Source: an uncultured Desulfobacterium sp.
Lineage (GTDB): Bacteria > Desulfobacterota > DSM-4660 > Desulfatiglandales > Desulfatiglandaceae
Assembly (NCBI GenBank): GCA_900258555.1
Contig: LT984856.1
Location: 410,836 to 460,538, forward strand
Length of the DNA stretch: 49,703 nucleotides
Direction: 5' to 3'
Part shown: in pieces, positions 1-49,703 of the stretch
How positions within the stretch are numbered: position 1 is the stretch's first letter
Layout: each line of letters begins with the position of its first letter
Made by a program: the position numbers and the translations under genes
Notes under the pieces: generated by a model
Databases searched by the model: none
Told to the model about the DNA's origin: nothing
The model's input: only the letters and a program-made list of their open reading frames with translations

Positions 1-50
1 TGATCTCTATCCGAGAAGAAAACCAGCGGCATTCCAGGTCATCAATGCAT

Positions 51-91
51 GACCACAACATATTGGGGTCACCCACACAAATGTGCGATGC
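51..91 (+). repeat. 41-bp repeat, left copy, inverted relative to the right end
   Basis: This 41-bp stretch begins GACCACAACATATTGGGG and ends AAATGTGCGATGC. Its reverse complement recurs at 49619-49659 with a single mismatch (40/41). It carries no evident gene. A repeat at both ends of the window fits a dispersed element, for example a transposon end or a repeat that breaks assemblies. The family is not recognised. Confidence 0.85.
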
Positions 92-103
92 CCCAAAATT
101 ATA

Positions 104-215
104 CCTCACACAGAGACACAGAGAACACAGAGGGTAACTATTCAATACCACTTTCAAAAGCGTTTATCACCAATCTAATCTGCGTTAATCTGCGTAATCT
201 GCGGATCAAAGCACG
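104..215. repeat. dispersed low-complexity repeat remnants next to cas2
   Basis: Two simple repeat motifs lie downstream of the cas2 genes: an ACACAGAGA-rich tract at about 105-131 and a triplet of TAATCTGCG units at about 176-203. Similar short motifs are scattered through many environmental bacterial genomes. No CRISPR-type spacer periodicity is present. The second tract overlaps the 3' end of the distal cas2. Confidence 0.5.
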
Positions 216-484
216 GTGTACTCTCCATCCGGGTCAGTATAAATACCCTGCCCAATAATTTCCAGTGTCCCCGCGCATTTTTCGCAAACAGGAAAATACT
301 TCACGCCATCTTCGGCTGCATCTATCTCTTCTTCAATTCGGGCCTTAAGTTCTGCATAGGTCCCGGAATTTACGTCCACCTCAAATATGGACTTTTGTAC
401 TCTGATGCCATAGTCTTTCAGCACCTTGGCCACCCTGCTCAGCCTGCGTGGCTCGGCAATATCATAGGCTACAATCATGTTCAT
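206..484 (-). CDS. cas2: CRISPR-associated endoribonuclease Cas2 (distal copy)
   Basis: This 92-aa protein is a Cas2, the small dimeric ferredoxin-fold subunit that bridges two Cas1 dimers in the spacer integration complex. It has the family N-terminus (IVAYDI, then EPRRLSRVAKVLKDYGIRVQKS), with the conserved Asp after the first beta strand and the QKSIFE strand near residue 35. The start ATG at 484 has AGAGG six bases upstream; a second in-frame ATG lies two codons in. It carries a VCEKC pair near residues 67-71 that may be structural. It lies 57 bp downstream of a second, clearly different cas2 and is the last gene of the cas1-cas2-cas2 unit. Confidence 0.93.
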   Translation of the reverse strand: MNMIVAYDIAEPRRLSRVAKVLKDYGIRVQKSIFEVDVNSGTYAELKARIEEEIDAAEDGVKYFPVCEKCAGTLEIIGQGIYTDPDGEYTVL

Positions 485-541
485 GGCAAACCTCTGTCTG
501 TCTTCTGACTACTGTCTCCTGACTTCTGACTTCCCCCTTCT

Positions 542-817
542 CTACACCACCATATAATCCAGTTGCGTGATCTTCATGCCCAGTCCGGAAAGCTCGACCT
601 TGCCCATACAGCGGGAACATATTTTGTAGATTCGCACTGAATCACTCGAAAGATCCAGCTCTTCCCTACAATAACGCCTTATTCTCTTGATCGCGACATC
701 GTCAATATCACATTCAAATACTGATTTCTGTGTGTTCAGCCCGAATTCCTTCATGAATTTATGTATACTTCTTAGTCGTCGCGGATCGGTTATATCATAG
801 GTCAAAAGCACGATCAT
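542..817 (-). CDS. cas2: CRISPR-associated endoribonuclease Cas2 (proximal copy)
   Basis: This 91-aa Cas2 directly follows cas1. It shows the family pattern: LLTYDITDPRRLRSIHKFM at the N-terminus with the conserved Asp, then QKSVFECDID. It also has a C-terminal ICSRCMG motif resembling the VCEKC of the other copy. The two copies are homologous but diverged through most of their length, so this is not a recent duplication. Two cas2 genes in one adaptation module is unusual. They could form a heterodimer, or one could be a spare. The Shine-Dalgarno sequence is weak, and expression probably depends on cas1 upstream. Confidence 0.93.
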   Translation of the reverse strand: MIVLLTYDITDPRRLRSIHKFMKEFGLNTQKSVFECDIDDVAIKRIRRYCREELDLSSDSVRIYKICSRCMGKVELSGLGMKITQLDYMVV

Positions 818-871
818 TGTATCTAATCTCTGACTTCTGGTTTATGAATTCAGTTTCCTGCCTTGTCCCCG

Positions 872-2029
872 TCATCTCAGCAAAATCGGCTGATACACCT
901 CGATCTGCCCCTCTATAACCTTTCGGAACTGTCCCGCCTGAAAGATAATCGCTTCACCATAGGTAAGCTGACGTTCAGCCGGAGGGTAATGAAATGTTGT
1001 TGTAAGCTTTTTTTCAAATGCATCAATCACACGTGTGAACGCCTCGCGTTTGAGCTTGACAGGATATTTTCCAGTCACCTGGGCAGGCGGTGCGGGCGCC
1101 TCTTCCATCCGCTGTTCGGGCAGATCAAATTCCTCTGTCGCCGCGTCGTTCATGGATATCAATCCGATGGGGTCGGCGGTTATATCGGCGATGGCATCGT
1201 TTCCTGAATAAGCCGAACCGCGCTCCGGCGGCGCTTCCCTTATAAAATCATCCTTTTGCAGGATCTTGAGATTAAAGAGAGAAAGGGTCAGGGTGTCCGC
1301 GATTATGGTTCGGAATTCCTCCATCAGGTCCAGGACCAGAGAAAACCTGCCGTAATCATTGGTATGGAGAAATCCCGGGTAAGGGTCAAGCCCTGCTATG
1401 CGAACAGCGGAATATACCCGGTTCATCAGGAAGGTGTATAAGAGTGAGAGAACCGAGTTGACCGGATCTGTGGGCGGTCTCCTCACCCTTTTTGTAAACC
1501 CCATGTCCTCCACAAAACCATATGGAAACCCCTTAAAGAAAAGTGCGCTTGCCCGGCCCTCATACCCGCGGACGCTGTTGATATCATCCGCTTCTGAAAG
1601 GTTCGTCATCAGATCCTGAATCTGGTGAGCCATGTTGCCCGCCTCTGTTTCTTTCTTGCTCCGCTTGATTCGCATCAGAAGAGTTGCCATGTTGGATAGT
1701 TTTCCCGCAACAATTGACTTGGCCAGGTGAACACAAAAGTGGAGATCTTGCTGAATAAGATACTGTCTTTTGCGCAAAAACACATTCTTTGCCTCAACCG
1801 GCGCAAGCCTGCCCAGATAACGGCCATACCGCGTCAGAAATACCGTATCAATATTGTTGCGCATGATCTGGCACATGGCATTGTGCGTGACCTCGATGTT
1901 GCCGAAAAGAAGAATCTGATCCAGCTTGTAGGTAAAAAGGGTTTTATAAATGGTGTCTCCCTTTCGCACCAAAAGATGCCTGCCCTCCTGGATTATCCTG
2001 GCTCCCTGAGTCTTGACATATGCGATCAT
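872..2029 (-). CDS. cas1: CRISPR-associated integrase Cas1
   Basis: Cas1 is the metal-dependent DNA integrase that inserts new spacers with Cas2. I place the start at ATG 2029 (385 aa) because GGAGG lies a few bases upstream and the MIAYVKTQGARI N-terminus matches the family; an upstream in-frame codon at 2116 would run through the promoter region. Active-site signatures are visible: a Glu in YEGRASALFF, a His in PGFLHTNDYGR and an acidic pair in LDLMEEFR. Relative to common type III Cas1 proteins (about 320-340 aa), it has a hydrophilic insertion at roughly residues 263-317 containing APAPPAQ, before the conserved C-terminal tail. It heads the cas1-cas2-cas2 unit, with the GCAACGTTGC palindrome 61 bp upstream. 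Confidence 0.94.
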   Translation of the reverse strand: MIAYVKTQGARIIQEGRHLLVRKGDTIYKTLFTYKLDQILLFGNIEVTHNAMCQIMRNNIDTVFLTRYGRYLGRLAPVEAKNVFLRKRQYLIQQDLHFCVHLAKSIVAGKLSNMATLLMRIKRSKKETEAGNMAHQIQDLMTNLSEADDINSVRGYEGRASALFFKGFPYGFVEDMGFTKRVRRPPTDPVNSVLSLLYTFLMNRVYSAVRIAGLDPYPGFLHTNDYGRFSLVLDLMEEFRTIIADTLTLSLFNLKILQKDDFIREAPPERGSAYSGNDAIADITADPIGLISMNDAATEEFDLPEQRMEEAPAPPAQVTGKYPVKLKREAFTRVIDAFEKKLTTTFHYPPAERQLTYGEAIIFQAGQFRKVIEGQIEVYQPILLR

Positions 2030-2090
2030 GGTTTGCCTCCACTTATTTTTAAAACGAGGATAAGCGGAGGCAAACCGTATTCCAAGCATT

Positions 2091-2100
2091 GCAACGTTGC
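2091..2100. promoter_or_regulatory. candidate operator GCAACGTTGC upstream of cas1
   Basis: This perfect 10-bp palindrome lies between the Csm6-like gene and cas1, 61 bp before the cas1 ATG. The identical palindrome stands upstream of cas10 (12185) and cas6 (15307). Downstream bases on the minus strand are also similar at the three sites (a TTGAA or TTGGAA motif 5-7 bases on). A shared regulator is inferred; no -35/-10 pair is convincing at this copy. Confidence 0.6.
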
Positions 2101-2139
2101 AGTATAAAATTGTCAAAGAGCATTATCCCGCGTGGTCAA

Positions 2140-3384
2140 TCACGGGAGTTTTGGAAAATCAAAAAAATAAGACTCCTGAACAAAATCAATAACGGTCTCA
2201 AATATCATGTTGATTGCCTTTTCGCTTATTGGGTTTATGCCGTGCGCAAGTATGGAACCGTTCCTGTTGCTTTGAATATCTTTTATTGCTTTGTGTCTTT
2301 CAAAAAATCTTAGCCCTACCTCATGACCTTTTCCCTTCAGGAACTCAAATGTTGCAGTCTGGGGCAACTTGAGGGCATCTCTTCCAGGGTCACGGTATTT
2401 TCGGCAAAACTCCTTTCTTAAATGTTCCGGTATTGCTTCTTGTGGTACTCTGTCATTATGGCAACCGGCTACCTCCTGGAATATTATCTGGCCGTATAAT
2501 TCCAATGCACGATAAATCCTGGCTGCCGCATCATCATATCGCCTGTCGGAAATTCTCCGTTTCGCATTGTTTAGGAGATCAGTGATTATTATTCTGTGGT
2601 ATCTTTTCATCCCGTCCGTTTCTTCGATGATCCTTCCAACAAATGCCATGCCACTTTGCACGTTAACCATAAATTCCTTGAGTGCCGAATCGTCATATAC
2701 AGAAATATAACCCGCCAATGCCTCAAATCCTTCTGAAAGCCTTCTGAATGCTGCCTTATGATTAAACTGGTCCCAGTTGAGAAAACCATCCGCAATGGGG
2801 TTTACGAAACGGAAATAGTTCCTTATTTGCAGAGGAGGCTCTCTGTCAAAAAAGTTGATCACCTCAATAACTGCTGAAAAATTTCCTTGATTAAAGAGAG
2901 TGACGACCTTACGGCGTTCCTCCTCAGCAAAAATGGACCATGGACTCATCTCCTCAAACATCTTTTCATGCCCGTCAATGACCGTGCCGACCCCGTCTTT
3001 GTTCCGCCTTTCACCACCAACGTAATTAAACTTAAAAGGATAGCCCGCAGTAGCCATGACAAGAGCGGCGGTCATAACCTTGGTTCCGCCTGTATAATCC
3101 ACCATGACATCCTCTAAAGAAACTCCCGCCTTCTTTACTCGGTCAATACACCGGCATGCTGCCCTGTAACATTCATACATCAGGTTAGGATTTTCGGTGA
3201 TTTCATATACGGATGCTGGTTTAAAGCCCACTGCCTTGAATATGTCACCTGCCAATGAAACGGAATCATGAGAGGCCAAAAAAATGATATATTCCGGGCA
3301 ATAGGTTTTAATGCTTTTTATCAGTGGCTCTGGGGAGCCACCAAGTGACATAATCATAAGTCCGGCTTTAATGGATTCATTCAT
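2140..3384 (-). CDS. Csm6-like CARF-HEPN ribonuclease (TIGR02710-like)
   Basis: This 414-aa protein has an N-terminal CARF-type Rossmann domain with the ligand-loop motif DYTGGTK at residues 96-102. Its C-terminal helical domain carries an HEPN motif, R374-x6-H381 (RNGSILAHG). By family knowledge it binds cyclic oligoadenylate made by Cas10 and then degrades RNA non-specifically in the cytoplasm. Its start overlaps the upstream ATPase stop by four bases (ATGA), so the two are translationally coupled. It is the last gene before the cas1 promoter region. The subfamily is from memory; the CARF-HEPN layout is read from the sequence. Confidence 0.85.
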   Translation of the reverse strand: MNESIKAGLMIMSLGGSPEPLIKSIKTYCPEYIIFLASHDSVSLAGDIFKAVGFKPASVYEITENPNLMYECYRAACRCIDRVKKAGVSLEDVMVDYTGGTKVMTAALVMATAGYPFKFNYVGGERRNKDGVGTVIDGHEKMFEEMSPWSIFAEEERRKVVTLFNQGNFSAVIEVINFFDREPPLQIRNYFRFVNPIADGFLNWDQFNHKAAFRRLSEGFEALAGYISVYDDSALKEFMVNVQSGMAFVGRIIEETDGMKRYHRIIITDLLNNAKRRISDRRYDDAAARIYRALELYGQIIFQEVAGCHNDRVPQEAIPEHLRKEFCRKYRDPGRDALKLPQTATFEFLKGKGHEVGLRFFERHKAIKDIQSNRNGSILAHGINPISEKAINMIFETVIDFVQESYFFDFPKLP

Positions 3385-4628
3385 AAGCTACCTGACAGCA
3401 TCAGTTCATAAAATGGCACAAATGATATCTTTGTTTCCCCAACCCCCATTTCACCTTTATAGTCCAGGTTAATCACTAATGCCCGATCAGGATGGTATGC
3501 GGAAATAAAACTGTGCAAAGATCGGGTTATCTCCGGCCTTGAAAGCCTTTTGTATTTTACCTCTATGGGCGTTATGCCGCCGCCGCTGTTTATGACAAAG
3601 TCCACTTCAGCACGGTCTTTGGTGCGCCAGAAGTTTATCTGTGATGAAGAGTTTTCCAGTTTTTCATGCAAGATATTGAAGATGAAATTTTCAAAAAGAT
3701 GGCCAATGCGGCTGAGGGGAACGTGGCCGAAATCTCCTATTGCGAAGTTTTTCAACCCCAGATCGGAAAAATAGAAAATAGGCGCTTTGGTTATCTCTTT
3801 GCGGATATTTGCGTGGTATGGTGACACCTTTTTTATGATATAAGTTTTTTCAAAATACCAGAGGTAATTTTTGACGGTAGCCGAGGCAATCCCCAGTGTG
3901 GACGATAATTCCGAGACATTAACCAGACTTCCACTCTGAGCGGCAACCAGACGGAACAAATCGGTCAGGACCTCAGTCTTCTTGATATCAAGCAAAAAAC
4001 GGATGTCTTTTTCAAGGTAGCTTTGATAGATTTCATTGATCAAATTTATCTTTTCTTCAACCCTGTCCGACAATATCACTTGGGGATAGCCGCCGAAATT
4101 CAGGAATTCCTCCAGCAAGAGTGCGGTCTTTCCACTCTCGATCTGAAAAAAATCATCAAGCATGTTTTCGTATTGATAACCGGTTCGGAGATTGATGAAT
4201 TCTTCAAAACTGATAGTCTGAAGTTCAAACATCCGCTTCCTGCCAGCCAGAGATTCGTGGATTTTTTCTTTAAGTTCGAGACTGCCGGAACCTGAAACAA
4301 TGAACTTATAAGGCAGGTTCATATCATACAGACCTTTCAGGAAAAGACCGGCGTTTTCCTTTCTCTGGATTTCGTCAAGAAACACCAGGCCGCTCTCCCC
4401 GATTTCCAGCCTGATTTTTTTCAGCAGTCCATCCTGGGACTTGAAATGAACATTATCGGCCTCAATATCCAGGTTAAAAAATACGGTTTTATGCCCGGAT
4501 CCTTTTAATTCCTCTTGTAAAAATCGAAGGAGGGTGGTCTTTCCGGCCTGCCTTGCCCCGACAAGAAGGGTTATCTCCTTGTTTTCAAGATGGTCTTTTA
4601 GCTCAGTGAATTTTTTTCTCTTTATCAT
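3381..4628 (-). CDS. AAA-family ATPase with DUF4143 domain
   Basis: This 415-aa ATPase has a Walker A motif near residues 23-30 (GARQAGKT), a Walker B motif VFLDEIQ near 82-88 and a sensor-like VSGSGS. The C-terminal DUF4143 region contains a PD-(D/E)xK-like signature (AEVDFVIN, then PIEVKYK), so a nuclease-like fold is possible. Such proteins are common stand-alone bacterial ATPases of unknown role. Here it sits inside the csm gene run and overlaps the Csm6-like start by four bases. That coupling suggests a defence or ancillary role, but it may simply be a passenger. An AT-rich 120-bp gap separates it from the upstream gene. Confidence 0.85.
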   Translation of the reverse strand: MIKRKKFTELKDHLENKEITLLVGARQAGKTTLLRFLQEELKGSGHKTVFFNLDIEADNVHFKSQDGLLKKIRLEIGESGLVFLDEIQRKENAGLFLKGLYDMNLPYKFIVSGSGSLELKEKIHESLAGRKRMFELQTISFEEFINLRTGYQYENMLDDFFQIESGKTALLLEEFLNFGGYPQVILSDRVEEKINLINEIYQSYLEKDIRFLLDIKKTEVLTDLFRLVAAQSGSLVNVSELSSTLGIASATVKNYLWYFEKTYIIKKVSPYHANIRKEITKAPIFYFSDLGLKNFAIGDFGHVPLSRIGHLFENFIFNILHEKLENSSSQINFWRTKDRAEVDFVINSGGGITPIEVKYKRLSRPEITRSLHSFISAYHPDRALVINLDYKGEMGVGETKISFVPFYELMLSGSL

Positions 4629-4745
4629 ATAAGACGAGTTAAAATGAATTATAGTTATTATTTAGTACGATTATTTATAAAGTCAATATTTTAAAAAGTA
4701 GCGATAAAGATTTGTTCCCTCGTTCTCAAAACAAGAAATCACATA

Positions 4746-4964
4746 TTATAACTTCATTATCCTGTCCTGAATCGTCTTGAAGGGTTTGGGCGCGTGGTTG
4801 ATAAATTCGTTATACCCATTCAAGAAGTCAAGATATCTGTCAAGATCAACTTTGCCATCTTTCAGCAATGGGTTATGCCTGTTTGCAACCAGACGGCGCA
4901 TATCCTCTCTGATTGTTTCAGATTTTGAGATCTCCATCCGTTCCTGCTTTTCATTTTCCCGCAT
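4746..4964 (-). CDS. small partner protein of the nucleotidyltransferase
   Basis: This 72-aa charged, helical protein has no domain I can name. Conserved-looking features are MRRLVANRHNPLLKDG and a C-terminal HAPKPFKTI segment. Its ATG overlaps the stop codon of the nucleotidyltransferase gene (TGATG), implying translational coupling. The pair resembles small two-gene modules in which a nucleotidyltransferase is paired with a short protein, as in toxin-antitoxin systems of the AbiE/MNT type. Which one would be toxic cannot be told from the sequence. Confidence 0.7.
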   Translation of the reverse strand: MRENEKQERMEISKSETIREDMRRLVANRHNPLLKDGKVDLDRYLDFLNGYNEFINHAPKPFKTIQDRIMKL

Positions 4965-5509
4965 CACTGAAGGTATTTCCTTTTAAGGTCTGATAAAAGT
5001 TCGGAGAAGCCGAACAGGGAAAAGTACTTTTCCATAGCATCCCAGTCCAGCGATGATTTGTATAGCGCCATAAGCGACTCAATATCGCCAAGATCAACTG
5101 CCTTGCGCGACTCATCATTGGCAATGGCCTGAACTTTAAAGCCAATAATATCCTCAACCTTTAAAACTCGTACGGAAACTGTTTCATTAAATACCTTTTT
5201 CTCCTCCACACGCTCCAGCATTTTCAAGGATATCTCTCTGAATGCATGAATAAAATCAACTTCACCGAAAACCTTTAGAGGCGAAATATACTGGGACACG
5301 TTTTCCGACTGGTATATACACTTATATCCCAATTCAGTCATCACGGCCTGAATCTTCGACAAATCATCCCGATGAACGAGAAAGTCAATATCCACTGTAG
5401 ATCTGGACACCCCGTGAAGGCCAAGCGCAAAGCCTCCCATAAGTGCGTATCGGACATTATTTTCATGAAAGAACGTGAGCAATTTTTCAAATACGAGTCT
5501 AAAATCCAT
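4964..5509 (-). CDS. nucleotidyltransferase-fold protein (AbiEii/AbiGii-like)
   Basis: This protein of about 181 aa has the nucleotidyltransferase core GGFALGLHG followed by STVDIDFLV, the G-G/S...DxD signature with catalytic Asp residues, and a third acidic position in GEVDFIH. The chosen ATG at 5509 has a GGGTG nine bases upstream; GTG 5518 is possible. Known relatives include type IV toxin-antitoxin toxins and abortive infection proteins that transfer nucleotides to tRNA or other targets. It lies about 220 bp after csm5 on the same strand, so it could be co-transcribed with the csm genes. A link to CRISPR immunity is inference from position only. Confidence 0.8.
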   Translation of the reverse strand: MDFRLVFEKLLTFFHENNVRYALMGGFALGLHGVSRSTVDIDFLVHRDDLSKIQAVMTELGYKCIYQSENVSQYISPLKVFGEVDFIHAFREISLKMLERVEEKKVFNETVSVRVLKVEDIIGFKVQAIANDESRKAVDLGDIESLMALYKSSLDWDAMEKYFSLFGFSELLSDLKRKYLQ

Positions 5510-5604
5510 TGTGTTCACCCAGGTTTTCCAGTGCTTGGTCTTTTTTCACTATTCAACTCCGATATGCGATGTTAACTGCTCTTATTTTCCTTGAAAACAA
5601 TCGC

Positions 5605-5715
5605 TTAGTCAAGAAAGCCAGCCAGCTTCAGCTTTGCCTTGCATTTCTTGAAGGCCTCCCCCATATGCGCCCTAACTGAAGGGGTGGATAAAATAGCCAA
5701 CCATTGGACAAGCAT
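5605..5715 (-). CDS. possible 36-aa ORF after csm5
   Basis: A short open frame (MLVQWLAILSTPSVRAHMGE and so on, rich in Lys, ending AGFLD) starts 13 bases after the csm5 stop. It is the only open stretch in the 218-bp gap between csm5 and the nucleotidyltransferase. There is no strong ribosome site. It could be a relic of a larger gene. I do not recognise it. Confidence 0.25.
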   Translation of the reverse strand: MLVQWLAILSTPSVRAHMGEAFKKCKAKLKLAGFLD

Positions 5716-5727
5716 CCATGCCGGCTA

Positions 5728-7176
5728 TTATAAAATCTCAACAATACGATAACCATTACCTACCGGCTCGACTTTCACTTTTCCGGCAGTAGCCCTTTTC
5801 TTTTTGCCAAAAAGGCTATTTTTGAGTGGCTCTGGAACGATCTCTTTTCCTTTTACAGAAGCCTTTTTGCCTTCAGATGTAGCAGTTATGATTCCATCGC
5901 CAGGAGACCATGTTAAATATACGTTTTCCCAAATAACAAAATCCGGAGGTGGTGGAACAGAATCAATTACCTCGAATTCACGGGTGTTAACTCTTGGCGC
6001 ATTATCACTTAAAGAAAGTTTTTTGATCAACCTGTTCTCTTTGTCGCGCCATTCCTTTTCAGCCTTATCAAAATCCTGTTCCATTGCAGGAGAAATTTCA
6101 CATAATTCAGCCCATCCAAATGGCTTACAGTTTGTGACTGTTTGCGGCTTTGATTGTTCGCTGGCAAGCCACAGGGTTGTGGCGTGATCTTTAAAGGACG
6201 ATCCCTTTCCTTTTCCGCCCATAATTTTGATATCGCGATGTCCTTCGATTGTTACGGATTCCGCACCGGAATGCCTGCCTATTCGTATAGGGATACTATC
6301 TTTTCCAAAAAAAGCATTGCCTGAGGAAATACCGGCGTTTTTCAATTCCCGTTGTTCCCTTTTGTGTTCTCTGGAATAGAATGTTCTGGAGCTTTCCAGG
6401 AGGCCATCAAGTTTTATCGGTTTGTTAATCACCCATGCGGACAAAGGCTCATCCACTACGATATTCCCCATAAATACGTTTCCAGGTAAGATTGTTTCCA
6501 GTACCTGAAATGGCCCCTTTGCCTCATTCCCGGATTTTTTTTTGATATTCACAGCGTAAAGGATTTTGGTTTGAACGGCCCCTACGGGTGTGAAATCAGA
6601 CACCTTAATCAGCCGGAAGGGGTCGGTTTCGATTTTCGATTTTTCATAATTAAGAAGCGTAGCTTCAAGTCCTTTTGATGCTTGTTTATCCGCTTTGTCT
6701 CTAAGGTGTACTTTTGTCTTTGCCGCCAAACCGTTTAAATAGGCTGTCCGAAGAGATCCCTTGAGAGAAGAGCCAGGAATATAAGGGCGGTCATAGGCTG
6801 AAAGAAATGATGTCCGTGAAATGGCAAAATTGTTTAATTCCTGCTGGATCTTTCTTTTGTCATTGGCAGGAATGGAAAGTGTTTTATTATAATGCTCCAC
6901 GAATCCAGAACAAAGTTGGACCTCTTTTCCCGAAGCCGGTCTTCTTTTTAAAAATTTGTATATCTCAAGAATGGATTCGACCGATCCCCGTGAGCATATT
7001 TCCGAGAATCGCTTTTTATCACTATCATTCATTTGCGAAATAAGGCTTATGGGATCAAAGGCCGTAAGTTCATTTTTGTTTTCATCAACCACAAACCCCA
7101 TTGGTTCATAGACTTCGTCGCAACCGATGTGGATGGGGGAAAGGGTTTTCAGAAAACAATTAAAGACTTGTTTCAT
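5728..7176 (-). CDS. csm5: type III-A CRISPR RAMP protein Csm5
   Basis: Csm5 caps the 3' end of crRNA in the Csm effector complex. This 482-aa protein begins with a RAMP strand (FNCFLKTLSPIHIGCDEVYEPMGF) and has the glycine-rich RAMP loop YIPGSSLKGSLRTA near residues 134-147. Both are typical of Csm5 as the last RAMP gene of a csm operon. It is longer than most Csm5 proteins (about 350-400 aa), the extra length being mainly a lysine-rich C-terminal part. The ATG has GGAGGTAAGAG directly upstream and overlaps the end of csm4 by 17 bases. Confidence 0.9.
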   Translation of the reverse strand: MKQVFNCFLKTLSPIHIGCDEVYEPMGFVVDENKNELTAFDPISLISQMNDSDKKRFSEICSRGSVESILEIYKFLKRRPASGKEVQLCSGFVEHYNKTLSIPANDKRKIQQELNNFAISRTSFLSAYDRPYIPGSSLKGSLRTAYLNGLAAKTKVHLRDKADKQASKGLEATLLNYEKSKIETDPFRLIKVSDFTPVGAVQTKILYAVNIKKKSGNEAKGPFQVLETILPGNVFMGNIVVDEPLSAWVINKPIKLDGLLESSRTFYSREHKREQRELKNAGISSGNAFFGKDSIPIRIGRHSGAESVTIEGHRDIKIMGGKGKGSSFKDHATTLWLASEQSKPQTVTNCKPFGWAELCEISPAMEQDFDKAEKEWRDKENRLIKKLSLSDNAPRVNTREFEVIDSVPPPPDFVIWENVYLTWSPGDGIITATSEGKKASVKGKEIVPEPLKNSLFGKKKRATAGKVKVEPVGNGYRIVEIL

Positions 7177-8209
7177 CTCTTACCTCCAGTTTTAAGGGCA
7201 AGTAAGGCGCATATCCCTGAACAACAGTTTTCGACATGGCTTTGGATACATGTGTTATGGCCTGTCCGATGTAAGGCTTATTGAACTGAGCTTTATCCTT
7301 TGGTATAAAAACAGCCCCTTCATCCGCCATGATTACAGGATTTTTAAATGGGTTACCGAAAGTAGCAAGTCTGTCTCCATGTTTCCCGAACCTGACAAAC
7401 GGAGTAAAGAAGGCCTCAGTAAAAGCATCTTTTTCAGGCACACAAGGGGACAACACATAACAGGCATTTAAATCATTACATGATGGAATCGTCAGTTCAT
7501 CCCGCTCGCCAAGGTCAAAACGGCCCAATCCTGTGGATGCATCCCTTCCGAAGCCCCAATTCCCGATCCTTTCAAGTCCTCGTGCCACACGAGAAATATC
7601 CGTCGCAGACTCTTCGATAAGAACAAAAATGACCAGTTCTGTTTCCGGATAATAATAAAGATTTTCCTTTTCGTATGGGGCAAACATGCCGGTTCCCGTT
7701 GTCTGCGTCATGCGGTTGATGGTGTTATGGGATTGGGAAAGCATTTGCACGAATTCAGATTTTTCTGCTTTTTTCATTTGCCGCTTGGTTTCTTCGGTTA
7801 ACATGCTTTGGGCTTCTTGCAGCAGCTCATGATCGCTAAGAAAGGTTGCGGTTTTGATATCAATAGAAAGATCTTCACTGACTAACATCCATTTTTTCTT
7901 CTTAAACTCCTTTCTGCGCCGAATATCTTCGGCTTTGCCTTCCTTAGGGGGAAGCATGAATGAAAAGGGTATTTCCGGGCGTTTTAGCACATAAGTTGTA
8001 TCGCCCTTTTCAAACTTCGGAAAGGCGGAGGAGAAAACAGCGAAGGGCTTTTCAGGATAGAGCTCCATCTGTAGTTCAAGACCGCCTTCAACCAGCGAAG
8101 AGTCATATGCGGCCTGCCAGCAGAAATGCCCGAAAAGTGTATCTCCTTTCAATATCGTGCCGAACCCGGACGAGGGTTTTAGCGTTATGGCGTAAAGTTT
8201 CAATTTCAT
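7160..8209 (-). CDS. csm4: type III-A CRISPR RAMP protein Csm4
   Basis: Csm4 (Cas5 group) binds the 5' handle of the crRNA and contacts Cas10. The 349-aa protein starts MKLKLYAITLKPSSGFGTIL followed by GDTLFGHFCW, the classical Csm4 N-terminus. It has a C-terminal glycine-rich loop (GRDASTGLGRFDL) near residues 219-231. It follows csm3 by six bases and overlaps csm5, which fixes its identity by order as well as motif. GGGAGG lies very close to the ATG, an unusually short spacing. Confidence 0.92.
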   Translation of the reverse strand: MKLKLYAITLKPSSGFGTILKGDTLFGHFCWQAAYDSSLVEGGLELQMELYPEKPFAVFSSAFPKFEKGDTTYVLKRPEIPFSFMLPPKEGKAEDIRRRKEFKKKKWMLVSEDLSIDIKTATFLSDHELLQEAQSMLTEETKRQMKKAEKSEFVQMLSQSHNTINRMTQTTGTGMFAPYEKENLYYYPETELVIFVLIEESATDISRVARGLERIGNWGFGRDASTGLGRFDLGERDELTIPSCNDLNACYVLSPCVPEKDAFTEAFFTPFVRFGKHGDRLATFGNPFKNPVIMADEGAVFIPKDKAQFNKPYIGQAITHVSKAMSKTVVQGYAPYLPLKLEVRDETSL

Positions 8210-8215
8210 ACCTCC

Positions 8216-8914
8216 CTAAACAAGAGGTTTTACTTTTTCGAAGGCTTCCCGAACTGTCTGATCATCGAATTCAAATTCAATCCGGCCATATCCCCTGCTG
8301 CCGCTGCCGCCCAGGGCATCCAACTGAAGCAGTTTAAGCCCCTCCATTAGAAAAATTTCAAGATCGCTTTCATTTTGATTCAATAGTTTCAAGGTAACAG
8401 TGAACTTGAATTCAGCGCCGGACGGGACTCTTTCAGAAAATCTTGGATCTTTTGCGGTACCTTCGATTCTATTAATTCTATTTTCTGATTTAACTTCGGT
8501 GAATGCCAGGTGCTGTTCAATAGCTTTCTTTCTCCATTCATCATCTAATGGGCAATCGGCAAATGAAACCCTCGTGGGTCCGAGACTTGGATCAGTTTCA
8601 GCGCCGCTTGAACCGAACAACTTTAAAATTTTCACACAAGCTTCTTTCTCTCCGTTTCCATTACAGGCCTTTATTGTCTTAACCGACACAGGTTCCCCAT
8701 CTGTTTTGGCCATCAAACCGCTTCGCATTTCAAGAAGGGATCTAACCTTCCCTTTTAATGAAGATCCGGGAATATAAGGTTCCTGGGTGTGAGGATGTTT
8801 GATGACAGGATTATCAACGCCGCCGATCTTCATTTCCATGTCACCTGCGCCGATATGAAGACCACTTTTTAAAATGAGTTTACCCTTAATTTCTTTAATC
8901 GCTTCCAGCTTCAT
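8216..8914 (-). CDS. csm3: type III-A CRISPR RAMP backbone RNase Csm3
   Basis: Csm3 (Cas7 group) forms the crRNA-bound backbone and cuts target RNA at six-nucleotide steps. The 232-aa protein, taken from the ATG at 8914 with an AGGAGG site nine bases upstream, carries the catalytic-loop pattern KIGGVDNPVI. Asp34 aligns with the Asp33 needed for target RNA cleavage in the Streptococcus thermophilus protein. The RAMP loop YIPGSSLKGKVRSLLE follows. A longer reading from 8989 would overlap csm2 and is rejected. Target RNA cutting therefore looks intact, which matters for shutting off Cas10 signalling. Confidence 0.95.
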   Translation of the reverse strand: MKLEAIKEIKGKLILKSGLHIGAGDMEMKIGGVDNPVIKHPHTQEPYIPGSSLKGKVRSLLEMRSGLMAKTDGEPVSVKTIKACNGNGEKEACVKILKLFGSSGAETDPSLGPTRVSFADCPLDDEWRKKAIEQHLAFTEVKSENRINRIEGTAKDPRFSERVPSGAEFKFTVTLKLLNQNESDLEIFLMEGLKLLQLDALGGSGSRGYGRIEFEFDDQTVREAFEKVKPLV

Positions 8915-8930
8915 ATGATAATCCTCCTTT

Positions 8931-9332
8931 CTAATTCTTTGGGTTATAAAGGCGGTAAAAACCCATAAATGCTTCAAAAAAATTGGCAAATACGGAAAGG
9001 TCTTTGGGGCTGTTCACTTGACCAACGGAATGCTTGATGAATTCTAAAAATCCGTCGGAAATCAAATTTCTGCCTCTAGCATAGGCCGCTTTTGCTGTTA
9101 TCATGTGGACAAGAGGTGCAATATTGTTCCACTCTCCTTCACGGGCCTTGGCTTCCATGTCCAATCTAACCACCTCGTCATAGAATTTTCTGATCTGGGT
9201 TCTCTTGTTCATGGTTTTGATGTGTTCATTATCTTTTGCGATGTCCACGGCGAGCTTTTCTGCCTTACTCGAAAAAAGGGCAGGATCAATGGACTCTTTT
9301 TTATTGTCTTTCCAAAAATCAATCTTTGTCAT
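8931..9332 (-). CDS. csm2: type III-A CRISPR small subunit Csm2
   Basis: Csm2 is the all-helical small subunit (Cas11) lining the crRNA-target duplex. This 133-aa protein is helical, with Csm2-like segments TRTQIRKFYDEV-type (here RTQIRKFYDEVVRLD) and MITAKAAYARGRNLIS, then a C-terminal FANFFEAFMGFYR. The ATG at 9332 has AGGAGG eight bases upstream; a GTG three codons earlier is less likely. It lies between cas10 and csm3, with gaps of only 15-16 bases. Confidence 0.93.
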   Translation of the reverse strand: MTKIDFWKDNKKESIDPALFSSKAEKLAVDIAKDNEHIKTMNKRTQIRKFYDEVVRLDMEAKAREGEWNNIAPLVHMITAKAAYARGRNLISDGFLEFIKHSVGQVNSPKDLSVFANFFEAFMGFYRLYNPKN

Positions 9333-9347
9333 CTCTATCACCTCCTG

Positions 9348-11972
9348 TTAATTTTTCATAGTGCGACGGTTATAAAGAATATTCCAAACCGGTATTTTCA
9401 GTTTGGAACCATATTCCGACAGCCACTTGTTCAGGCTTTCTCCCACATGATCAACCACGTCAGGCCGTTCTTCCGCTTTCAAATCTTTTGCCGCATTTCT
9501 TCCTACACTGTACGACAACATGGCCCGCCATTTGGTACATTCCATATCTTCCAGATGAATTTCGTCTCTATTATTTCTCAGCAGACGCTTTTCAAGCCCC
9601 GCCATATCCATAACCTTATTTAAGCGATAAAGCATGGCCGTATTAATCCATTTTCTATCAATCCAAATTTCCAGTTCGTTCTGAATGGATGTCAATTTCG
9701 ACATCTCATCCCACTCAACGGTTTCATTAAAAACCGTGACCCGATTTCTGCCTTCTTCTTTAGCGAATTCCAAATCTGCCTCTGAGGATTCGGCCATAGA
9801 CCCTACAGGCGTATTGGGCTTGTGAAGAGAAATTCCTGCTGAAAGATGAATATCCGGATTCTTACATACATATTCCGAGAAAGTGTTTTTTATCTTTTCC
9901 GAAAGTTGGATGATGCGGTTCCACGGCCCGATCAAAAACAGATCATCACCGCCGGCAAAGACAGTATAAACATTACGGAACTCCGGTTCGGTCAAAAGTA
10001 GATAAGGAAGATAAATGCTGAAATAATAATTGAGCTGGCGGCTTAATGTAGCAAGCCTGGAAAGGGTGAACAACTCACCCTTAAGTCCGCAGCCTATCAA
10101 AAGGCCGAGATTGTCCACATCCGCTTTAAGTACCCCAAGCGCCTCAACCCCCACATATTTACCATTTTTAAGATTCAATGCCTTGTTAGCAATATGGCCG
10201 AATGATTTTGGGATATGCAAGCTAATCTGATCAATTTGTTCAAGTTTTTTGATTTCTCCTTTTTTCCCCCATAATAAACGCTCATCTTCAAGATCATCTT
10301 TTGTATATACCGGTACGTAACCATTAATAAACCGGGCTGTCACATTCCCGGTTATTTTCTCTTCCGCGTTATTTGATACATCCCAGTGTTTCAGAAGGCT
10401 ACCGCTTTTCGCCATTTCCTTAAGAGCGCCGTCCAAAAAAGCAGCCTGATATTCACCGAAAATAGGTTCGAGCAGTTTATTGTCATCGCCGCCTTTGATA
10501 TCGGCTTCTCTGGTGGTAATCGCAAGGAATGTGTTTTTGACAAGGTTTTCACCTAAAAAGATATGATCCCGGCAAAGAGCGCAGGATGATTTTTTATCTT
10601 CCACAAAATGCGAACCTTCGGCTTTTGGGATAGAGGGTCTTTTACCGCAAAAAGAACACAAAGGACTGTTAAGATCATTGTAAAAGCTATCCAGATAATC
10701 TGAAACAGATCCGCCAAAACGATCCAGATCAAGTTTCTGATATTTTTTCTTTTCCATCTGCTTATGAAGGTTATCCCACACATCGTTAAACCGGCCTTTT
10801 ACAAAGTCTCTTGCCCCAGCCACAACATAGCTTATTCCCATTGCCGCCTCACCAAGAGAGACCTTTATCAACCACTCGTTGATCTTTTTTTCAGTTTCAG
10901 ATACGGCCTGTTTGGCTTCCTTGGTGTTTGGAGCAATGAGGGTAAACTTTCCCGCAGCGTTAAGAATGACTGATACCGATGGAATGCCGATTTTTCTGCA
11001 CAGCATATCTGAGGCCAGCTCAGAAAACAGGGATACCGCAAAAGATCTGCCTCGTAACATCTTTGACCTGTTTTTTTGGGCTTCCCCGCTACTGAAAATA
11101 AAATTCTGAATGCCGTAAAAGTCACCTGAAATTACAAGAAATTTTTCCGTCTTTTCGTCCTTGATATCGGCAATGGCCATGCTGCCAGTCTGTTTGTGAA
11201 AAAGATATAAAGCCGAAGCAATGGCCGATGTTGTTTTTAAATGATCATAAAGTGACACATCCGGAATCACATGGCCTGCTCTGGCGGCAGGAACAGCCGA
11301 GGCATAAATCATGGCCAGACTTTCAAAGTGCTCAAACCATAAGACCTTATTTTCCTCTCGGTGAAACAGCCCCTTAAGCCCTTCCACAAAACCGTCAAAA
11401 AGTAAATGATAATCTCTTGAAGCAATCTCGTTATCTTTGGGATAGACTTCGCTTTTCAGTTTTGGAAAGATATTTTTCGGTGTTATCTCTTTTAATGGAT
11501 AGCAGTAGTAGTAGCCTTCCGATGTCACCACAGGACTTCCGGGTTCTGCTGAAAGATGTTCAAGGATTGGCACCAGCCTGTTTCTCTTATAGTCTTTCGG
11601 GGTAACAGCTTTGTTGTATTTCTCATCAAATTCAGCCCTGTCCCAGCCGCTGCTTGTGCGGTCTGAAATGGCGATTATCCATTGCATGGGTGTATCAGGA
11701 TTATGATGACCTGCGGCTAGATTGATAAAACTGTCTCCTTCTCCCCAGCCAGGACTGTTGAATTCTTTCGGCAGATAATTTTTCATATGCTCTATGAAAG
11801 CAGCCGTATAAACTGCGTGATGATGTGAATACCGACCATTCCATAAGGGGAGATAAAGGCCGGAATGGTTATCGAAATATTGCTCTGTAATATTCAGTAG
11901 CTCTCTGTCGGCAAGCTTTCCGATGTCGTGGAAAAAGCCGGCCATGGCTATTTTTAAAGTGGTTTCGTCCAT
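9348..11972 (-). CDS. cas10: type III-A CRISPR large subunit Cas10/Csm1
   Basis: Cas10 (874 aa from ATG 11972) is the signature subunit. An N-terminal HD nuclease motif is at His15-Asp16 (FFHDIGKL), with a following HHH cluster. A treble-clef zinc site lies in the middle (CSFCGK, then CALC). The second Palm domain carries GGDD at residues 674-677 within FAGGDDLF, the cyclase site that makes cyclic oligoadenylate from ATP. Both activities appear intact. GGAGG lies 11 bases before the ATG, a little far. The 5' region holds a promoter, the GCAACGTTGC palindrome, a short leader ORF and a hairpin. Two CARF-type proteins nearby are the likely receivers of its signal. Confidence 0.96.
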   Translation of the reverse strand: MDETTLKIAMAGFFHDIGKLADRELLNITEQYFDNHSGLYLPLWNGRYSHHHAVYTAAFIEHMKNYLPKEFNSPGWGEGDSFINLAAGHHNPDTPMQWIIAISDRTSSGWDRAEFDEKYNKAVTPKDYKRNRLVPILEHLSAEPGSPVVTSEGYYYCYPLKEITPKNIFPKLKSEVYPKDNEIASRDYHLLFDGFVEGLKGLFHREENKVLWFEHFESLAMIYASAVPAARAGHVIPDVSLYDHLKTTSAIASALYLFHKQTGSMAIADIKDEKTEKFLVISGDFYGIQNFIFSSGEAQKNRSKMLRGRSFAVSLFSELASDMLCRKIGIPSVSVILNAAGKFTLIAPNTKEAKQAVSETEKKINEWLIKVSLGEAAMGISYVVAGARDFVKGRFNDVWDNLHKQMEKKKYQKLDLDRFGGSVSDYLDSFYNDLNSPLCSFCGKRPSIPKAEGSHFVEDKKSSCALCRDHIFLGENLVKNTFLAITTREADIKGGDDNKLLEPIFGEYQAAFLDGALKEMAKSGSLLKHWDVSNNAEEKITGNVTARFINGYVPVYTKDDLEDERLLWGKKGEIKKLEQIDQISLHIPKSFGHIANKALNLKNGKYVGVEALGVLKADVDNLGLLIGCGLKGELFTLSRLATLSRQLNYYFSIYLPYLLLTEPEFRNVYTVFAGGDDLFLIGPWNRIIQLSEKIKNTFSEYVCKNPDIHLSAGISLHKPNTPVGSMAESSEADLEFAKEEGRNRVTVFNETVEWDEMSKLTSIQNELEIWIDRKWINTAMLYRLNKVMDMAGLEKRLLRNNRDEIHLEDMECTKWRAMLSYSVGRNAAKDLKAEERPDVVDHVGESLNKWLSEYGSKLKIPVWNILYNRRTMKN

Positions 11973-12001
11973 AATTCCATCGTCCTCCTTATCGCCATAT
12001 T

Positions 12002-12020
12002 GCACAATTATAAATTGTGC
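12002..12020. promoter_or_regulatory. perfect hairpin just upstream of the cas10 ribosome site
   Basis: On the minus strand the sequence is GCACAATT-TAT-AATTGTGC, an 8-bp perfect stem around a 3-base loop. It ends about 15 bases before the cas10 Shine-Dalgarno. It could be a DNA operator or an mRNA stem affecting cas10 translation. There is no T-run, so it is not a terminator. Confidence 0.5.
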
Positions 12021-12027
12021 CGACTGT

Positions 12028-12048
12028 TCAGATTAGAACGTTTCTCAT
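12028..12048 (-). CDS. possible leader peptide MRNVLI upstream of cas10
   Basis: An ATG at 12048 preceded by a strong AGGAGGA opens a six-codon frame ending in TGA, followed eight bases later by the perfect stem at 12002-12020. The strong ribosome site with such a short frame suggests a leader peptide in the long cas10 5' UTR. An in-frame ATG two codons earlier is possible. The role is inferred. Confidence 0.35.
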   Translation of the reverse strand: MRNVLI

Positions 12049-12151
12049 GATCATCCTCCTGGAAAAAATGACCTATAAGGACATTTTAATCGCCAAGACG
12101 CTAATCTCACAAAGGGTGTTGTTGATTTTACTGATCCTTCCTCTTGCCTAC

Positions 12152-12179
12152 ACTATAACCGTCGGAAATTCCAATTCAA
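12152..12179 (-). promoter_or_regulatory. predicted sigma-70-type promoter of the cas10-csm operon
   Basis: On the minus strand, TTGAAT (12174-12179) and TATAGT (12152-12157) are separated by 16 bp. The predicted transcript start is about 170 bases before the cas10 ATG, leaving a long 5' UTR. The GCAACGTTGC palindrome sits 5 bp upstream of the -35 box, a usual place for an activator. Confidence 0.5.
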
Positions 12180-12184
12180 CAACC

Positions 12185-12194
12185 GCAACGTTGC
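12185..12194. promoter_or_regulatory. candidate operator GCAACGTTGC upstream of cas10
   Basis: Second of three identical palindromes. The minus-strand context GCGGCAACGTTGCGGTTGTTGAA closely matches the cas6 copy (GCGGCAACGTTGCAGTAGTTGAA). Confidence 0.65.
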
Positions 12195-12227
12195 CGCAGG
12201 CTCGAAAATATCAGTCAGTCACCACCT

Positions 12228-13086
12228 TTATCCCTTTTTCATTTTTCCATATACGGCCTTGCCTTCCTTAACCTCAAATCCGATCTTCTTCTTGGATTTT
12301 TCTGGAGGCTTCATTAAGGCACGGATCGCGTTGAAAACCACCTTGAACTGCTCATCGTATCGCCCCTCCAATGCATCGAGGCGTCTTTCAAGATCCTTAT
12401 TGGCCGAGAGCATTTGACGCAACCGCACAAATGCCCGCATGATTTCGATATTCACCTGCACCGCTTGTTTGCTTTTTAAAACGCTGGACAGCATTGCAAC
12501 GCCCTGTTCTGTAAATGCATATGGTTTTGCTCTTCGGCTTCCTCCCCAACTTGAAGTCACAATTTGTGATTTCAAGTTGGCAAACTCTTTATCATTTAAC
12601 TGAAACATAAAGTCGTCGGGGAATCTATCAATATTCCGTTTGATCGCCTGAACTAAACCACCCTCGACTATAAGTCGAGGGGTTTTATGAGGGGTCGATT
12701 TCAAATCGACTATCATCAGGAATCGGCTCCCCTTCTTGCTTTTGAAAATATTGCTGGATCATTTCGTCCGTGCAAAACATCACGAGTCCGTATCGCCACC
12801 GCACCAGCCATTCCGCGCTTCAGATATTTGTGAAGCCAGATTTGGTGGACTTTGAGGTCTGTTTTGGTATGGGCACCCAGTTGATAACGTCGCATAGCGA
12901 CATGTATTAACTTTTCTTCGCCTAAAGGCGAGGGATTTCAACCATCCCTGAAAGGGACATTAAAACGCGTGTCTCCACACCATATAGCTCAGCCAAATGA
13001 GGACTCAGTATAATCTTGTGCCCACGGATTAAATAAATGGACTGATCTATTTTTTCTACAAGTATTCTGATCTCATTTTCTTTCAT
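12228..13086 (-). pseudogene. ORF6N (KilA-N-like) domain gene split by a mobile element remnant
   Basis: The 5' part starts at ATG 13086 and encodes KENEIRILVEKIDQS..IYLIRGHKIIL..LAELYGVETRVL, the standard start of an ORF6N DNA-binding domain. The frame then runs into an IS200-type remnant. Coding resumes at about 12653 as [19 protein letters not shown], then a [23 protein letters not shown] segment, and ends at 12228 after a coiled-coil-like stretch. Removing 12654-12961 (one TTTA copy plus the insert) rejoins ...[10 protein letters not shown] in frame, which is exactly the family sequence. The gene is therefore interrupted, but it could be restored by precise excision. Such proteins are common accessory and phage-linked regulators of unknown role. 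Confidence 0.85.
12654..12961 (-). mobile_element. internally deleted IS200/IS605-family element
   Basis: This 308-bp insert lies between two TTTA copies inside the ORF6N gene. Its minus strand encodes the TnpA (Y1 transposase) N-terminus, MRRYQLGAHTKTDLKVHQIW to about AIRTRDVL (start at about 12895). It then jumps, in another frame, to the usual C-terminus [17 protein letters not shown]. The central part with the HUH motif and catalytic Tyr is deleted, so it cannot move by itself. End hairpins remain: CCTCGAC-TTATA-GTCGAGG near 12661-12679 at the right end and a CTCGCCTTTAGGCGA stem near 12918-12932 at the left end. IS200/IS605 elements insert 3' of a short AT-rich target, which fits TTTA. 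Confidence 0.8.
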
Positions 13087-13182
13087 ATCATTTCTCTTAT
13101 ATTTTCCATAGCGCTTAGGTGGTCACAAATTGCGGTCACCTTCCTCATTTTTCTTAGACCAGCCAGCCGACAGCCGCTTACA

Positions 13183-14307
13183 TCAAAAAACGATCTCTAT
13201 CTTCGCCTTGTCCATTCGAATCCCGTACCTGGTATTTGGCCTGTTCCCCACGGATGCTATCTCGATATCTCTTAAGGCATAAGGGCCAAACCGCATCAGA
13301 AGCTCTTTCTTGATCTTGCTGTTGTAACTGTTGAAATTTTCCGGGTTCAAGCCAGTGATGCCCGTATCGCTCATCTCTTCCAAAGGCCTTACCTTGGAAA
13401 TTTTTCCGTACAGTTCAGTAATCTGGTCCTGTTTATCACGAGCCTGCTCAAGTTCCATGAAGCAGTCCGTGCAATTGCCACAGTTGTCCTCCTCCTTTGT
13501 GCATGACTTTTTCTGTATGGCAAAAAAGGCATAGAAGGCAAGGCGGGCCGGCATCATATCCAGCTCAAGTTTTTTATAGATGATTTTGCGGGACCTCAGG
13601 TTAATGGTCAGCAAGGATGTCTCTTCCCTGATGAGAGACAGCATCAGTGTGCCGGGGTCCTTTGGCTCATTGAGAAAGTCGGGTGAAAGGTGATCCCGGA
13701 TCGAGACAAAAGGTATAGGGATAAGAGCCACCTGAGCGTACATGGAGTCTTTAAAAAACGGGTTACCCTGTTTGTCTTTAAGCTCAATCTGCCGTGATTC
13801 ACTGGGCGGATAGTAGAAATCACGATTGCTTTCAAATTCCGGGGAGACCAGTACATGGTAGATCCGGTCCTGGGGTCTGCCGTACATTTGGGCCGCGAGG
13901 GTCAGGCATGAGCTCATGGTCTTTCGGCCCCCTGCAACGGAGAAAAATACGGTGGTTTCAGGCTCACGGGTAAAACGAAAGGCAAGTTCCAGACACTTTT
14001 TCAGAAGATGTTCATTATCTGACTCGTTTACAATGTCCTGGATTTCGACGCCGTGGTTGTCCGTGATCACATGGACATTTGCATGTAAAAAATCAATGCC
14101 TGCCGGATCAATTCCGTATTCTTTAAGATAACGGAAATAATGTCCGTTCTTCCCTCCAATCAGGCCGGAATATATCATGTCCTTGCCGTCCCTGGTGGTA
14201 ATCACGTGAATTGCATCTACTCTTCTGTCGCTCTGATGGAGTGCATAAAGGGTTTCGGTAACCACCTGGGGGCTTAACCCTGTAACGGCAAGGAGGATAT
14301 TTTTCAT
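13183..14307 (-). CDS. CRISPR-associated CARF protein, NE0113 family
   Basis: This 374-aa protein matches the CRISPR-associated NE0113 family (TIGR02584/PF09623). Its N-terminal CARF-like domain starts NILLAVTGLSPQVVTETLYAL and has the second conserved loop SVAGGRKTMSSCL near residues 122-134, where cyclic oligoadenylate would bind. A cysteine cluster (SCTKEEDNCGNCTDC) near residues 269-283 may bind metal. No HEPN R-x4-6-H motif was seen. A role as ring nuclease or ligand-regulated protein is possible by family naming but not shown here. The ATG overlaps the cas6 stop by four bases, making a two-gene operon. Confidence 0.82.
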   Translation of the reverse strand: MKNILLAVTGLSPQVVTETLYALHQSDRRVDAIHVITTRDGKDMIYSGLIGGKNGHYFRYLKEYGIDPAGIDFLHANVHVITDNHGVEIQDIVNESDNEHLLKKCLELAFRFTREPETTVFFSVAGGRKTMSSCLTLAAQMYGRPQDRIYHVLVSPEFESNRDFYYPPSESRQIELKDKQGNPFFKDSMYAQVALIPIPFVSIRDHLSPDFLNEPKDPGTLMLSLIREETSLLTINLRSRKIIYKKLELDMMPARLAFYAFFAIQKKSCTKEEDNCGNCTDCFMELEQARDKQDQITELYGKISKVRPLEEMSDTGITGLNPENFNSYNSKIKKELLMRFGPYALRDIEIASVGNRPNTRYGIRMDKAKIEIVF

Positions 14308-15242
14308 GATATTTTCTCCACTTGAACCTTCCCCAATCCAAATGCAGTCTGTTTGCCGAGATGCAGCTTCTCAGATATCTCCATAAGAGGAAGGTACTCG
14401 CCTAATTGTCCTTCATATGTAACTGACCCCGCCATGCCACCCATGAGCATGGCCTGGTCCTGGCGGTGGGAATACCGCCTCCAGTCGCACCATGAAAGAT
14501 TTTCGTCCACAATTCGGACCTGTTTCGCCCTTTCCACCATGCCGCGGTAATCAAGGGCAGGCTCTCCGCCGTCATAAAAGGCAAAAAGGGAAGAAATCCT
14601 GCGGAGCATGGCGCGCACCAGGATATGAAAAGGAAGGTCCGCCTTAAGACGGTTATCTGACTTCAACCTCAGGGGAGTAACAAGGGAGATCTTAACGCGT
14701 GAGACTGAATCGTCATCTTGATTCGCCGGGCTTAACGAAATCTCTTCCGGATCATTTGCCTTGATCAGGCGGTCGGCATCCGAATAGATAATGTCCGCCC
14801 CTTTTTCAGCCTGCCTTAATCGAAACCTTCCCCCTTTTCCATTAACCCTTTTTCCGATGCCGGTCTTTCCGATCTGGTCGAAGGCATAGATGAAATAAGC
14901 AATGCTGTGGTTTACTTCTCCGAATAGAAGAAGATCAAAATCAAATGATGACCCGGACTTAAAACGGGTCTCCTCTGTAAGCGGCGGCACAATCACAAAG
15001 GGATGCGGAGGCGCTGAAAGTCTGAATCCTTTCGGGCTGTTAAGGGCGTGTTTTGTTTCAAAGACCAGTGTGTATATGCATCGCCCTTTTAACAGGCATT
15101 CTTCGCACTCCTGTCTCTTTAATGCGCAGACCACCCTTTTTAGGGCATGGCCGAATACGCCCCTGAACGTAGAGCCTTTGTAGGGAGGAAGAAAGGCATC
15201 GCTTTCAAAATTACATTTAAATGTGTATTTTCCGTATAACAT
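14304..15242 (-). CDS. cas6: CRISPR pre-crRNA endoribonuclease Cas6
   Basis: Cas6 cuts the repeat to release crRNAs for the Csm complex. The 312-aa protein (ATG 15242, GAGAG six bases upstream; TTG 15254 is possible) has the features of the RAMP-type Cas6 found with type III systems. These are LPPYKGSTFRGVFGHALKR at the N-terminus, a cysteine cluster CEECLLKGRC, and a C-terminal glycine-rich loop LHLGKQTAFGLGKV. It leads a two-gene unit with the NE0113 protein and has its own promoter region with the GCAACGTTGC palindrome. A general catalytic His cannot be assigned with confidence. Confidence 0.88.
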   Translation of the reverse strand: MLYGKYTFKCNFESDAFLPPYKGSTFRGVFGHALKRVVCALKRQECEECLLKGRCIYTLVFETKHALNSPKGFRLSAPPHPFVIVPPLTEETRFKSGSSFDFDLLLFGEVNHSIAYFIYAFDQIGKTGIGKRVNGKGGRFRLRQAEKGADIIYSDADRLIKANDPEEISLSPANQDDDSVSRVKISLVTPLRLKSDNRLKADLPFHILVRAMLRRISSLFAFYDGGEPALDYRGMVERAKQVRIVDENLSWCDWRRYSHRQDQAMLMGGMAGSVTYEGQLGEYLPLMEISEKLHLGKQTAFGLGKVQVEKIS

Positions 15243-15277
15243 GAAAGCTCTCAAGCAATTAGGTGTGATTTTAAGGT

Positions 15278-15305
15278 ATTATAACCTCCGGCCTGTTTCA
15301 ACTAC
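15278..15305 (-). promoter_or_regulatory. predicted promoter of the cas6 operon
   Basis: A perfect TATAAT -10 box (15278-15283, minus strand) is preceded 16 bp upstream by GTAGTT, a poor -35 match. The GCAACGTTGC palindrome abuts it. A good -10 with a weak -35 and an adjacent palindrome is typical of activator-dependent promoters. Confidence 0.5.
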
Positions 15306-15306
15306 T

Positions 15307-15316
15307 GCAACGTTGC
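15307..15316. promoter_or_regulatory. candidate operator GCAACGTTGC upstream of cas6
   Basis: Third identical palindrome, centred about 40 bp before the predicted cas6 transcript start and 65 bp before the ATG. It shares extended flanks with the cas10 copy. Confidence 0.65.
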
Positions 15317-15393
15317 CGCAAGGCCTGAAATTTTTCAATCATCGAAACATGTGCAAATTATTTTCAGAACAGTAGCCCATATGCAATGGATTA

Positions 15394-16749
15394 CTATTCA
15401 TCAAAGGAAATGCTGTACTTCTGGAGCTTTTCTCGGAGTGTCTTTCGATTGATGCCCAATATGTTGGCGGCTAAGGTCTTGTTGCCCTTGCACTCTTTTA
15501 ATACCCTGAGGATCTCATTCTTTTCAGAATCTGCGAGAGAGCCTCCGCCGGTTTCAGGCGAGCGGGCAAATCCCGGGGTTTCTCCCAGCAACAGGTGCTC
15601 CGGTCCAAGCTCATCCGCCTCACAGACGACAATAGCCCTTTCAATTACATTCTTGAGCTCTCTTGCGTTTCCAGGCCAGTCATATGTCCTGAGCAGCCCC
15701 ATCGCCTGATCAGAGATCCTTGAAACCCTCTTTTTCATTGTCTTTCTCAGGCGCTTAAAAAAGTATTCGGCCAGCAGGGGTATGTCTTCTGCCCTTTCCC
15801 GCAGAGGAGGGATATGGATCTGGACTACATTGAGGCGGTAGTAAAGGTCCAGCCGGAACGTGTTCATGCTGATCTCTTTCAGAAGATCCCTGTTGGTGGC
15901 TGAGATGATTCTGACATCCACCTTTTTTGTGAGAGGACTTCCGACTTTGAAGATTTCCTGTTCCTGCACTACGCGCAGGAGCCGGGCCTGCATATTGATG
16001 CTGATGTTTGCAATCTCATCAAGGAACAATGTACCGCCATGGGCCATCTCAAACTTGCCCTTTGTGGTGTCTGTGGCGCCGGTAAAGGAGCCCTTTGTAT
16101 GGCCGAACAGCTCGCTCTCGAAAAGGCTCTCCACTAAAGAGCCGCAATCCACCACGACAAAGGGCTGGTCACGCCTTCTGCTCAGCCGGTGCAGGGTCCT
16201 GGCGGCAAGTTCTTTGCCGCTTCCTGTCTCTCCTGTGATAAGCACGGTGGAGTCCATAGGGGCCACCTGCTTGATAAGAAGCATCACCTTTCTGATCGCC
16301 TCGGATTGGCCGACGATCACATCAACGGAATTTTGCTGTGCTTCAAGGGCGATCCCGATGCATGAATCCTCAAGTTCGTGACGTTTTGCGTTGACTGACT
16401 TCTCTACTGCGGAGATCAGCTCTTCAGGAGTGAATGGTTTACTCAGAAAATCAGACACACCCAGCCTTCCTGCCTGAACAGCCAGATCAATGGTTGCGTA
16501 ACCGGTAATCACTATAACAGCTACACCACGTTCACGCTGTTTCAGCGTTTTCAAGACCTCTATGCCCGAAATCCCGGGCATTTTGAGATCAAGCAATACT
16601 ACATCGAATGACTCCCTGTTGATTTTTTCGAGTGCCGTATATCCATTGTCCACTGCCTGCACGCGATAGCCCGCCTCTTCCAGCGTCTGGGCGCATGCGA
16701 TGCGCATGGACTCGTCATCGTCAACTATAAGAATGTTCGCTACGGTCAT
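15394..16749 (-). CDS. sigma-54-dependent response regulator (NtrC/AtoC family)
   Basis: This 451-aa transcription activator has three domains. The receiver has phospho-acceptor Asp in VVLLDLKMPG near residue 53. The AAA+ sigma-54 activation domain carries Walker A GETGSGKE, a GSFTGA loop (variant of GAFTGA, which contacts sigma-54) and Walker B GGTLFLDEIA. A Fis-type helix-turn-helix lies at the end (NKTLAANILGINRKTLREKL). Its start overlaps the sensor kinase stop by four bases (ATGA), forming a two-component operon. Target promoters are unknown. It lies directly upstream of the cas6 operon on the same strand, but the two appear to be separate units. Confidence 0.94.
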   Translation of the reverse strand: MTVANILIVDDDESMRIACAQTLEEAGYRVQAVDNGYTALEKINRESFDVVLLDLKMPGISGIEVLKTLKQRERGVAVIVITGYATIDLAVQAGRLGVSDFLSKPFTPEELISAVEKSVNAKRHELEDSCIGIALEAQQNSVDVIVGQSEAIRKVMLLIKQVAPMDSTVLITGETGSGKELAARTLHRLSRRRDQPFVVVDCGSLVESLFESELFGHTKGSFTGATDTTKGKFEMAHGGTLFLDEIANISINMQARLLRVVQEQEIFKVGSPLTKKVDVRIISATNRDLLKEISMNTFRLDLYYRLNVVQIHIPPLRERAEDIPLLAEYFFKRLRKTMKKRVSRISDQAMGLLRTYDWPGNARELKNVIERAIVVCEADELGPEHLLLGETPGFARSPETGGGSLADSEKNEILRVLKECKGNKTLAANILGINRKTLREKLQKYSISFDE

Positions 16750-18674
16750 TTTTGGTCGCTTTCTTTTGATATGGGAAGGGACAAGACAAAAGAACTTCCT
16801 TCTCCCTCTTTACTTATTACCTTTATGCTGCCGCCATGTCTCTGGATAATGCCGTGACTTATGGAAAGCCCCAGCCCTGTGCCGTGGCCGACACCCTTGG
16901 TTGTATAAAAGGGCTCAAACACCCTGTCAATGATCTCCTGGCTCATCCCACAGCCTGTATCAGAAAATACAATTTCAATGGCTTCGGGATCTTCCCCATA
17001 ACCTGTTGCCAATGTCAGGGTTCCCCTGCCATCCATGGCGTCCACTGCATTCATTATTATATTGATGAATACCTGTTGCATCTGTGATGGATCAACTACA
17101 GAAGGGGGCAGATTTTCCTGGTACTGCTTGATTACCTTGATATCATGGAACATGGCCTGGTGTTCAATAAGTCCGATGGTTTTTTCCAGCAACTCGTTCA
17201 TATTCATCGGTTCGGCCTTCGGCTCCCGTTGTCTGGCAAAATCCAGAAGACCCTGAACAATCTTCTGGCAGCGCTTTACCTCACGTTCAATCCTTTCGAG
17301 ATTCTCACTCGTCACCGTGTCTTTTGGGCATTTGTTATATACAAGACGGGTAAAAAGCAGGATGCTGCCCAAGGGATTGTTGATCTCATGTGCTACTCCT
17401 GCCGCCAATTGTCCGATCATTGCCAGCCGCTCCGATCTCATGATCTCTTTTTGGGCCCTTTGCCGCAGTTCCCTGTCCCGTTCGCTTATTGACAGGGCCA
17501 TGGTATTAAAGGCATTTGCAAGAGATGCTACCTCCGGAGGGGGATTTTTCAGTTTGACCTGATGCGTGAGGTTCCCCCCTGCAAGGCTCTTTGTCGCTTT
17601 GGCCAGAGAACGCATGGGCTTCATGGCGGATTTTATATAGAAATAGCAAAGTACCTCTGAAAAACCCAGACTGGCAAGGGTGACAAGAAAAAATGACCAC
17701 AGGGCGTTTCTTAATATATCCCTGAATCTGTCTTCAAGGACACCAATGCTGAGCATGCCCACAATCTGATTGGCCATGTTCCTTATAGGTTCATAGGCCG
17801 TGATATATCGCCTGTCCACGGCAAACGGCCTGCTGATCCAGGTGTTTCCATTATTGACAACGTGATCATATACATCGTCTGAAACCAAAGTGCCGAGCGC
17901 CCTGCCCTTGTCTGCCTTAACAACCGTGGTGGCAATCCTGGTATCGAAAAGAAATAATGTCGCAAGACCCACTTCCATGCCGTCAAATGTCTCATTACCG
18001 TATATCTTCTCTATTATTTTATTCACAAGGGCCTCACTCTTATTTAAAAGCCTTGCGCCGTAAAGGATGCCCATGAGATTTTCCTGCCTGTCAAGGACCG
18101 GGGCAGCGGCCACCATAAGCATGCCTGATGATTCATGGGGCCTATTTTCAGATTTAAGATAAACCGATGGAACAATTTTAATCTTGGCCCGGCCCGCAAG
18201 ATCCCAACTCTCAATATTCAGGTCATCCACACCTGCCACCTCTACGGAGGAGACAGCCTTATTTTCATCCCTGACACGCCTGACCAATTCCTCGCCCAAT
18301 TGACTGCCCTGGGTCTTTTCCGGGTTATTTACCCTGAAAATCACCCGACCATCAGGCTCAACGAGGGTAAGGATATCAAGTGTCTCTATTTCTGCAATAC
18401 GTTTCAGACTCTGGCTGATTCTATCGGTATCAGACAAACTGGTTTCAGAGGCGAAAAAACTCAGGGCGGAGATGCGTAGCCGTTCCTTTAAACTTGTCAC
18501 ATCCTCCTGAAATATGTCACGCGCGGATCTGAGATCAAGCCTTACCTTGTCCTGTATCCTTTCCGCGATGCTTTTTTCTATAAGTCTAAGCCCTATGAAA
18601 CTGGAAATAATACAGGTAACAAAAATGACGGTGAAAACACCCAATGAAAGTCTATTTCTAAGCGATAAGGGCAT
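16746..18674 (-). CDS. membrane sensor histidine kinase with periplasmic Cache-type sensor
   Basis: This 642-aa kinase has an N-terminal membrane helix (about residues 9-30) and a large extracytoplasmic region to about 320 resembling a double Cache domain (VEPDGRVIFRVNNPEK). A second membrane helix follows near 325-350, then a HAMP domain. The HisKA domain has phospho-acceptor His in GVAHEINNPLG, and the ATPase domain has N-box INIIMNAVDAM and the GTGLGLSISHGII box. The ligand is unknown; such Cache domains often bind small organic acids. It phosphorylates the response regulator encoded just downstream. Confidence 0.93.
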   Translation of the reverse strand: MPLSLRNRLSLGVFTVIFVTCIISSFIGLRLIEKSIAERIQDKVRLDLRSARDIFQEDVTSLKERLRISALSFFASETSLSDTDRISQSLKRIAEIETLDILTLVEPDGRVIFRVNNPEKTQGSQLGEELVRRVRDENKAVSSVEVAGVDDLNIESWDLAGRAKIKIVPSVYLKSENRPHESSGMLMVAAAPVLDRQENLMGILYGARLLNKSEALVNKIIEKIYGNETFDGMEVGLATLFLFDTRIATTVVKADKGRALGTLVSDDVYDHVVNNGNTWISRPFAVDRRYITAYEPIRNMANQIVGMLSIGVLEDRFRDILRNALWSFFLVTLASLGFSEVLCYFYIKSAMKPMRSLAKATKSLAGGNLTHQVKLKNPPPEVASLANAFNTMALSISERDRELRQRAQKEIMRSERLAMIGQLAAGVAHEINNPLGSILLFTRLVYNKCPKDTVTSENLERIEREVKRCQKIVQGLLDFARQREPKAEPMNMNELLEKTIGLIEHQAMFHDIKVIKQYQENLPPSVVDPSQMQQVFINIIMNAVDAMDGRGTLTLATGYGEDPEAIEIVFSDTGCGMSQEIIDRVFEPFYTTKGVGHGTGLGLSISHGIIQRHGGSIKVISKEGEGSSFVLSLPISKESDQK

Positions 18675-18798
18675 GAGGGATCATCCTGTTTTGCAGCCTT
18701 TGGGGATTATAGCAAAAAAATGAGAAAATATTCAACTCAATATAAGCTGTCGGCCGTTGGCCGTTAGCAGGTGGCTAATCTGTCAAACTAGATTTTAG

Positions 18799-18826
18799 TT
18801 GACACAAAAGCCGGCTTATTCATAAT
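18799..18826 (+). promoter_or_regulatory. predicted sigma-70 promoter for the PBP-SEDS operon
   Basis: A perfect TTGACA (18799-18804) and CATAAT (18821-18826) are separated by 16 bp, upstream of the divergent plus-strand cell-wall genes. The 287-bp intergenic region also holds a short imperfect CGGCCGTTGGCCGTTAG repeat near 18752. Confidence 0.6.
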
Positions 18827-18961
18827 TTTGCGCTGAATGCATTTTGTAATTTATCATTATTATTTTCGGGAAGATATCTTCTTATTACCTCGCTTGATTT
18901 TACATATCGCTTTATTACAACAGGCCTCGGCATTGTTTTTCTGGTACTGTGCCTCCTCGCG

Positions 18962-20488
18962 GTGGTGTACTTCCTCCACTATGGGAGTGTAAGCACTAAG
19001 CCCGCAAAGGATAAAGTCAGTTCAGACGTGCGGTGGTTGTCTCGTATTATTTTTATCATGTTTATAGCTGTTTACGCCTATCAGGCCACCTGGCAGCTTA
19101 CTGGATTTGCAAGACCCGATTTTATGGCCTTTATGCGCACATACAGCCGCAGACCGGTAAACCCTGCAAAAGAGACTTCCCGGGGTCGCATACTGGATCG
19201 TAACGGTATTGAACTGGCTGCCAGTGATGACAAAAATGCCCTCAAGCGCGTCTATCCCCTTTCCAGGGCCTTTTGTCATCTGGTGGGGTATCTAGATCCC
19301 ATGTTCGGACTTACGGGTCTTGAGGCTGCGGACAATGCCTTTCTGGACGGCTACAGCCTGACCTCGGCCGGAGAGGTCGGCCGTTTCGGCCTCAATATCC
19401 TAAATCACAGGGACGTCGGAGGAAATGATCTGGTCCTCACCGTTGATTCAGCCCTCCAGAAGCATGCTGTTAACCTTATGGGAAAAAGGCGGGGGGCGGT
19501 TGTTGCCTTGCAGCCGAAAGACGGCTCCATCCTGGTTTTGGCGAGTTCTCCCGGGTTTAATCCCCAGGCGCTTGACGGGAGATTATTCAGCGATGATCTG
19601 GCCGACTCATCACCTCTTTTAAACCGGGCCATCCACGGTCTGTATCCCCCCGGCTCCATTTTTAAGATTGTTGTGGCAGCCCTGGCCCTGGAAAAGGGAT
19701 TCAGCGAGCGGCTGGACTGCCCGGCCCAGGGTTATACGCCTGCCGGCGGTCGCTATCGGCCCATACGGGATCATGAATATTACGCCCTTAAAAAACGGGG
19801 TGGGACTTGGAAAGGCAGGGGCCGCATCGGCATTGAGGAGGCCTTCGCCTTTTCCTCAAATGTGTTTTTCGCCCAACTGGGGGTAAGACTGGGCGGTAGT
19901 GAACTAAATGATATTGCACAGCGTTTTCTGTTCAGCATGCCCGTTACCCTCTTTGAGGGTTCATCAGGCAGCATTACCGCAAGGCAGGGAAGGTGGCCTA
20001 AGCTGGACGGGCAGGATATGGGGAGCGTTGCCCAGCAGGCTATAGGCCAGGGTGCAATTCTGGTTACTCCGCTCCAGATGGCGCTCATAACTGCTGCAAT
20101 TGCACTGGATGGCCAGGTGTATGCGCCCAGGATTGCAGTGCGTACGCCCGCACGTATTCTGGGACGGCTGACCGAGCCTGAAGTCGCCCAAAAACTGAAG
20201 GAGATGATGAGAAAAACCGTTGAGAGGGGCACGGCAGTGGGCGCAAAAATAAAGGGGCTTCCCATTGCCGGTAAGACCGGCACAGCTCAGGTCCCGGACG
20301 GCTCAGACCATTCATGGTTTGTCTGCTTTGCCCCGATGGATACCCCCGCCATTGCAGTGGCGGTGATTATAGAGCACGGGGGGTATGGAGCCTCCTCAGC
20401 ACTGCCCGTAGCAGTTGAGCTTATAAAAAAAGCAAAGCGTATGGGCCTGTTGGAAACTCAAACCGCGGACTCAGACAAGGCAATGTAG
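18962..20488 (+). CDS. penicillin-binding transpeptidase (PbpA/FtsI-like class B PBP)
   Basis: A peptidoglycan D,D-transpeptidase acting outside the cytoplasmic membrane. The 508-aa reading has the SxxK motif GSIFK, the SxN motif SSN (AFAFSSNVFFAQLG) and the KTG motif GKTGTAQVPDG. A short PBP dimerisation region (RGRILDRNGIELA) precedes them. GTG 18962 is the first plausible start, but the frame stays open upstream for more than 100 bp and encodes a hydrophobic stretch (GLGIVFLVLCLLAVVYF). The true start may therefore be earlier, at a rare start codon. A second hydrophobic segment lies at about residues 24-45. The SEDS gene follows nine bases later, the usual PBP-SEDS glycosyltransferase pair. 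Confidence 0.88.
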   Translation: MVYFLHYGSVSTKPAKDKVSSDVRWLSRIIFIMFIAVYAYQATWQLTGFARPDFMAFMRTYSRRPVNPAKETSRGRILDRNGIELAASDDKNALKRVYPLSRAFCHLVGYLDPMFGLTGLEAADNAFLDGYSLTSAGEVGRFGLNILNHRDVGGNDLVLTVDSALQKHAVNLMGKRRGAVVALQPKDGSILVLASSPGFNPQALDGRLFSDDLADSSPLLNRAIHGLYPPGSIFKIVVAALALEKGFSERLDCPAQGYTPAGGRYRPIRDHEYYALKKRGGTWKGRGRIGIEEAFAFSSNVFFAQLGVRLGGSELNDIAQRFLFSMPVTLFEGSSGSITARQGRWPKLDGQDMGSVAQQAIGQGAILVTPLQMALITAAIALDGQVYAPRIAVRTPARILGRLTEPEVAQKLKEMMRKTVERGTAVGAKIKGLPIAGKTGTAQVPDGSDHSWFVCFAPMDTPAIAVAVIIEHGGYGASSALPVAVELIKKAKRMGLLETQTADSDKAM

Positions 20489-20497
20489 GACAGGGCA

Positions 20498-21823
20498 ATG
20501 GCCGGAAAAAAATACGGGATAGTGGACACGTGGAAATACAGGAGACCGGAACGAAGGCTTTTTTTGCTGACCTCCCTGGCAATAGCGGTCGGATATGCCC
20601 TGGTGACTGTGCGAAAGGGCGGCATTTCTTCATTTAATCTCCATGATGCAATGCCGCTTGCAGTCTATCTTTGCGGTATCCTGACCGTGCACCTTGTGCT
20701 GATCCTGTTTAAATTCAGGGGCGACCCTTTGCTGCTCAGCGCGGTCTTATTCCTCTGCGGGATCGGCATGCTCGCCCGGTTTCGACTTGGCGCGACAGAA
20801 CAGATCGTTATCCGGAATCTATCCTCGCTGGCCTTACCCCTGGGCCTTGCCCTCATGCTCCTTGTAATCCTGCTGTTCAGAAAGGGCAGATATCGTATGC
20901 TTGAGTCCCTGGCAGTTCCCTGTGTAATTTCAGCCATTGCCCTTATGGCCGCTATCATTTTATGGGGAGAGCGCTATCGCGGGGCGCTGTTTTTTACGGG
21001 GTACACCAATCCCTCAGAGCTTGTAAAAATATTGTTGATCATCTTTCTGTCCGGTTTTTTAGTCCGCTGGCGAAAGGAGCTTCAGGACACCTCTGTCGGC
21101 CTTCCTCGGTTGACCTCCAGGGCGGTCATCCTCCTTTTGATATCCTGGGGGCTCCCCATGGCGCTCCTGCTGTTCCAGCGGGACCTCGGACTGATAGTAA
21201 TGCTCAATGCCGTGCTGATTGTCCTGATATTTATGGCAACAGGAAGGCCGTCGTATCTTGTGGTCGGCCTGCTCTTCGGCGTTGTCTTCTGCATAGCCGC
21301 CTATGCCTTCACAGCCCATGGTCAAGCGAGATTTGTAACATGGCTTAATCCCTTTTCCGATGCAACAGGTAAGGGCTGGCAGATCCTTCAGGCCCAGTCT
21401 GCAATGTATTCAGGAGGGCTTTGGGGAGTGGGCCTTGGGGCAGGTGCCCCGGAGTATATACCCATAGCATCTTCTGACCTGGTATACGCTGTTATAGGAG
21501 AGGAGATCGGATACACAGGGTGCGGGGTTGTGGTTGCTTTTTTTGTTGCATTGTTTTTTCGCGGCTACCGGATAGCCTCACAGATCGGTCATCCTTTCGG
21601 CAGACTGCTGGCGGCAGGCATTGTGTCTACCTTGACGTTTCAGACCCTGTTGAATATCGGGGGCGTTACAAAGGCCCTGCCCCTTACAGGCACGACTCTG
21701 CCGTTTATCAGCCACGGCGGAAGCAGCCTGATGACCACATTTTTGAGTGTGGGACTGTTAATGGCCCTTTCAGAAAAAGAACCTGCACCTGACAGGGGGA
21801 AAACAGGAAAGGCAAAAACATAA
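20498..21823 (+). CDS. SEDS-family peptidoglycan polymerase (FtsW/RodA/SpoVE-like)
   Basis: A multipass membrane glycosyltransferase that polymerises lipid II together with the class B PBP encoded just upstream. The 441-aa protein has about ten hydrophobic helices and SEDS signatures: NPSELVKILLIIFLSGFL, FQRDLG, then QAQSAMYSGGLWGVGLG and the C-terminal PFISHGGSSLMTTFLSVGLL. Gene pairing alone does not say whether it serves elongation or division. The pairing without mreBCD or the mur/ftsZ cluster suggests an extra or dedicated pair. Confidence 0.92.
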   Translation: MAGKKYGIVDTWKYRRPERRLFLLTSLAIAVGYALVTVRKGGISSFNLHDAMPLAVYLCGILTVHLVLILFKFRGDPLLLSAVLFLCGIGMLARFRLGATEQIVIRNLSSLALPLGLALMLLVILLFRKGRYRMLESLAVPCVISAIALMAAIILWGERYRGALFFTGYTNPSELVKILLIIFLSGFLVRWRKELQDTSVGLPRLTSRAVILLLISWGLPMALLLFQRDLGLIVMLNAVLIVLIFMATGRPSYLVVGLLFGVVFCIAAYAFTAHGQARFVTWLNPFSDATGKGWQILQAQSAMYSGGLWGVGLGAGAPEYIPIASSDLVYAVIGEEIGYTGCGVVVAFFVALFFRGYRIASQIGHPFGRLLAAGIVSTLTFQTLLNIGGVTKALPLTGTTLPFISHGGSSLMTTFLSVGLLMALSEKEPAPDRGKTGKAKT

Positions 21824-21824
21824 T

Positions 21825-21920
21825 TATTAATGCTTAATGTTTAATTTTTAATTTTTAATGCTTAATGTTTAATGCTTAATTTTTAATGCTTAATTTTTAA
21901 TGTTTAATGTTTAATTGTGA
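21825..21920. repeat. AT-rich tandem octamer tract (TTAATGCT/TTAATGTT/TTAATTTT)
   Basis: About 95 bp consist of degenerate octamers of the form TTAATNTT in head-to-tail order, directly after the SEDS stop codon. It is low-complexity DNA without coding potential and could stop transcription or be a slippage-prone spacer. Confidence 0.8.
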
Positions 21921-21955
21921 ATTTATAAGGCCCTGACCCGCAACCCGTAACCCGA

Positions 21956-22143
21956 TGTCATTAACTTAACGATTCATAACAGGCGAAAAAACGCGGATTT
22001 GCAGTCGTGAAGGAAATATTTGAACTGCAGAATATCGAACAAGGAATGTCGAATTTGGAAGTAATGAATCGCTTTTTTTATATCCTTACTTCTACATTCG
22101 AAATTCCTTGTTCGATATTGGATATTCTCTTAAGTTAATGACA
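21956..22143. repeat. nested inverted-repeat element between the SEDS gene and recQ
   Basis: The outer arms TGTCATTAACTTAA (21956-21969) and its exact complement (22130-22143) enclose a second inverted pair of 33-bp arms (22031-22063 and 22087-22119; about 30/33 matches). The inner arms contain ATCGAACAAGGAAT. The element fits a small non-autonomous, MITE-like repeat. Short CCCGTAA-type heptamers flank it at 21936-21953 and 22147-22166. Confidence 0.7.
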
Positions 22144-22183
22144 CTTACTCATAACCCATAACCCGCATGGATACCATGTCGCC

Positions 22184-24424
22184 ATGAAAAAACACGATTA
22201 CCGACATCCGGACCGGCCCCCTGAAATACCTTCCTGCTATGAGCCGCCGCCCCCTTCGGATGACGACTACTTTGCCCATGATCCCTTTTCGGAATGGAGC
22301 CGGCCTGATGCAGATATAACAAAAAACCATATTGCTGCCCCTGTTGCCGGAGAAAAACATGGCGATACTGCCGGTAATGAAACAAGTCCGGTCATACCCG
22401 GAAGTCTCAGAGACATACTAAAAGACGTGTTTCATTTTGACTCCTTCAGGCCATATCAGGAAAGGGTCTGCGAGTCCGTGGTTGCAGGGAGGGATCTTCT
22501 CCTCGTTATGCCTACAGGCTCCGGGAAGTCCTTATGCTATCAGCTCCCCGGAATAGCCCGCAGAGGGACGACCCTTGTAGTCAGTCCTCTTATCGCCCTT
22601 ATGGAGGATCAAACACTTGGCCTTAAGCAAAAGGGTTTTCGAGCGGAAAGGATACATTCCGGGAGAAGCCGTTCGCTGTCGCGCCATGTCTGTAAGGAGT
22701 ATCTCGATGGAAGGCTTGATTTTCTGTTTATCGCACCTGAAAGGCTGGCTGTGCCGGGTTTTCCTGAGATGCTCGCAAGACGCAGGCCTGTCCTGATCGC
22801 CATAGATGAGGCGCATTGTATATCACAGTGGGGTCATGATTTCAGGCCTGACTACCGGCTCCTGGGCGACAGGCTTCCCATTTTAAGGCCCGCCCCTGTT
22901 ATCGCCATGACGGCAACAGCTACGCCGCGGGTGCAGAATGACATCGTCCAGCAGTTAGGCATCGTAGGGGCTGAGATGTGTATACATGGGTTCAGACGTA
23001 CAAATATCGCTATTGAACTCATTGAGATGCTGCCATCAAAACGCTCCCAAAAGGTCATAGAAATCCTGGAGAAAAAGGAGTCCCTGCCGGCCATTATCTA
23101 CACCCCGACACGACAGAAGACCGAGGCCCTGGCAACAGAGCTTAAAGATACGCTTTCCGTTGCCCCGTACCATGCCGGCCTGTCCTCGGATGTCAGGGAC
23201 AGGGTGCAGGCCGCATTTCTTTCAGGGGAGCTGGATGCAATTGTTGCAACCATCGCCTTCGGCATGGGCATTGACAAACCGGATGTGCGCACGGTGATCC
23301 ACACCGCGCTTCCAGGCAGCCTGGAAGGCTATTACCAGGAAATCGGCCGTGCAGGCCGCGACGGCAAGCCCTCCCGCGCAATTCTCCTGCACTCATACGG
23401 CGACAGGCGGGTCCACCAGTTTTTTCACGAAAGGGGCTACCCGCACCACGACATATTAAACAATATCTACAAACGGCTTTCGGGCAATAAAAAGCCTGCT
23501 GAAAAACTCCGAAAAGAACTCCATATGGATGAAGAGGAATTTGAAACAGCCCTGGAAAAACTCTGGATACACGGGGGTGCCCTGGTTGACCCGGACGAAA
23601 CCGTGCGCCGGGGACATAACAAATGGCCCATCACCTACAGAAACCAGAGCGATCACAGACTGGCCCAGATTGATGATGTGGCCCGTTTTTCCAAATCCTC
23701 TTCCTGCCGCATGCTCTATCTCATCCGCCATTTCGGCGACCGGGAAGACAGCGGGGGCCAGTGTGGTATCTGTGACTTCTGCGCCCCTGAAAATTCAACC
23801 ACCACCTCATTTCGCAAACCGGATAAAAGGGAGGAGGGGATTATATACAATGTGATTTCGACCCTTAAGCGGGTTGAAGCCCTGAGCACGGGGAGGCTTT
23901 ACAGCGATGTCTGCCCGGATACCGCCTTTTCGCGATCGGATTTTGAAAACATTTTGAGTTCTCTTGCAAGGGCCGATCTGATAGCCTTAAGCGAGCATGC
24001 CTTTGAAAAACAAGGCCAGACAATCCATTATAAAAAGGCAGGACTTACAGATGCAGGCCGCTCTATTGATACAGAAGAGGTCGACTCCGTTCCCATAATA
24101 TCCCAGACACTGTTTCAAAGGAAAGGCGGCAGGCGAGACACTGAGGAGAAGAAACCAAAGTCTGTAAAGGTTGTCAAACGACACGATCCCGGCAAGGCTG
24201 ACCCTATGGCCCTTTATGATAAACTAAGGCAGTGGCGTATCGAAACGGCCAGAAGAAAAGGCCTCCCCGCCTTTCGTATATTTTCCAACAAGGTCCTGGA
24301 CGGCCTGGTTTCAGAGCAGCCCAAATCCAATGATGAATTGCGCCAGATGCCAGGTGTCGGCCCCTATTTCGCAAGGAATTACGGCAAAGAGATAATCAAG
24401 ATAATCAAGACATACGTGAAGTGA
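22184..24424 (+). CDS. recQ: ATP-dependent DNA helicase RecQ
   Basis: A 3'-5' DNA helicase for recombination and replication repair. The 746-aa protein has an extra acidic, proline-rich N-terminal stretch of about 75 residues. The helicase core follows, with Walker A MPTGSGKSLCYQLP, the DEAH-type box IDEAHCISQWGHDFRP, TATATPRV and the motif VI region QEIGRAGRDG. Next come a zinc site (C...GQCGICDFC), a winged-helix region and a C-terminal HRDC domain (AFRIFSNKVLDGLV, then MPGVGPYFARNYG). The start has no strong ribosome site, and a downstream start is possible because the N-terminal extension is not part of the conserved fold. Confidence 0.94.
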   Translation: MKKHDYRHPDRPPEIPSCYEPPPPSDDDYFAHDPFSEWSRPDADITKNHIAAPVAGEKHGDTAGNETSPVIPGSLRDILKDVFHFDSFRPYQERVCESVVAGRDLLLVMPTGSGKSLCYQLPGIARRGTTLVVSPLIALMEDQTLGLKQKGFRAERIHSGRSRSLSRHVCKEYLDGRLDFLFIAPERLAVPGFPEMLARRRPVLIAIDEAHCISQWGHDFRPDYRLLGDRLPILRPAPVIAMTATATPRVQNDIVQQLGIVGAEMCIHGFRRTNIAIELIEMLPSKRSQKVIEILEKKESLPAIIYTPTRQKTEALATELKDTLSVAPYHAGLSSDVRDRVQAAFLSGELDAIVATIAFGMGIDKPDVRTVIHTALPGSLEGYYQEIGRAGRDGKPSRAILLHSYGDRRVHQFFHERGYPHHDILNNIYKRLSGNKKPAEKLRKELHMDEEEFETALEKLWIHGGALVDPDETVRRGHNKWPITYRNQSDHRLAQIDDVARFSKSSSCRMLYLIRHFGDREDSGGQCGICDFCAPENSTTTSFRKPDKREEGIIYNVISTLKRVEALSTGRLYSDVCPDTAFSRSDFENILSSLARADLIALSEHAFEKQGQTIHYKKAGLTDAGRSIDTEEVDSVPIISQTLFQRKGGRRDTEEKKPKSVKVVKRHDPGKADPMALYDKLRQWRIETARRKGLPAFRIFSNKVLDGLVSEQPKSNDELRQMPGVGPYFARNYGKEIIKIIKTYVK

Positions 24425-24464
24425 AATTGGTAACCGTTTGAGTGCAATGGTATAAAGACTCCAT

Positions 24465-25157
24465 CTATTGTTGTATGGTCTTCCCATACATCGCCAGTTC
24501 TTCAAGCCCTGCATGGTCGAGCAGTCTGATGGTCCGGTCTTTTACCTCGATTAAACCCTGACTGGTCATCTTCGCAAATATCCTGGACATTGTCTCCGGT
24601 ATAGTACCCAGGAGGCTTGCAAGCTGACCCTTTGAGATTTCCAGCGTCACAGAATCATCTGATCCCTGTTCTCCTGCCAGATAAATAAGATATCCTGCAA
24701 GACGGGCGGGGACTTCCTTTAAAGAAAGGTTTTCTACTTGAACCGTAAACTGACGCAGCCTCATGGACAGAACCGCCAGCATGTTCAATGCAAGGGTGGG
24801 GTTTTTTGCTATCAGATCTGCTATTGAGGATCTTGGGAAAAAGAGAAGATGGCTTTTGGCAATCGCCTCGGCATTGGCAGGAAACGATTGACCGCTGAAG
24901 ACCGGCACTTCCCCAAATGGCTCACCCGGACCGATGAAATGTAAGACCTGTTCTTTTCCTTCAGATGAAATCTTGAATATCTTTACAAGGCCCGTAACAA
25001 CAAGGTAAAACCCGTCGCCTTTATCACCCTCATAAAATATGAAATCTGATTTCTTATAGTATTTGTTAACAGAGATCCGCTCAATTTCTTTTAATTGGTT
25101 ATCAGGTAGACCATTAAAAAGTGGTATGCCGGAGATTATTTTCAAGATGTCATTCAT
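24465..25157 (-). CDS. Crp/Fnr-family transcription regulator
   Basis: This 230-aa regulator has an N-terminal cyclic-nucleotide-binding-type beta-barrel (FIFYEGDKGDGFYLVVTGLVKIF, then GEPFGEVPVFSG). A long dimerisation helix follows, then a C-terminal Crp-type winged helix (KGQLASLLGTIPETMSRIFAKM, LIEVKDRTIRLLD). No FNR-type N-terminal cysteine cluster is present, so it is not an oxygen-sensing FNR of the E. coli kind; its ligand is unknown. ATG 25157 is chosen, with GTG 25178 as an alternative. A long inverted repeat lies in its upstream region, which could insulate it from bioD. Confidence 0.88.
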   Translation of the reverse strand: MNDILKIISGIPLFNGLPDNQLKEIERISVNKYYKKSDFIFYEGDKGDGFYLVVTGLVKIFKISSEGKEQVLHFIGPGEPFGEVPVFSGQSFPANAEAIAKSHLLFFPRSSIADLIAKNPTLALNMLAVLSMRLRQFTVQVENLSLKEVPARLAGYLIYLAGEQGSDDSVTLEISKGQLASLLGTIPETMSRIFAKMTSQGLIEVKDRTIRLLDHAGLEELAMYGKTIQQ

Positions 25158-25186
25158 TTCATCAACCGCTAAAAACACCCTATGTG

Positions 25187-25473
25187 AATATTCGAAACAT
25201 TTTAGGGGGGTTAAAAAGGCTTTCAGGCTGTGAGGCCTGTTTTTGATGGCGCATATTTTTATGTCATTACATGCAACGGCACCATAAGCCCGAAATTTTG
25301 GCCGAACAGCCCCAGAGGATGGAGCCCGCTTGAGACTTGGCCCTATGTGCCTGTTCGGCCATTATTCAGGGTAACGGGGGCGTGGCAGAAGCTCCAAAGA
25401 ATATTATGCGCAATCAAAAACAGGCCTCACAGCCTGAAAGCCTTTTTAACCCCCCTAAAATGTTTCGAATATT
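25187..25473. repeat. 287-bp element with perfect 61-bp inverted repeats
   Basis: The arms 25187-25247 and 25413-25473 are exact reverse complements over 61 bp. Similarity continues inward for several more bases with one mismatch. The 165-bp middle contains a further perfect 10-bp inverted pair, GGCCGAACAG (25300-25309) and CTGTTCGGCC (25351-25360). The right arm includes the last codons and stop of bioD; the left arm repeats those codons in the opposite orientation. Each arm also contains a CAGGC-GCCTG stem followed by TTTTT. It is either a MITE-like insertion or an inverted duplication of the bioD tail. Confidence 0.9.
25413..25440 (-). terminator. Rho-independent terminator after bioD
   Basis: Read on the minus strand after the bioD stop, CAGGC-TGTGAG-GCCTG is followed by TTTTT. 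This would end the biotin transcript. The same structure exists on the plus strand in the left repeat arm (about 25223-25245). Confidence 0.6.
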
Positions 25474-26165
25474 TTATTAATTATATCATAATATTTTTCT
25501 TGAGGCATTGAAAAATTCTCGATTTTACCGATCACTCCCGCAACCTGAATCCCGGAAAATATCTTTATTGATTCCATATTTTCACTAATCATATCAGGAG
25601 GTGTAGGCCTGTCACCCGGGTCTAAAAATATTATCCCCGTTGGCTCAATCCCCCTTTCTCTCAGGACTTTTATGGTAAGGAGGGTATGATTGATGGTGCC
25701 CAGACCTGCGCGGGCTGCGATAATTGGTCTTGATTCTGTGCGTTCTATCAGATCTATCATCAGCGTCCTCTGGTCTACGGGCACAAACAGCCCTCCTGCT
25801 CCCTCAAGGATGATGGGGCTGAAGTCTTTGGCCCTTGCCGCCAATGCCTGAATTACCTGTTCTGTTTTTATTTCCCTTTCCCTTCCTTCATCACGGGCCG
25901 CAAAATAAGGTGCCTTTGGGTTCTTAAAACAGTAAAGGACCGACTGAGCCGGATCTTTTCCCTTCAACTGCGCAATATTACTGTATATGAATCTCGCGTC
26001 GCTGTCTGTATCATAAGGATCATTGCACCCGGTCTGGAATGGTTTCATGTAGAATGGGGAAAGACCTTTGTAATAAAAATACTGCATGATGAGGAGAGAC
26101 AAGACCGTTTTACCCACTCCCGTATCCGTACCTGTAATAAAAAACCTGTCTGACTGATTATTCAA
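25455..26165 (-). CDS. bioD: dethiobiotin synthetase BioD
   Basis: BioD closes the ureido ring: 7,8-diaminopelargonate plus CO2 and ATP gives dethiobiotin. The 236-aa protein has the family N-terminus FFITGTDTGVGKTVLS, whose GTDTGVGKT is the P-loop, and the conserved LEGAGGLFVPV near residues 113-123. It starts at a TTG (26165) that overlaps the bioF stop by eight bases. It is the last gene of the biotin operon. Its final codons lie within the long inverted repeat. Confidence 0.95.
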   Translation of the reverse strand: MNNQSDRFFITGTDTGVGKTVLSLLIMQYFYYKGLSPFYMKPFQTGCNDPYDTDSDARFIYSNIAQLKGKDPAQSVLYCFKNPKAPYFAARDEGREREIKTEQVIQALAARAKDFSPIILEGAGGLFVPVDQRTLMIDLIERTESRPIIAARAGLGTINHTLLTIKVLRERGIEPTGIIFLDPGDRPTPPDMISENMESIKIFSGIQVAGVIGKIENFSMPQEKYYDIINKIFETF

Positions 26166-27303
26166 CGGCTGAAATCACCTCCTTTAAGGTATCAATGAAT
26201 AAGGCAACGTCTTCTTCCGTGTGGAGAGCGGTCATGCTGACCCTTAGTATCGCCTTGTTTACAGGCACAGTGGGAAACCTGGCAGGAAGGACAAAGATCC
26301 CTTTATCCAGAAGACGTCCGGCAACCGCGACAGCCCTGGATTCATTTCCAATCTCCACTGAAATGATATGGGCATCGCCATTTACTGAAAGACCGGCCCT
26401 TTTAAGTCCATCCCTCATCAAAAGACTCACATCCCTCAATTGGGCCCTCAGGCCGTCGCCCTTGTATATGATTTCAAGGATGTCAACGGCCGAGACCGCA
26501 TGGGCCTCAGGGAGGGTTGTTGTGTAGATCAGGGGGGATGAAAAATTGAAAAGATACTCCTTAAATTTATTGGGTAAGAGCACAAATGCCCCAAAAAGCC
26601 CCAGGGCCTTTCCAAAGGTTCCGACAGTGATATCGGCCACACTCCTTCCCAGGCCGCGGCCGCCTTCTCCAAGGGCACCCAGTGCGTGGGCCTCATCAAC
26701 GATACTCAAAAAGCCATATTGCCTTTTGACCTTTAGAAAGCCTTCCATATCAAGGAAGTCCCCATCCATGCTGAAAAGAGATTCAGTAATAACGGCAGTC
26801 TCGGTCTCGCGGTGTGCATCCAGTCTCTTTATAAGGTGTTTCATGGAATTATGATTATAGCCCATAAACCTTGCACCGCTTAAGGCCATCCCCTTTACAC
26901 TGCTTGCATGGATGTGTTTATCAAATATAATGGTGTCTCCTTTATCAAAGAAGGCAGTGAGGATGCCGATGTTTGCCTGGTATCCGCTGGGGAAAAACAA
27001 TGCATCTTCATAGCCGAAATATTTTGCATACTCGCCTTCCGCCCGGCATATGGCGGAAAAGTTGCCTGAAACCAGCCTGGATGAGGAAGACGACGTCCCA
27101 TATGTCTTGAAATTTTTTGCCACTTTATTTTGCAAGACAGATGATGTGCCGAGGCCGAGATAGTCATTGGATGCAAAGTTAAGGACCTTTTGATTACCCA
27201 AAAAAATATATTTGCCCTGCCTTTTTGTTATCTCGGGAGGGTTTCTGTAAAGGCCTGCCCTTTTCTGTGATGCTAATCTGACTTTAAATCGCTCTTCAAA
27301 CAT
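26158..27303 (-). CDS. bioF: 8-amino-7-oxononanoate synthase BioF
   Basis: A PLP-dependent alpha-oxoamine synthase that joins a pimeloyl thioester with L-alanine. The 381-aa protein shows NFASNDYLGLG, the glycine-rich SSSSRLVSGNF, IVDEAHALGALG with the PLP-ring Asp and His, and TFGKALGLFGAFV with the PLP-binding Lys. Its ATG lies inside the end of the preceding hotdog gene (31-bp overlap), which implies tight co-translation. Because the operon has its own ACP, the substrate is likely pimeloyl-ACP. Confidence 0.95.
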   Translation of the reverse strand: MFEERFKVRLASQKRAGLYRNPPEITKRQGKYIFLGNQKVLNFASNDYLGLGTSSVLQNKVAKNFKTYGTSSSSSRLVSGNFSAICRAEGEYAKYFGYEDALFFPSGYQANIGILTAFFDKGDTIIFDKHIHASSVKGMALSGARFMGYNHNSMKHLIKRLDAHRETETAVITESLFSMDGDFLDMEGFLKVKRQYGFLSIVDEAHALGALGEGGRGLGRSVADITVGTFGKALGLFGAFVLLPNKFKEYLFNFSSPLIYTTTLPEAHAVSAVDILEIIYKGDGLRAQLRDVSLLMRDGLKRAGLSVNGDAHIISVEIGNESRAVAVAGRLLDKGIFVLPARFPTVPVNKAILRVSMTALHTEEDVALFIDTLKEVISAVE

Positions 27304-27719
27304 GACAATAGATCTCGATAATGCACCTGCAGAATCTCTTTTTTGAAAATATTATCATAATCGGTTGTAGCAAATAAAAACTCACCCTCAAACCGGATAA
27401 TGCCATCCTGCATCGAACAAAGCATATAAGAAAAGGCAGATGAGCTGCGGCTGATAAGTTTCCCTGAGAGTGAATAGGCTCCGTTTAATTTCCCGATCGA
27501 AGGAGTACCGCACATGTTTATTTTCAGCAGAAATGCATGTTTTTCAAATTCTGTCAGAAAACGGACATGATAGGCCCCGAGCTGCGCAAGGGATTCTATC
27601 CCAAGATAAATAGGGGCGTCTGTATATCTCCTGGTCCCTTGGATATTTCCTGCATCCATCATATGGATTTTATCAACAAATATAAAGCCGTCCAGCCCCG
27701 TGTTTATGGTTATATCCAT
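27273..27719 (-). CDS. hotdog-fold FabA/FabZ-like dehydratase of the biotin operon (first hotdog)
   Basis: This 148-aa protein has the general layout of FabA/FabZ-type hotdog dehydratases: a central-helix region (APIYLGIESLAQLGAYHVRF, with Glu where the FabZ catalytic acid lies) and a strand pattern LLKINMCGTPSIG, then KLISRSSSAFSYML. The classical HFPG motif is missing, so it diverges from ordinary FabZ. It may form a heterodimer with the other hotdog protein, act as a thioesterase or gatekeeper, or be a dehydratase for a carboxylated or methylated chain. It lies nine bases after the ketosynthase stop. Confidence 0.65.
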   Translation of the reverse strand: MDITINTGLDGFIFVDKIHMMDAGNIQGTRRYTDAPIYLGIESLAQLGAYHVRFLTEFEKHAFLLKINMCGTPSIGKLNGAYSLSGKLISRSSSAFSYMLCSMQDGIIRFEGEFLFATTDYDNIFKKEILQVHYRDLLSCLKSDLKSD

Positions 27720-27728
27720 TTTATACAG

Positions 27729-28934
27729 TTATTGCCCCTTTATTATCAGCACGCCGTTCTGACCGCCGAATCCAAAGTTTTCCAGTAATATTGTACGTGC
27801 ATCAATATTCCGCCCCATGCGCACGAAATTAAGCTCCATATGGCAGGGATCAGTCAGATTTCTTATCTCAGGCCAGTAGTTGTTGCACATGCAAATCAAT
27901 GAAATTCCAAGCTCCAGTGCGCCACATGCGGCAGCCCCATGACCTATCCAGGACTTGATGGCTATCACGGGCGGCCCGTTGGCACCGAACAGCCTATGTA
28001 AAAGATGAGCCTCTGCCTCATCGTTAAGCTGGGTTCCTGTCCCGTGGGAAGATACAATATCAATATCTGATGGATTAACACCGGCCTCGGATATCGCCGC
28101 CCTGACGGCCTTTTCCGCCCAGGCTGCAGAGGGTTCAGGCGCAGTCATATTGTGTCCGTCTATGGAACTGCCAAAACCGCAGATTTCCGCGTATATTTCG
28201 GCGCCGCGTCTTTTGGCATGATCCATCTCTTCGAGAAGAAAGACGGCCCCCCCTTCTCCAGGGACAAAACCCTTCCTTTTGCTGTCAAACGGTCTCATGG
28301 CCTTGTCAGCTTCGCCGGACCCGGTATAAAGCGCATTTGCCTTTTTGTAGGCAAGTATCCCCCCCCTGCTCAATCTGGAATCCCCTCCGCCGGCAAGGGC
28401 CAGGTCAAGGTAACCGCACCTTATCTTTCTGAAGGCCTCACCAATGGCCATGACAGATGCTGCGCATGCGGTGTTTACAGTCAGATTTTCACCATGGATG
28501 CCGGCGTACATGGCAATAGCAGAGGCGGCGGTATTCGGGAGAAACCTCAACATCCAAAGGGCCATCAGGTCCTTTCTGTCCATTTCGCCTTCCTGAATTT
28601 CGAAAAACTCACCCCCGATATCCAGATTGGGACCTGTTCCCATAAAAAGACCCGCGTTTGATAAGAGATCCTTATTAATCCCCGAACTTCTTATTGCATC
28701 AACAGCCGATGCCACACAGAACTGACTCCCCCTGTTCAGGTAACGCCTCTCTTTGAATGACCCTGTATATGATTTGATATTGAAATCATTTACAGGGGAT
28801 ATCACCACATGGTCATCAAATGACGGCCTGGAAAAAGACACTCCTCCTCTTTTGAGATTGTTAATGATCTGTTCCCCTGAAAATCCCAGAGATGAACAAA
28901 TACCGATACCAGTTATTGCAACTTTTCGTGACAT
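27729..28934 (-). CDS. FabF-like beta-ketoacyl-ACP synthase of the biotin operon
   Basis: A 401-aa condensing enzyme with the Cys-His-His triad of FabB/FabF proteins: active Cys in VNTACAASVMAIG, His in SSHGTGTQLND and His in KSWIGHGAAACGALE. It should extend an acyl chain on ACP with malonyl-ACP. Its place between bioA and bioF, beside a private ACP and reductase, points to pimeloyl chain building rather than bulk lipid synthesis. The gap of 79 bp to the nitroreductase gene carries CCCGTAA/CCCGCAA heptamers (about 28979-29004). Confidence 0.9.
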   Translation of the reverse strand: MSRKVAITGIGICSSLGFSGEQIINNLKRGGVSFSRPSFDDHVVISPVNDFNIKSYTGSFKERRYLNRGSQFCVASAVDAIRSSGINKDLLSNAGLFMGTGPNLDIGGEFFEIQEGEMDRKDLMALWMLRFLPNTAASAIAMYAGIHGENLTVNTACAASVMAIGEAFRKIRCGYLDLALAGGGDSRLSRGGILAYKKANALYTGSGEADKAMRPFDSKRKGFVPGEGGAVFLLEEMDHAKRRGAEIYAEICGFGSSIDGHNMTAPEPSAAWAEKAVRAAISEAGVNPSDIDIVSSHGTGTQLNDEAEAHLLHRLFGANGPPVIAIKSWIGHGAAACGALELGISLICMCNNYWPEIRNLTDPCHMELNFVRMGRNIDARTILLENFGFGGQNGVLIIKGQ

Positions 28935-29013
28935 GATAAAAGACGGTATAGGTTAAATCATTTGCCTTACCGATCCAAACCCGTAACTCGCAACCCGCAA
29001 CCCGTCCCCCTCC

Positions 29014-29649
29014 TTACACCGTCCTATACACCTCATAAACGGTCTTTCGTTGAATAGGGCCCGGGGTTTCATCCGGGAACCCGACCGTTATCAGGCACCT
29101 GATGTCAAGATCACCTATACCAAGGATATTCTCCACATTTGAGATAAACACCAGCGGGGCTGTCAGTATACACGAGCCGAGGCCGAGTTCTTCTCCTTTC
29201 AGGATGAATGCCTGTAACGCAAGGCCGATGGTGATGTCCAGGTCCTTTCTGTCATATCTTTCAATCAGCCCGGCCTCAAAGAGTTTTCTTGAAAAACCGG
29301 TTGTAGCTTTTAGGGTACCTGCGGCAAAAAGGAGCGGGGCATTGAACATGAATTCAGAAAACCTGTAATAGCTTGTTATCCAATTCTTCAGCCTCTTTGG
29401 TCCATTACGCTCTTCCAGGGTGTCGAACAGACGCTGGCGGCCCAGGGCCATGTTCTCATGGAGTCTGTCTCTTATCCCGGATGAATTGACTTTTAGAAAT
29501 CGAACAGGCTGTGTATTGGATGGGGACGGGACCATTGCAGCAGAGAGGATCATCATTTCTATCCATTGCTCAGGCGGTGTATCGGTCTTGTATTTTCTGA
29601 TACTCCTCCTCTTGTTCACCAGTTCATCAAATGATATTATCCTATCCAT
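29014..29649 (-). CDS. nitroreductase-family flavoprotein of the biotin operon
   Basis: This 211-aa protein is in the FMN-dependent nitroreductase superfamily. It starts FDELVNKRRSIRKYKTDTPP (FMN-contacting Arg residues) and has MVPSPSNTQPVRFL and LGLGSCILTAP. The true substrate is unknown. No FabI/FabK/FabL/FabV-type enoyl reductase is in the operon, so a role as the enoyl-thioester reductase or another redox step in pimelate synthesis is an inference. Its ATG overlaps the ACP stop by eight bases, so it belongs to the operon. Confidence 0.82.
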   Translation of the reverse strand: MDRIISFDELVNKRRSIRKYKTDTPPEQWIEMMILSAAMVPSPSNTQPVRFLKVNSSGIRDRLHENMALGRQRLFDTLEERNGPKRLKNWITSYYRFSEFMFNAPLLFAAGTLKATTGFSRKLFEAGLIERYDRKDLDITIGLALQAFILKGEELGLGSCILTAPLVFISNVENILGIGDLDIRCLITVGFPDETPGPIQRKTVYEVYRTV

Positions 29650-30013
29650 TTACCCTGCGCCATTCCACGTAACTGACCAGATCCTTCACCTTGAGCGTGG
29701 GACCTCCTTCCAGGTCAGACACGATATCTGCTATCCTGTCTCTTTTTAAAAAAGGCAACCTCTCCGCCAGATATCGAACCACGTCTGTCTTGTTTTCCGC
29801 GGCCTCAGTCACATGGTCCCTCAACCTCAGGAGAAAGATATCGGCGTCATTGACCTCGATGTTAAAAGCAGCGTTCAATGATACGGCCATTTCCAGTAAA
29901 TCAATAGACTCAGCTCCCAGTTCCCTGACAATGTATGCCTCCGGCAGTATATCCTTGACTTCCATGTCAAGTATATCCGCCAACAGGCGTTTTATTACTT
30001 CAAGTACTTCCAT
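29642..30013 (-). CDS. acyl carrier protein with long C-terminal extension, biotin operon
   Basis: A 123-aa carrier protein. The phosphopantetheine Ser lies in LGAESIDLLEM (around residue 36), where the common DSL is replaced by ESI. Flanking helices fit an ACP (VIKRLLADILDMEVKDILPE). It is longer than a normal ACP (about 78 aa); the last 50 or so residues (PFLKRDRIADIVSD to the end) form an extra helical region. It overlaps the SDR stop (TAATG) and the nitroreductase start. It most likely carries the growing pimeloyl chain. Confidence 0.82.
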   Translation of the reverse strand: MEVLEVIKRLLADILDMEVKDILPEAYIVRELGAESIDLLEMAVSLNAAFNIEVNDADIFLLRLRDHVTEAAENKTDVVRYLAERLPFLKRDRIADIVSDLEGGPTLKVKDLVSYVEWRRVNG

Positions 30014-30756
30014 TACTTCCCCGCAGTAAGTCCCCCGTCCAGTGAGATCTCTGTCGCATTAAATCCCCTGGCGCTCTCAGAAAGATAAAACAGGATCGTT
30101 TCCGCAACCTCTTTTGATGTCAATGCCCTCTTTATCGGGACCCTGCCGATGGATGCGTCCGGATCTTTCCGGATAAACTCCCTGCCGCGACCCCCATCTA
30201 TGTAGCCAGGCCTCAATGTAACCGTTGTAATCCCGCTGCCTGCCAACTCCAGGCCTAAATTTTTGTAAAGCGCCTCTGATGCAAGCTTCGCAGCACAGTA
30301 AAACCCCTGCCCAGGATTTGGCCTGACGGCTGCTGATGATGATATATATACAAGCCTGCCCCTTTTTTGAACCAACATCATCCTTACAACCCTTCTCAAT
30401 ACCTCAGCGCGAAATGAGATATTTTGATTGAAATACCTGTAGATATCGTCAGGATCAACTGATGCTATCAGACATTCAAGATCACTCTGTACAAAATCAA
30501 CCATGAAATCCGGGCAGGCGGCATCTTCCTTGAATATCTGAACCAGAGAGGCGCGGTCACTGAAATCAAGAAAGGAGGTGCCATACCTTCCAGCAAAATC
30601 CTTAAGTACATCAGATATCCGGGCCTGACCTTTTTTGCTTCTGTATGTAAGCACAGGGAAAAACCCGGCCTTTATCATAAGTTCAGCCAGACACAAGGCC
30701 ATATCACAACTTCCGCCAAGGATGAGGGCTCGCGTTCCTGAAAACTCAAGATTCAT
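30013..30756 (-). CDS. SDR-family 3-oxoacyl-ACP reductase-like enzyme, biotin operon
   Basis: A 247-aa short-chain dehydrogenase/reductase. The cofactor loop is ALILGGSCDMALCLAE, a variant of TGxxxGIG. The catalytic Ser and Tyr-x3-Lys are in VYISSSAA and GFYCAAKLASEAL, and LRPGYIDGG follows. It probably reduces the 3-oxoacyl-ACP made by the operon's ketosynthase. It overlaps the preceding hotdog gene by four bases (ATGA) and the ACP by one. Confidence 0.88.
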   Translation of the reverse strand: MNLEFSGTRALILGGSCDMALCLAELMIKAGFFPVLTYRSKKGQARISDVLKDFAGRYGTSFLDFSDRASLVQIFKEDAACPDFMVDFVQSDLECLIASVDPDDIYRYFNQNISFRAEVLRRVVRMMLVQKRGRLVYISSSAAVRPNPGQGFYCAAKLASEALYKNLGLELAGSGITTVTLRPGYIDGGRGREFIRKDPDASIGRVPIKRALTSKEVAETILFYLSESARGFNATEISLDGGLTAGK

Positions 30757-31049
30757 TTGTCTATAACACCTGTAACAAGGATCTTTGATTTATCAGAGGT
30801 GCCGTCATAGAGCCTGCACCTCAATTGATCCTGGAAGGTCTCCATTATATAGAAATGCCGACCAGGGGGGACAAACTTCCTGAATTTAAAATCCTTGACT
30901 GTGTAGCCGTCTTTCAGGAGCCCTGCCCTCTTCCCTGCCTCAACAAATCCTTCCGCTATAACACTTCCAGGAACCACAGGATTTCCAGGGAAATGATCCT
31001 TGTAGATCTTGTCAGAAGGATCAAAATAGAATGCACCCTCGATTTTCAT
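30753..31049 (-). CDS. FabZ-like 3-hydroxyacyl-ACP dehydratase, biotin operon (second hotdog)
   Basis: A hotdog-fold protein of about 98 aa (ATG 31049 with AAGGTG upstream; TTG 31079 would add ten residues). It has the FabZ active-site motif DHFPGNPVVPG with catalytic His and the acid in AEGFVEAG. It should dehydrate the 3-hydroxyacyl-ACP formed by the SDR. It is short compared with FabZ (about 145 aa), so the pair of hotdog genes in this operon may share one function. Confidence 0.8.
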   Translation of the reverse strand: MKIEGAFYFDPSDKIYKDHFPGNPVVPGSVIAEGFVEAGKRAGLLKDGYTVKDFKFRKFVPPGRHFYIMETFQDQLRCRLYDGTSDKSKILVTGVIDK

Positions 31050-31078
31050 GTCACCTTTTAACCATGTTAGCTTCTTCA

Positions 31079-31114
31079 ACTATTTTAACTCTTTCAACTA
31101 TTTTAACTCTTTCA
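31079..31114. repeat. short tandem repeat AACTATTTTAACTCTTTC
   Basis: Two and a half copies of an 18-bp unit lie between bioA and the FabZ-like gene. It is a low-complexity spacer with no evident gene or regulatory site. Confidence 0.7.
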
Positions 31115-32491
31115 ACTTCTCCCTTCCTCCGTCACCTCATGAATTGCGTCATAGGTAACATCACAGATCCTGTCCAATTCTTCCATTGAAACAGCAAGTG
31201 CCGGCATAAGCACGATCACATCGCCAAGGGGTCTCATAATCAGCCCACGACTTCTGGCCTTCATTATTACCCTGTGGCCCATCCTCAGCCTTGGCGGATA
31301 TGGTTCTTTGGTCTCCTTGTCCGCCACAAGCTCAATTCCTATTATTATTCCGCACTGTCTTACGTCCCCCACATGGTCCAGTGACTTAAATGCCTCCAGC
31401 CTTTCCGAAAGATGCTCTATCTTAGCCTCCAACTTCTCCAGCACCCGTTCTTCTTCGAATATCTCAAGGTTTGCAATGGCTGCGGCACAGGCAAGGGGGT
31501 TTCCTGTATATGTATGGCCGTGGAAGAATGTCTTAAACTCGTCATATTCACCCAGAAACCCTTCAAAGATCTTCTCTGTGGTCATGGTGGCTGCAAGAGG
31601 GAGATAGCCGCCTGAAATACCCTTTGCAAGTGCAAGGATATCGGGAGAAACATCTTCATGCTCGCAGGCGAACATCTTTCCTGTCTTTCCAAAACCCACT
31701 GCCACTTCATCGGCAATCATTGTTATACCGTATCTTGTGCAGAGTTCCCTGACTCCTTTGAGATAGCCCCGTGGGTGAACCAGGATACCTGCGGCCCCCT
31801 GCACAAGGGGCTCCATCACCAGGCCGGCTATCCTGTCTGAGTCGGCCTTTATGATATTTTCCAGGGTGTTCAGGCATTCAAGTCCGCATGAGGGAAACGT
31901 CTTACTATAAGTGCAGCGATAACAGTATGGGGATTCTGTCTTAAGCGTTTCAAAGAGGAGTGGCCTGTATGTAGCATGAAACAGATCTATGCCTCCCACG
32001 CTTACGGATCCGATGGTATCACCGTGGTAGGCGTTGGTGACAGAGATGAACTTGGTCTTTGCCGGATCGCCGTCTGCTGCCTGTTGCTGATATTGAAATG
32101 CGATCTTTACAGCTATCTCTACAGCGGTAGATCCGCTGTCAGAATAAAATACCCTGGTCAATCCCCTGGGGGCGATTTCAACGAGTTTCTTTGCAAGCCT
32201 GATGGCTGGTATATTGGACAGACCCAGCATGGTGGAATGGGCGATATAATTTAACTGGTTTCTTATTGCCGCATCAATCTTTTCCTTTCTGTGACCGTGT
32301 ACATTGGTCCAGAGCGAAGAAACCCCATCCAGGTATTCATTACCGTAGATATCCTTGAGCACGCATCCGGAACCGCGCTCGATAATCAATGGGGGCTGTC
32401 TCAAGTGTTCCCTCATCTGGGTAAACGGCGGCCAGATATATCTCCTGTCATCTTCTTCCAGTTGTCTGTTGCGTTCCTCTAAGGTTTTCAT
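31112..32491 (-). CDS. bioA: adenosylmethionine-8-amino-7-oxononanoate aminotransferase BioA
   Basis: A PLP class-III aminotransferase making 7,8-diaminopelargonate, with AdoMet as usual amino donor. The 459-aa protein begins IWPPFTQM after a short leader and has [52 protein letters not shown] (PLP Asp) and [20 protein letters not shown] (PLP Lys). I choose ATG 32491 because GGAGAGG lies nine bases upstream and it clears the bioB stop; an ATG at 32509 would place its ribosome site too close. Confidence 0.95.
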
Positions 32492-32516
32492 ATCCACAGA
32501 CCTCTCCATCCCTCCT

Positions 32517-33518
32517 TCACCCTTCTGCCCTAATTCTTCTTTCAATCTCAAGTCTCATATCCCGGATCATTTCAATATCCATTTCAGCGCTTCGACCCTT
32601 GGTGGTCAGATAATCGCCTATCATTACCCCGTTTGCACCTGCAAGGAAGATCCAGGACTGGAAATCCTTGAGGGTCCGCTCCCTTCCGCCGCATATGGTG
32701 ATATCCTTTTGCGGGTTTATTATCCTGAAAAGTGCAATCGTCTTCAGTGCCTCCATCGGAGAAAGGAGACCTCTATCCTGCATGGGGGTACCGGCAATGG
32801 GGTTTAAAAAGTTTATCGGTATGGAATCTATATCAAGATCCCTGACGGTAATGGCCAACTCCACCCTCTGCTCCCAGGACTCTCCCAGACCCATGATCCC
32901 TCCGGAGCAAACCCTGAGTCCTGCGGACCTGGCGATTTTTATTGTCTCTATGTCTTCTTCATATTGGTGTGTGGTGCATATATGGCTAAAGTAGCTCCGT
33001 GAGGTCTCAAGATTATGGTGATATGATGTGATCCCGCTTTCTTTCAACCGGCGGGCCATAGGTTCTGTCAGTCTTCCAAGGGATGCGCAGACACTCAGAT
33101 CGGTCTTTCGCCTGATCTCCTCCGCGGCTCGACAGATGGCCTCCACCTCTTTTTCCTTCATGGCAAAACCGCTTGTCACCATGGAATACATTGTGGCACC
33201 CGCCTCCCGCATACGGATGGCAGTGCCGACCAGGGTATCCTTATCCAATATGGGATATGTGGAGATCCCTGTCTTATGATGGCCCGATTGGGCGCAAAAG
33301 GCGCAGTCTTCAGAGCAATATCCCGACTTGGCATTGATTATGGAGCAGGTGAACACCCTATTGCCTTTAAACCTGTATCGGATCCTGGAGGCGGTTACCA
33401 ACAGCTCATTGGTATCATCCTGAAGACCTGCGAGGGAGCATGCCTCTTCATAAGATATGCTATATCCCGGCTCTTCAAGGGCCTTTTCAGTTATAATCGC
33501 CATTGCCTTATCAGTCAT
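32517..33518 (-). CDS. bioB: biotin synthase BioB
   Basis: A radical SAM enzyme that inserts sulfur into dethiobiotin. The protein of about 333 aa has the SAM-cluster motif [11 protein letters not shown] (C-x3-C-x2-C), then [19 protein letters not shown] and GGIMGLGE, all typical of BioB. The start is taken at ATG 33518 (AAGGA five bases upstream); ATG 33524 is equally in frame. It is the first gene of the biotin operon, with the BirA operator about 85-120 bp upstream. Confidence 0.96.
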
Positions 33519-33605
33519 GATCATCCTTATTTTATCCTGCCGAAATTGCCATTCACATCAATCCAATAAGAGGGTTGGCGTTCCTATATCAAAGGTGAGG
33601 AATTA

Positions 33606-33638
33606 TTGTCAACCATTAACTATATTCCTGGTTGACAA
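33606..33638. promoter_or_regulatory. BirA operator between bioB and birA
   Basis: TTGTCAACC (33606-33614), a 15-bp spacer and GGTTGACAA (33630-33638) form a perfect 9+9 inverted repeat. This is the known architecture of BirA binding sites (TTGTNAACC-N14/15-GGTTNACAA). Its place in the divergent bioB-birA gap means biotinoyl-AMP-bound BirA likely represses bioB and possibly its own gene. Confidence 0.93.
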
Positions 33639-33664
33639 ATGAGGGTGGACTCCGCTAAGAAGAA

Positions 33665-34645
33665 TTGATGCTGACAAAAGATCAATTATTATCATACCTC
33701 AAGAAAAGAAGGGGAAAATGGGTCTCAGGGGAGCTATTGAGCAATGAGTTCTCTGTCAGCCGGGCCGCCATATGGAAACACGTATGCAAGTTGAGGGATG
33801 ACGGTTGCATAATTGAGTCATCCCCCAAAAAGGGGTATCTTCTCAACCAGGACCCGGACCTGATCATTCCCAACGAAATCAGGGATGGGCTTTCTACCAG
33901 TTTATTCGGCCAAAGGGAAATTGAATATTTTAAAGTTCTTGGCTCCACAAACACCAAGGCAAAAGAGCTTGCTGAAGGTGGCGCTGCTGAAGGCTCATTA
34001 ATAATCGCCGAGTCCCAGACAGATGGAAGGGGCAGGAGGGGCAGGAGTTGGCTGTCCCCCGCTGGGGAGGGTATCTACGCAACCCTTATCCTCAGACCTG
34101 CCATGTCGCCCGCTGGAGCGCCAAAGATAACCCTTATGACCGCAGTTGCCGTGGCCGACGCCATCCTTTCCGTTGCCGAGCTTGACGTGCAGATAAAGTG
34201 GCCTAACGATATCATGGTAAAGGGCAGAAAACTTGCAGGCATCCTCACCGAGATCTCCACCGAAATGGATTCCATCAATTATATTGTTGTCGGCCTCGGC
34301 CTGAATGTTAATAACCCTGACTTTCCGGAGGAACTGGCAAATCAGGCCACCTCCATACTGATTGAAACAGGGAGAAGCCCTTCGCGGTTATGTCTTCTGA
34401 AGGCCTACCTGGAACAATTTGAAAAATATTATCGTATGTTTATACAAGGTCATTTCAAGGAGATCATGAAAAGATGGAAGGAACTCTCAGAGATCATCGG
34501 CAGGGAGATAATGATTGATGTTGTCGGCGAGAGTCATCTTGGAAAGGTAGTTGATATTGACGACGACGGTGTCTTGATCCTGCAGAATGGCAAGGGAGAA
34601 ATCCACAGGATATTCTCGGGAGATGTCACTGTGGTTTCCTCATAG
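33665..34645 (+). CDS. birA: biotin operon repressor / biotin-protein ligase BirA
   Basis: This 326-aa bifunctional protein has an N-terminal winged helix (FSVSRAAIWKHVCKLRDDG, near residues 29-47) for operator binding. The ligase domain carries the biotinoyl-AMP site GRGRRGRSWLSP, IKWPNDIMVKGRKLAGIL and GLGLNVNNP, and an SH3-like C-terminal domain follows. The operator 27 bp upstream and the presence of the DNA-binding domain fit the dual role. It attaches biotin to carboxylases. Confidence 0.95.
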   Translation: MMLTKDQLLSYLKKRRGKWVSGELLSNEFSVSRAAIWKHVCKLRDDGCIIESSPKKGYLLNQDPDLIIPNEIRDGLSTSLFGQREIEYFKVLGSTNTKAKELAEGGAAEGSLIIAESQTDGRGRRGRSWLSPAGEGIYATLILRPAMSPAGAPKITLMTAVAVADAILSVAELDVQIKWPNDIMVKGRKLAGILTEISTEMDSINYIVVGLGLNVNNPDFPEELANQATSILIETGRSPSRLCLLKAYLEQFEKYYRMFIQGHFKEIMKRWKELSEIIGREIMIDVVGESHLGKVVDIDDDGVLILQNGKGEIHRIFSGDVTVVSS

Positions 34646-34724
34646 GGCCATCTTTCAATTATAAAACCCATAACAGATAACCTCGATTTAGCGCCATCCA
34701 GCCTTTATCTGAACGCCCTTGAAC

Positions 34725-34970
34725 ATGAACTCAGGCAGAAACAGGGCACATAATAAAAACAAAGGTCATTACCACCATAATTGGGAAAGAACAGATGACA
34801 GCACGATGGAGCGGATGGAGGACAGCACTTGGACCAAGACCATCTCCCTCTTGCCTGGTGCATATCAGTATAAGTTTGTTCTTGACGATGTCTGGATCGA
34901 AGACCAAAATAATACAAATAAGATTGACAACCCATTTGGAGGTAGGAATTCCATCATAGAATTACAATGA
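34725..34970 (+). CDS. small CBM48/AMPK-type glycogen-binding-like protein
   Basis: This 81-aa protein has a C-terminal half resembling the glycogen-binding (AMPK1_CBM/CBM48) fold: W-TKTISLLPGAYQYKFVLDD, then W-IEDQNN and NPFGGRNSIIEL. The N-terminal half is poorly conserved (HNWERTDDSTM may match the usual FNNW motif) and may be a decayed strand. ATG 34725 is used. No starch or glycogen enzyme is nearby. It may be co-transcribed with the next gene, 18 bp downstream. In other bacteria such small domains act alone or as ParA-neighbouring proteins of unknown role. Confidence 0.65.
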   Translation: MNSGRNRAHNKNKGHYHHNWERTDDSTMERMEDSTWTKTISLLPGAYQYKFVLDDVWIEDQNNTNKIDNPFGGRNSIIELQ

Positions 34971-34988
34971 GGAATTTGTTATTGAAAT

Positions 34989-35546
34989 ATGGAAAAAAGG
35001 AATCTCGGCAGGGGACTTGAGGATATTTCAAACATATTCCTGTCAACAGCCAAAAAAGCAGATGATAAAGGGCAAATGCCTGGAAAGGGATTTTCAGCAG
35101 TAAAGATACGGGATGATACATGTGCATCCTGTATCGAGATGATAGAGGGTTCATCAAAGGAGCCAAAATGCAGGATATTCACAGTGGAAGATAAAAAATA
35201 CGGGGTCCCGCACTTGGAAACTATAACAATGAACTATGCCAATTATTGCGGATATTTTACGAAAGCTACGCAAAAAGAAACATCGGTCGCTAATGATGCC
35301 CCAGCCGGTATTTCAGGACCTGATGTGGAAAACTGCGAGATTGAAGAAATCATAAGTATAAGGAAAAAAATAACTTTCCAGGATACAGAGGCAACAAAAG
35401 AGGATATTAAACGGACTCTGCTAAAATATCTTGATGAAGGATATAACCTGACAGTGGCTGAACTTACCAAGGTTGAAGAATCCTCAGAAAAGACAAACAG
35501 ACAGTCCAGAAAGGAAGAGATTTCACTTTTGGTGGAAAAAAGGTGA
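34989..35546 (+). CDS. hypothetical protein with NLGRGLEDIS N-terminus
   Basis: A 185-aa hydrophilic protein that I do not recognise. The first residues, KRNLGRGLEDISNIFLS, resemble the conserved N-terminal peptide of ParB-like proteins (LGRGLxxL). A cysteine pair CASC lies near residues 45-48 and a second pair of spaced Cys near 61 and 87. The rest is charged, with a predicted helical C-terminus. It follows the CBM48-like gene. A link to a ParA/MinD-type ATPase elsewhere can be suspected but not shown. Confidence 0.6.
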   Translation: MEKRNLGRGLEDISNIFLSTAKKADDKGQMPGKGFSAVKIRDDTCASCIEMIEGSSKEPKCRIFTVEDKKYGVPHLETITMNYANYCGYFTKATQKETSVANDAPAGISGPDVENCEIEEIISIRKKITFQDTEATKEDIKRTLLKYLDEGYNLTVAELTKVEESSEKTNRQSRKEEISLLVEKR

Positions 35547-35703
35547 GTCTTTGGTCCTTTGAAGTAACAGGCACCGATATTAGCCCCTATTCAAAGCCTA
35601 CCCAACCTGTCTGACGCTACCAGGTGTTTTTAAGAAGCTACCCGACGGCTAAATCCAGATCGCTCAAATCCGGTATTTTGCCGATTACCAAAAGGACTTG
35701 ACC

Positions 35704-35925
35704 ATGTGCCTTGCAGTCCCTTCCAAGATTATACAGGTTGATGATAAGATGGCGACAATTGATATTGACGGGGTCAGAAGAAACGCCAGCCTGATGCTGT
35801 TGGATGAAGTGAAGGTGGGTGATTTTGTGATCGTCCATGCGGGTTTTGCAATCCACAAGATTGACGAGGAATCAGCACTGGAGTCTTTGAGGATATTGCG
35901 TGAGGCCGCCTTACTTATGGGCTGA
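35704..35925 (+). CDS. hypC: hydrogenase maturation chaperone HypC
   Basis: A 73-aa HypC/HupF chaperone. It starts MCLAVPSKII, where Cys2 binds the iron-cyanide intermediate together with HypD and the hydrogenase precursor. Using ATG 35704 rather than TTG 35698 puts the essential Cys at position 2. It is the first gene of the hypCFDEA run, and a short gap separates it from hypF. Confidence 0.93.
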   Translation: MCLAVPSKIIQVDDKMATIDIDGVRRNASLMLLDEVKVGDFVIVHAGFAIHKIDEESALESLRILREAALLMG

Positions 35926-35948
35926 AACCAGGGGGTAAAAGGGCGTCA

Positions 35949-38219
35949 GTGGAAGGCGATTACATCGCAAGACGGCTTGAAATAAGCGGTATAGTACAGG
36001 GCGTGGGCTTTCGGCCCTTTGTCTATCGCCTGGCGGCAGAAACTGGCATTAAAGGCGAAGTCGCCAATACTTCTTCCGGGGTGTCTGTAATTATTGAAGG
36101 CGGCCGATGTGAGATTGATTCCTTTTGCAGCAGCATCCTACATGGTCCTCCCCTTGCACAAATCACCGGGATGTCCATACATAATGAGACTGTTAAAGGA
36201 TACGACTCCTTTTGCATTGCAGGGAGCAGGAAAAACAGCGACAGATCCACACTGATCTCCCCTGATATCTCTGTATGCGGCGACTGTATTCGCGAAATGT
36301 CGAACCCGGACGACCGCCGGCATAATTACCCTTTCATAAACTGTACAAACTGCGGCCCAAGATACAGCATCATCGCAGATCTCCCCTATGACCGGCCTAA
36401 CACCTCGATGAAAGGCTTTCGTATGTGTAACGAATGCCAAAAAGAATTTGATGACCCGGCAAACAGGAGGTTCCATGCGCAGCCAAATGCCTGCCCCAGG
36501 TGCGGTCCCGGGATTAAATTGTATGATAACAACAGCGAGGTGCCGGGCGACGCCATTGAGGCTGCTGCATCGCTCTTAAAAAAGGGCCACATCATAGCTC
36601 TTAAGGGTATCGGCGGATTTCACCTTGCAGTGGATGCTGAAAACAGCCGCGCAGTCATGCTTCTCAGGCAGAGGAAACACAGGGAGGAAAGGCCGTTCGC
36701 CCTGATGTCTTATTCACTGAAAGACATTCAAAGATTCGCATTTGCCACACCGGAAGGTGAGGCCCTTCTTAAATCGGCCCAGAGGCCTGTTGTCATTCTG
36801 GAAAAAAGGAACCCTAACTCCATTGCCCAGGGGGTTTCACCAAGTAACAACACCTTGGGTGTGATGCTTCCTTACACACCCCTGCACTATCTGTTATTGA
36901 GACATGGGTTTACCGCCCTTGTGATGACCAGTGCCAATATCAGCAACGAGCCCATTGTCATCAGTAATGAAGAGGCATTTAAGAGGCTTGCGGGCATCGC
37001 CGATTATTTTCTTGTCCACGACCGGGATATCTACAATAGAAGCGACGACTCCGTCATAAGGCCTGTTGCGGGCGCGGCAAGATTTATAAGACGCTCACGT
37101 GGCTATGTCCCCACGCCGGTTTTTCTAAGGCAGGATGTCCCCCGGATGCTTGCATGCGGGGCTGAACTCAAAAACACCTTCTGTCTCACAAAAGGAAACA
37201 AGGCCTTTTTGAGCCAGCATATCGGGGACCTGGAAAACGCACCCACTTATGATTTTTTCACATCCTCAATCGAGCAGATGAAAAAACTGCTTGATATCAC
37301 GCCTGATATTATCGTCTGTGACCAACATCCGAACTATCTTAGCTCCACTTATGCCCAAAGCCAACAGGGTATAAGGAAGGTCCATGTCCAACACCACCAT
37401 GCCCATATCGTAAGCTGCATGGCGGAAAACACGCTGGAGGGTAAAATTATCGGGCTAGCCTTTGACGGTCTTGGTTATGGAACCGATGGGGCAATGTGGG
37501 GGGGAGAGGTATTGATAGCTGACGAAAGGAGTTTCATCAGAAAGGCGCACCTTGCCTACGCACCAATGCCTGGCGGGGCAGTGGCCATCAGGGAGCCCTG
37601 GCGCATGGCAATCAGTTATCTATACCGCACCTTTGGCAGGGACCTTTTCGGCCTTGACCTTCCGTTGCTGAAGGAAATTGATGAAAAACGGCTCAATATC
37701 ATCATTCAGACGATAACAAATAAAGTAAATACCCCGAATACCTCCAGTCTTGGCCGCCTTTTTGACGGGATTGCTGCAATTATCGGATTAAGAAATACGG
37801 TAAGTTATGAGGGCCAGGCCGCCATGGAGCTTGAGACGATATGTAAAGATACCAGGGAGTCATACGATTATAAATGGTCAAATGGCGAGACCTTTAATGT
37901 CTTACTTGAACCTATCATTTCGGGTGTGGTACAAGATGTGACAAAGGGTGCTGACCCATCCATTATAAGCAGAAAATTTCACAATACCCTTATAACGCTT
38001 TTTACAGAGATCTGTGAAGAGGTAAGGACCGAGACAGGGCTCAATCGGGTGGCGATGAGCGGAGGGGTGTTCCAAAATGCGATAATCCTGAAGGGCCTGA
38101 TCCAAGCGCTTTCGGAAAAGGGTTTTCATGTCTTTACCCACAGACTGGTACCGACAAATGACGGCGGCATCTGCCTCGGTCAGGCGGTTATAGCAGCTCA
38201 GATGCACTGGGATCGCTGA
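35949..38219 (+). CDS. hypF: carbamoyltransferase HypF
   Basis: This 756-aa enzyme activates carbamoyl phosphate and passes it to HypE for cyanide-ligand synthesis. Domains in order are: acylphosphatase (ISGIVQGVGFRPFVYRLA), two C4 zinc fingers (CGDC..CTNCGP and CNEC..CPRCGP), a YrdC-like ATP domain (KGIGGFHLAVDA to about 380), and a Kae1-like carbamoyltransferase with the metal-binding HHHAHIVSC and MSGGVFQNAI. The start is GTG 35949. Length is normal. hypD begins directly after its stop. Confidence 0.95.
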   Translation: MEGDYIARRLEISGIVQGVGFRPFVYRLAAETGIKGEVANTSSGVSVIIEGGRCEIDSFCSSILHGPPLAQITGMSIHNETVKGYDSFCIAGSRKNSDRSTLISPDISVCGDCIREMSNPDDRRHNYPFINCTNCGPRYSIIADLPYDRPNTSMKGFRMCNECQKEFDDPANRRFHAQPNACPRCGPGIKLYDNNSEVPGDAIEAAASLLKKGHIIALKGIGGFHLAVDAENSRAVMLLRQRKHREERPFALMSYSLKDIQRFAFATPEGEALLKSAQRPVVILEKRNPNSIAQGVSPSNNTLGVMLPYTPLHYLLLRHGFTALVMTSANISNEPIVISNEEAFKRLAGIADYFLVHDRDIYNRSDDSVIRPVAGAARFIRRSRGYVPTPVFLRQDVPRMLACGAELKNTFCLTKGNKAFLSQHIGDLENAPTYDFFTSSIEQMKKLLDITPDIIVCDQHPNYLSSTYAQSQQGIRKVHVQHHHAHIVSCMAENTLEGKIIGLAFDGLGYGTDGAMWGGEVLIADERSFIRKAHLAYAPMPGGAVAIREPWRMAISYLYRTFGRDLFGLDLPLLKEIDEKRLNIIIQTITNKVNTPNTSSLGRLFDGIAAIIGLRNTVSYEGQAAMELETICKDTRESYDYKWSNGETFNVLLEPIISGVVQDVTKGADPSIISRKFHNTLITLFTEICEEVRTETGLNRVAMSGGVFQNAIILKGLIQALSEKGFHVFTHRLVPTNDGGICLGQAVIAAQMHWDR

Positions 38220-39311
38220 ATGTCAATAAAACACATGCAGGAATACAGAGACCCGGTGATCTCAAAGGGTCTGATTGAATCCCTGTGGAGGATCAGTAAC
38301 AGGCCGATCCGCCTGATGGAGGTATGCGGCACACATACCATGTCTGTATTCAAAAACGGCATACGCTCCGTGCTTCCTGAAAACATCACCCTTGTCTCAG
38401 GGCCTGGCTGCCCTGTGTGCGTGACCCCGCAGAACGAAATAGACGCCTTTCTCGGACTTTCCATGCTTGAAGACGTGGTTATCACCACCTTCGGAGATCT
38501 GATCAGGGTCCCCGGCACACAATCCTCACTTCAAAGGGAGCGGGCCAGGGGCAAAGACATACGTGTGGTCTATTCCTCTTTGGATGCGCTTGATATCGCG
38601 AGAAAAAATCCGGACAAGAAGGTGGTTTTTCTTGGGGTGGGTTTCGAGACAACCGCGCCCACCATAGCGGCCTCAATCACCATGGCACGGGAGGACAACA
38701 TTACAAATTATCATGTCTTTTCCGCCCACAAACTGGTCCCGCCCGTCCTTGCCGGGCTTATGGAAATACCCGATGTCAGGGTAGATGGCTTCATGCTCCC
38801 CGGCCATGTCTCAGTGATTATCGGTTCTGACGCATATATCACTTTTGCAGAAAGATTCCGTGCGCCGTGCGTTATAGCAGGCTTTGAGCCGGCAGACATC
38901 CTCCATGCGATATCCATGTTGGCGGAACAGATAGAAGCGGGCTTTGGCCGACTTGAAAATGCCTACACCAGGGCTGTGACAGCAAAAGGAAATCAAAAGG
39001 CTTTGGCCCTCATCAATCAAGTATTTGAGACCGTAGACACCTGCTGGCGCGGTATCGGAACAGTCCCTTTAAGCGGCCTTAAGATAAGAGAAGAATTTTC
39101 GGCGTTTGATGCGGAGCAGGTGTTTGAAATAATCGTACCCTATTCGGAAGCTCAGACGGGTTGTGTGTGCGGCGAGATACTGACAGGGATAAAATCACCG
39201 CCTGACTGCCCCCTTTACAAAAGGCTCTGCACACCCACAGAACCTTTTGGCCCCTGCATGGTATCAAGCGAAGGGACATGTGCTGCATACTACAGATATT
39301 ATTGCGGATGA
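38220..39311 (+). CDS. hypD: hydrogenase maturation protein HypD
   Basis: A 363-aa [4Fe-4S] scaffold where the Fe(CN)2CO group is assembled with HypC. Conserved motifs are visible: MEVCGTHTMSVFKNGI, GPGCPVCVTP and HLVPP-type AHKLVPPV, plus the C-terminal cysteine set including GCVCGEIL, CPLYKRLC and GTCAAYYRY. The ATG is immediately downstream of the hypF stop. Confidence 0.96.
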   Translation: MSIKHMQEYRDPVISKGLIESLWRISNRPIRLMEVCGTHTMSVFKNGIRSVLPENITLVSGPGCPVCVTPQNEIDAFLGLSMLEDVVITTFGDLIRVPGTQSSLQRERARGKDIRVVYSSLDALDIARKNPDKKVVFLGVGFETTAPTIAASITMAREDNITNYHVFSAHKLVPPVLAGLMEIPDVRVDGFMLPGHVSVIIGSDAYITFAERFRAPCVIAGFEPADILHAISMLAEQIEAGFGRLENAYTRAVTAKGNQKALALINQVFETVDTCWRGIGTVPLSGLKIREEFSAFDAEQVFEIIVPYSEAQTGCVCGEILTGIKSPPDCPLYKRLCTPTEPFGPCMVSSEGTCAAYYRYYCG

Positions 39312-39320
39312 GCATATAAA

Positions 39321-40331
39321 ATGAAGACGAGACAGATCCTGCTGGATCACGGAAGCGGAGGCAGGTTATCGCATGAGTTGATAACAGGGCTTATGCTTCC
39401 TGCATTTGATAATGCCCCGCTCTCAGAACTCCACGACGGCGCACGGCTTGACATTGCCGGAATGCGCCTTGCATTTTCAACAGACTCCTATGTTGTTGAT
39501 CCTATTTTTTTCCCTGGAGGTGATATCGGGGTGCTGTCAGTAAATGGAACTGTAAATGACCTTGCCATGTGCGGTGCTGCACCATTGTTTCTTAGCGCAG
39601 GTCTTATTATAGAAGAGGGCTTCTGCCTTGATGACTTGGATAGAATAATAGCCAGCATGACCAGCGCTGCAAAAAATGCCGGCGTGACAATTGTAACCGG
39701 AGATACAAAGGTTGTCCCGGCGGGAACGGCCGACAAGATATTTATCAACACCTCCGGCATAGGGCTTATACCCGAAGGCATTATTATCTCAGGCGACAGG
39801 GCTCAGCCTGGGGACAAGGTTATCATAAGCGGCCCCATTGCTGATCACGGAGTAACAATACTCGTCCAGAGAAAGGGCATGGAGTTTGAATCTGATATTA
39901 CAAGTGACACCACGCCGCTTAACCACATGGTTGGGGGGATGCTGTCATCATGCCCTGATATCCACGTCCTTCGTGATCCGACCAGGGGCGGTGTCGGGAC
40001 CTCATTAAACGAGATTGCAGAAAGATCCCGTGTGGGAATAAAACTCTATGAAGACAAGATCCCGATAAGGGCTGAAACAGCAGGCATATGTGAGCTTCTG
40101 GGGCTCGATCCCCTTTACATTGCCAATGAAGGAAAACTCCTTGCCTTTGTCAGGCCTGAACACGTAAACAGGGTCCTGTCTGTCATGAAAAAACACCATG
40201 CCGGTAAGGATGCATGTCTGATAGGAGAGGTAATTTCCGACAGTCATGCCAAGGTTATTATGCGGACCCGGATTGGTGGGACGCGGATTGTTGATATGCC
40301 TGCAGGCGAACAACTCCCCAGGATCTGCTGA
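39321..40331 (+). CDS. hypE: carbamoyl dehydratase HypE
   Basis: HypE (336 aa) converts the carbamoyl group on its C-terminal Cys to thiocyanate with ATP. It starts LLDHGSGGRLSHELI, carries the PurM-like ATP fold (FSTDSYVVDPIFFPGGDIG), and ends in PRIC with the acceptor Cys as last residue. The intact ending supports function. Confidence 0.96.
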   Translation: MKTRQILLDHGSGGRLSHELITGLMLPAFDNAPLSELHDGARLDIAGMRLAFSTDSYVVDPIFFPGGDIGVLSVNGTVNDLAMCGAAPLFLSAGLIIEEGFCLDDLDRIIASMTSAAKNAGVTIVTGDTKVVPAGTADKIFINTSGIGLIPEGIIISGDRAQPGDKVIISGPIADHGVTILVQRKGMEFESDITSDTTPLNHMVGGMLSSCPDIHVLRDPTRGGVGTSLNEIAERSRVGIKLYEDKIPIRAETAGICELLGLDPLYIANEGKLLAFVRPEHVNRVLSVMKKHHAGKDACLIGEVISDSHAKVIMRTRIGGTRIVDMPAGEQLPRIC

Positions 40332-40342
40332 CGGATACAACA

Positions 40343-40684
40343 ATGCACGAGTTGTCAATCGCGCAAAATATCATTGATATTGTAAAGGCGGAGATGATAA
40401 ATTATGATGCCAAGATACTCAGGGCTGTGCATCTTAGGATCGGCGCAATGTCATCTATAATGCCTGATTCACTCTCATTCTGTTTTGAAGCAATAATTTC
40501 AGGAACAGAACTTGAAGGGGCAACCCTTATAATTGAAACCATTCCTCTAAAAGGATGCTGTAAAGGCTGTAACGGCAACTTTGAAATTGTGGATTACATG
40601 TTCAGATGTCCTTTGTGTAACAGTCATGATATAACAATTGTCGCTGGTCGTGAATTGGCCGTTGCAGCAATTGAAGTTGATTGA
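40343..40684 (+). CDS. hypA: nickel chaperone HypA
   Basis: This 113-aa protein delivers Ni to the hydrogenase large subunit. It begins MHELSIAQNIIDIV, with the nickel-binding His2, and has a zinc site CCKGC..CPLCNS. It is the last gene of the hyp run. Its usual GTPase partner HypB is not in the window. Confidence 0.94.
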   Translation: MHELSIAQNIIDIVKAEMINYDAKILRAVHLRIGAMSSIMPDSLSFCFEAIISGTELEGATLIIETIPLKGCCKGCNGNFEIVDYMFRCPLCNSHDITIVAGRELAVAAIEVD

Positions 40685-41071
40685 TAAACAGATACTCTGA
40701 ATCAAAAAATTATGAGTCAGATTTAAGAAACGGGGTAATTCTCTGTTGGCGAGGATTTCAAGGTGATGATGCTCAGTGTGACCGAAGGTGATGACAAGCC
40801 GTCAAAGTATCCATTAATGTTTCGGGAATCAAGTGAATTGTTTGTTAAACAAGATTGACCTCCTGCCCTATGTTGACTGTTCCCTAAAAAAGATGAGGGA
40901 ATATTTTTTGAGGATTAATCCGAAATTAACTGTATTCGAGGTTTACTGCAAGACCGGTGGAGGGTCTGGCCTGGTGGTATGACTGGCTGCGCGCAAGAGT
41001 CAGTGAGATATGATGAGGGCCTTTTAGGTAAAGTCGTTATTGAACATCATTATTAAAAAGAGGGACATGCC
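40685..41071. other. 387-bp region without a recognisable gene
   Basis: No open frame with good coding character was seen between hypA and the small membrane protein. No clear promoter, terminator or repeat was recognised. It may hold decayed coding DNA. Confidence 0.5.
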
Positions 41072-41284
41072 ATGAGTACAAACAGCATCTTAAAGATCTT
41101 GAACCCTGCTTTGGCTATTGTATTGATCTTTCAATTAGCCACTGGCCTTTTGCACGTTATTTTTACACACGAGATGTTTGAAACCATACATGGCACCAGC
41201 GCGGGTATATTTATCATCCTGGTTGCCCTGCACCTGATACTGAATTGGAATTGGATCAAGGTGAACTTTCTCAAAAAAGGTTAA
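41072..41284 (+). CDS. small two-helix membrane protein (DUF4405-like)
   Basis: A 70-aa membrane protein with two hydrophobic helices (about residues 10-31 and 43-60). His residues (LLHVIF, HEMFETIHG, LHLIL) could bind a haem, as in DUF4405/cytochrome b-like small proteins. The ATG has GAGGGACATGCC upstream. It stands alone between hyp and the convergent radical SAM gene. Its function is unknown. Confidence 0.7.
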   Translation: MSTNSILKILNPALAIVLIFQLATGLLHVIFTHEMFETIHGTSAGIFIILVALHLILNWNWIKVNFLKKG

Positions 41285-41348
41285 AAAACCGCAGAAAATT
41301 GGCGGTATGGGTTTCATACCATTGTCCGTTTCCCATTTTTATAACATT

Positions 41349-43256
41349 TTAGGAGGCGATTCTTCTGCCTGACCTGTGTGTTGGTACCGCCAGGCTCAGA
41401 TACTGATCATAATCATCAAACATCAATCCCTTGTTGATCATCGTATTTAGAAAGGATCTTATTTTATCTGCTTGCAGTTGTGAAAACCGCTCTTTTATTT
41501 CTTCAAAACTACGGTGGTGTTCACAAAAAAGATAAATTTTTCTGGAGGCGCCCTGGAGACGGTGGATCAAGGGTTCCTCATTAAGACGACGCTCCCTTAC
41601 GATCAAAAACGACTGACCATCGTGTTGTGTCAGGATCGGCCCATCATAGGGATTTGAATGAAGAAGGCTGTAGTCTTTCCTCCATTTCCTGATCGCCGGG
41701 GCCACCTGCTGCCAGAGCCTGCGTTGGTAAATCTTGGGTCCGCGATAGTCCTGAATATTAAAATGCATTCTGCGACACACCGCTTCGGGGAACAATTCTT
41801 TATGGTAAGGATGATTAAACACTGCTGTAAGGCCGTATTTTTTCGGATTCTCCCAAACCTGGCTGTGTATGCCCAGCCAGAAAGACACTATTCGCAATGG
41901 ACGAAAAAAACGGGCGAATCTGATTGTGCGCAGTGTTTCAGCCACATCTGTTTCATCGCTACCCGGAAAATGCAGGATCAGGTTTGCCGCGTTTGTTATA
42001 CCCAGGGCCTCACAGTGCTTCATAATCTCCATGTTATCCATGGCCGTGATCCCCTTGTTCAACTTTTTTAAAAGCCGGGAGCTTAAGGATTCAATACCGA
42101 TCTGCACCTCGGTCATACCCGCCTCATAAAGATTTTCCAGCATCCGACGGCCGGCAGATGCACGTATTTCAGCAAAAAAATGAAAATCCTTATTTTTCTC
42201 TGCTAAGCCGGTAAATATCTCCAGGCTTTTTTTCGGGGGAAGGACATTATCCACTATGGCCACAGAAAGCACCTTGTATTTTTCTGTCAATTGATCTATT
42301 TCGCCAACGACCTGGTCACCTGCCTTGGTCCGATATCCATGCCATTGAAGGTTCAGGTTGCAAAAGGCGCATCCTTCCGACCATTGTTCTCTGTGTGAAG
42401 TCTCTTTTGCTGACCTCCACCAGCAGCCTCGTGAAATCTCCACAGGCAGTGTAGGAAAGAATCTTTTATCCACAGGCAATTCTTCGAGAAGATCAAAATA
42501 GTCGGAAAAATCCGGCACGGGCAGGGTTTTCAGATCAGGCAGTTGCCAAAAATGGGCCGACCCCTTGGATTGTTTATTATTGCGGCCTATTACCCCTCTT
42601 GTGGCAGGCAGATCTTCACAGCGACCGCCGGCCAGTAAGTGGCTGACTATCCGGGCGAGGGGCTGTTCGCCTTCGCCGGTAACAATAAGATCAATGTCCG
42701 GAAACATGGTCAGTATATCATAAGCTGTTTGCCCCCCAATAATAGAGCCTCCGGCTATCAAAGGCAGATCAGGGGCCGACCGCCTGATTTCCCGAATAAA
42801 ATACAGGGAAGCCGTCATTTGGCAAAGGCATACGGAAAGCCCGACCAGACCCACGTTGGACCAGTCTGTTTTTTGAACAAAGCCGTCTGATACCGTTTTT
42901 ACGCGGCGGGTCAGATCTGAAAATTCCAATCCACCCAGTTCTTTGACTTTTTTTGCCTGCCTGGCGAAAAAATTGCCGATCCTGTCTTTACTCTCCGGAT
43001 AAAGCAGGGCTGCGTAAATGCTTTCAGCCAGCCATGTTTTTCCGGAAATGGCATGATAAACCGGATATCCGATGGCCTCGGCCAAGGATAAAAAAAAATG
43101 ATAACAGGATACAGTTACATCCGGAAAAAGCCCCTGGAGATATCCTTTTAAAACACCCAGTTGAATTGAAGGACGACTAAATAAGGGCCAAGGTGCAGAT
43201 ATCAGGGCGATACGCCTGGAAAATTCAGGAGGGGTGCTTTCAGTCACTGAAATCAT
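41349..43256 (-). CDS. B12-binding radical SAM protein, RiPP-maturation-like
   Basis: This 635-aa protein has an N-terminal B12-binding-like Rossmann region (SVCLCQMTASLYFIREIRR, GGSIIGGQ, DLIVTGEGE). A radical SAM barrel follows, with RGCWW at Cys278 and GCAFC at Cys296 and Cys299. The GCWW..CxxC arrangement, NLNLQWHGYRTK and VDNVLP resemble radical SAM enzymes that mature ribosomal peptides (TIGR03975-like). The Cys spacing here is C-x17-C-x2-C, longer than I recall for that family, with a hydrophilic insert. No precursor peptide was identified nearby. Its start overlaps the stop of the duplicated HigB tail. Confidence 0.78.
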   Translation of the reverse strand: MISVTESTPPEFSRRIALISAPWPLFSRPSIQLGVLKGYLQGLFPDVTVSCYHFFLSLAEAIGYPVYHAISGKTWLAESIYAALLYPESKDRIGNFFARQAKKVKELGGLEFSDLTRRVKTVSDGFVQKTDWSNVGLVGLSVCLCQMTASLYFIREIRRSAPDLPLIAGGSIIGGQTAYDILTMFPDIDLIVTGEGEQPLARIVSHLLAGGRCEDLPATRGVIGRNNKQSKGSAHFWQLPDLKTLPVPDFSDYFDLLEELPVDKRFFPTLPVEISRGCWWRSAKETSHREQWSEGCAFCNLNLQWHGYRTKAGDQVVGEIDQLTEKYKVLSVAIVDNVLPPKKSLEIFTGLAEKNKDFHFFAEIRASAGRRMLENLYEAGMTEVQIGIESLSSRLLKKLNKGITAMDNMEIMKHCEALGITNAANLILHFPGSDETDVAETLRTIRFARFFRPLRIVSFWLGIHSQVWENPKKYGLTAVFNHPYHKELFPEAVCRRMHFNIQDYRGPKIYQRRLWQQVAPAIRKWRKDYSLLHSNPYDGPILTQHDGQSFLIVRERRLNEEPLIHRLQGASRKIYLFCEHHRSFEEIKERFSQLQADKIRSFLNTMINKGLMFDDYDQYLSLAVPTHRSGRRIAS

Positions 43257-43465
43257 ACCTTATGATAATCGACTATTTCCACGTCAAAGGCATCGTTGTT
43301 TCTCCAAATGAAGCAAATTCTCCATTGTTCGTTGATTCGAATGGAATGCTGTCCAGTTCGATCATCTTTGAGTTTTTCAATCCGGTTCGCCGGCGGGACT
43401 CGCAAGTCTTTAATAATAGAAATAAGAAATGGGGTCTGCCTTTGACTCTTATCGATTTTCATCAA
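43253..43465 (-). pseudogene. truncated HigB-type toxin copy
   Basis: From about residue 20 on, this 70-aa frame (DLRVPPANRIEKLKDDRTGQ to VEIVDYHK) repeats the C-terminal 50 residues of the intact HigB at 43824-44111, with few changes. The N-terminal part is unrelated sequence derived from a palindromic repeat. The nucleotide copies (about 43257-43413 and 43830-43986) are direct repeats 573 bp apart with high identity. The stop overlaps the radical SAM start codon (ATGA). It is not expected to be active. Confidence 0.75.
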
Positions 43466-43505
43466 GAGCTAACGGCAGATTTGACCTCTTTCTGACCCCT
43501 TTCTT
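43423..43505. repeat. palindromic repeat, REP-like (GGGGTCTGCCTTTGAC type)
   Basis: AATAAGAAATGGGGTC near the left and GACCCCTTTCTTATT near the right are near-complementary arms. The core GGGGTCTGCCTTTGAC recurs at 44327-44342 with a complete GACCCC end. This resembles REP-type repeats associated with single-domain Y1 transposases. Confidence 0.55.
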
Positions 43506-43514
43506 ATTTTCCGT

Positions 43515-43820
43515 TTAACCTGAAGCGGACAAGGGAGTAACTTCTTCATCGATTTTGGACTCCATGTCATCTTCCGCGACATCGAGTTCATAGTCCATTT
43601 GAAGGCCAAGCCAAAACTGTGCGGACATACCAAAATATCGTGCAAGCCGTAACGCCGTATCTGCGGTAATACCTCGCTTACCCAAGACAATTTCGTTAAT
43701 CCTCCGTGCCGGAACATGAAGAGCTAAAGCGAGCTTGTTCTGGCTCAAACCCATCGGTTCGAGGAATTCCTTTTGCAGTATTTCTCCCGGATGAACTGGA
43801 TTCATTTTTTTTTGTTTCAT
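43515..43820 (-). CDS. higA: HigA-family antitoxin
   Basis: A 101-aa antitoxin of the HigA/VapI helix-turn-helix type: MNPVHPGEILQKEFLEPMGLSQNKLALALHVPARRINEIVLGKRG contains the HTH and the typical HPGEIL start. It follows the toxin gene by three bases, the toxin-first order usual for HigBA. It should neutralise HigB and repress the pair. Confidence 0.92.
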   Translation of the reverse strand: MKQKKMNPVHPGEILQKEFLEPMGLSQNKLALALHVPARRINEIVLGKRGITADTALRLARYFGMSAQFWLGLQMDYELDVAEDDMESKIDEEVTPLSASG

Positions 43821-43823
43821 GAT

Positions 43824-44111
43824 TTACCCCTTATGATAATCGACTATTTCAACGTCAAAGGCATCGTTATTTCTCCAAATGAAGCAAATCCTCCATTGTT
43901 CATTGATTCGAATGGAATGCTGTCCAATTCGATCACCTTTGAGTTTTTCAAGCCGGTTCGCCGGCGGGACTCGCAAATCATTAATGCTTCTTGAACGATT
44001 GAGCATTCGCAGTTTTCTTAAGGCTATTCTTTGCAACTCATCCGGTAAGTTCCGAGACCGTTCCCGCTTAAATATTTTTTCGGCTTCCTTATCTTTAAAT
44101 GCTCTTATCAT
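43824..44111 (-). CDS. higB: HigB-family toxin (RelE superfamily mRNA interferase)
   Basis: A 95-aa toxin with the HigB signature: IRAFKDKEAEKIFKRERSRNLPDELQRIALRKLRML, then PPANRLEKLKGDRIGQHSIRINEQWRICFIW with the conserved RINEQWR. By family it cleaves mRNA on the ribosome. It is complete and precedes its antitoxin. A partial copy of its 3' half lies after the antitoxin gene. Confidence 0.92.
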   Translation of the reverse strand: MIRAFKDKEAEKIFKRERSRNLPDELQRIALRKLRMLNRSRSINDLRVPPANRLEKLKGDRIGQHSIRINEQWRICFIWRNNDAFDVEIVDYHKG

Positions 44112-44359
44112 ACTAAAAATATATAACCCTTTTAACGTTTAACGTCAAGGGGTAATTTTATCGAGAGATATGTTCCAATGCCCCACTTCACACGCGCACG
44201 TTTTTTCAGGGCGTCGTCGTGAAAGCGGATGTTAAATATTTAAAGTATTAATTTCTTCATTTCCTCAATAGAAGACTGCCAGCGAGGGAAACCCTCAATT
44301 CGATAATGTAATGGGGTCATAATGGGGTCTGCCTTTGACCCCTTTCCATTTATTCAAAT

Positions 44360-44373
44360 TGTCTCATGAGACA
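44360..44373. promoter_or_regulatory. candidate operator palindrome TGTCTCATGAGACA
   Basis: A perfect 14-bp palindrome with two further half-site copies (44395-44401, TGAGACA; 44596-44602, TGTCTCA) in the same leader region. This is typical of an upstream activating sequence. The regulator is unknown. Confidence 0.45.
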
Positions 44374-44697
44374 TTAATGTTTCTATAATTATCTTGAGAC
44401 ACTATAACTCTCGGCATATCTTTCGGTGAGACTCCATTATAACTTATTAAAATCGCGCATACTATTAACTGATTGCCCTCATCATTAATAAAATATTCTA
44501 AAAGGGCAAATCTTTGTTCTCTTTTCCTTCTCTGTCAAATCAAATGATATCAATATATTATTCATTCTTTGTTTTATGAAAGAAGCGGATATTAGTGTCT
44601 CATATCGTGGGGCATGTTATAGCGCAAGGCAATTTCCTGGATTTACTAACATATTGAATTTACGTACTGCTTACAACCGCAAGGCAATTTTTCCTCG

Positions 44698-44714
44698 TTG
44701 GCACAGATTTTGGA
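44698..44714 (+). promoter_or_regulatory. possible sigma-54 promoter (-24/-12 type)
   Basis: TTGGCAC-N5-TTGGA has a perfect -24 element and correct spacing (10 bases between the GG and the -12 dinucleotide). The -12 position reads GG instead of GC. It lies about 100 bp before the small Cys-containing gene at 44812. Moderate to low confidence because of the -12 mismatch. Confidence 0.35.
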
Positions 44715-44811
44715 AATTAACAAACGTATAAAGACATCATCCATTAAGTTGATGATAAGGGGGGGCAATTTATTGCTATTTCTCAAATAGTTGAAAAAGG
44801 AGGTTTTGATT

Positions 44812-45057
44812 ATGCATGATAAAAACAAATTATGTCAAAAGATCAAGTCCATCCATCCCGATATCGGAGAGTGCGGCATAGATGTAACCGTAGAATGGGA
44901 TGAGGAGAAAAGGGCATGGCTTGTAGACCTCAAAAAAGATAAACATGAGCTTAAAACCCACTTAGAACCACAAGATGCTGACGGTTGCATGGAAGGCAAA
45001 CAGTGTGTGTCGCTCGGACTTCAGATAGCTCAGTTGAAAGCCAATATTGGGGCATAG
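44812..45057 (+). CDS. small conserved-looking cysteine-containing protein
   Basis: This 81-aa soluble protein starts at ATG 44812 with AAAGGAGG nine bases upstream. It has four cysteines (CQKIKSIHPDIGECGIDV, then GCMEGKQC) and an acidic central strand (VTVEWDEEKRAWLVDLKKD). I do not recognise a named family. Its position at the head of a group of stress, ferredoxin, thioredoxin and Fe-S proteins suggests a redox or metal role, which is inference. The strong ribosome site and likely regulated upstream region support a real, well-expressed gene. Confidence 0.75.
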   Translation: MHDKNKLCQKIKSIHPDIGECGIDVTVEWDEEKRAWLVDLKKDKHELKTHLEPQDADGCMEGKQCVSLGLQIAQLKANIGA

Positions 45058-45176
45058 GGAATTATTATACTCGAATATTGTATGATCATAAAGTTCTTTC
45101 CAGAAGCTCGGACGATATCTTGAACCAATATTTAAGAGCGTGTCATTTAATGTTCAGTTATTAGGTGATAAATAAG

Positions 45177-45344
45177 ATGGAACATAAAAACAAAAATGCT
45201 GGTAAAATATCAACGAATAATGTTTTGATATTTGAGGAAAGTCTTTTGCCCTGTAGCAAAGCACCTAGCGCGGAACACAATAGGTCTCATGATGAAGACG
45301 AGCCTTGTGATGACAGCAGGGCAGGAAAGATTGATAAAAAATGA
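45177..45344 (+). CDS. possible 55-aa small protein
   Basis: A short open frame from ATG 45177 to TGA 45344 encodes a very hydrophilic peptide (MEHKNKNAGKISTNNVLIFE and so on) with two Cys, in LPCSKAP and EDEPCDD. The ribosome site is weak (GGTGATAAATAAG). It lies between the Cys-containing protein and the universal stress gene on the same strand. It is not recognised and may be spurious. Confidence 0.35.
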   Translation: MEHKNKNAGKISTNNVLIFEESLLPCSKAPSAEHNRSHDEDEPCDDSRAGKIDKK

Positions 45345-45539
45345 CGCTATTTGAAACAGAAATTAAATTCGTACAATTTTGTCCAGAATCAAAGATGGCG
45401 ATTCATGTTCTAATGGGATCAGGTATGTTTGAGAGTGAGGGATCTTGACCTTGTAGTGCGCAGAAATGGACATTTTGTATTTGGGACAATCCATGTGATT
45501 TATTATCAGGTTGTATCAACCCAAAGGGGAGGAATGCAT

Positions 45540-45983
45540 ATGGATAGAAAAAAGATTCTCTGGCCCACGGATCTTTCAGAAAACGCAAGAAAGGCTTTAC
45601 CTTATGTTTCATCTCTTGCGGAAAAGTATGACACTGATGTGCACGTGCTTTATGTTATAGAGGAACTCGGTCACCACGAGCGGTGGTATGGAGAATTCGA
45701 CAAATCACATATTGACCGGATTCATGAATGGGAGAATGAAAAGGCTAAGGAACGACTCGATCAAATCTGTAAAAAAAACTTGGAGGGTTGTCACCTCTAT
45801 ACAAGACATATAGCCATCGGCGACCCTGCTCAAGAAATCTTGCGGCTTATTGATAAAGAAAAGGTAGACATGGTTGTAATGGCTTCCCGTGGAGAAAAGG
45901 GCCATTTTCAATTCGGGAGTGTAGCTGAAAAGGTCGTCAAGAATTCTCCTGTTCCTGTAGTAACAATTCCGTGTAGAAAATAG
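45540..45983 (+). CDS. universal stress protein (UspA family)
   Basis: A 147-aa UspA-fold protein starting at ATG 45540, eight bases after GGGGAGG. It begins KKILWPTDLSENARKALPYVSSLAEKY and has the nucleotide-binding signature MASRGEKGHFQFGSVAEKVVKNSPVPVV (the G-x2-G-x9-G-S/T pattern), so ATP binding is likely. Earlier in-frame codons lack a ribosome site. It belongs to the run of small redox and stress genes. Confidence 0.9.
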   Translation: MDRKKILWPTDLSENARKALPYVSSLAEKYDTDVHVLYVIEELGHHERWYGEFDKSHIDRIHEWENEKAKERLDQICKKNLEGCHLYTRHIAIGDPAQEILRLIDKEKVDMVVMASRGEKGHFQFGSVAEKVVKNSPVPVVTIPCRK

Positions 45984-46104
45984 AGCTGCGACGCTAATTG
46001 TATGCCCCTGTAATGATTTCTGATAAGAGTGAGCATTGTCATCGTTGAATGTGTGGAGAAATTTGTAGTAAAAGATGGTGTCACCCTTCGCAAAGGAGTC
46101 TTAA

Positions 46105-46296
46105 ATGGCAAAAAGAGTGATTGTTGACCAAGAGGAATGCATCGGGTGCGGCAATTGTGAAGACGTCTGCCCTGACGTATTCAAGCTGGATAAAGACAAG
46201 GAGAAATCTGAAGTAGTTAAGGTCGAGGGTGGCCCAGTGAAATGTATTGAGGAGGCAATGGAGGCCTGTCCTGTTTCCTGCATCCACTGGGAATAG
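46105..46296 (+). CDS. [4Fe-4S] ferredoxin
   Basis: A 63-aa ferredoxin with the cluster motif CIGCGNCEDVCP and a distal CPVSC, typical of single [4Fe-4S] ferredoxins of sulfate reducers (three Cys in CxxCxxC plus one in the distal CP). The ATG has AAGGAGT upstream. A low-potential electron carrier in the cytoplasm; its redox partner is not evident. Confidence 0.93.
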   Translation: MAKRVIVDQEECIGCGNCEDVCPDVFKLDKDKEKSEVVKVEGGPVKCIEEAMEACPVSCIHWE

Positions 46297-46377
46297 GCTT
46301 GTATTTTGTTTGGATTACGCCTGTTTTCTTAATTTGGAATACAACTCTGATATCCCTGATTAGGGAGGTTATAAAAG

Positions 46378-46725
46378 ATGGCGACCAAATTATCCGTTCC
46401 AATTGAGGATGATCAATTTGAAGACATGGTGCTAAATGCCCATGGCGTGGTCGTGGTGGACTTCTGGGCCCCGCGGTGCGGTACGTGTTTACAAATGGCG
46501 CCAGCGCTTGAAACCTTTGCAGCCGCAAACGAAGGCACAGCAAAAATCTACACGCTCGATGTGGATGACAACCCAAAGACTTCAGAAAGGCTTGAAATCA
46601 GAAGTGTTCCCACTGTCATTTTTTTTATGAACGGCCAAGTTCAACATATATCCCGCGGGGCCATGTCAGCCGTTAGTCTGCAAAACAAGCTCAACGAATT
46701 GCTCTCACAAGCGCAATCTAAATAA
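46378..46725 (+). CDS. thioredoxin-like protein with CGTC active site
   Basis: A 115-aa thioredoxin-fold protein: VVVVDFWAPRCGTCLQMAP and the cis-proline motif RSVPTVIFF. The active site reads R-C-G-T-C instead of W-C-G-P-C, so its redox potential or partner should differ from standard thioredoxin. The ATG follows AGGGAGG. It faces the nifS-like gene tail to tail, with eight bases between. Confidence 0.92.
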   Translation: MATKLSVPIEDDQFEDMVLNAHGVVVVDFWAPRCGTCLQMAPALETFAAANEGTAKIYTLDVDDNPKTSERLEIRSVPTVIFFMNGQVQHISRGAMSAVSLQNKLNELLSQAQSK

Positions 46726-46733
46726 GCCCCAAA

Positions 46734-47909
46734 TCATGCGTGGGCCGATTTTGGGTAAAGGGGAGAGATTTCCCGCAGCGTCTTCACTGCTTCTCGGAGC
46801 GCCTTTAGAAAGCGAAACAGGTCTTCCTTTTTATTTTCTATTCCCCAGGTAATCACCAAGGTCCCTTGGGCGTCAGCAAAGTCGCGCCCGATAGAAAGGA
46901 GAACATGAGAGGCCTGAAGAGCCCCGGCAGCACAAGCCGATCGCGTTGATACGGCGATATTGTCGTCATCTAGCATCAGAACCAGGCTTTCTCCCTCAAT
47001 GTACTTGATTGACACGCTTACGAGATTAGGAAGGCTGCGTTCAGGATGGCCGTTAATGATATAGTGCTCTATGTAATTGGGTAGTTCTCTTAAAACCGTC
47101 TCCTTCATCTCCTTCATATGGGCCGTTCTGCCCTCCATGTCCTTCACCGCAAGTTCAGCGGCCACACCCATGCCGATTATTCCGATAAGGTTCTCTGTGC
47201 CTGCCCTCCGGTTGCTCTCTTGCACCCCCCCGTCAAGAAGAGGCCAGAGGTGAGTCCCCCTACGGACATACAGTCCTCCCACTCCAGTGGGGCCATAAAA
47301 AGGATTGGAGGCAAAACTGAGAAGGTCAACTCCCAGTTTTTGCACATCCACAGGAACAACGCCGACAGAATCTACCGCATCCACATGAAACACTACATTT
47401 TTTTCTCGGGTAATGCTGGCGATTTCTTCGATGGGCTCAATGGTGCCGATTTCATTGTTGCTGTGCATTATAGAAACCAGCACGGTGTCTTCCTTGATTG
47501 CCTTTGCAACATCCGAAGGATTGACTAGGCCGTATGAATCTACGGGCACGGATGTCACCTTGTAATCCATCATCTTAAGCCGCCTAAGACTCCTTAACAC
47601 GGCGTTATGCTCAATGTTGGATGTTACAATGTGCTTGCCCTTTTCTGCCTTTGCCCAGGCGACCCCTTTGACGGCAAGATTCACAGACTCGGTGCCACCT
47701 GAGGTAAACACGACCTCTTTGGGGCTTTCAGAGTTGATCATCTGGGCCACGGACTCTCGGGATTTTTCAAGGGCCTCAGAGGCCCGATCTCCCAACTTGT
47801 GTTGACTGGAAGGGTTGCCAAAGTCCGCCCTGATGGCATTAATCATGGCATCCTTGACTTCAGGCAGTAGAGGATTTGCTGAAAGATGATCGAGATTAAC
47901 AATGTCCAT
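46734..47909 (-). CDS. NifS/IscS-like protein lacking the PLP lysine
   Basis: A 391-aa class-V aminotransferase-fold protein related to cysteine desulfurase. The start ATG 47909 follows GGGAGGG. Conserved parts include GNPSSQHKLGDRASEAL, FTSGGTESVNLAVKG, NIEHNAVL and HVDAVDSVG. The loop Cys is present at Cys326 (STRSACAAG). The segment that normally reads SAHK-(F/I)xGPKG, with the PLP Schiff-base Lys, here reads SNPFYGPTG: position 203 is Pro and the second Lys is Thr. It therefore probably does not desulfurate cysteine by the PLP route. A similar loss is known in Archaeoglobus fulgidus IscS. It follows the nifU-like gene by 17 bases and likely works with it. Confidence 0.88.
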   Translation of the reverse strand: MDIVNLDHLSANPLLPEVKDAMINAIRADFGNPSSQHKLGDRASEALEKSRESVAQMINSESPKEVVFTSGGTESVNLAVKGVAWAKAEKGKHIVTSNIEHNAVLRSLRRLKMMDYKVTSVPVDSYGLVNPSDVAKAIKEDTVLVSIMHSNNEIGTIEPIEEIASITREKNVVFHVDAVDSVGVVPVDVQKLGVDLLSFASNPFYGPTGVGGLYVRRGTHLWPLLDGGVQESNRRAGTENLIGIIGMGVAAELAVKDMEGRTAHMKEMKETVLRELPNYIEHYIINGHPERSLPNLVSVSIKYIEGESLVLMLDDDNIAVSTRSACAAGALQASHVLLSIGRDFADAQGTLVITWGIENKKEDLFRFLKALREAVKTLREISPLYPKSAHA

Positions 47910-47926
47910 AAGAATTTCCCTCCCTT

Positions 47927-48442
47927 CTATGCTCCAGTTGTAGTTACATTCAGTTGGCAATTGGGGCAGGTGCTCTCGCCTTCGGGTAGTTGCGTGTCGC
48001 AATACGGACAATAGCACGCCTCCCCGTGTTTATGCATGGGGAGATCCTTCCTCAAGGGCTCTTCCTTGGGCTGACCTGCTTTCTTTGCCTCGTAATCCTT
48101 TATGGCTACCTGGAGGGCATCTGCACCCAAATTGGAACAATGAAGCTTATTCTTGGGGAGGCCTTCAAGTGCTTCGGCAACGTCCTTATTTGTGATCTTC
48201 TTTGCGTCATCAATGCTCTTTCCTTTGGCCATTTCGGTAAGCATACTGGACACGGCAATAGCCGCCCCGCATCCGAAGGTTTGAAACTTGATATCATCAA
48301 TATAATCGTCCTTGACTTTAAGAAAGATCGTCATCATATCGCCGCAAAGGGGATTTCCAACCTCGCCTTTACCGTCCGGGTCCTCAATAATACCTACATT
48401 TCTTGGGCTCCGAAAATGATCCATAACTGTCTTTGAATACAT
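47927..48442 (-). CDS. NifU/IscU-type Fe-S scaffold with C-terminal zinc ribbon
   Basis: A 171-aa protein. The N-terminal 125 or so residues form an IscU-like scaffold with its three cluster Cys in GNPLCGDM, TFGCGAAIA and LHCSNLGADAL, the Asp after the first Cys, and KTVMDHFRSPRNVG. The tail contains CYCPYCDTQLPEGESTCPNC, a rubredoxin/zinc-ribbon-like C-x2-C pair set not present in standard IscU. ATG 48442 follows GGAGGAGG. It is paired with the lysine-less NifS-like gene, suggesting a scaffold complex that gets sulfur another way. Confidence 0.9.
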   Translation of the reverse strand: MYSKTVMDHFRSPRNVGIIEDPDGKGEVGNPLCGDMMTIFLKVKDDYIDDIKFQTFGCGAAIAVSSMLTEMAKGKSIDDAKKITNKDVAEALEGLPKNKLHCSNLGADALQVAIKDYEAKKAGQPKEEPLRKDLPMHKHGEACYCPYCDTQLPEGESTCPNCQLNVTTTGA

Positions 48443-48569
48443 TTTAAACACCTCCTCCTTGACATTTGATACAAATTAATAACGAATTGCTCACAGTAAA
48501 GAGATTTCGGAAATAATACACAGATGAACGAAACTGAATAATACCCCTTCATGATCAAATTTCACACTT

Positions 48570-49031
48570 TCATAACTTATTTAAATTGTCTTGCCTGTCT
48601 GCCAGACGTTGATCAAGACTGAACATCCCTCCCCCACCAATGACCAACGCGAGACATATGCCCAGAACCAGGATATGGTATTCGAATCCTTCTCCCTTCT
48701 GCAGGCCGAACCAATTCATAAAGAAACCGTTTTGAATATGGTAGAGGGACATACATATTGATATGCTTATCCCTGTGGCCAAGGCCCAGAGTCTGCTAAG
48801 AAACCCGAGGACGAGCAGAAGAGCACCGAGAAATTCCGTCGTCATTAGTAGAATGACGGACCATGCCGGAAAGCCCATCGCTGAAAACTGGTGGATTGTC
48901 GCTGTAAATCCCGAACCTCCGAACCAACCAAGAACTTTTTGGGTACCATGGGGGAAAATAACAATGGCTAGTGCAAGCCGTACAACAAGGAGTGATGGGC
49001 TGTTCTCTGTTTTTAGAAGCATGCGGATCAT
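48570..49031 (-). CDS. DoxX-family membrane protein
   Basis: A 153-aa protein with four hydrophobic helices, matching the DoxX family (LVVRLALAIVIFPHGTQKVLGWFGG, then FLGALLLVLGFLSRLWAL). GGAGGG lies seven bases before the ATG. DoxX proteins are linked with quinone or sulfur and oxidative stress functions, but no specific reaction can be stated. It lies upstream of the nifU-like gene on the same strand, with a 127-bp gap. Confidence 0.88.
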   Translation of the reverse strand: MIRMLLKTENSPSLLVVRLALAIVIFPHGTQKVLGWFGGSGFTATIHQFSAMGFPAWSVILLMTTEFLGALLLVLGFLSRLWALATGISISICMSLYHIQNGFFMNWFGLQKGEGFEYHILVLGICLALVIGGGGMFSLDQRLADRQDNLNKL

Positions 49032-49084
49032 AATTCTTCCCTCCGTTTTAGAGATTACTATAAAGCGTCAAGTCTTCCTTTGAC

Positions 49085-49192
49085 CCTTGCTACCTAAAGT
49101 TATAATGACAAGAGATCGCAGTAGGGATGCTGGTTAGCCAGCATCCCCCGCACAGATCACAGCGAGCACTGCTAATGCACTGGGCTCCTGCT
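49085..49192 (-). other. group II intron-like RNA segment downstream of the RT relic
   Basis: After the reverse-transcriptase stop, the minus strand reads GAGCCCAGTGCATTAGCAGT, then GATCTGTGCGGGGG and a perfect 10-bp stem (49124-49133 with 49138-49147). This resembles the structured segment that follows group II intron reverse transcriptases. Boundaries are uncertain. Confidence 0.5.
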
Positions 49193-49496
49193 TCAAGTAT
49201 CGAGGCGCATACGTTCCAGTGGATAAGGATGACAGATAAAAGGGCTAGGCAGCCACTTCTTGGCTATCCTATTCATTCGTTCCCATGTTATATGATGTCT
49301 CTGAGTTCTGCGACGCAATGACCTACACCACATGCGCATGATCTCTTCCCTAAAAAGAGTAAGACTTTTTCCGTTCCATGGCACCCCGTATTATCTACAA
49401 TAGCCTACAATTACAGAACGTAGCAAGTTGCCTTGCTCCGGGATTGACCAGTGCCGTCTTTCTGTCATGGTTTGCTTTAGTTCCACCAATCTATTG
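49193..49496 (-). pseudogene. decayed group II intron reverse transcriptase/maturase, C-terminal part
   Basis: The minus strand encodes MTERRHWSIPEQGNLLRSV, then YGVPWNGKSLTLFREEIMRMW, SLRRRTQRHHITWERMNRIA and KWLPSPFICHPYP, which match the C-terminal maturase/X domain of group II intron reverse transcriptases. An in-frame TAA at 49391-49393 interrupts it and the upstream catalytic part is missing. It is a dead fragment. Confidence 0.75.
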
Positions 49497-49618
49497 CGGG
49501 AACAAAAAAACCGGGGTAAGAGCTACTCATTTGACAAACCGACTGTATTCTCGATTAATTTCAGAAACCGCATCAGGTTTACATATATAATGAGCACCAC
49601 CGAATTATATTTTTTGCC

Positions 49619-49659
49619 GCATCGCACATTTGTGTGGGTGCCCCCAATATGTTGTGGTC
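49619..49659 (-). repeat. 41-bp repeat, right copy (inverted relative to 51-91)
   Basis: Reverse complement of the repeat at 51-91 with one mismatch (G for T at the 19th base). The flanking DNA at 49497-49618 and 49660-49703 shows no gene. Confidence 0.85.
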
Positions 49660-49703
49660 GGATTATTGTTTTTCTGACCGGAATGAGTTAGCGTAGTTTC
49701 AAG

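Follow-up and report, generated by a model that had tools for sequence, protein, structure and literature searches.

In the 49,703-nucleotide stretch of DNA analysed here (the window), bioD is followed on the same strand by the gene of a Crp/Fnr-type regulator. At the junction between them, at 25194-25466, lies a short, non-coding element devoid of a transposase gene. The sole ORF of at least 80 aa that runs through it on the + strand (25230-25511, 93 aa) exits into bioD antisense. The features of the locus are as follows:

24465-25178, - strand: Crp/Fnr-type regulator gene, downstream of bioD (Pfam cNMP_binding and HTH_Crp_2)
25186-25193, no strand: target duplication on the crp side, GAATATTC, palindromic, 7/8 equal to the other copy
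25194-25466, no strand: MITE of the second end type, 273 bp, tip GAAACATTTTAGG; boundaries set by the tip and the 8-bp duplication, further based on arm homology to L152-L154 and on the multicopy core
25194-25247, + strand: left terminal inverted repeat, 54 nt, 54/54 perfect
25224-25239, + strand: mirror copy of the terminator-like stem, from a consensus scan only
25248-25412, no strand: element core, common to sister copies, 73-87% identical to the other cores matched
25300-25360, no strand: inner hairpin, stem GGCCGAACAG / CTGTTCGGCC
25413-25466, - strand: right terminal inverted repeat, 54 nt, 54/54 perfect
25421-25436, - strand: terminator-like stem and TTTTT, located 3' of the bioD stop in the element arm, from a consensus scan only
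25455-26165, - strand: bioD, 236 aa (Pfam AAA_26, 2.6e-38)
25467-25474, no strand: target duplication on the bioD side, GAATATTT

The inverted arms extend over 25187-25260 and 25400-25473 (74 nt, 96% complementary, 139 nt spacing), and the single-strand fold of this region reached -105.9 kcal/mol (z = -18.4), with 0 of 200 shuffles equally good. The perfect 61-nt inverted repeats described in the first-pass annotation were recovered as the mismatch-free pairing of 25187-25247 with 25413-25473, and so was the further inverted pair reported inside them (25300-25309 with 25351-25360, within a 30-nt pair). The 61-nt repeat is made up of two parts, a true terminal repeat of 54 nt and 7 nt contributed by a palindromic target duplication. 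Comparison of GAATATTC with GAATATTT gave 7/8 equal bases at offset 8, and no other offset from 4 to 12 exceeded 5. Since GAATATTC equals its own reverse complement, seven of its bases extend the pairing from 54 to 61 nt. The Crp/Fnr-type gene starts just outside the left arm, and its homologues align from about position 25160. The 9-mer CCCTATGTG is present only twice in the window, in the crp-side flank (25178-25186, its last base overlapping the target duplication) and in the element core (25341-25349); we left this pair as a coincidence.

Other repeats were noted elsewhere in the window. The inverted repeat GACCACAACATATTGGGG...GCATCGCACATTTGTG is found close to both window ends (51-98 and 49612-49659, 48 nt, 94%) and appears again in L095 as a 98% pair (4869-4909 and 6258-6298), which gives it the appearance of the termini of a further repeat family. 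Two 37-nt inverted arms (89%), separated by 15 nt, are located between two ORFs at 22031-22119, seven 14-nt head-to-tail units of the TAATTTTTAATGCT kind occupy 21807-21945, and a 157-nt direct repeat, its copies 571 nt apart and 94% alike, spans 43258-43414 and 43829-43985.

Genome-wide searches with the 287-bp query revealed 11 additional sites in the source genome, G000 (13 rows minus the self match and the self reverse complement), and 14 matches in a genome of the same genus, G001, while no match was found in the other 39 of the 41 genomes searched. The plasmid collection, searched with the element, gave no match either. Intact sister copies measured 262-286 bp and had the ends GTAACTTCTCA..., and their 8-bp duplications were equal at 8/8 bases in L006, L008 and L013 and at 7/8 in L002 and L007. 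Weaker duplications were seen in L003 and L010 (6/8) and in L005 (5/8), and with the same automatic boundary L004, L009 and L014 lacked a clean duplication. The family is a MITE with terminal inverted repeats, target-site duplication and several dispersed copies, in agreement with the earlier suggestion of a multicopy MITE family. Arms just as perfect also occur in sister copies (46/46 in L005 and 45/45 in L013), so the accompanying suggestion that perfect identity by itself points to a recent event or to gene conversion is not supported. Arm mismatches within copies amounted to 20/352 against 9/64 in the duplications (one-sided Fisher p = 0.022). Homogenisation of the arms is not claimed, since this statistic is weak and L006 and L008 contradict it, with perfect duplications and 9 and 5 arm mismatches, respectively. 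A regulatory RNA was considered as well and rejected: the one Rfam match up to E = 1 was to a miRNA model, scoring 19.5 against an 80-bit cut-off.

The outer arms of the window copy are unlike those of nearly all its sisters. A half copy, L011, which adjoins related core, shares the arm type of the window copy, with an anchored score of 32 against a null maximum of 19 in 3000, and a search with L011 retrieved more loci with the tip GTAACAT[CT][CT]TA...TGTTTGAAA..AGGCGTTTC. When aligned from the tip inward, the window arm scored 35, 35 and 33 against L152, L153 and L154 (null maximum 19 of 3000), compared with 2, 13 and 4 against the commoner arms of L013, L003 and L005. Because the match to L152-L154 lies far above chance, the window arm represents a second type of element end. 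The window tip reads GAAAC versus GTAAC in the family, and the search found no full second copy with the window end type. In a tree of 12 cores, the window core grouped with all other G000 copies but L010 (support 100/99), and copies with the commoner ends fell on both sides of the G000 branch, in a topology that has a midpoint root only and is not resolved inside. The simplest reading would be that both ends were exchanged in the lineage of the window copy. L152 also contains, at its positions 1501-1551 (from G000:C1:1129255), a perfect mini element of 51 bp, GTAACATTTTAGGTG...CACCTAAGATGTTAC, whose flanks agree at 6/8 bases at offset 8 and which possibly consists of two nearly adjoining tips.

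The element contains the last three codons of bioD and its stop. Its tip is in frame with the gene and reads GAA ACA TTT TAG (Glu-Thr-Phe-stop), and the present BioD has 236 aa and ends in NKIFETF*. When the element and one duplication copy were removed in silico, a BioD of 234 aa ending in NKIFT* was obtained. The empty site reconstructed in this way would carry a bioD ending in NKIFT* followed by GGGTGTTTTTAGCGG, and GAAACATTTTAGGGGGGTTAAAAAGG at the bioD end would be element-borne and not native. The sequence 3' of bioD in G001, the one same-genus genome compared, differs from that of the window. The bioD stop and the terminator-like stem that the first-pass annotation had assigned to the right arm are located there (TAG at 25455-25457, stem at 25421-25436), and the hairpin of the element is predicted to terminate transcription after bioD. 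With the stop in the element tip and a terminator-like hairpin in the arm, the proposal that the MITE supplies both to a gene is supported for bioD. The idea that the arms copied the end of bioD, on the other hand, found no support: the arms are the own ends of the element and bioD now stops within one of them. As the arm is element sequence, bioD was not copied but borrowed the end of the element.

As a whole, we give a probability of about 0.93 to the following reading. A 273-bp MITE would have inserted into the last bioD codons, duplicating 8 bp (GAATATTC), and the palindromic nature of this duplication would account for the lengthened terminal repeat. The tip would have replaced the native bioD end (Thr-stop) by Glu-Thr-Phe-stop, with the terminator-like hairpin of the element arm after the new stop, and mobilisation would have occurred in trans, probably by an IS66-type transposase. 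The locus would then be a clear example of a metabolic (biotin) gene whose end was rewritten by a small mobile element, with only two residues added to the protein.

Our initial hypothesis was that fold-back template switching (quasipalindrome correction) had copied the bioD end, with its stop and terminator, beyond an older element. The usual family arms are indeed absent at the window copy, the outermost nucleotides of the arms are the native KIF codons of bioD, common to the homologues L028, L029 and L031, and the bioD end of L031 resembles the window arm beyond these codons (p about 3e-4; one of four homologues). However, element tips at other loci are a far better match to the arm, and both arm and element have family-typical lengths. 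Moreover, the native codons correspond to a target duplication of exactly 8 bp adjoining the tip, whose palindromic sequence explains their presence in both arms as well as the apparent copying of bioD. The second tip type and the 8-bp duplication led us to discard fold-back copying as highly improbable. A fold-back chimera generated during assembly can also yield perfect inverted repeats, but the expected 8-bp duplication is found on both flanks and sister copies elsewhere are built alike, which leaves such an artefact with a negligible probability.

Regarding the mobiliser of the MITE, G000 carries an IS66 transposase gene (PF03050, 2.3e-34). The resident IS66 element is bounded by GTAACAGTTTAG and flanked by an 8/8 duplication, and it conforms to the GTAA start of IS66 ends. 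The MITE family tips begin with GTAAC, as in IS66, the window tip itself with GAAAC; the rarer tip GTAACATTTTAG (L152) is equal to the resident IS66 end at 11/12 bases and the window tip GAAACATTTTAG at 10/12. The 8-bp duplication is common to the family and the resident IS66, and a table in PMC3281130 gives 8 bp for IS66 elements. The GTAA-type ends, the 8-bp duplications and the 11/12 shared terminal bases suggest that the family is probably mobilised by an IS66-type transposase. Another transposase family that also makes 8-bp duplications would better fit the commoner tip GTAACTTCTCAA, which shares little with the resident IS66 beyond GTAAC, and the copy-rich G001, a genome 83% complete in which the search revealed no IS66 transposase. 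We consider this alternative rather unlikely, given the near identity of the rarer tip to the resident end and their same duplication length. As for an autonomous partner with the commoner ends, the extra G000 arm matches L085, L086 and L088 were isolated arms; the ORF lists of L085 and L086 contained no recognisable transposase, and L088 had no listed ORFs.

Stop codons were frequently found close to the element ends. The question arose from the data, and the window copy (d = +12) was left out of the analysis because it had prompted it. Of 57 tips, 50 were used, each with at least 250 nt of flank. The seven dropped were chance matches away from element ends (L003 +1894 and -966, L004 +2829 and -603, L007 +1985, L010 +1562 and L183 +1168); in one case an ORF pointed at the tip (d = -100). 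Four of the 31 G001 stretches (L156, L180, L181 and L182) had no tip under the filter, and some weaker G001 arm matches (C318, C49, C86 and C321) were left out. The longest neighbouring ORF read toward the element at 23 of the 50 tips, with stop-to-element distances of -200, -171, -149, -80, -44, -31, -30, -28, -19, -12, -11, -8, -4, -4, -3, -3, -2, -2, 1, 4, 4, 15 and 56. For the null, insertion was simulated at 12,000 positions drawn at random from 134 kb, of which 2,015 were classed as tolerable and 910 had an ORF toward the element. Compared with this background, which mixes both genomes, uses ORFs in place of annotated genes and models selection against disruptive insertions by a 45-nt rule only, stops lay within 15 nt of the element in 13/23 cases versus 17% simulated (p = 2e-5) and within 5 nt in 9/23 versus 11.9% (p = 8e-4). 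Among stops before the element, 6/18 were within 5 nt versus 3.7% simulated (p = 3e-5). All 13 ORFs with a stop within 15 nt had a Pfam match. The eight flanking bases of the element tips showed no strong motif. Outside the element, T was common at -15 and -14 (25 and 27 of 48 flanks; L002-L018 and L155-L185), which may reflect a weak preference in target choice immediately beyond the duplication.

A landing preference for stop codons, which would make the element a portable gene end, combined with a single core with two end types, swapped simultaneously at either end of the window copy, is a tentative and, in our opinion, doubtful proposal. Insertion would either duplicate the stop region or contribute a stop from the element, with a strong hairpin after it, and insertions behind genes could thereby be harmless or useful. 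If the bias reflected targeting and not only selection, the family would be a rare DNA transposon favouring gene ends in general; attTn7, in contrast, is a single fixed site.

In our literature search, we recognised neither this MITE family nor any MITE whose insertions cluster at stop codons. The RUP, Correia/NEMIS and ERIC elements are associated with other transposase families. They are described as short, non-autonomous hairpin elements, mostly intergenic and sometimes fused to reading frames (PMC2229807), and the window family resembles them in all these respects; the clustering on stop codons differs in that it is not described for them in the portions of PMC2229807 consulted. Template-switch hairpins can create perfect inverted repeats in one step (PMC8794818), a process that is not needed for the window, where the arms are element ends and their extension is a target duplication. 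Convergent arrangements are over-represented around IS66 and other families (PMC9208149). In comparison with IS66-type insertion sequences, the MITE family lacks coding capacity, its interior is unrelated to the resident IS66 and its commoner tip agrees with that element in little more than GTAAC, whereas the GTAAC ends and the 8-bp duplication are features that both have in common and the rarer tip matches the resident end at 11/12 bases.
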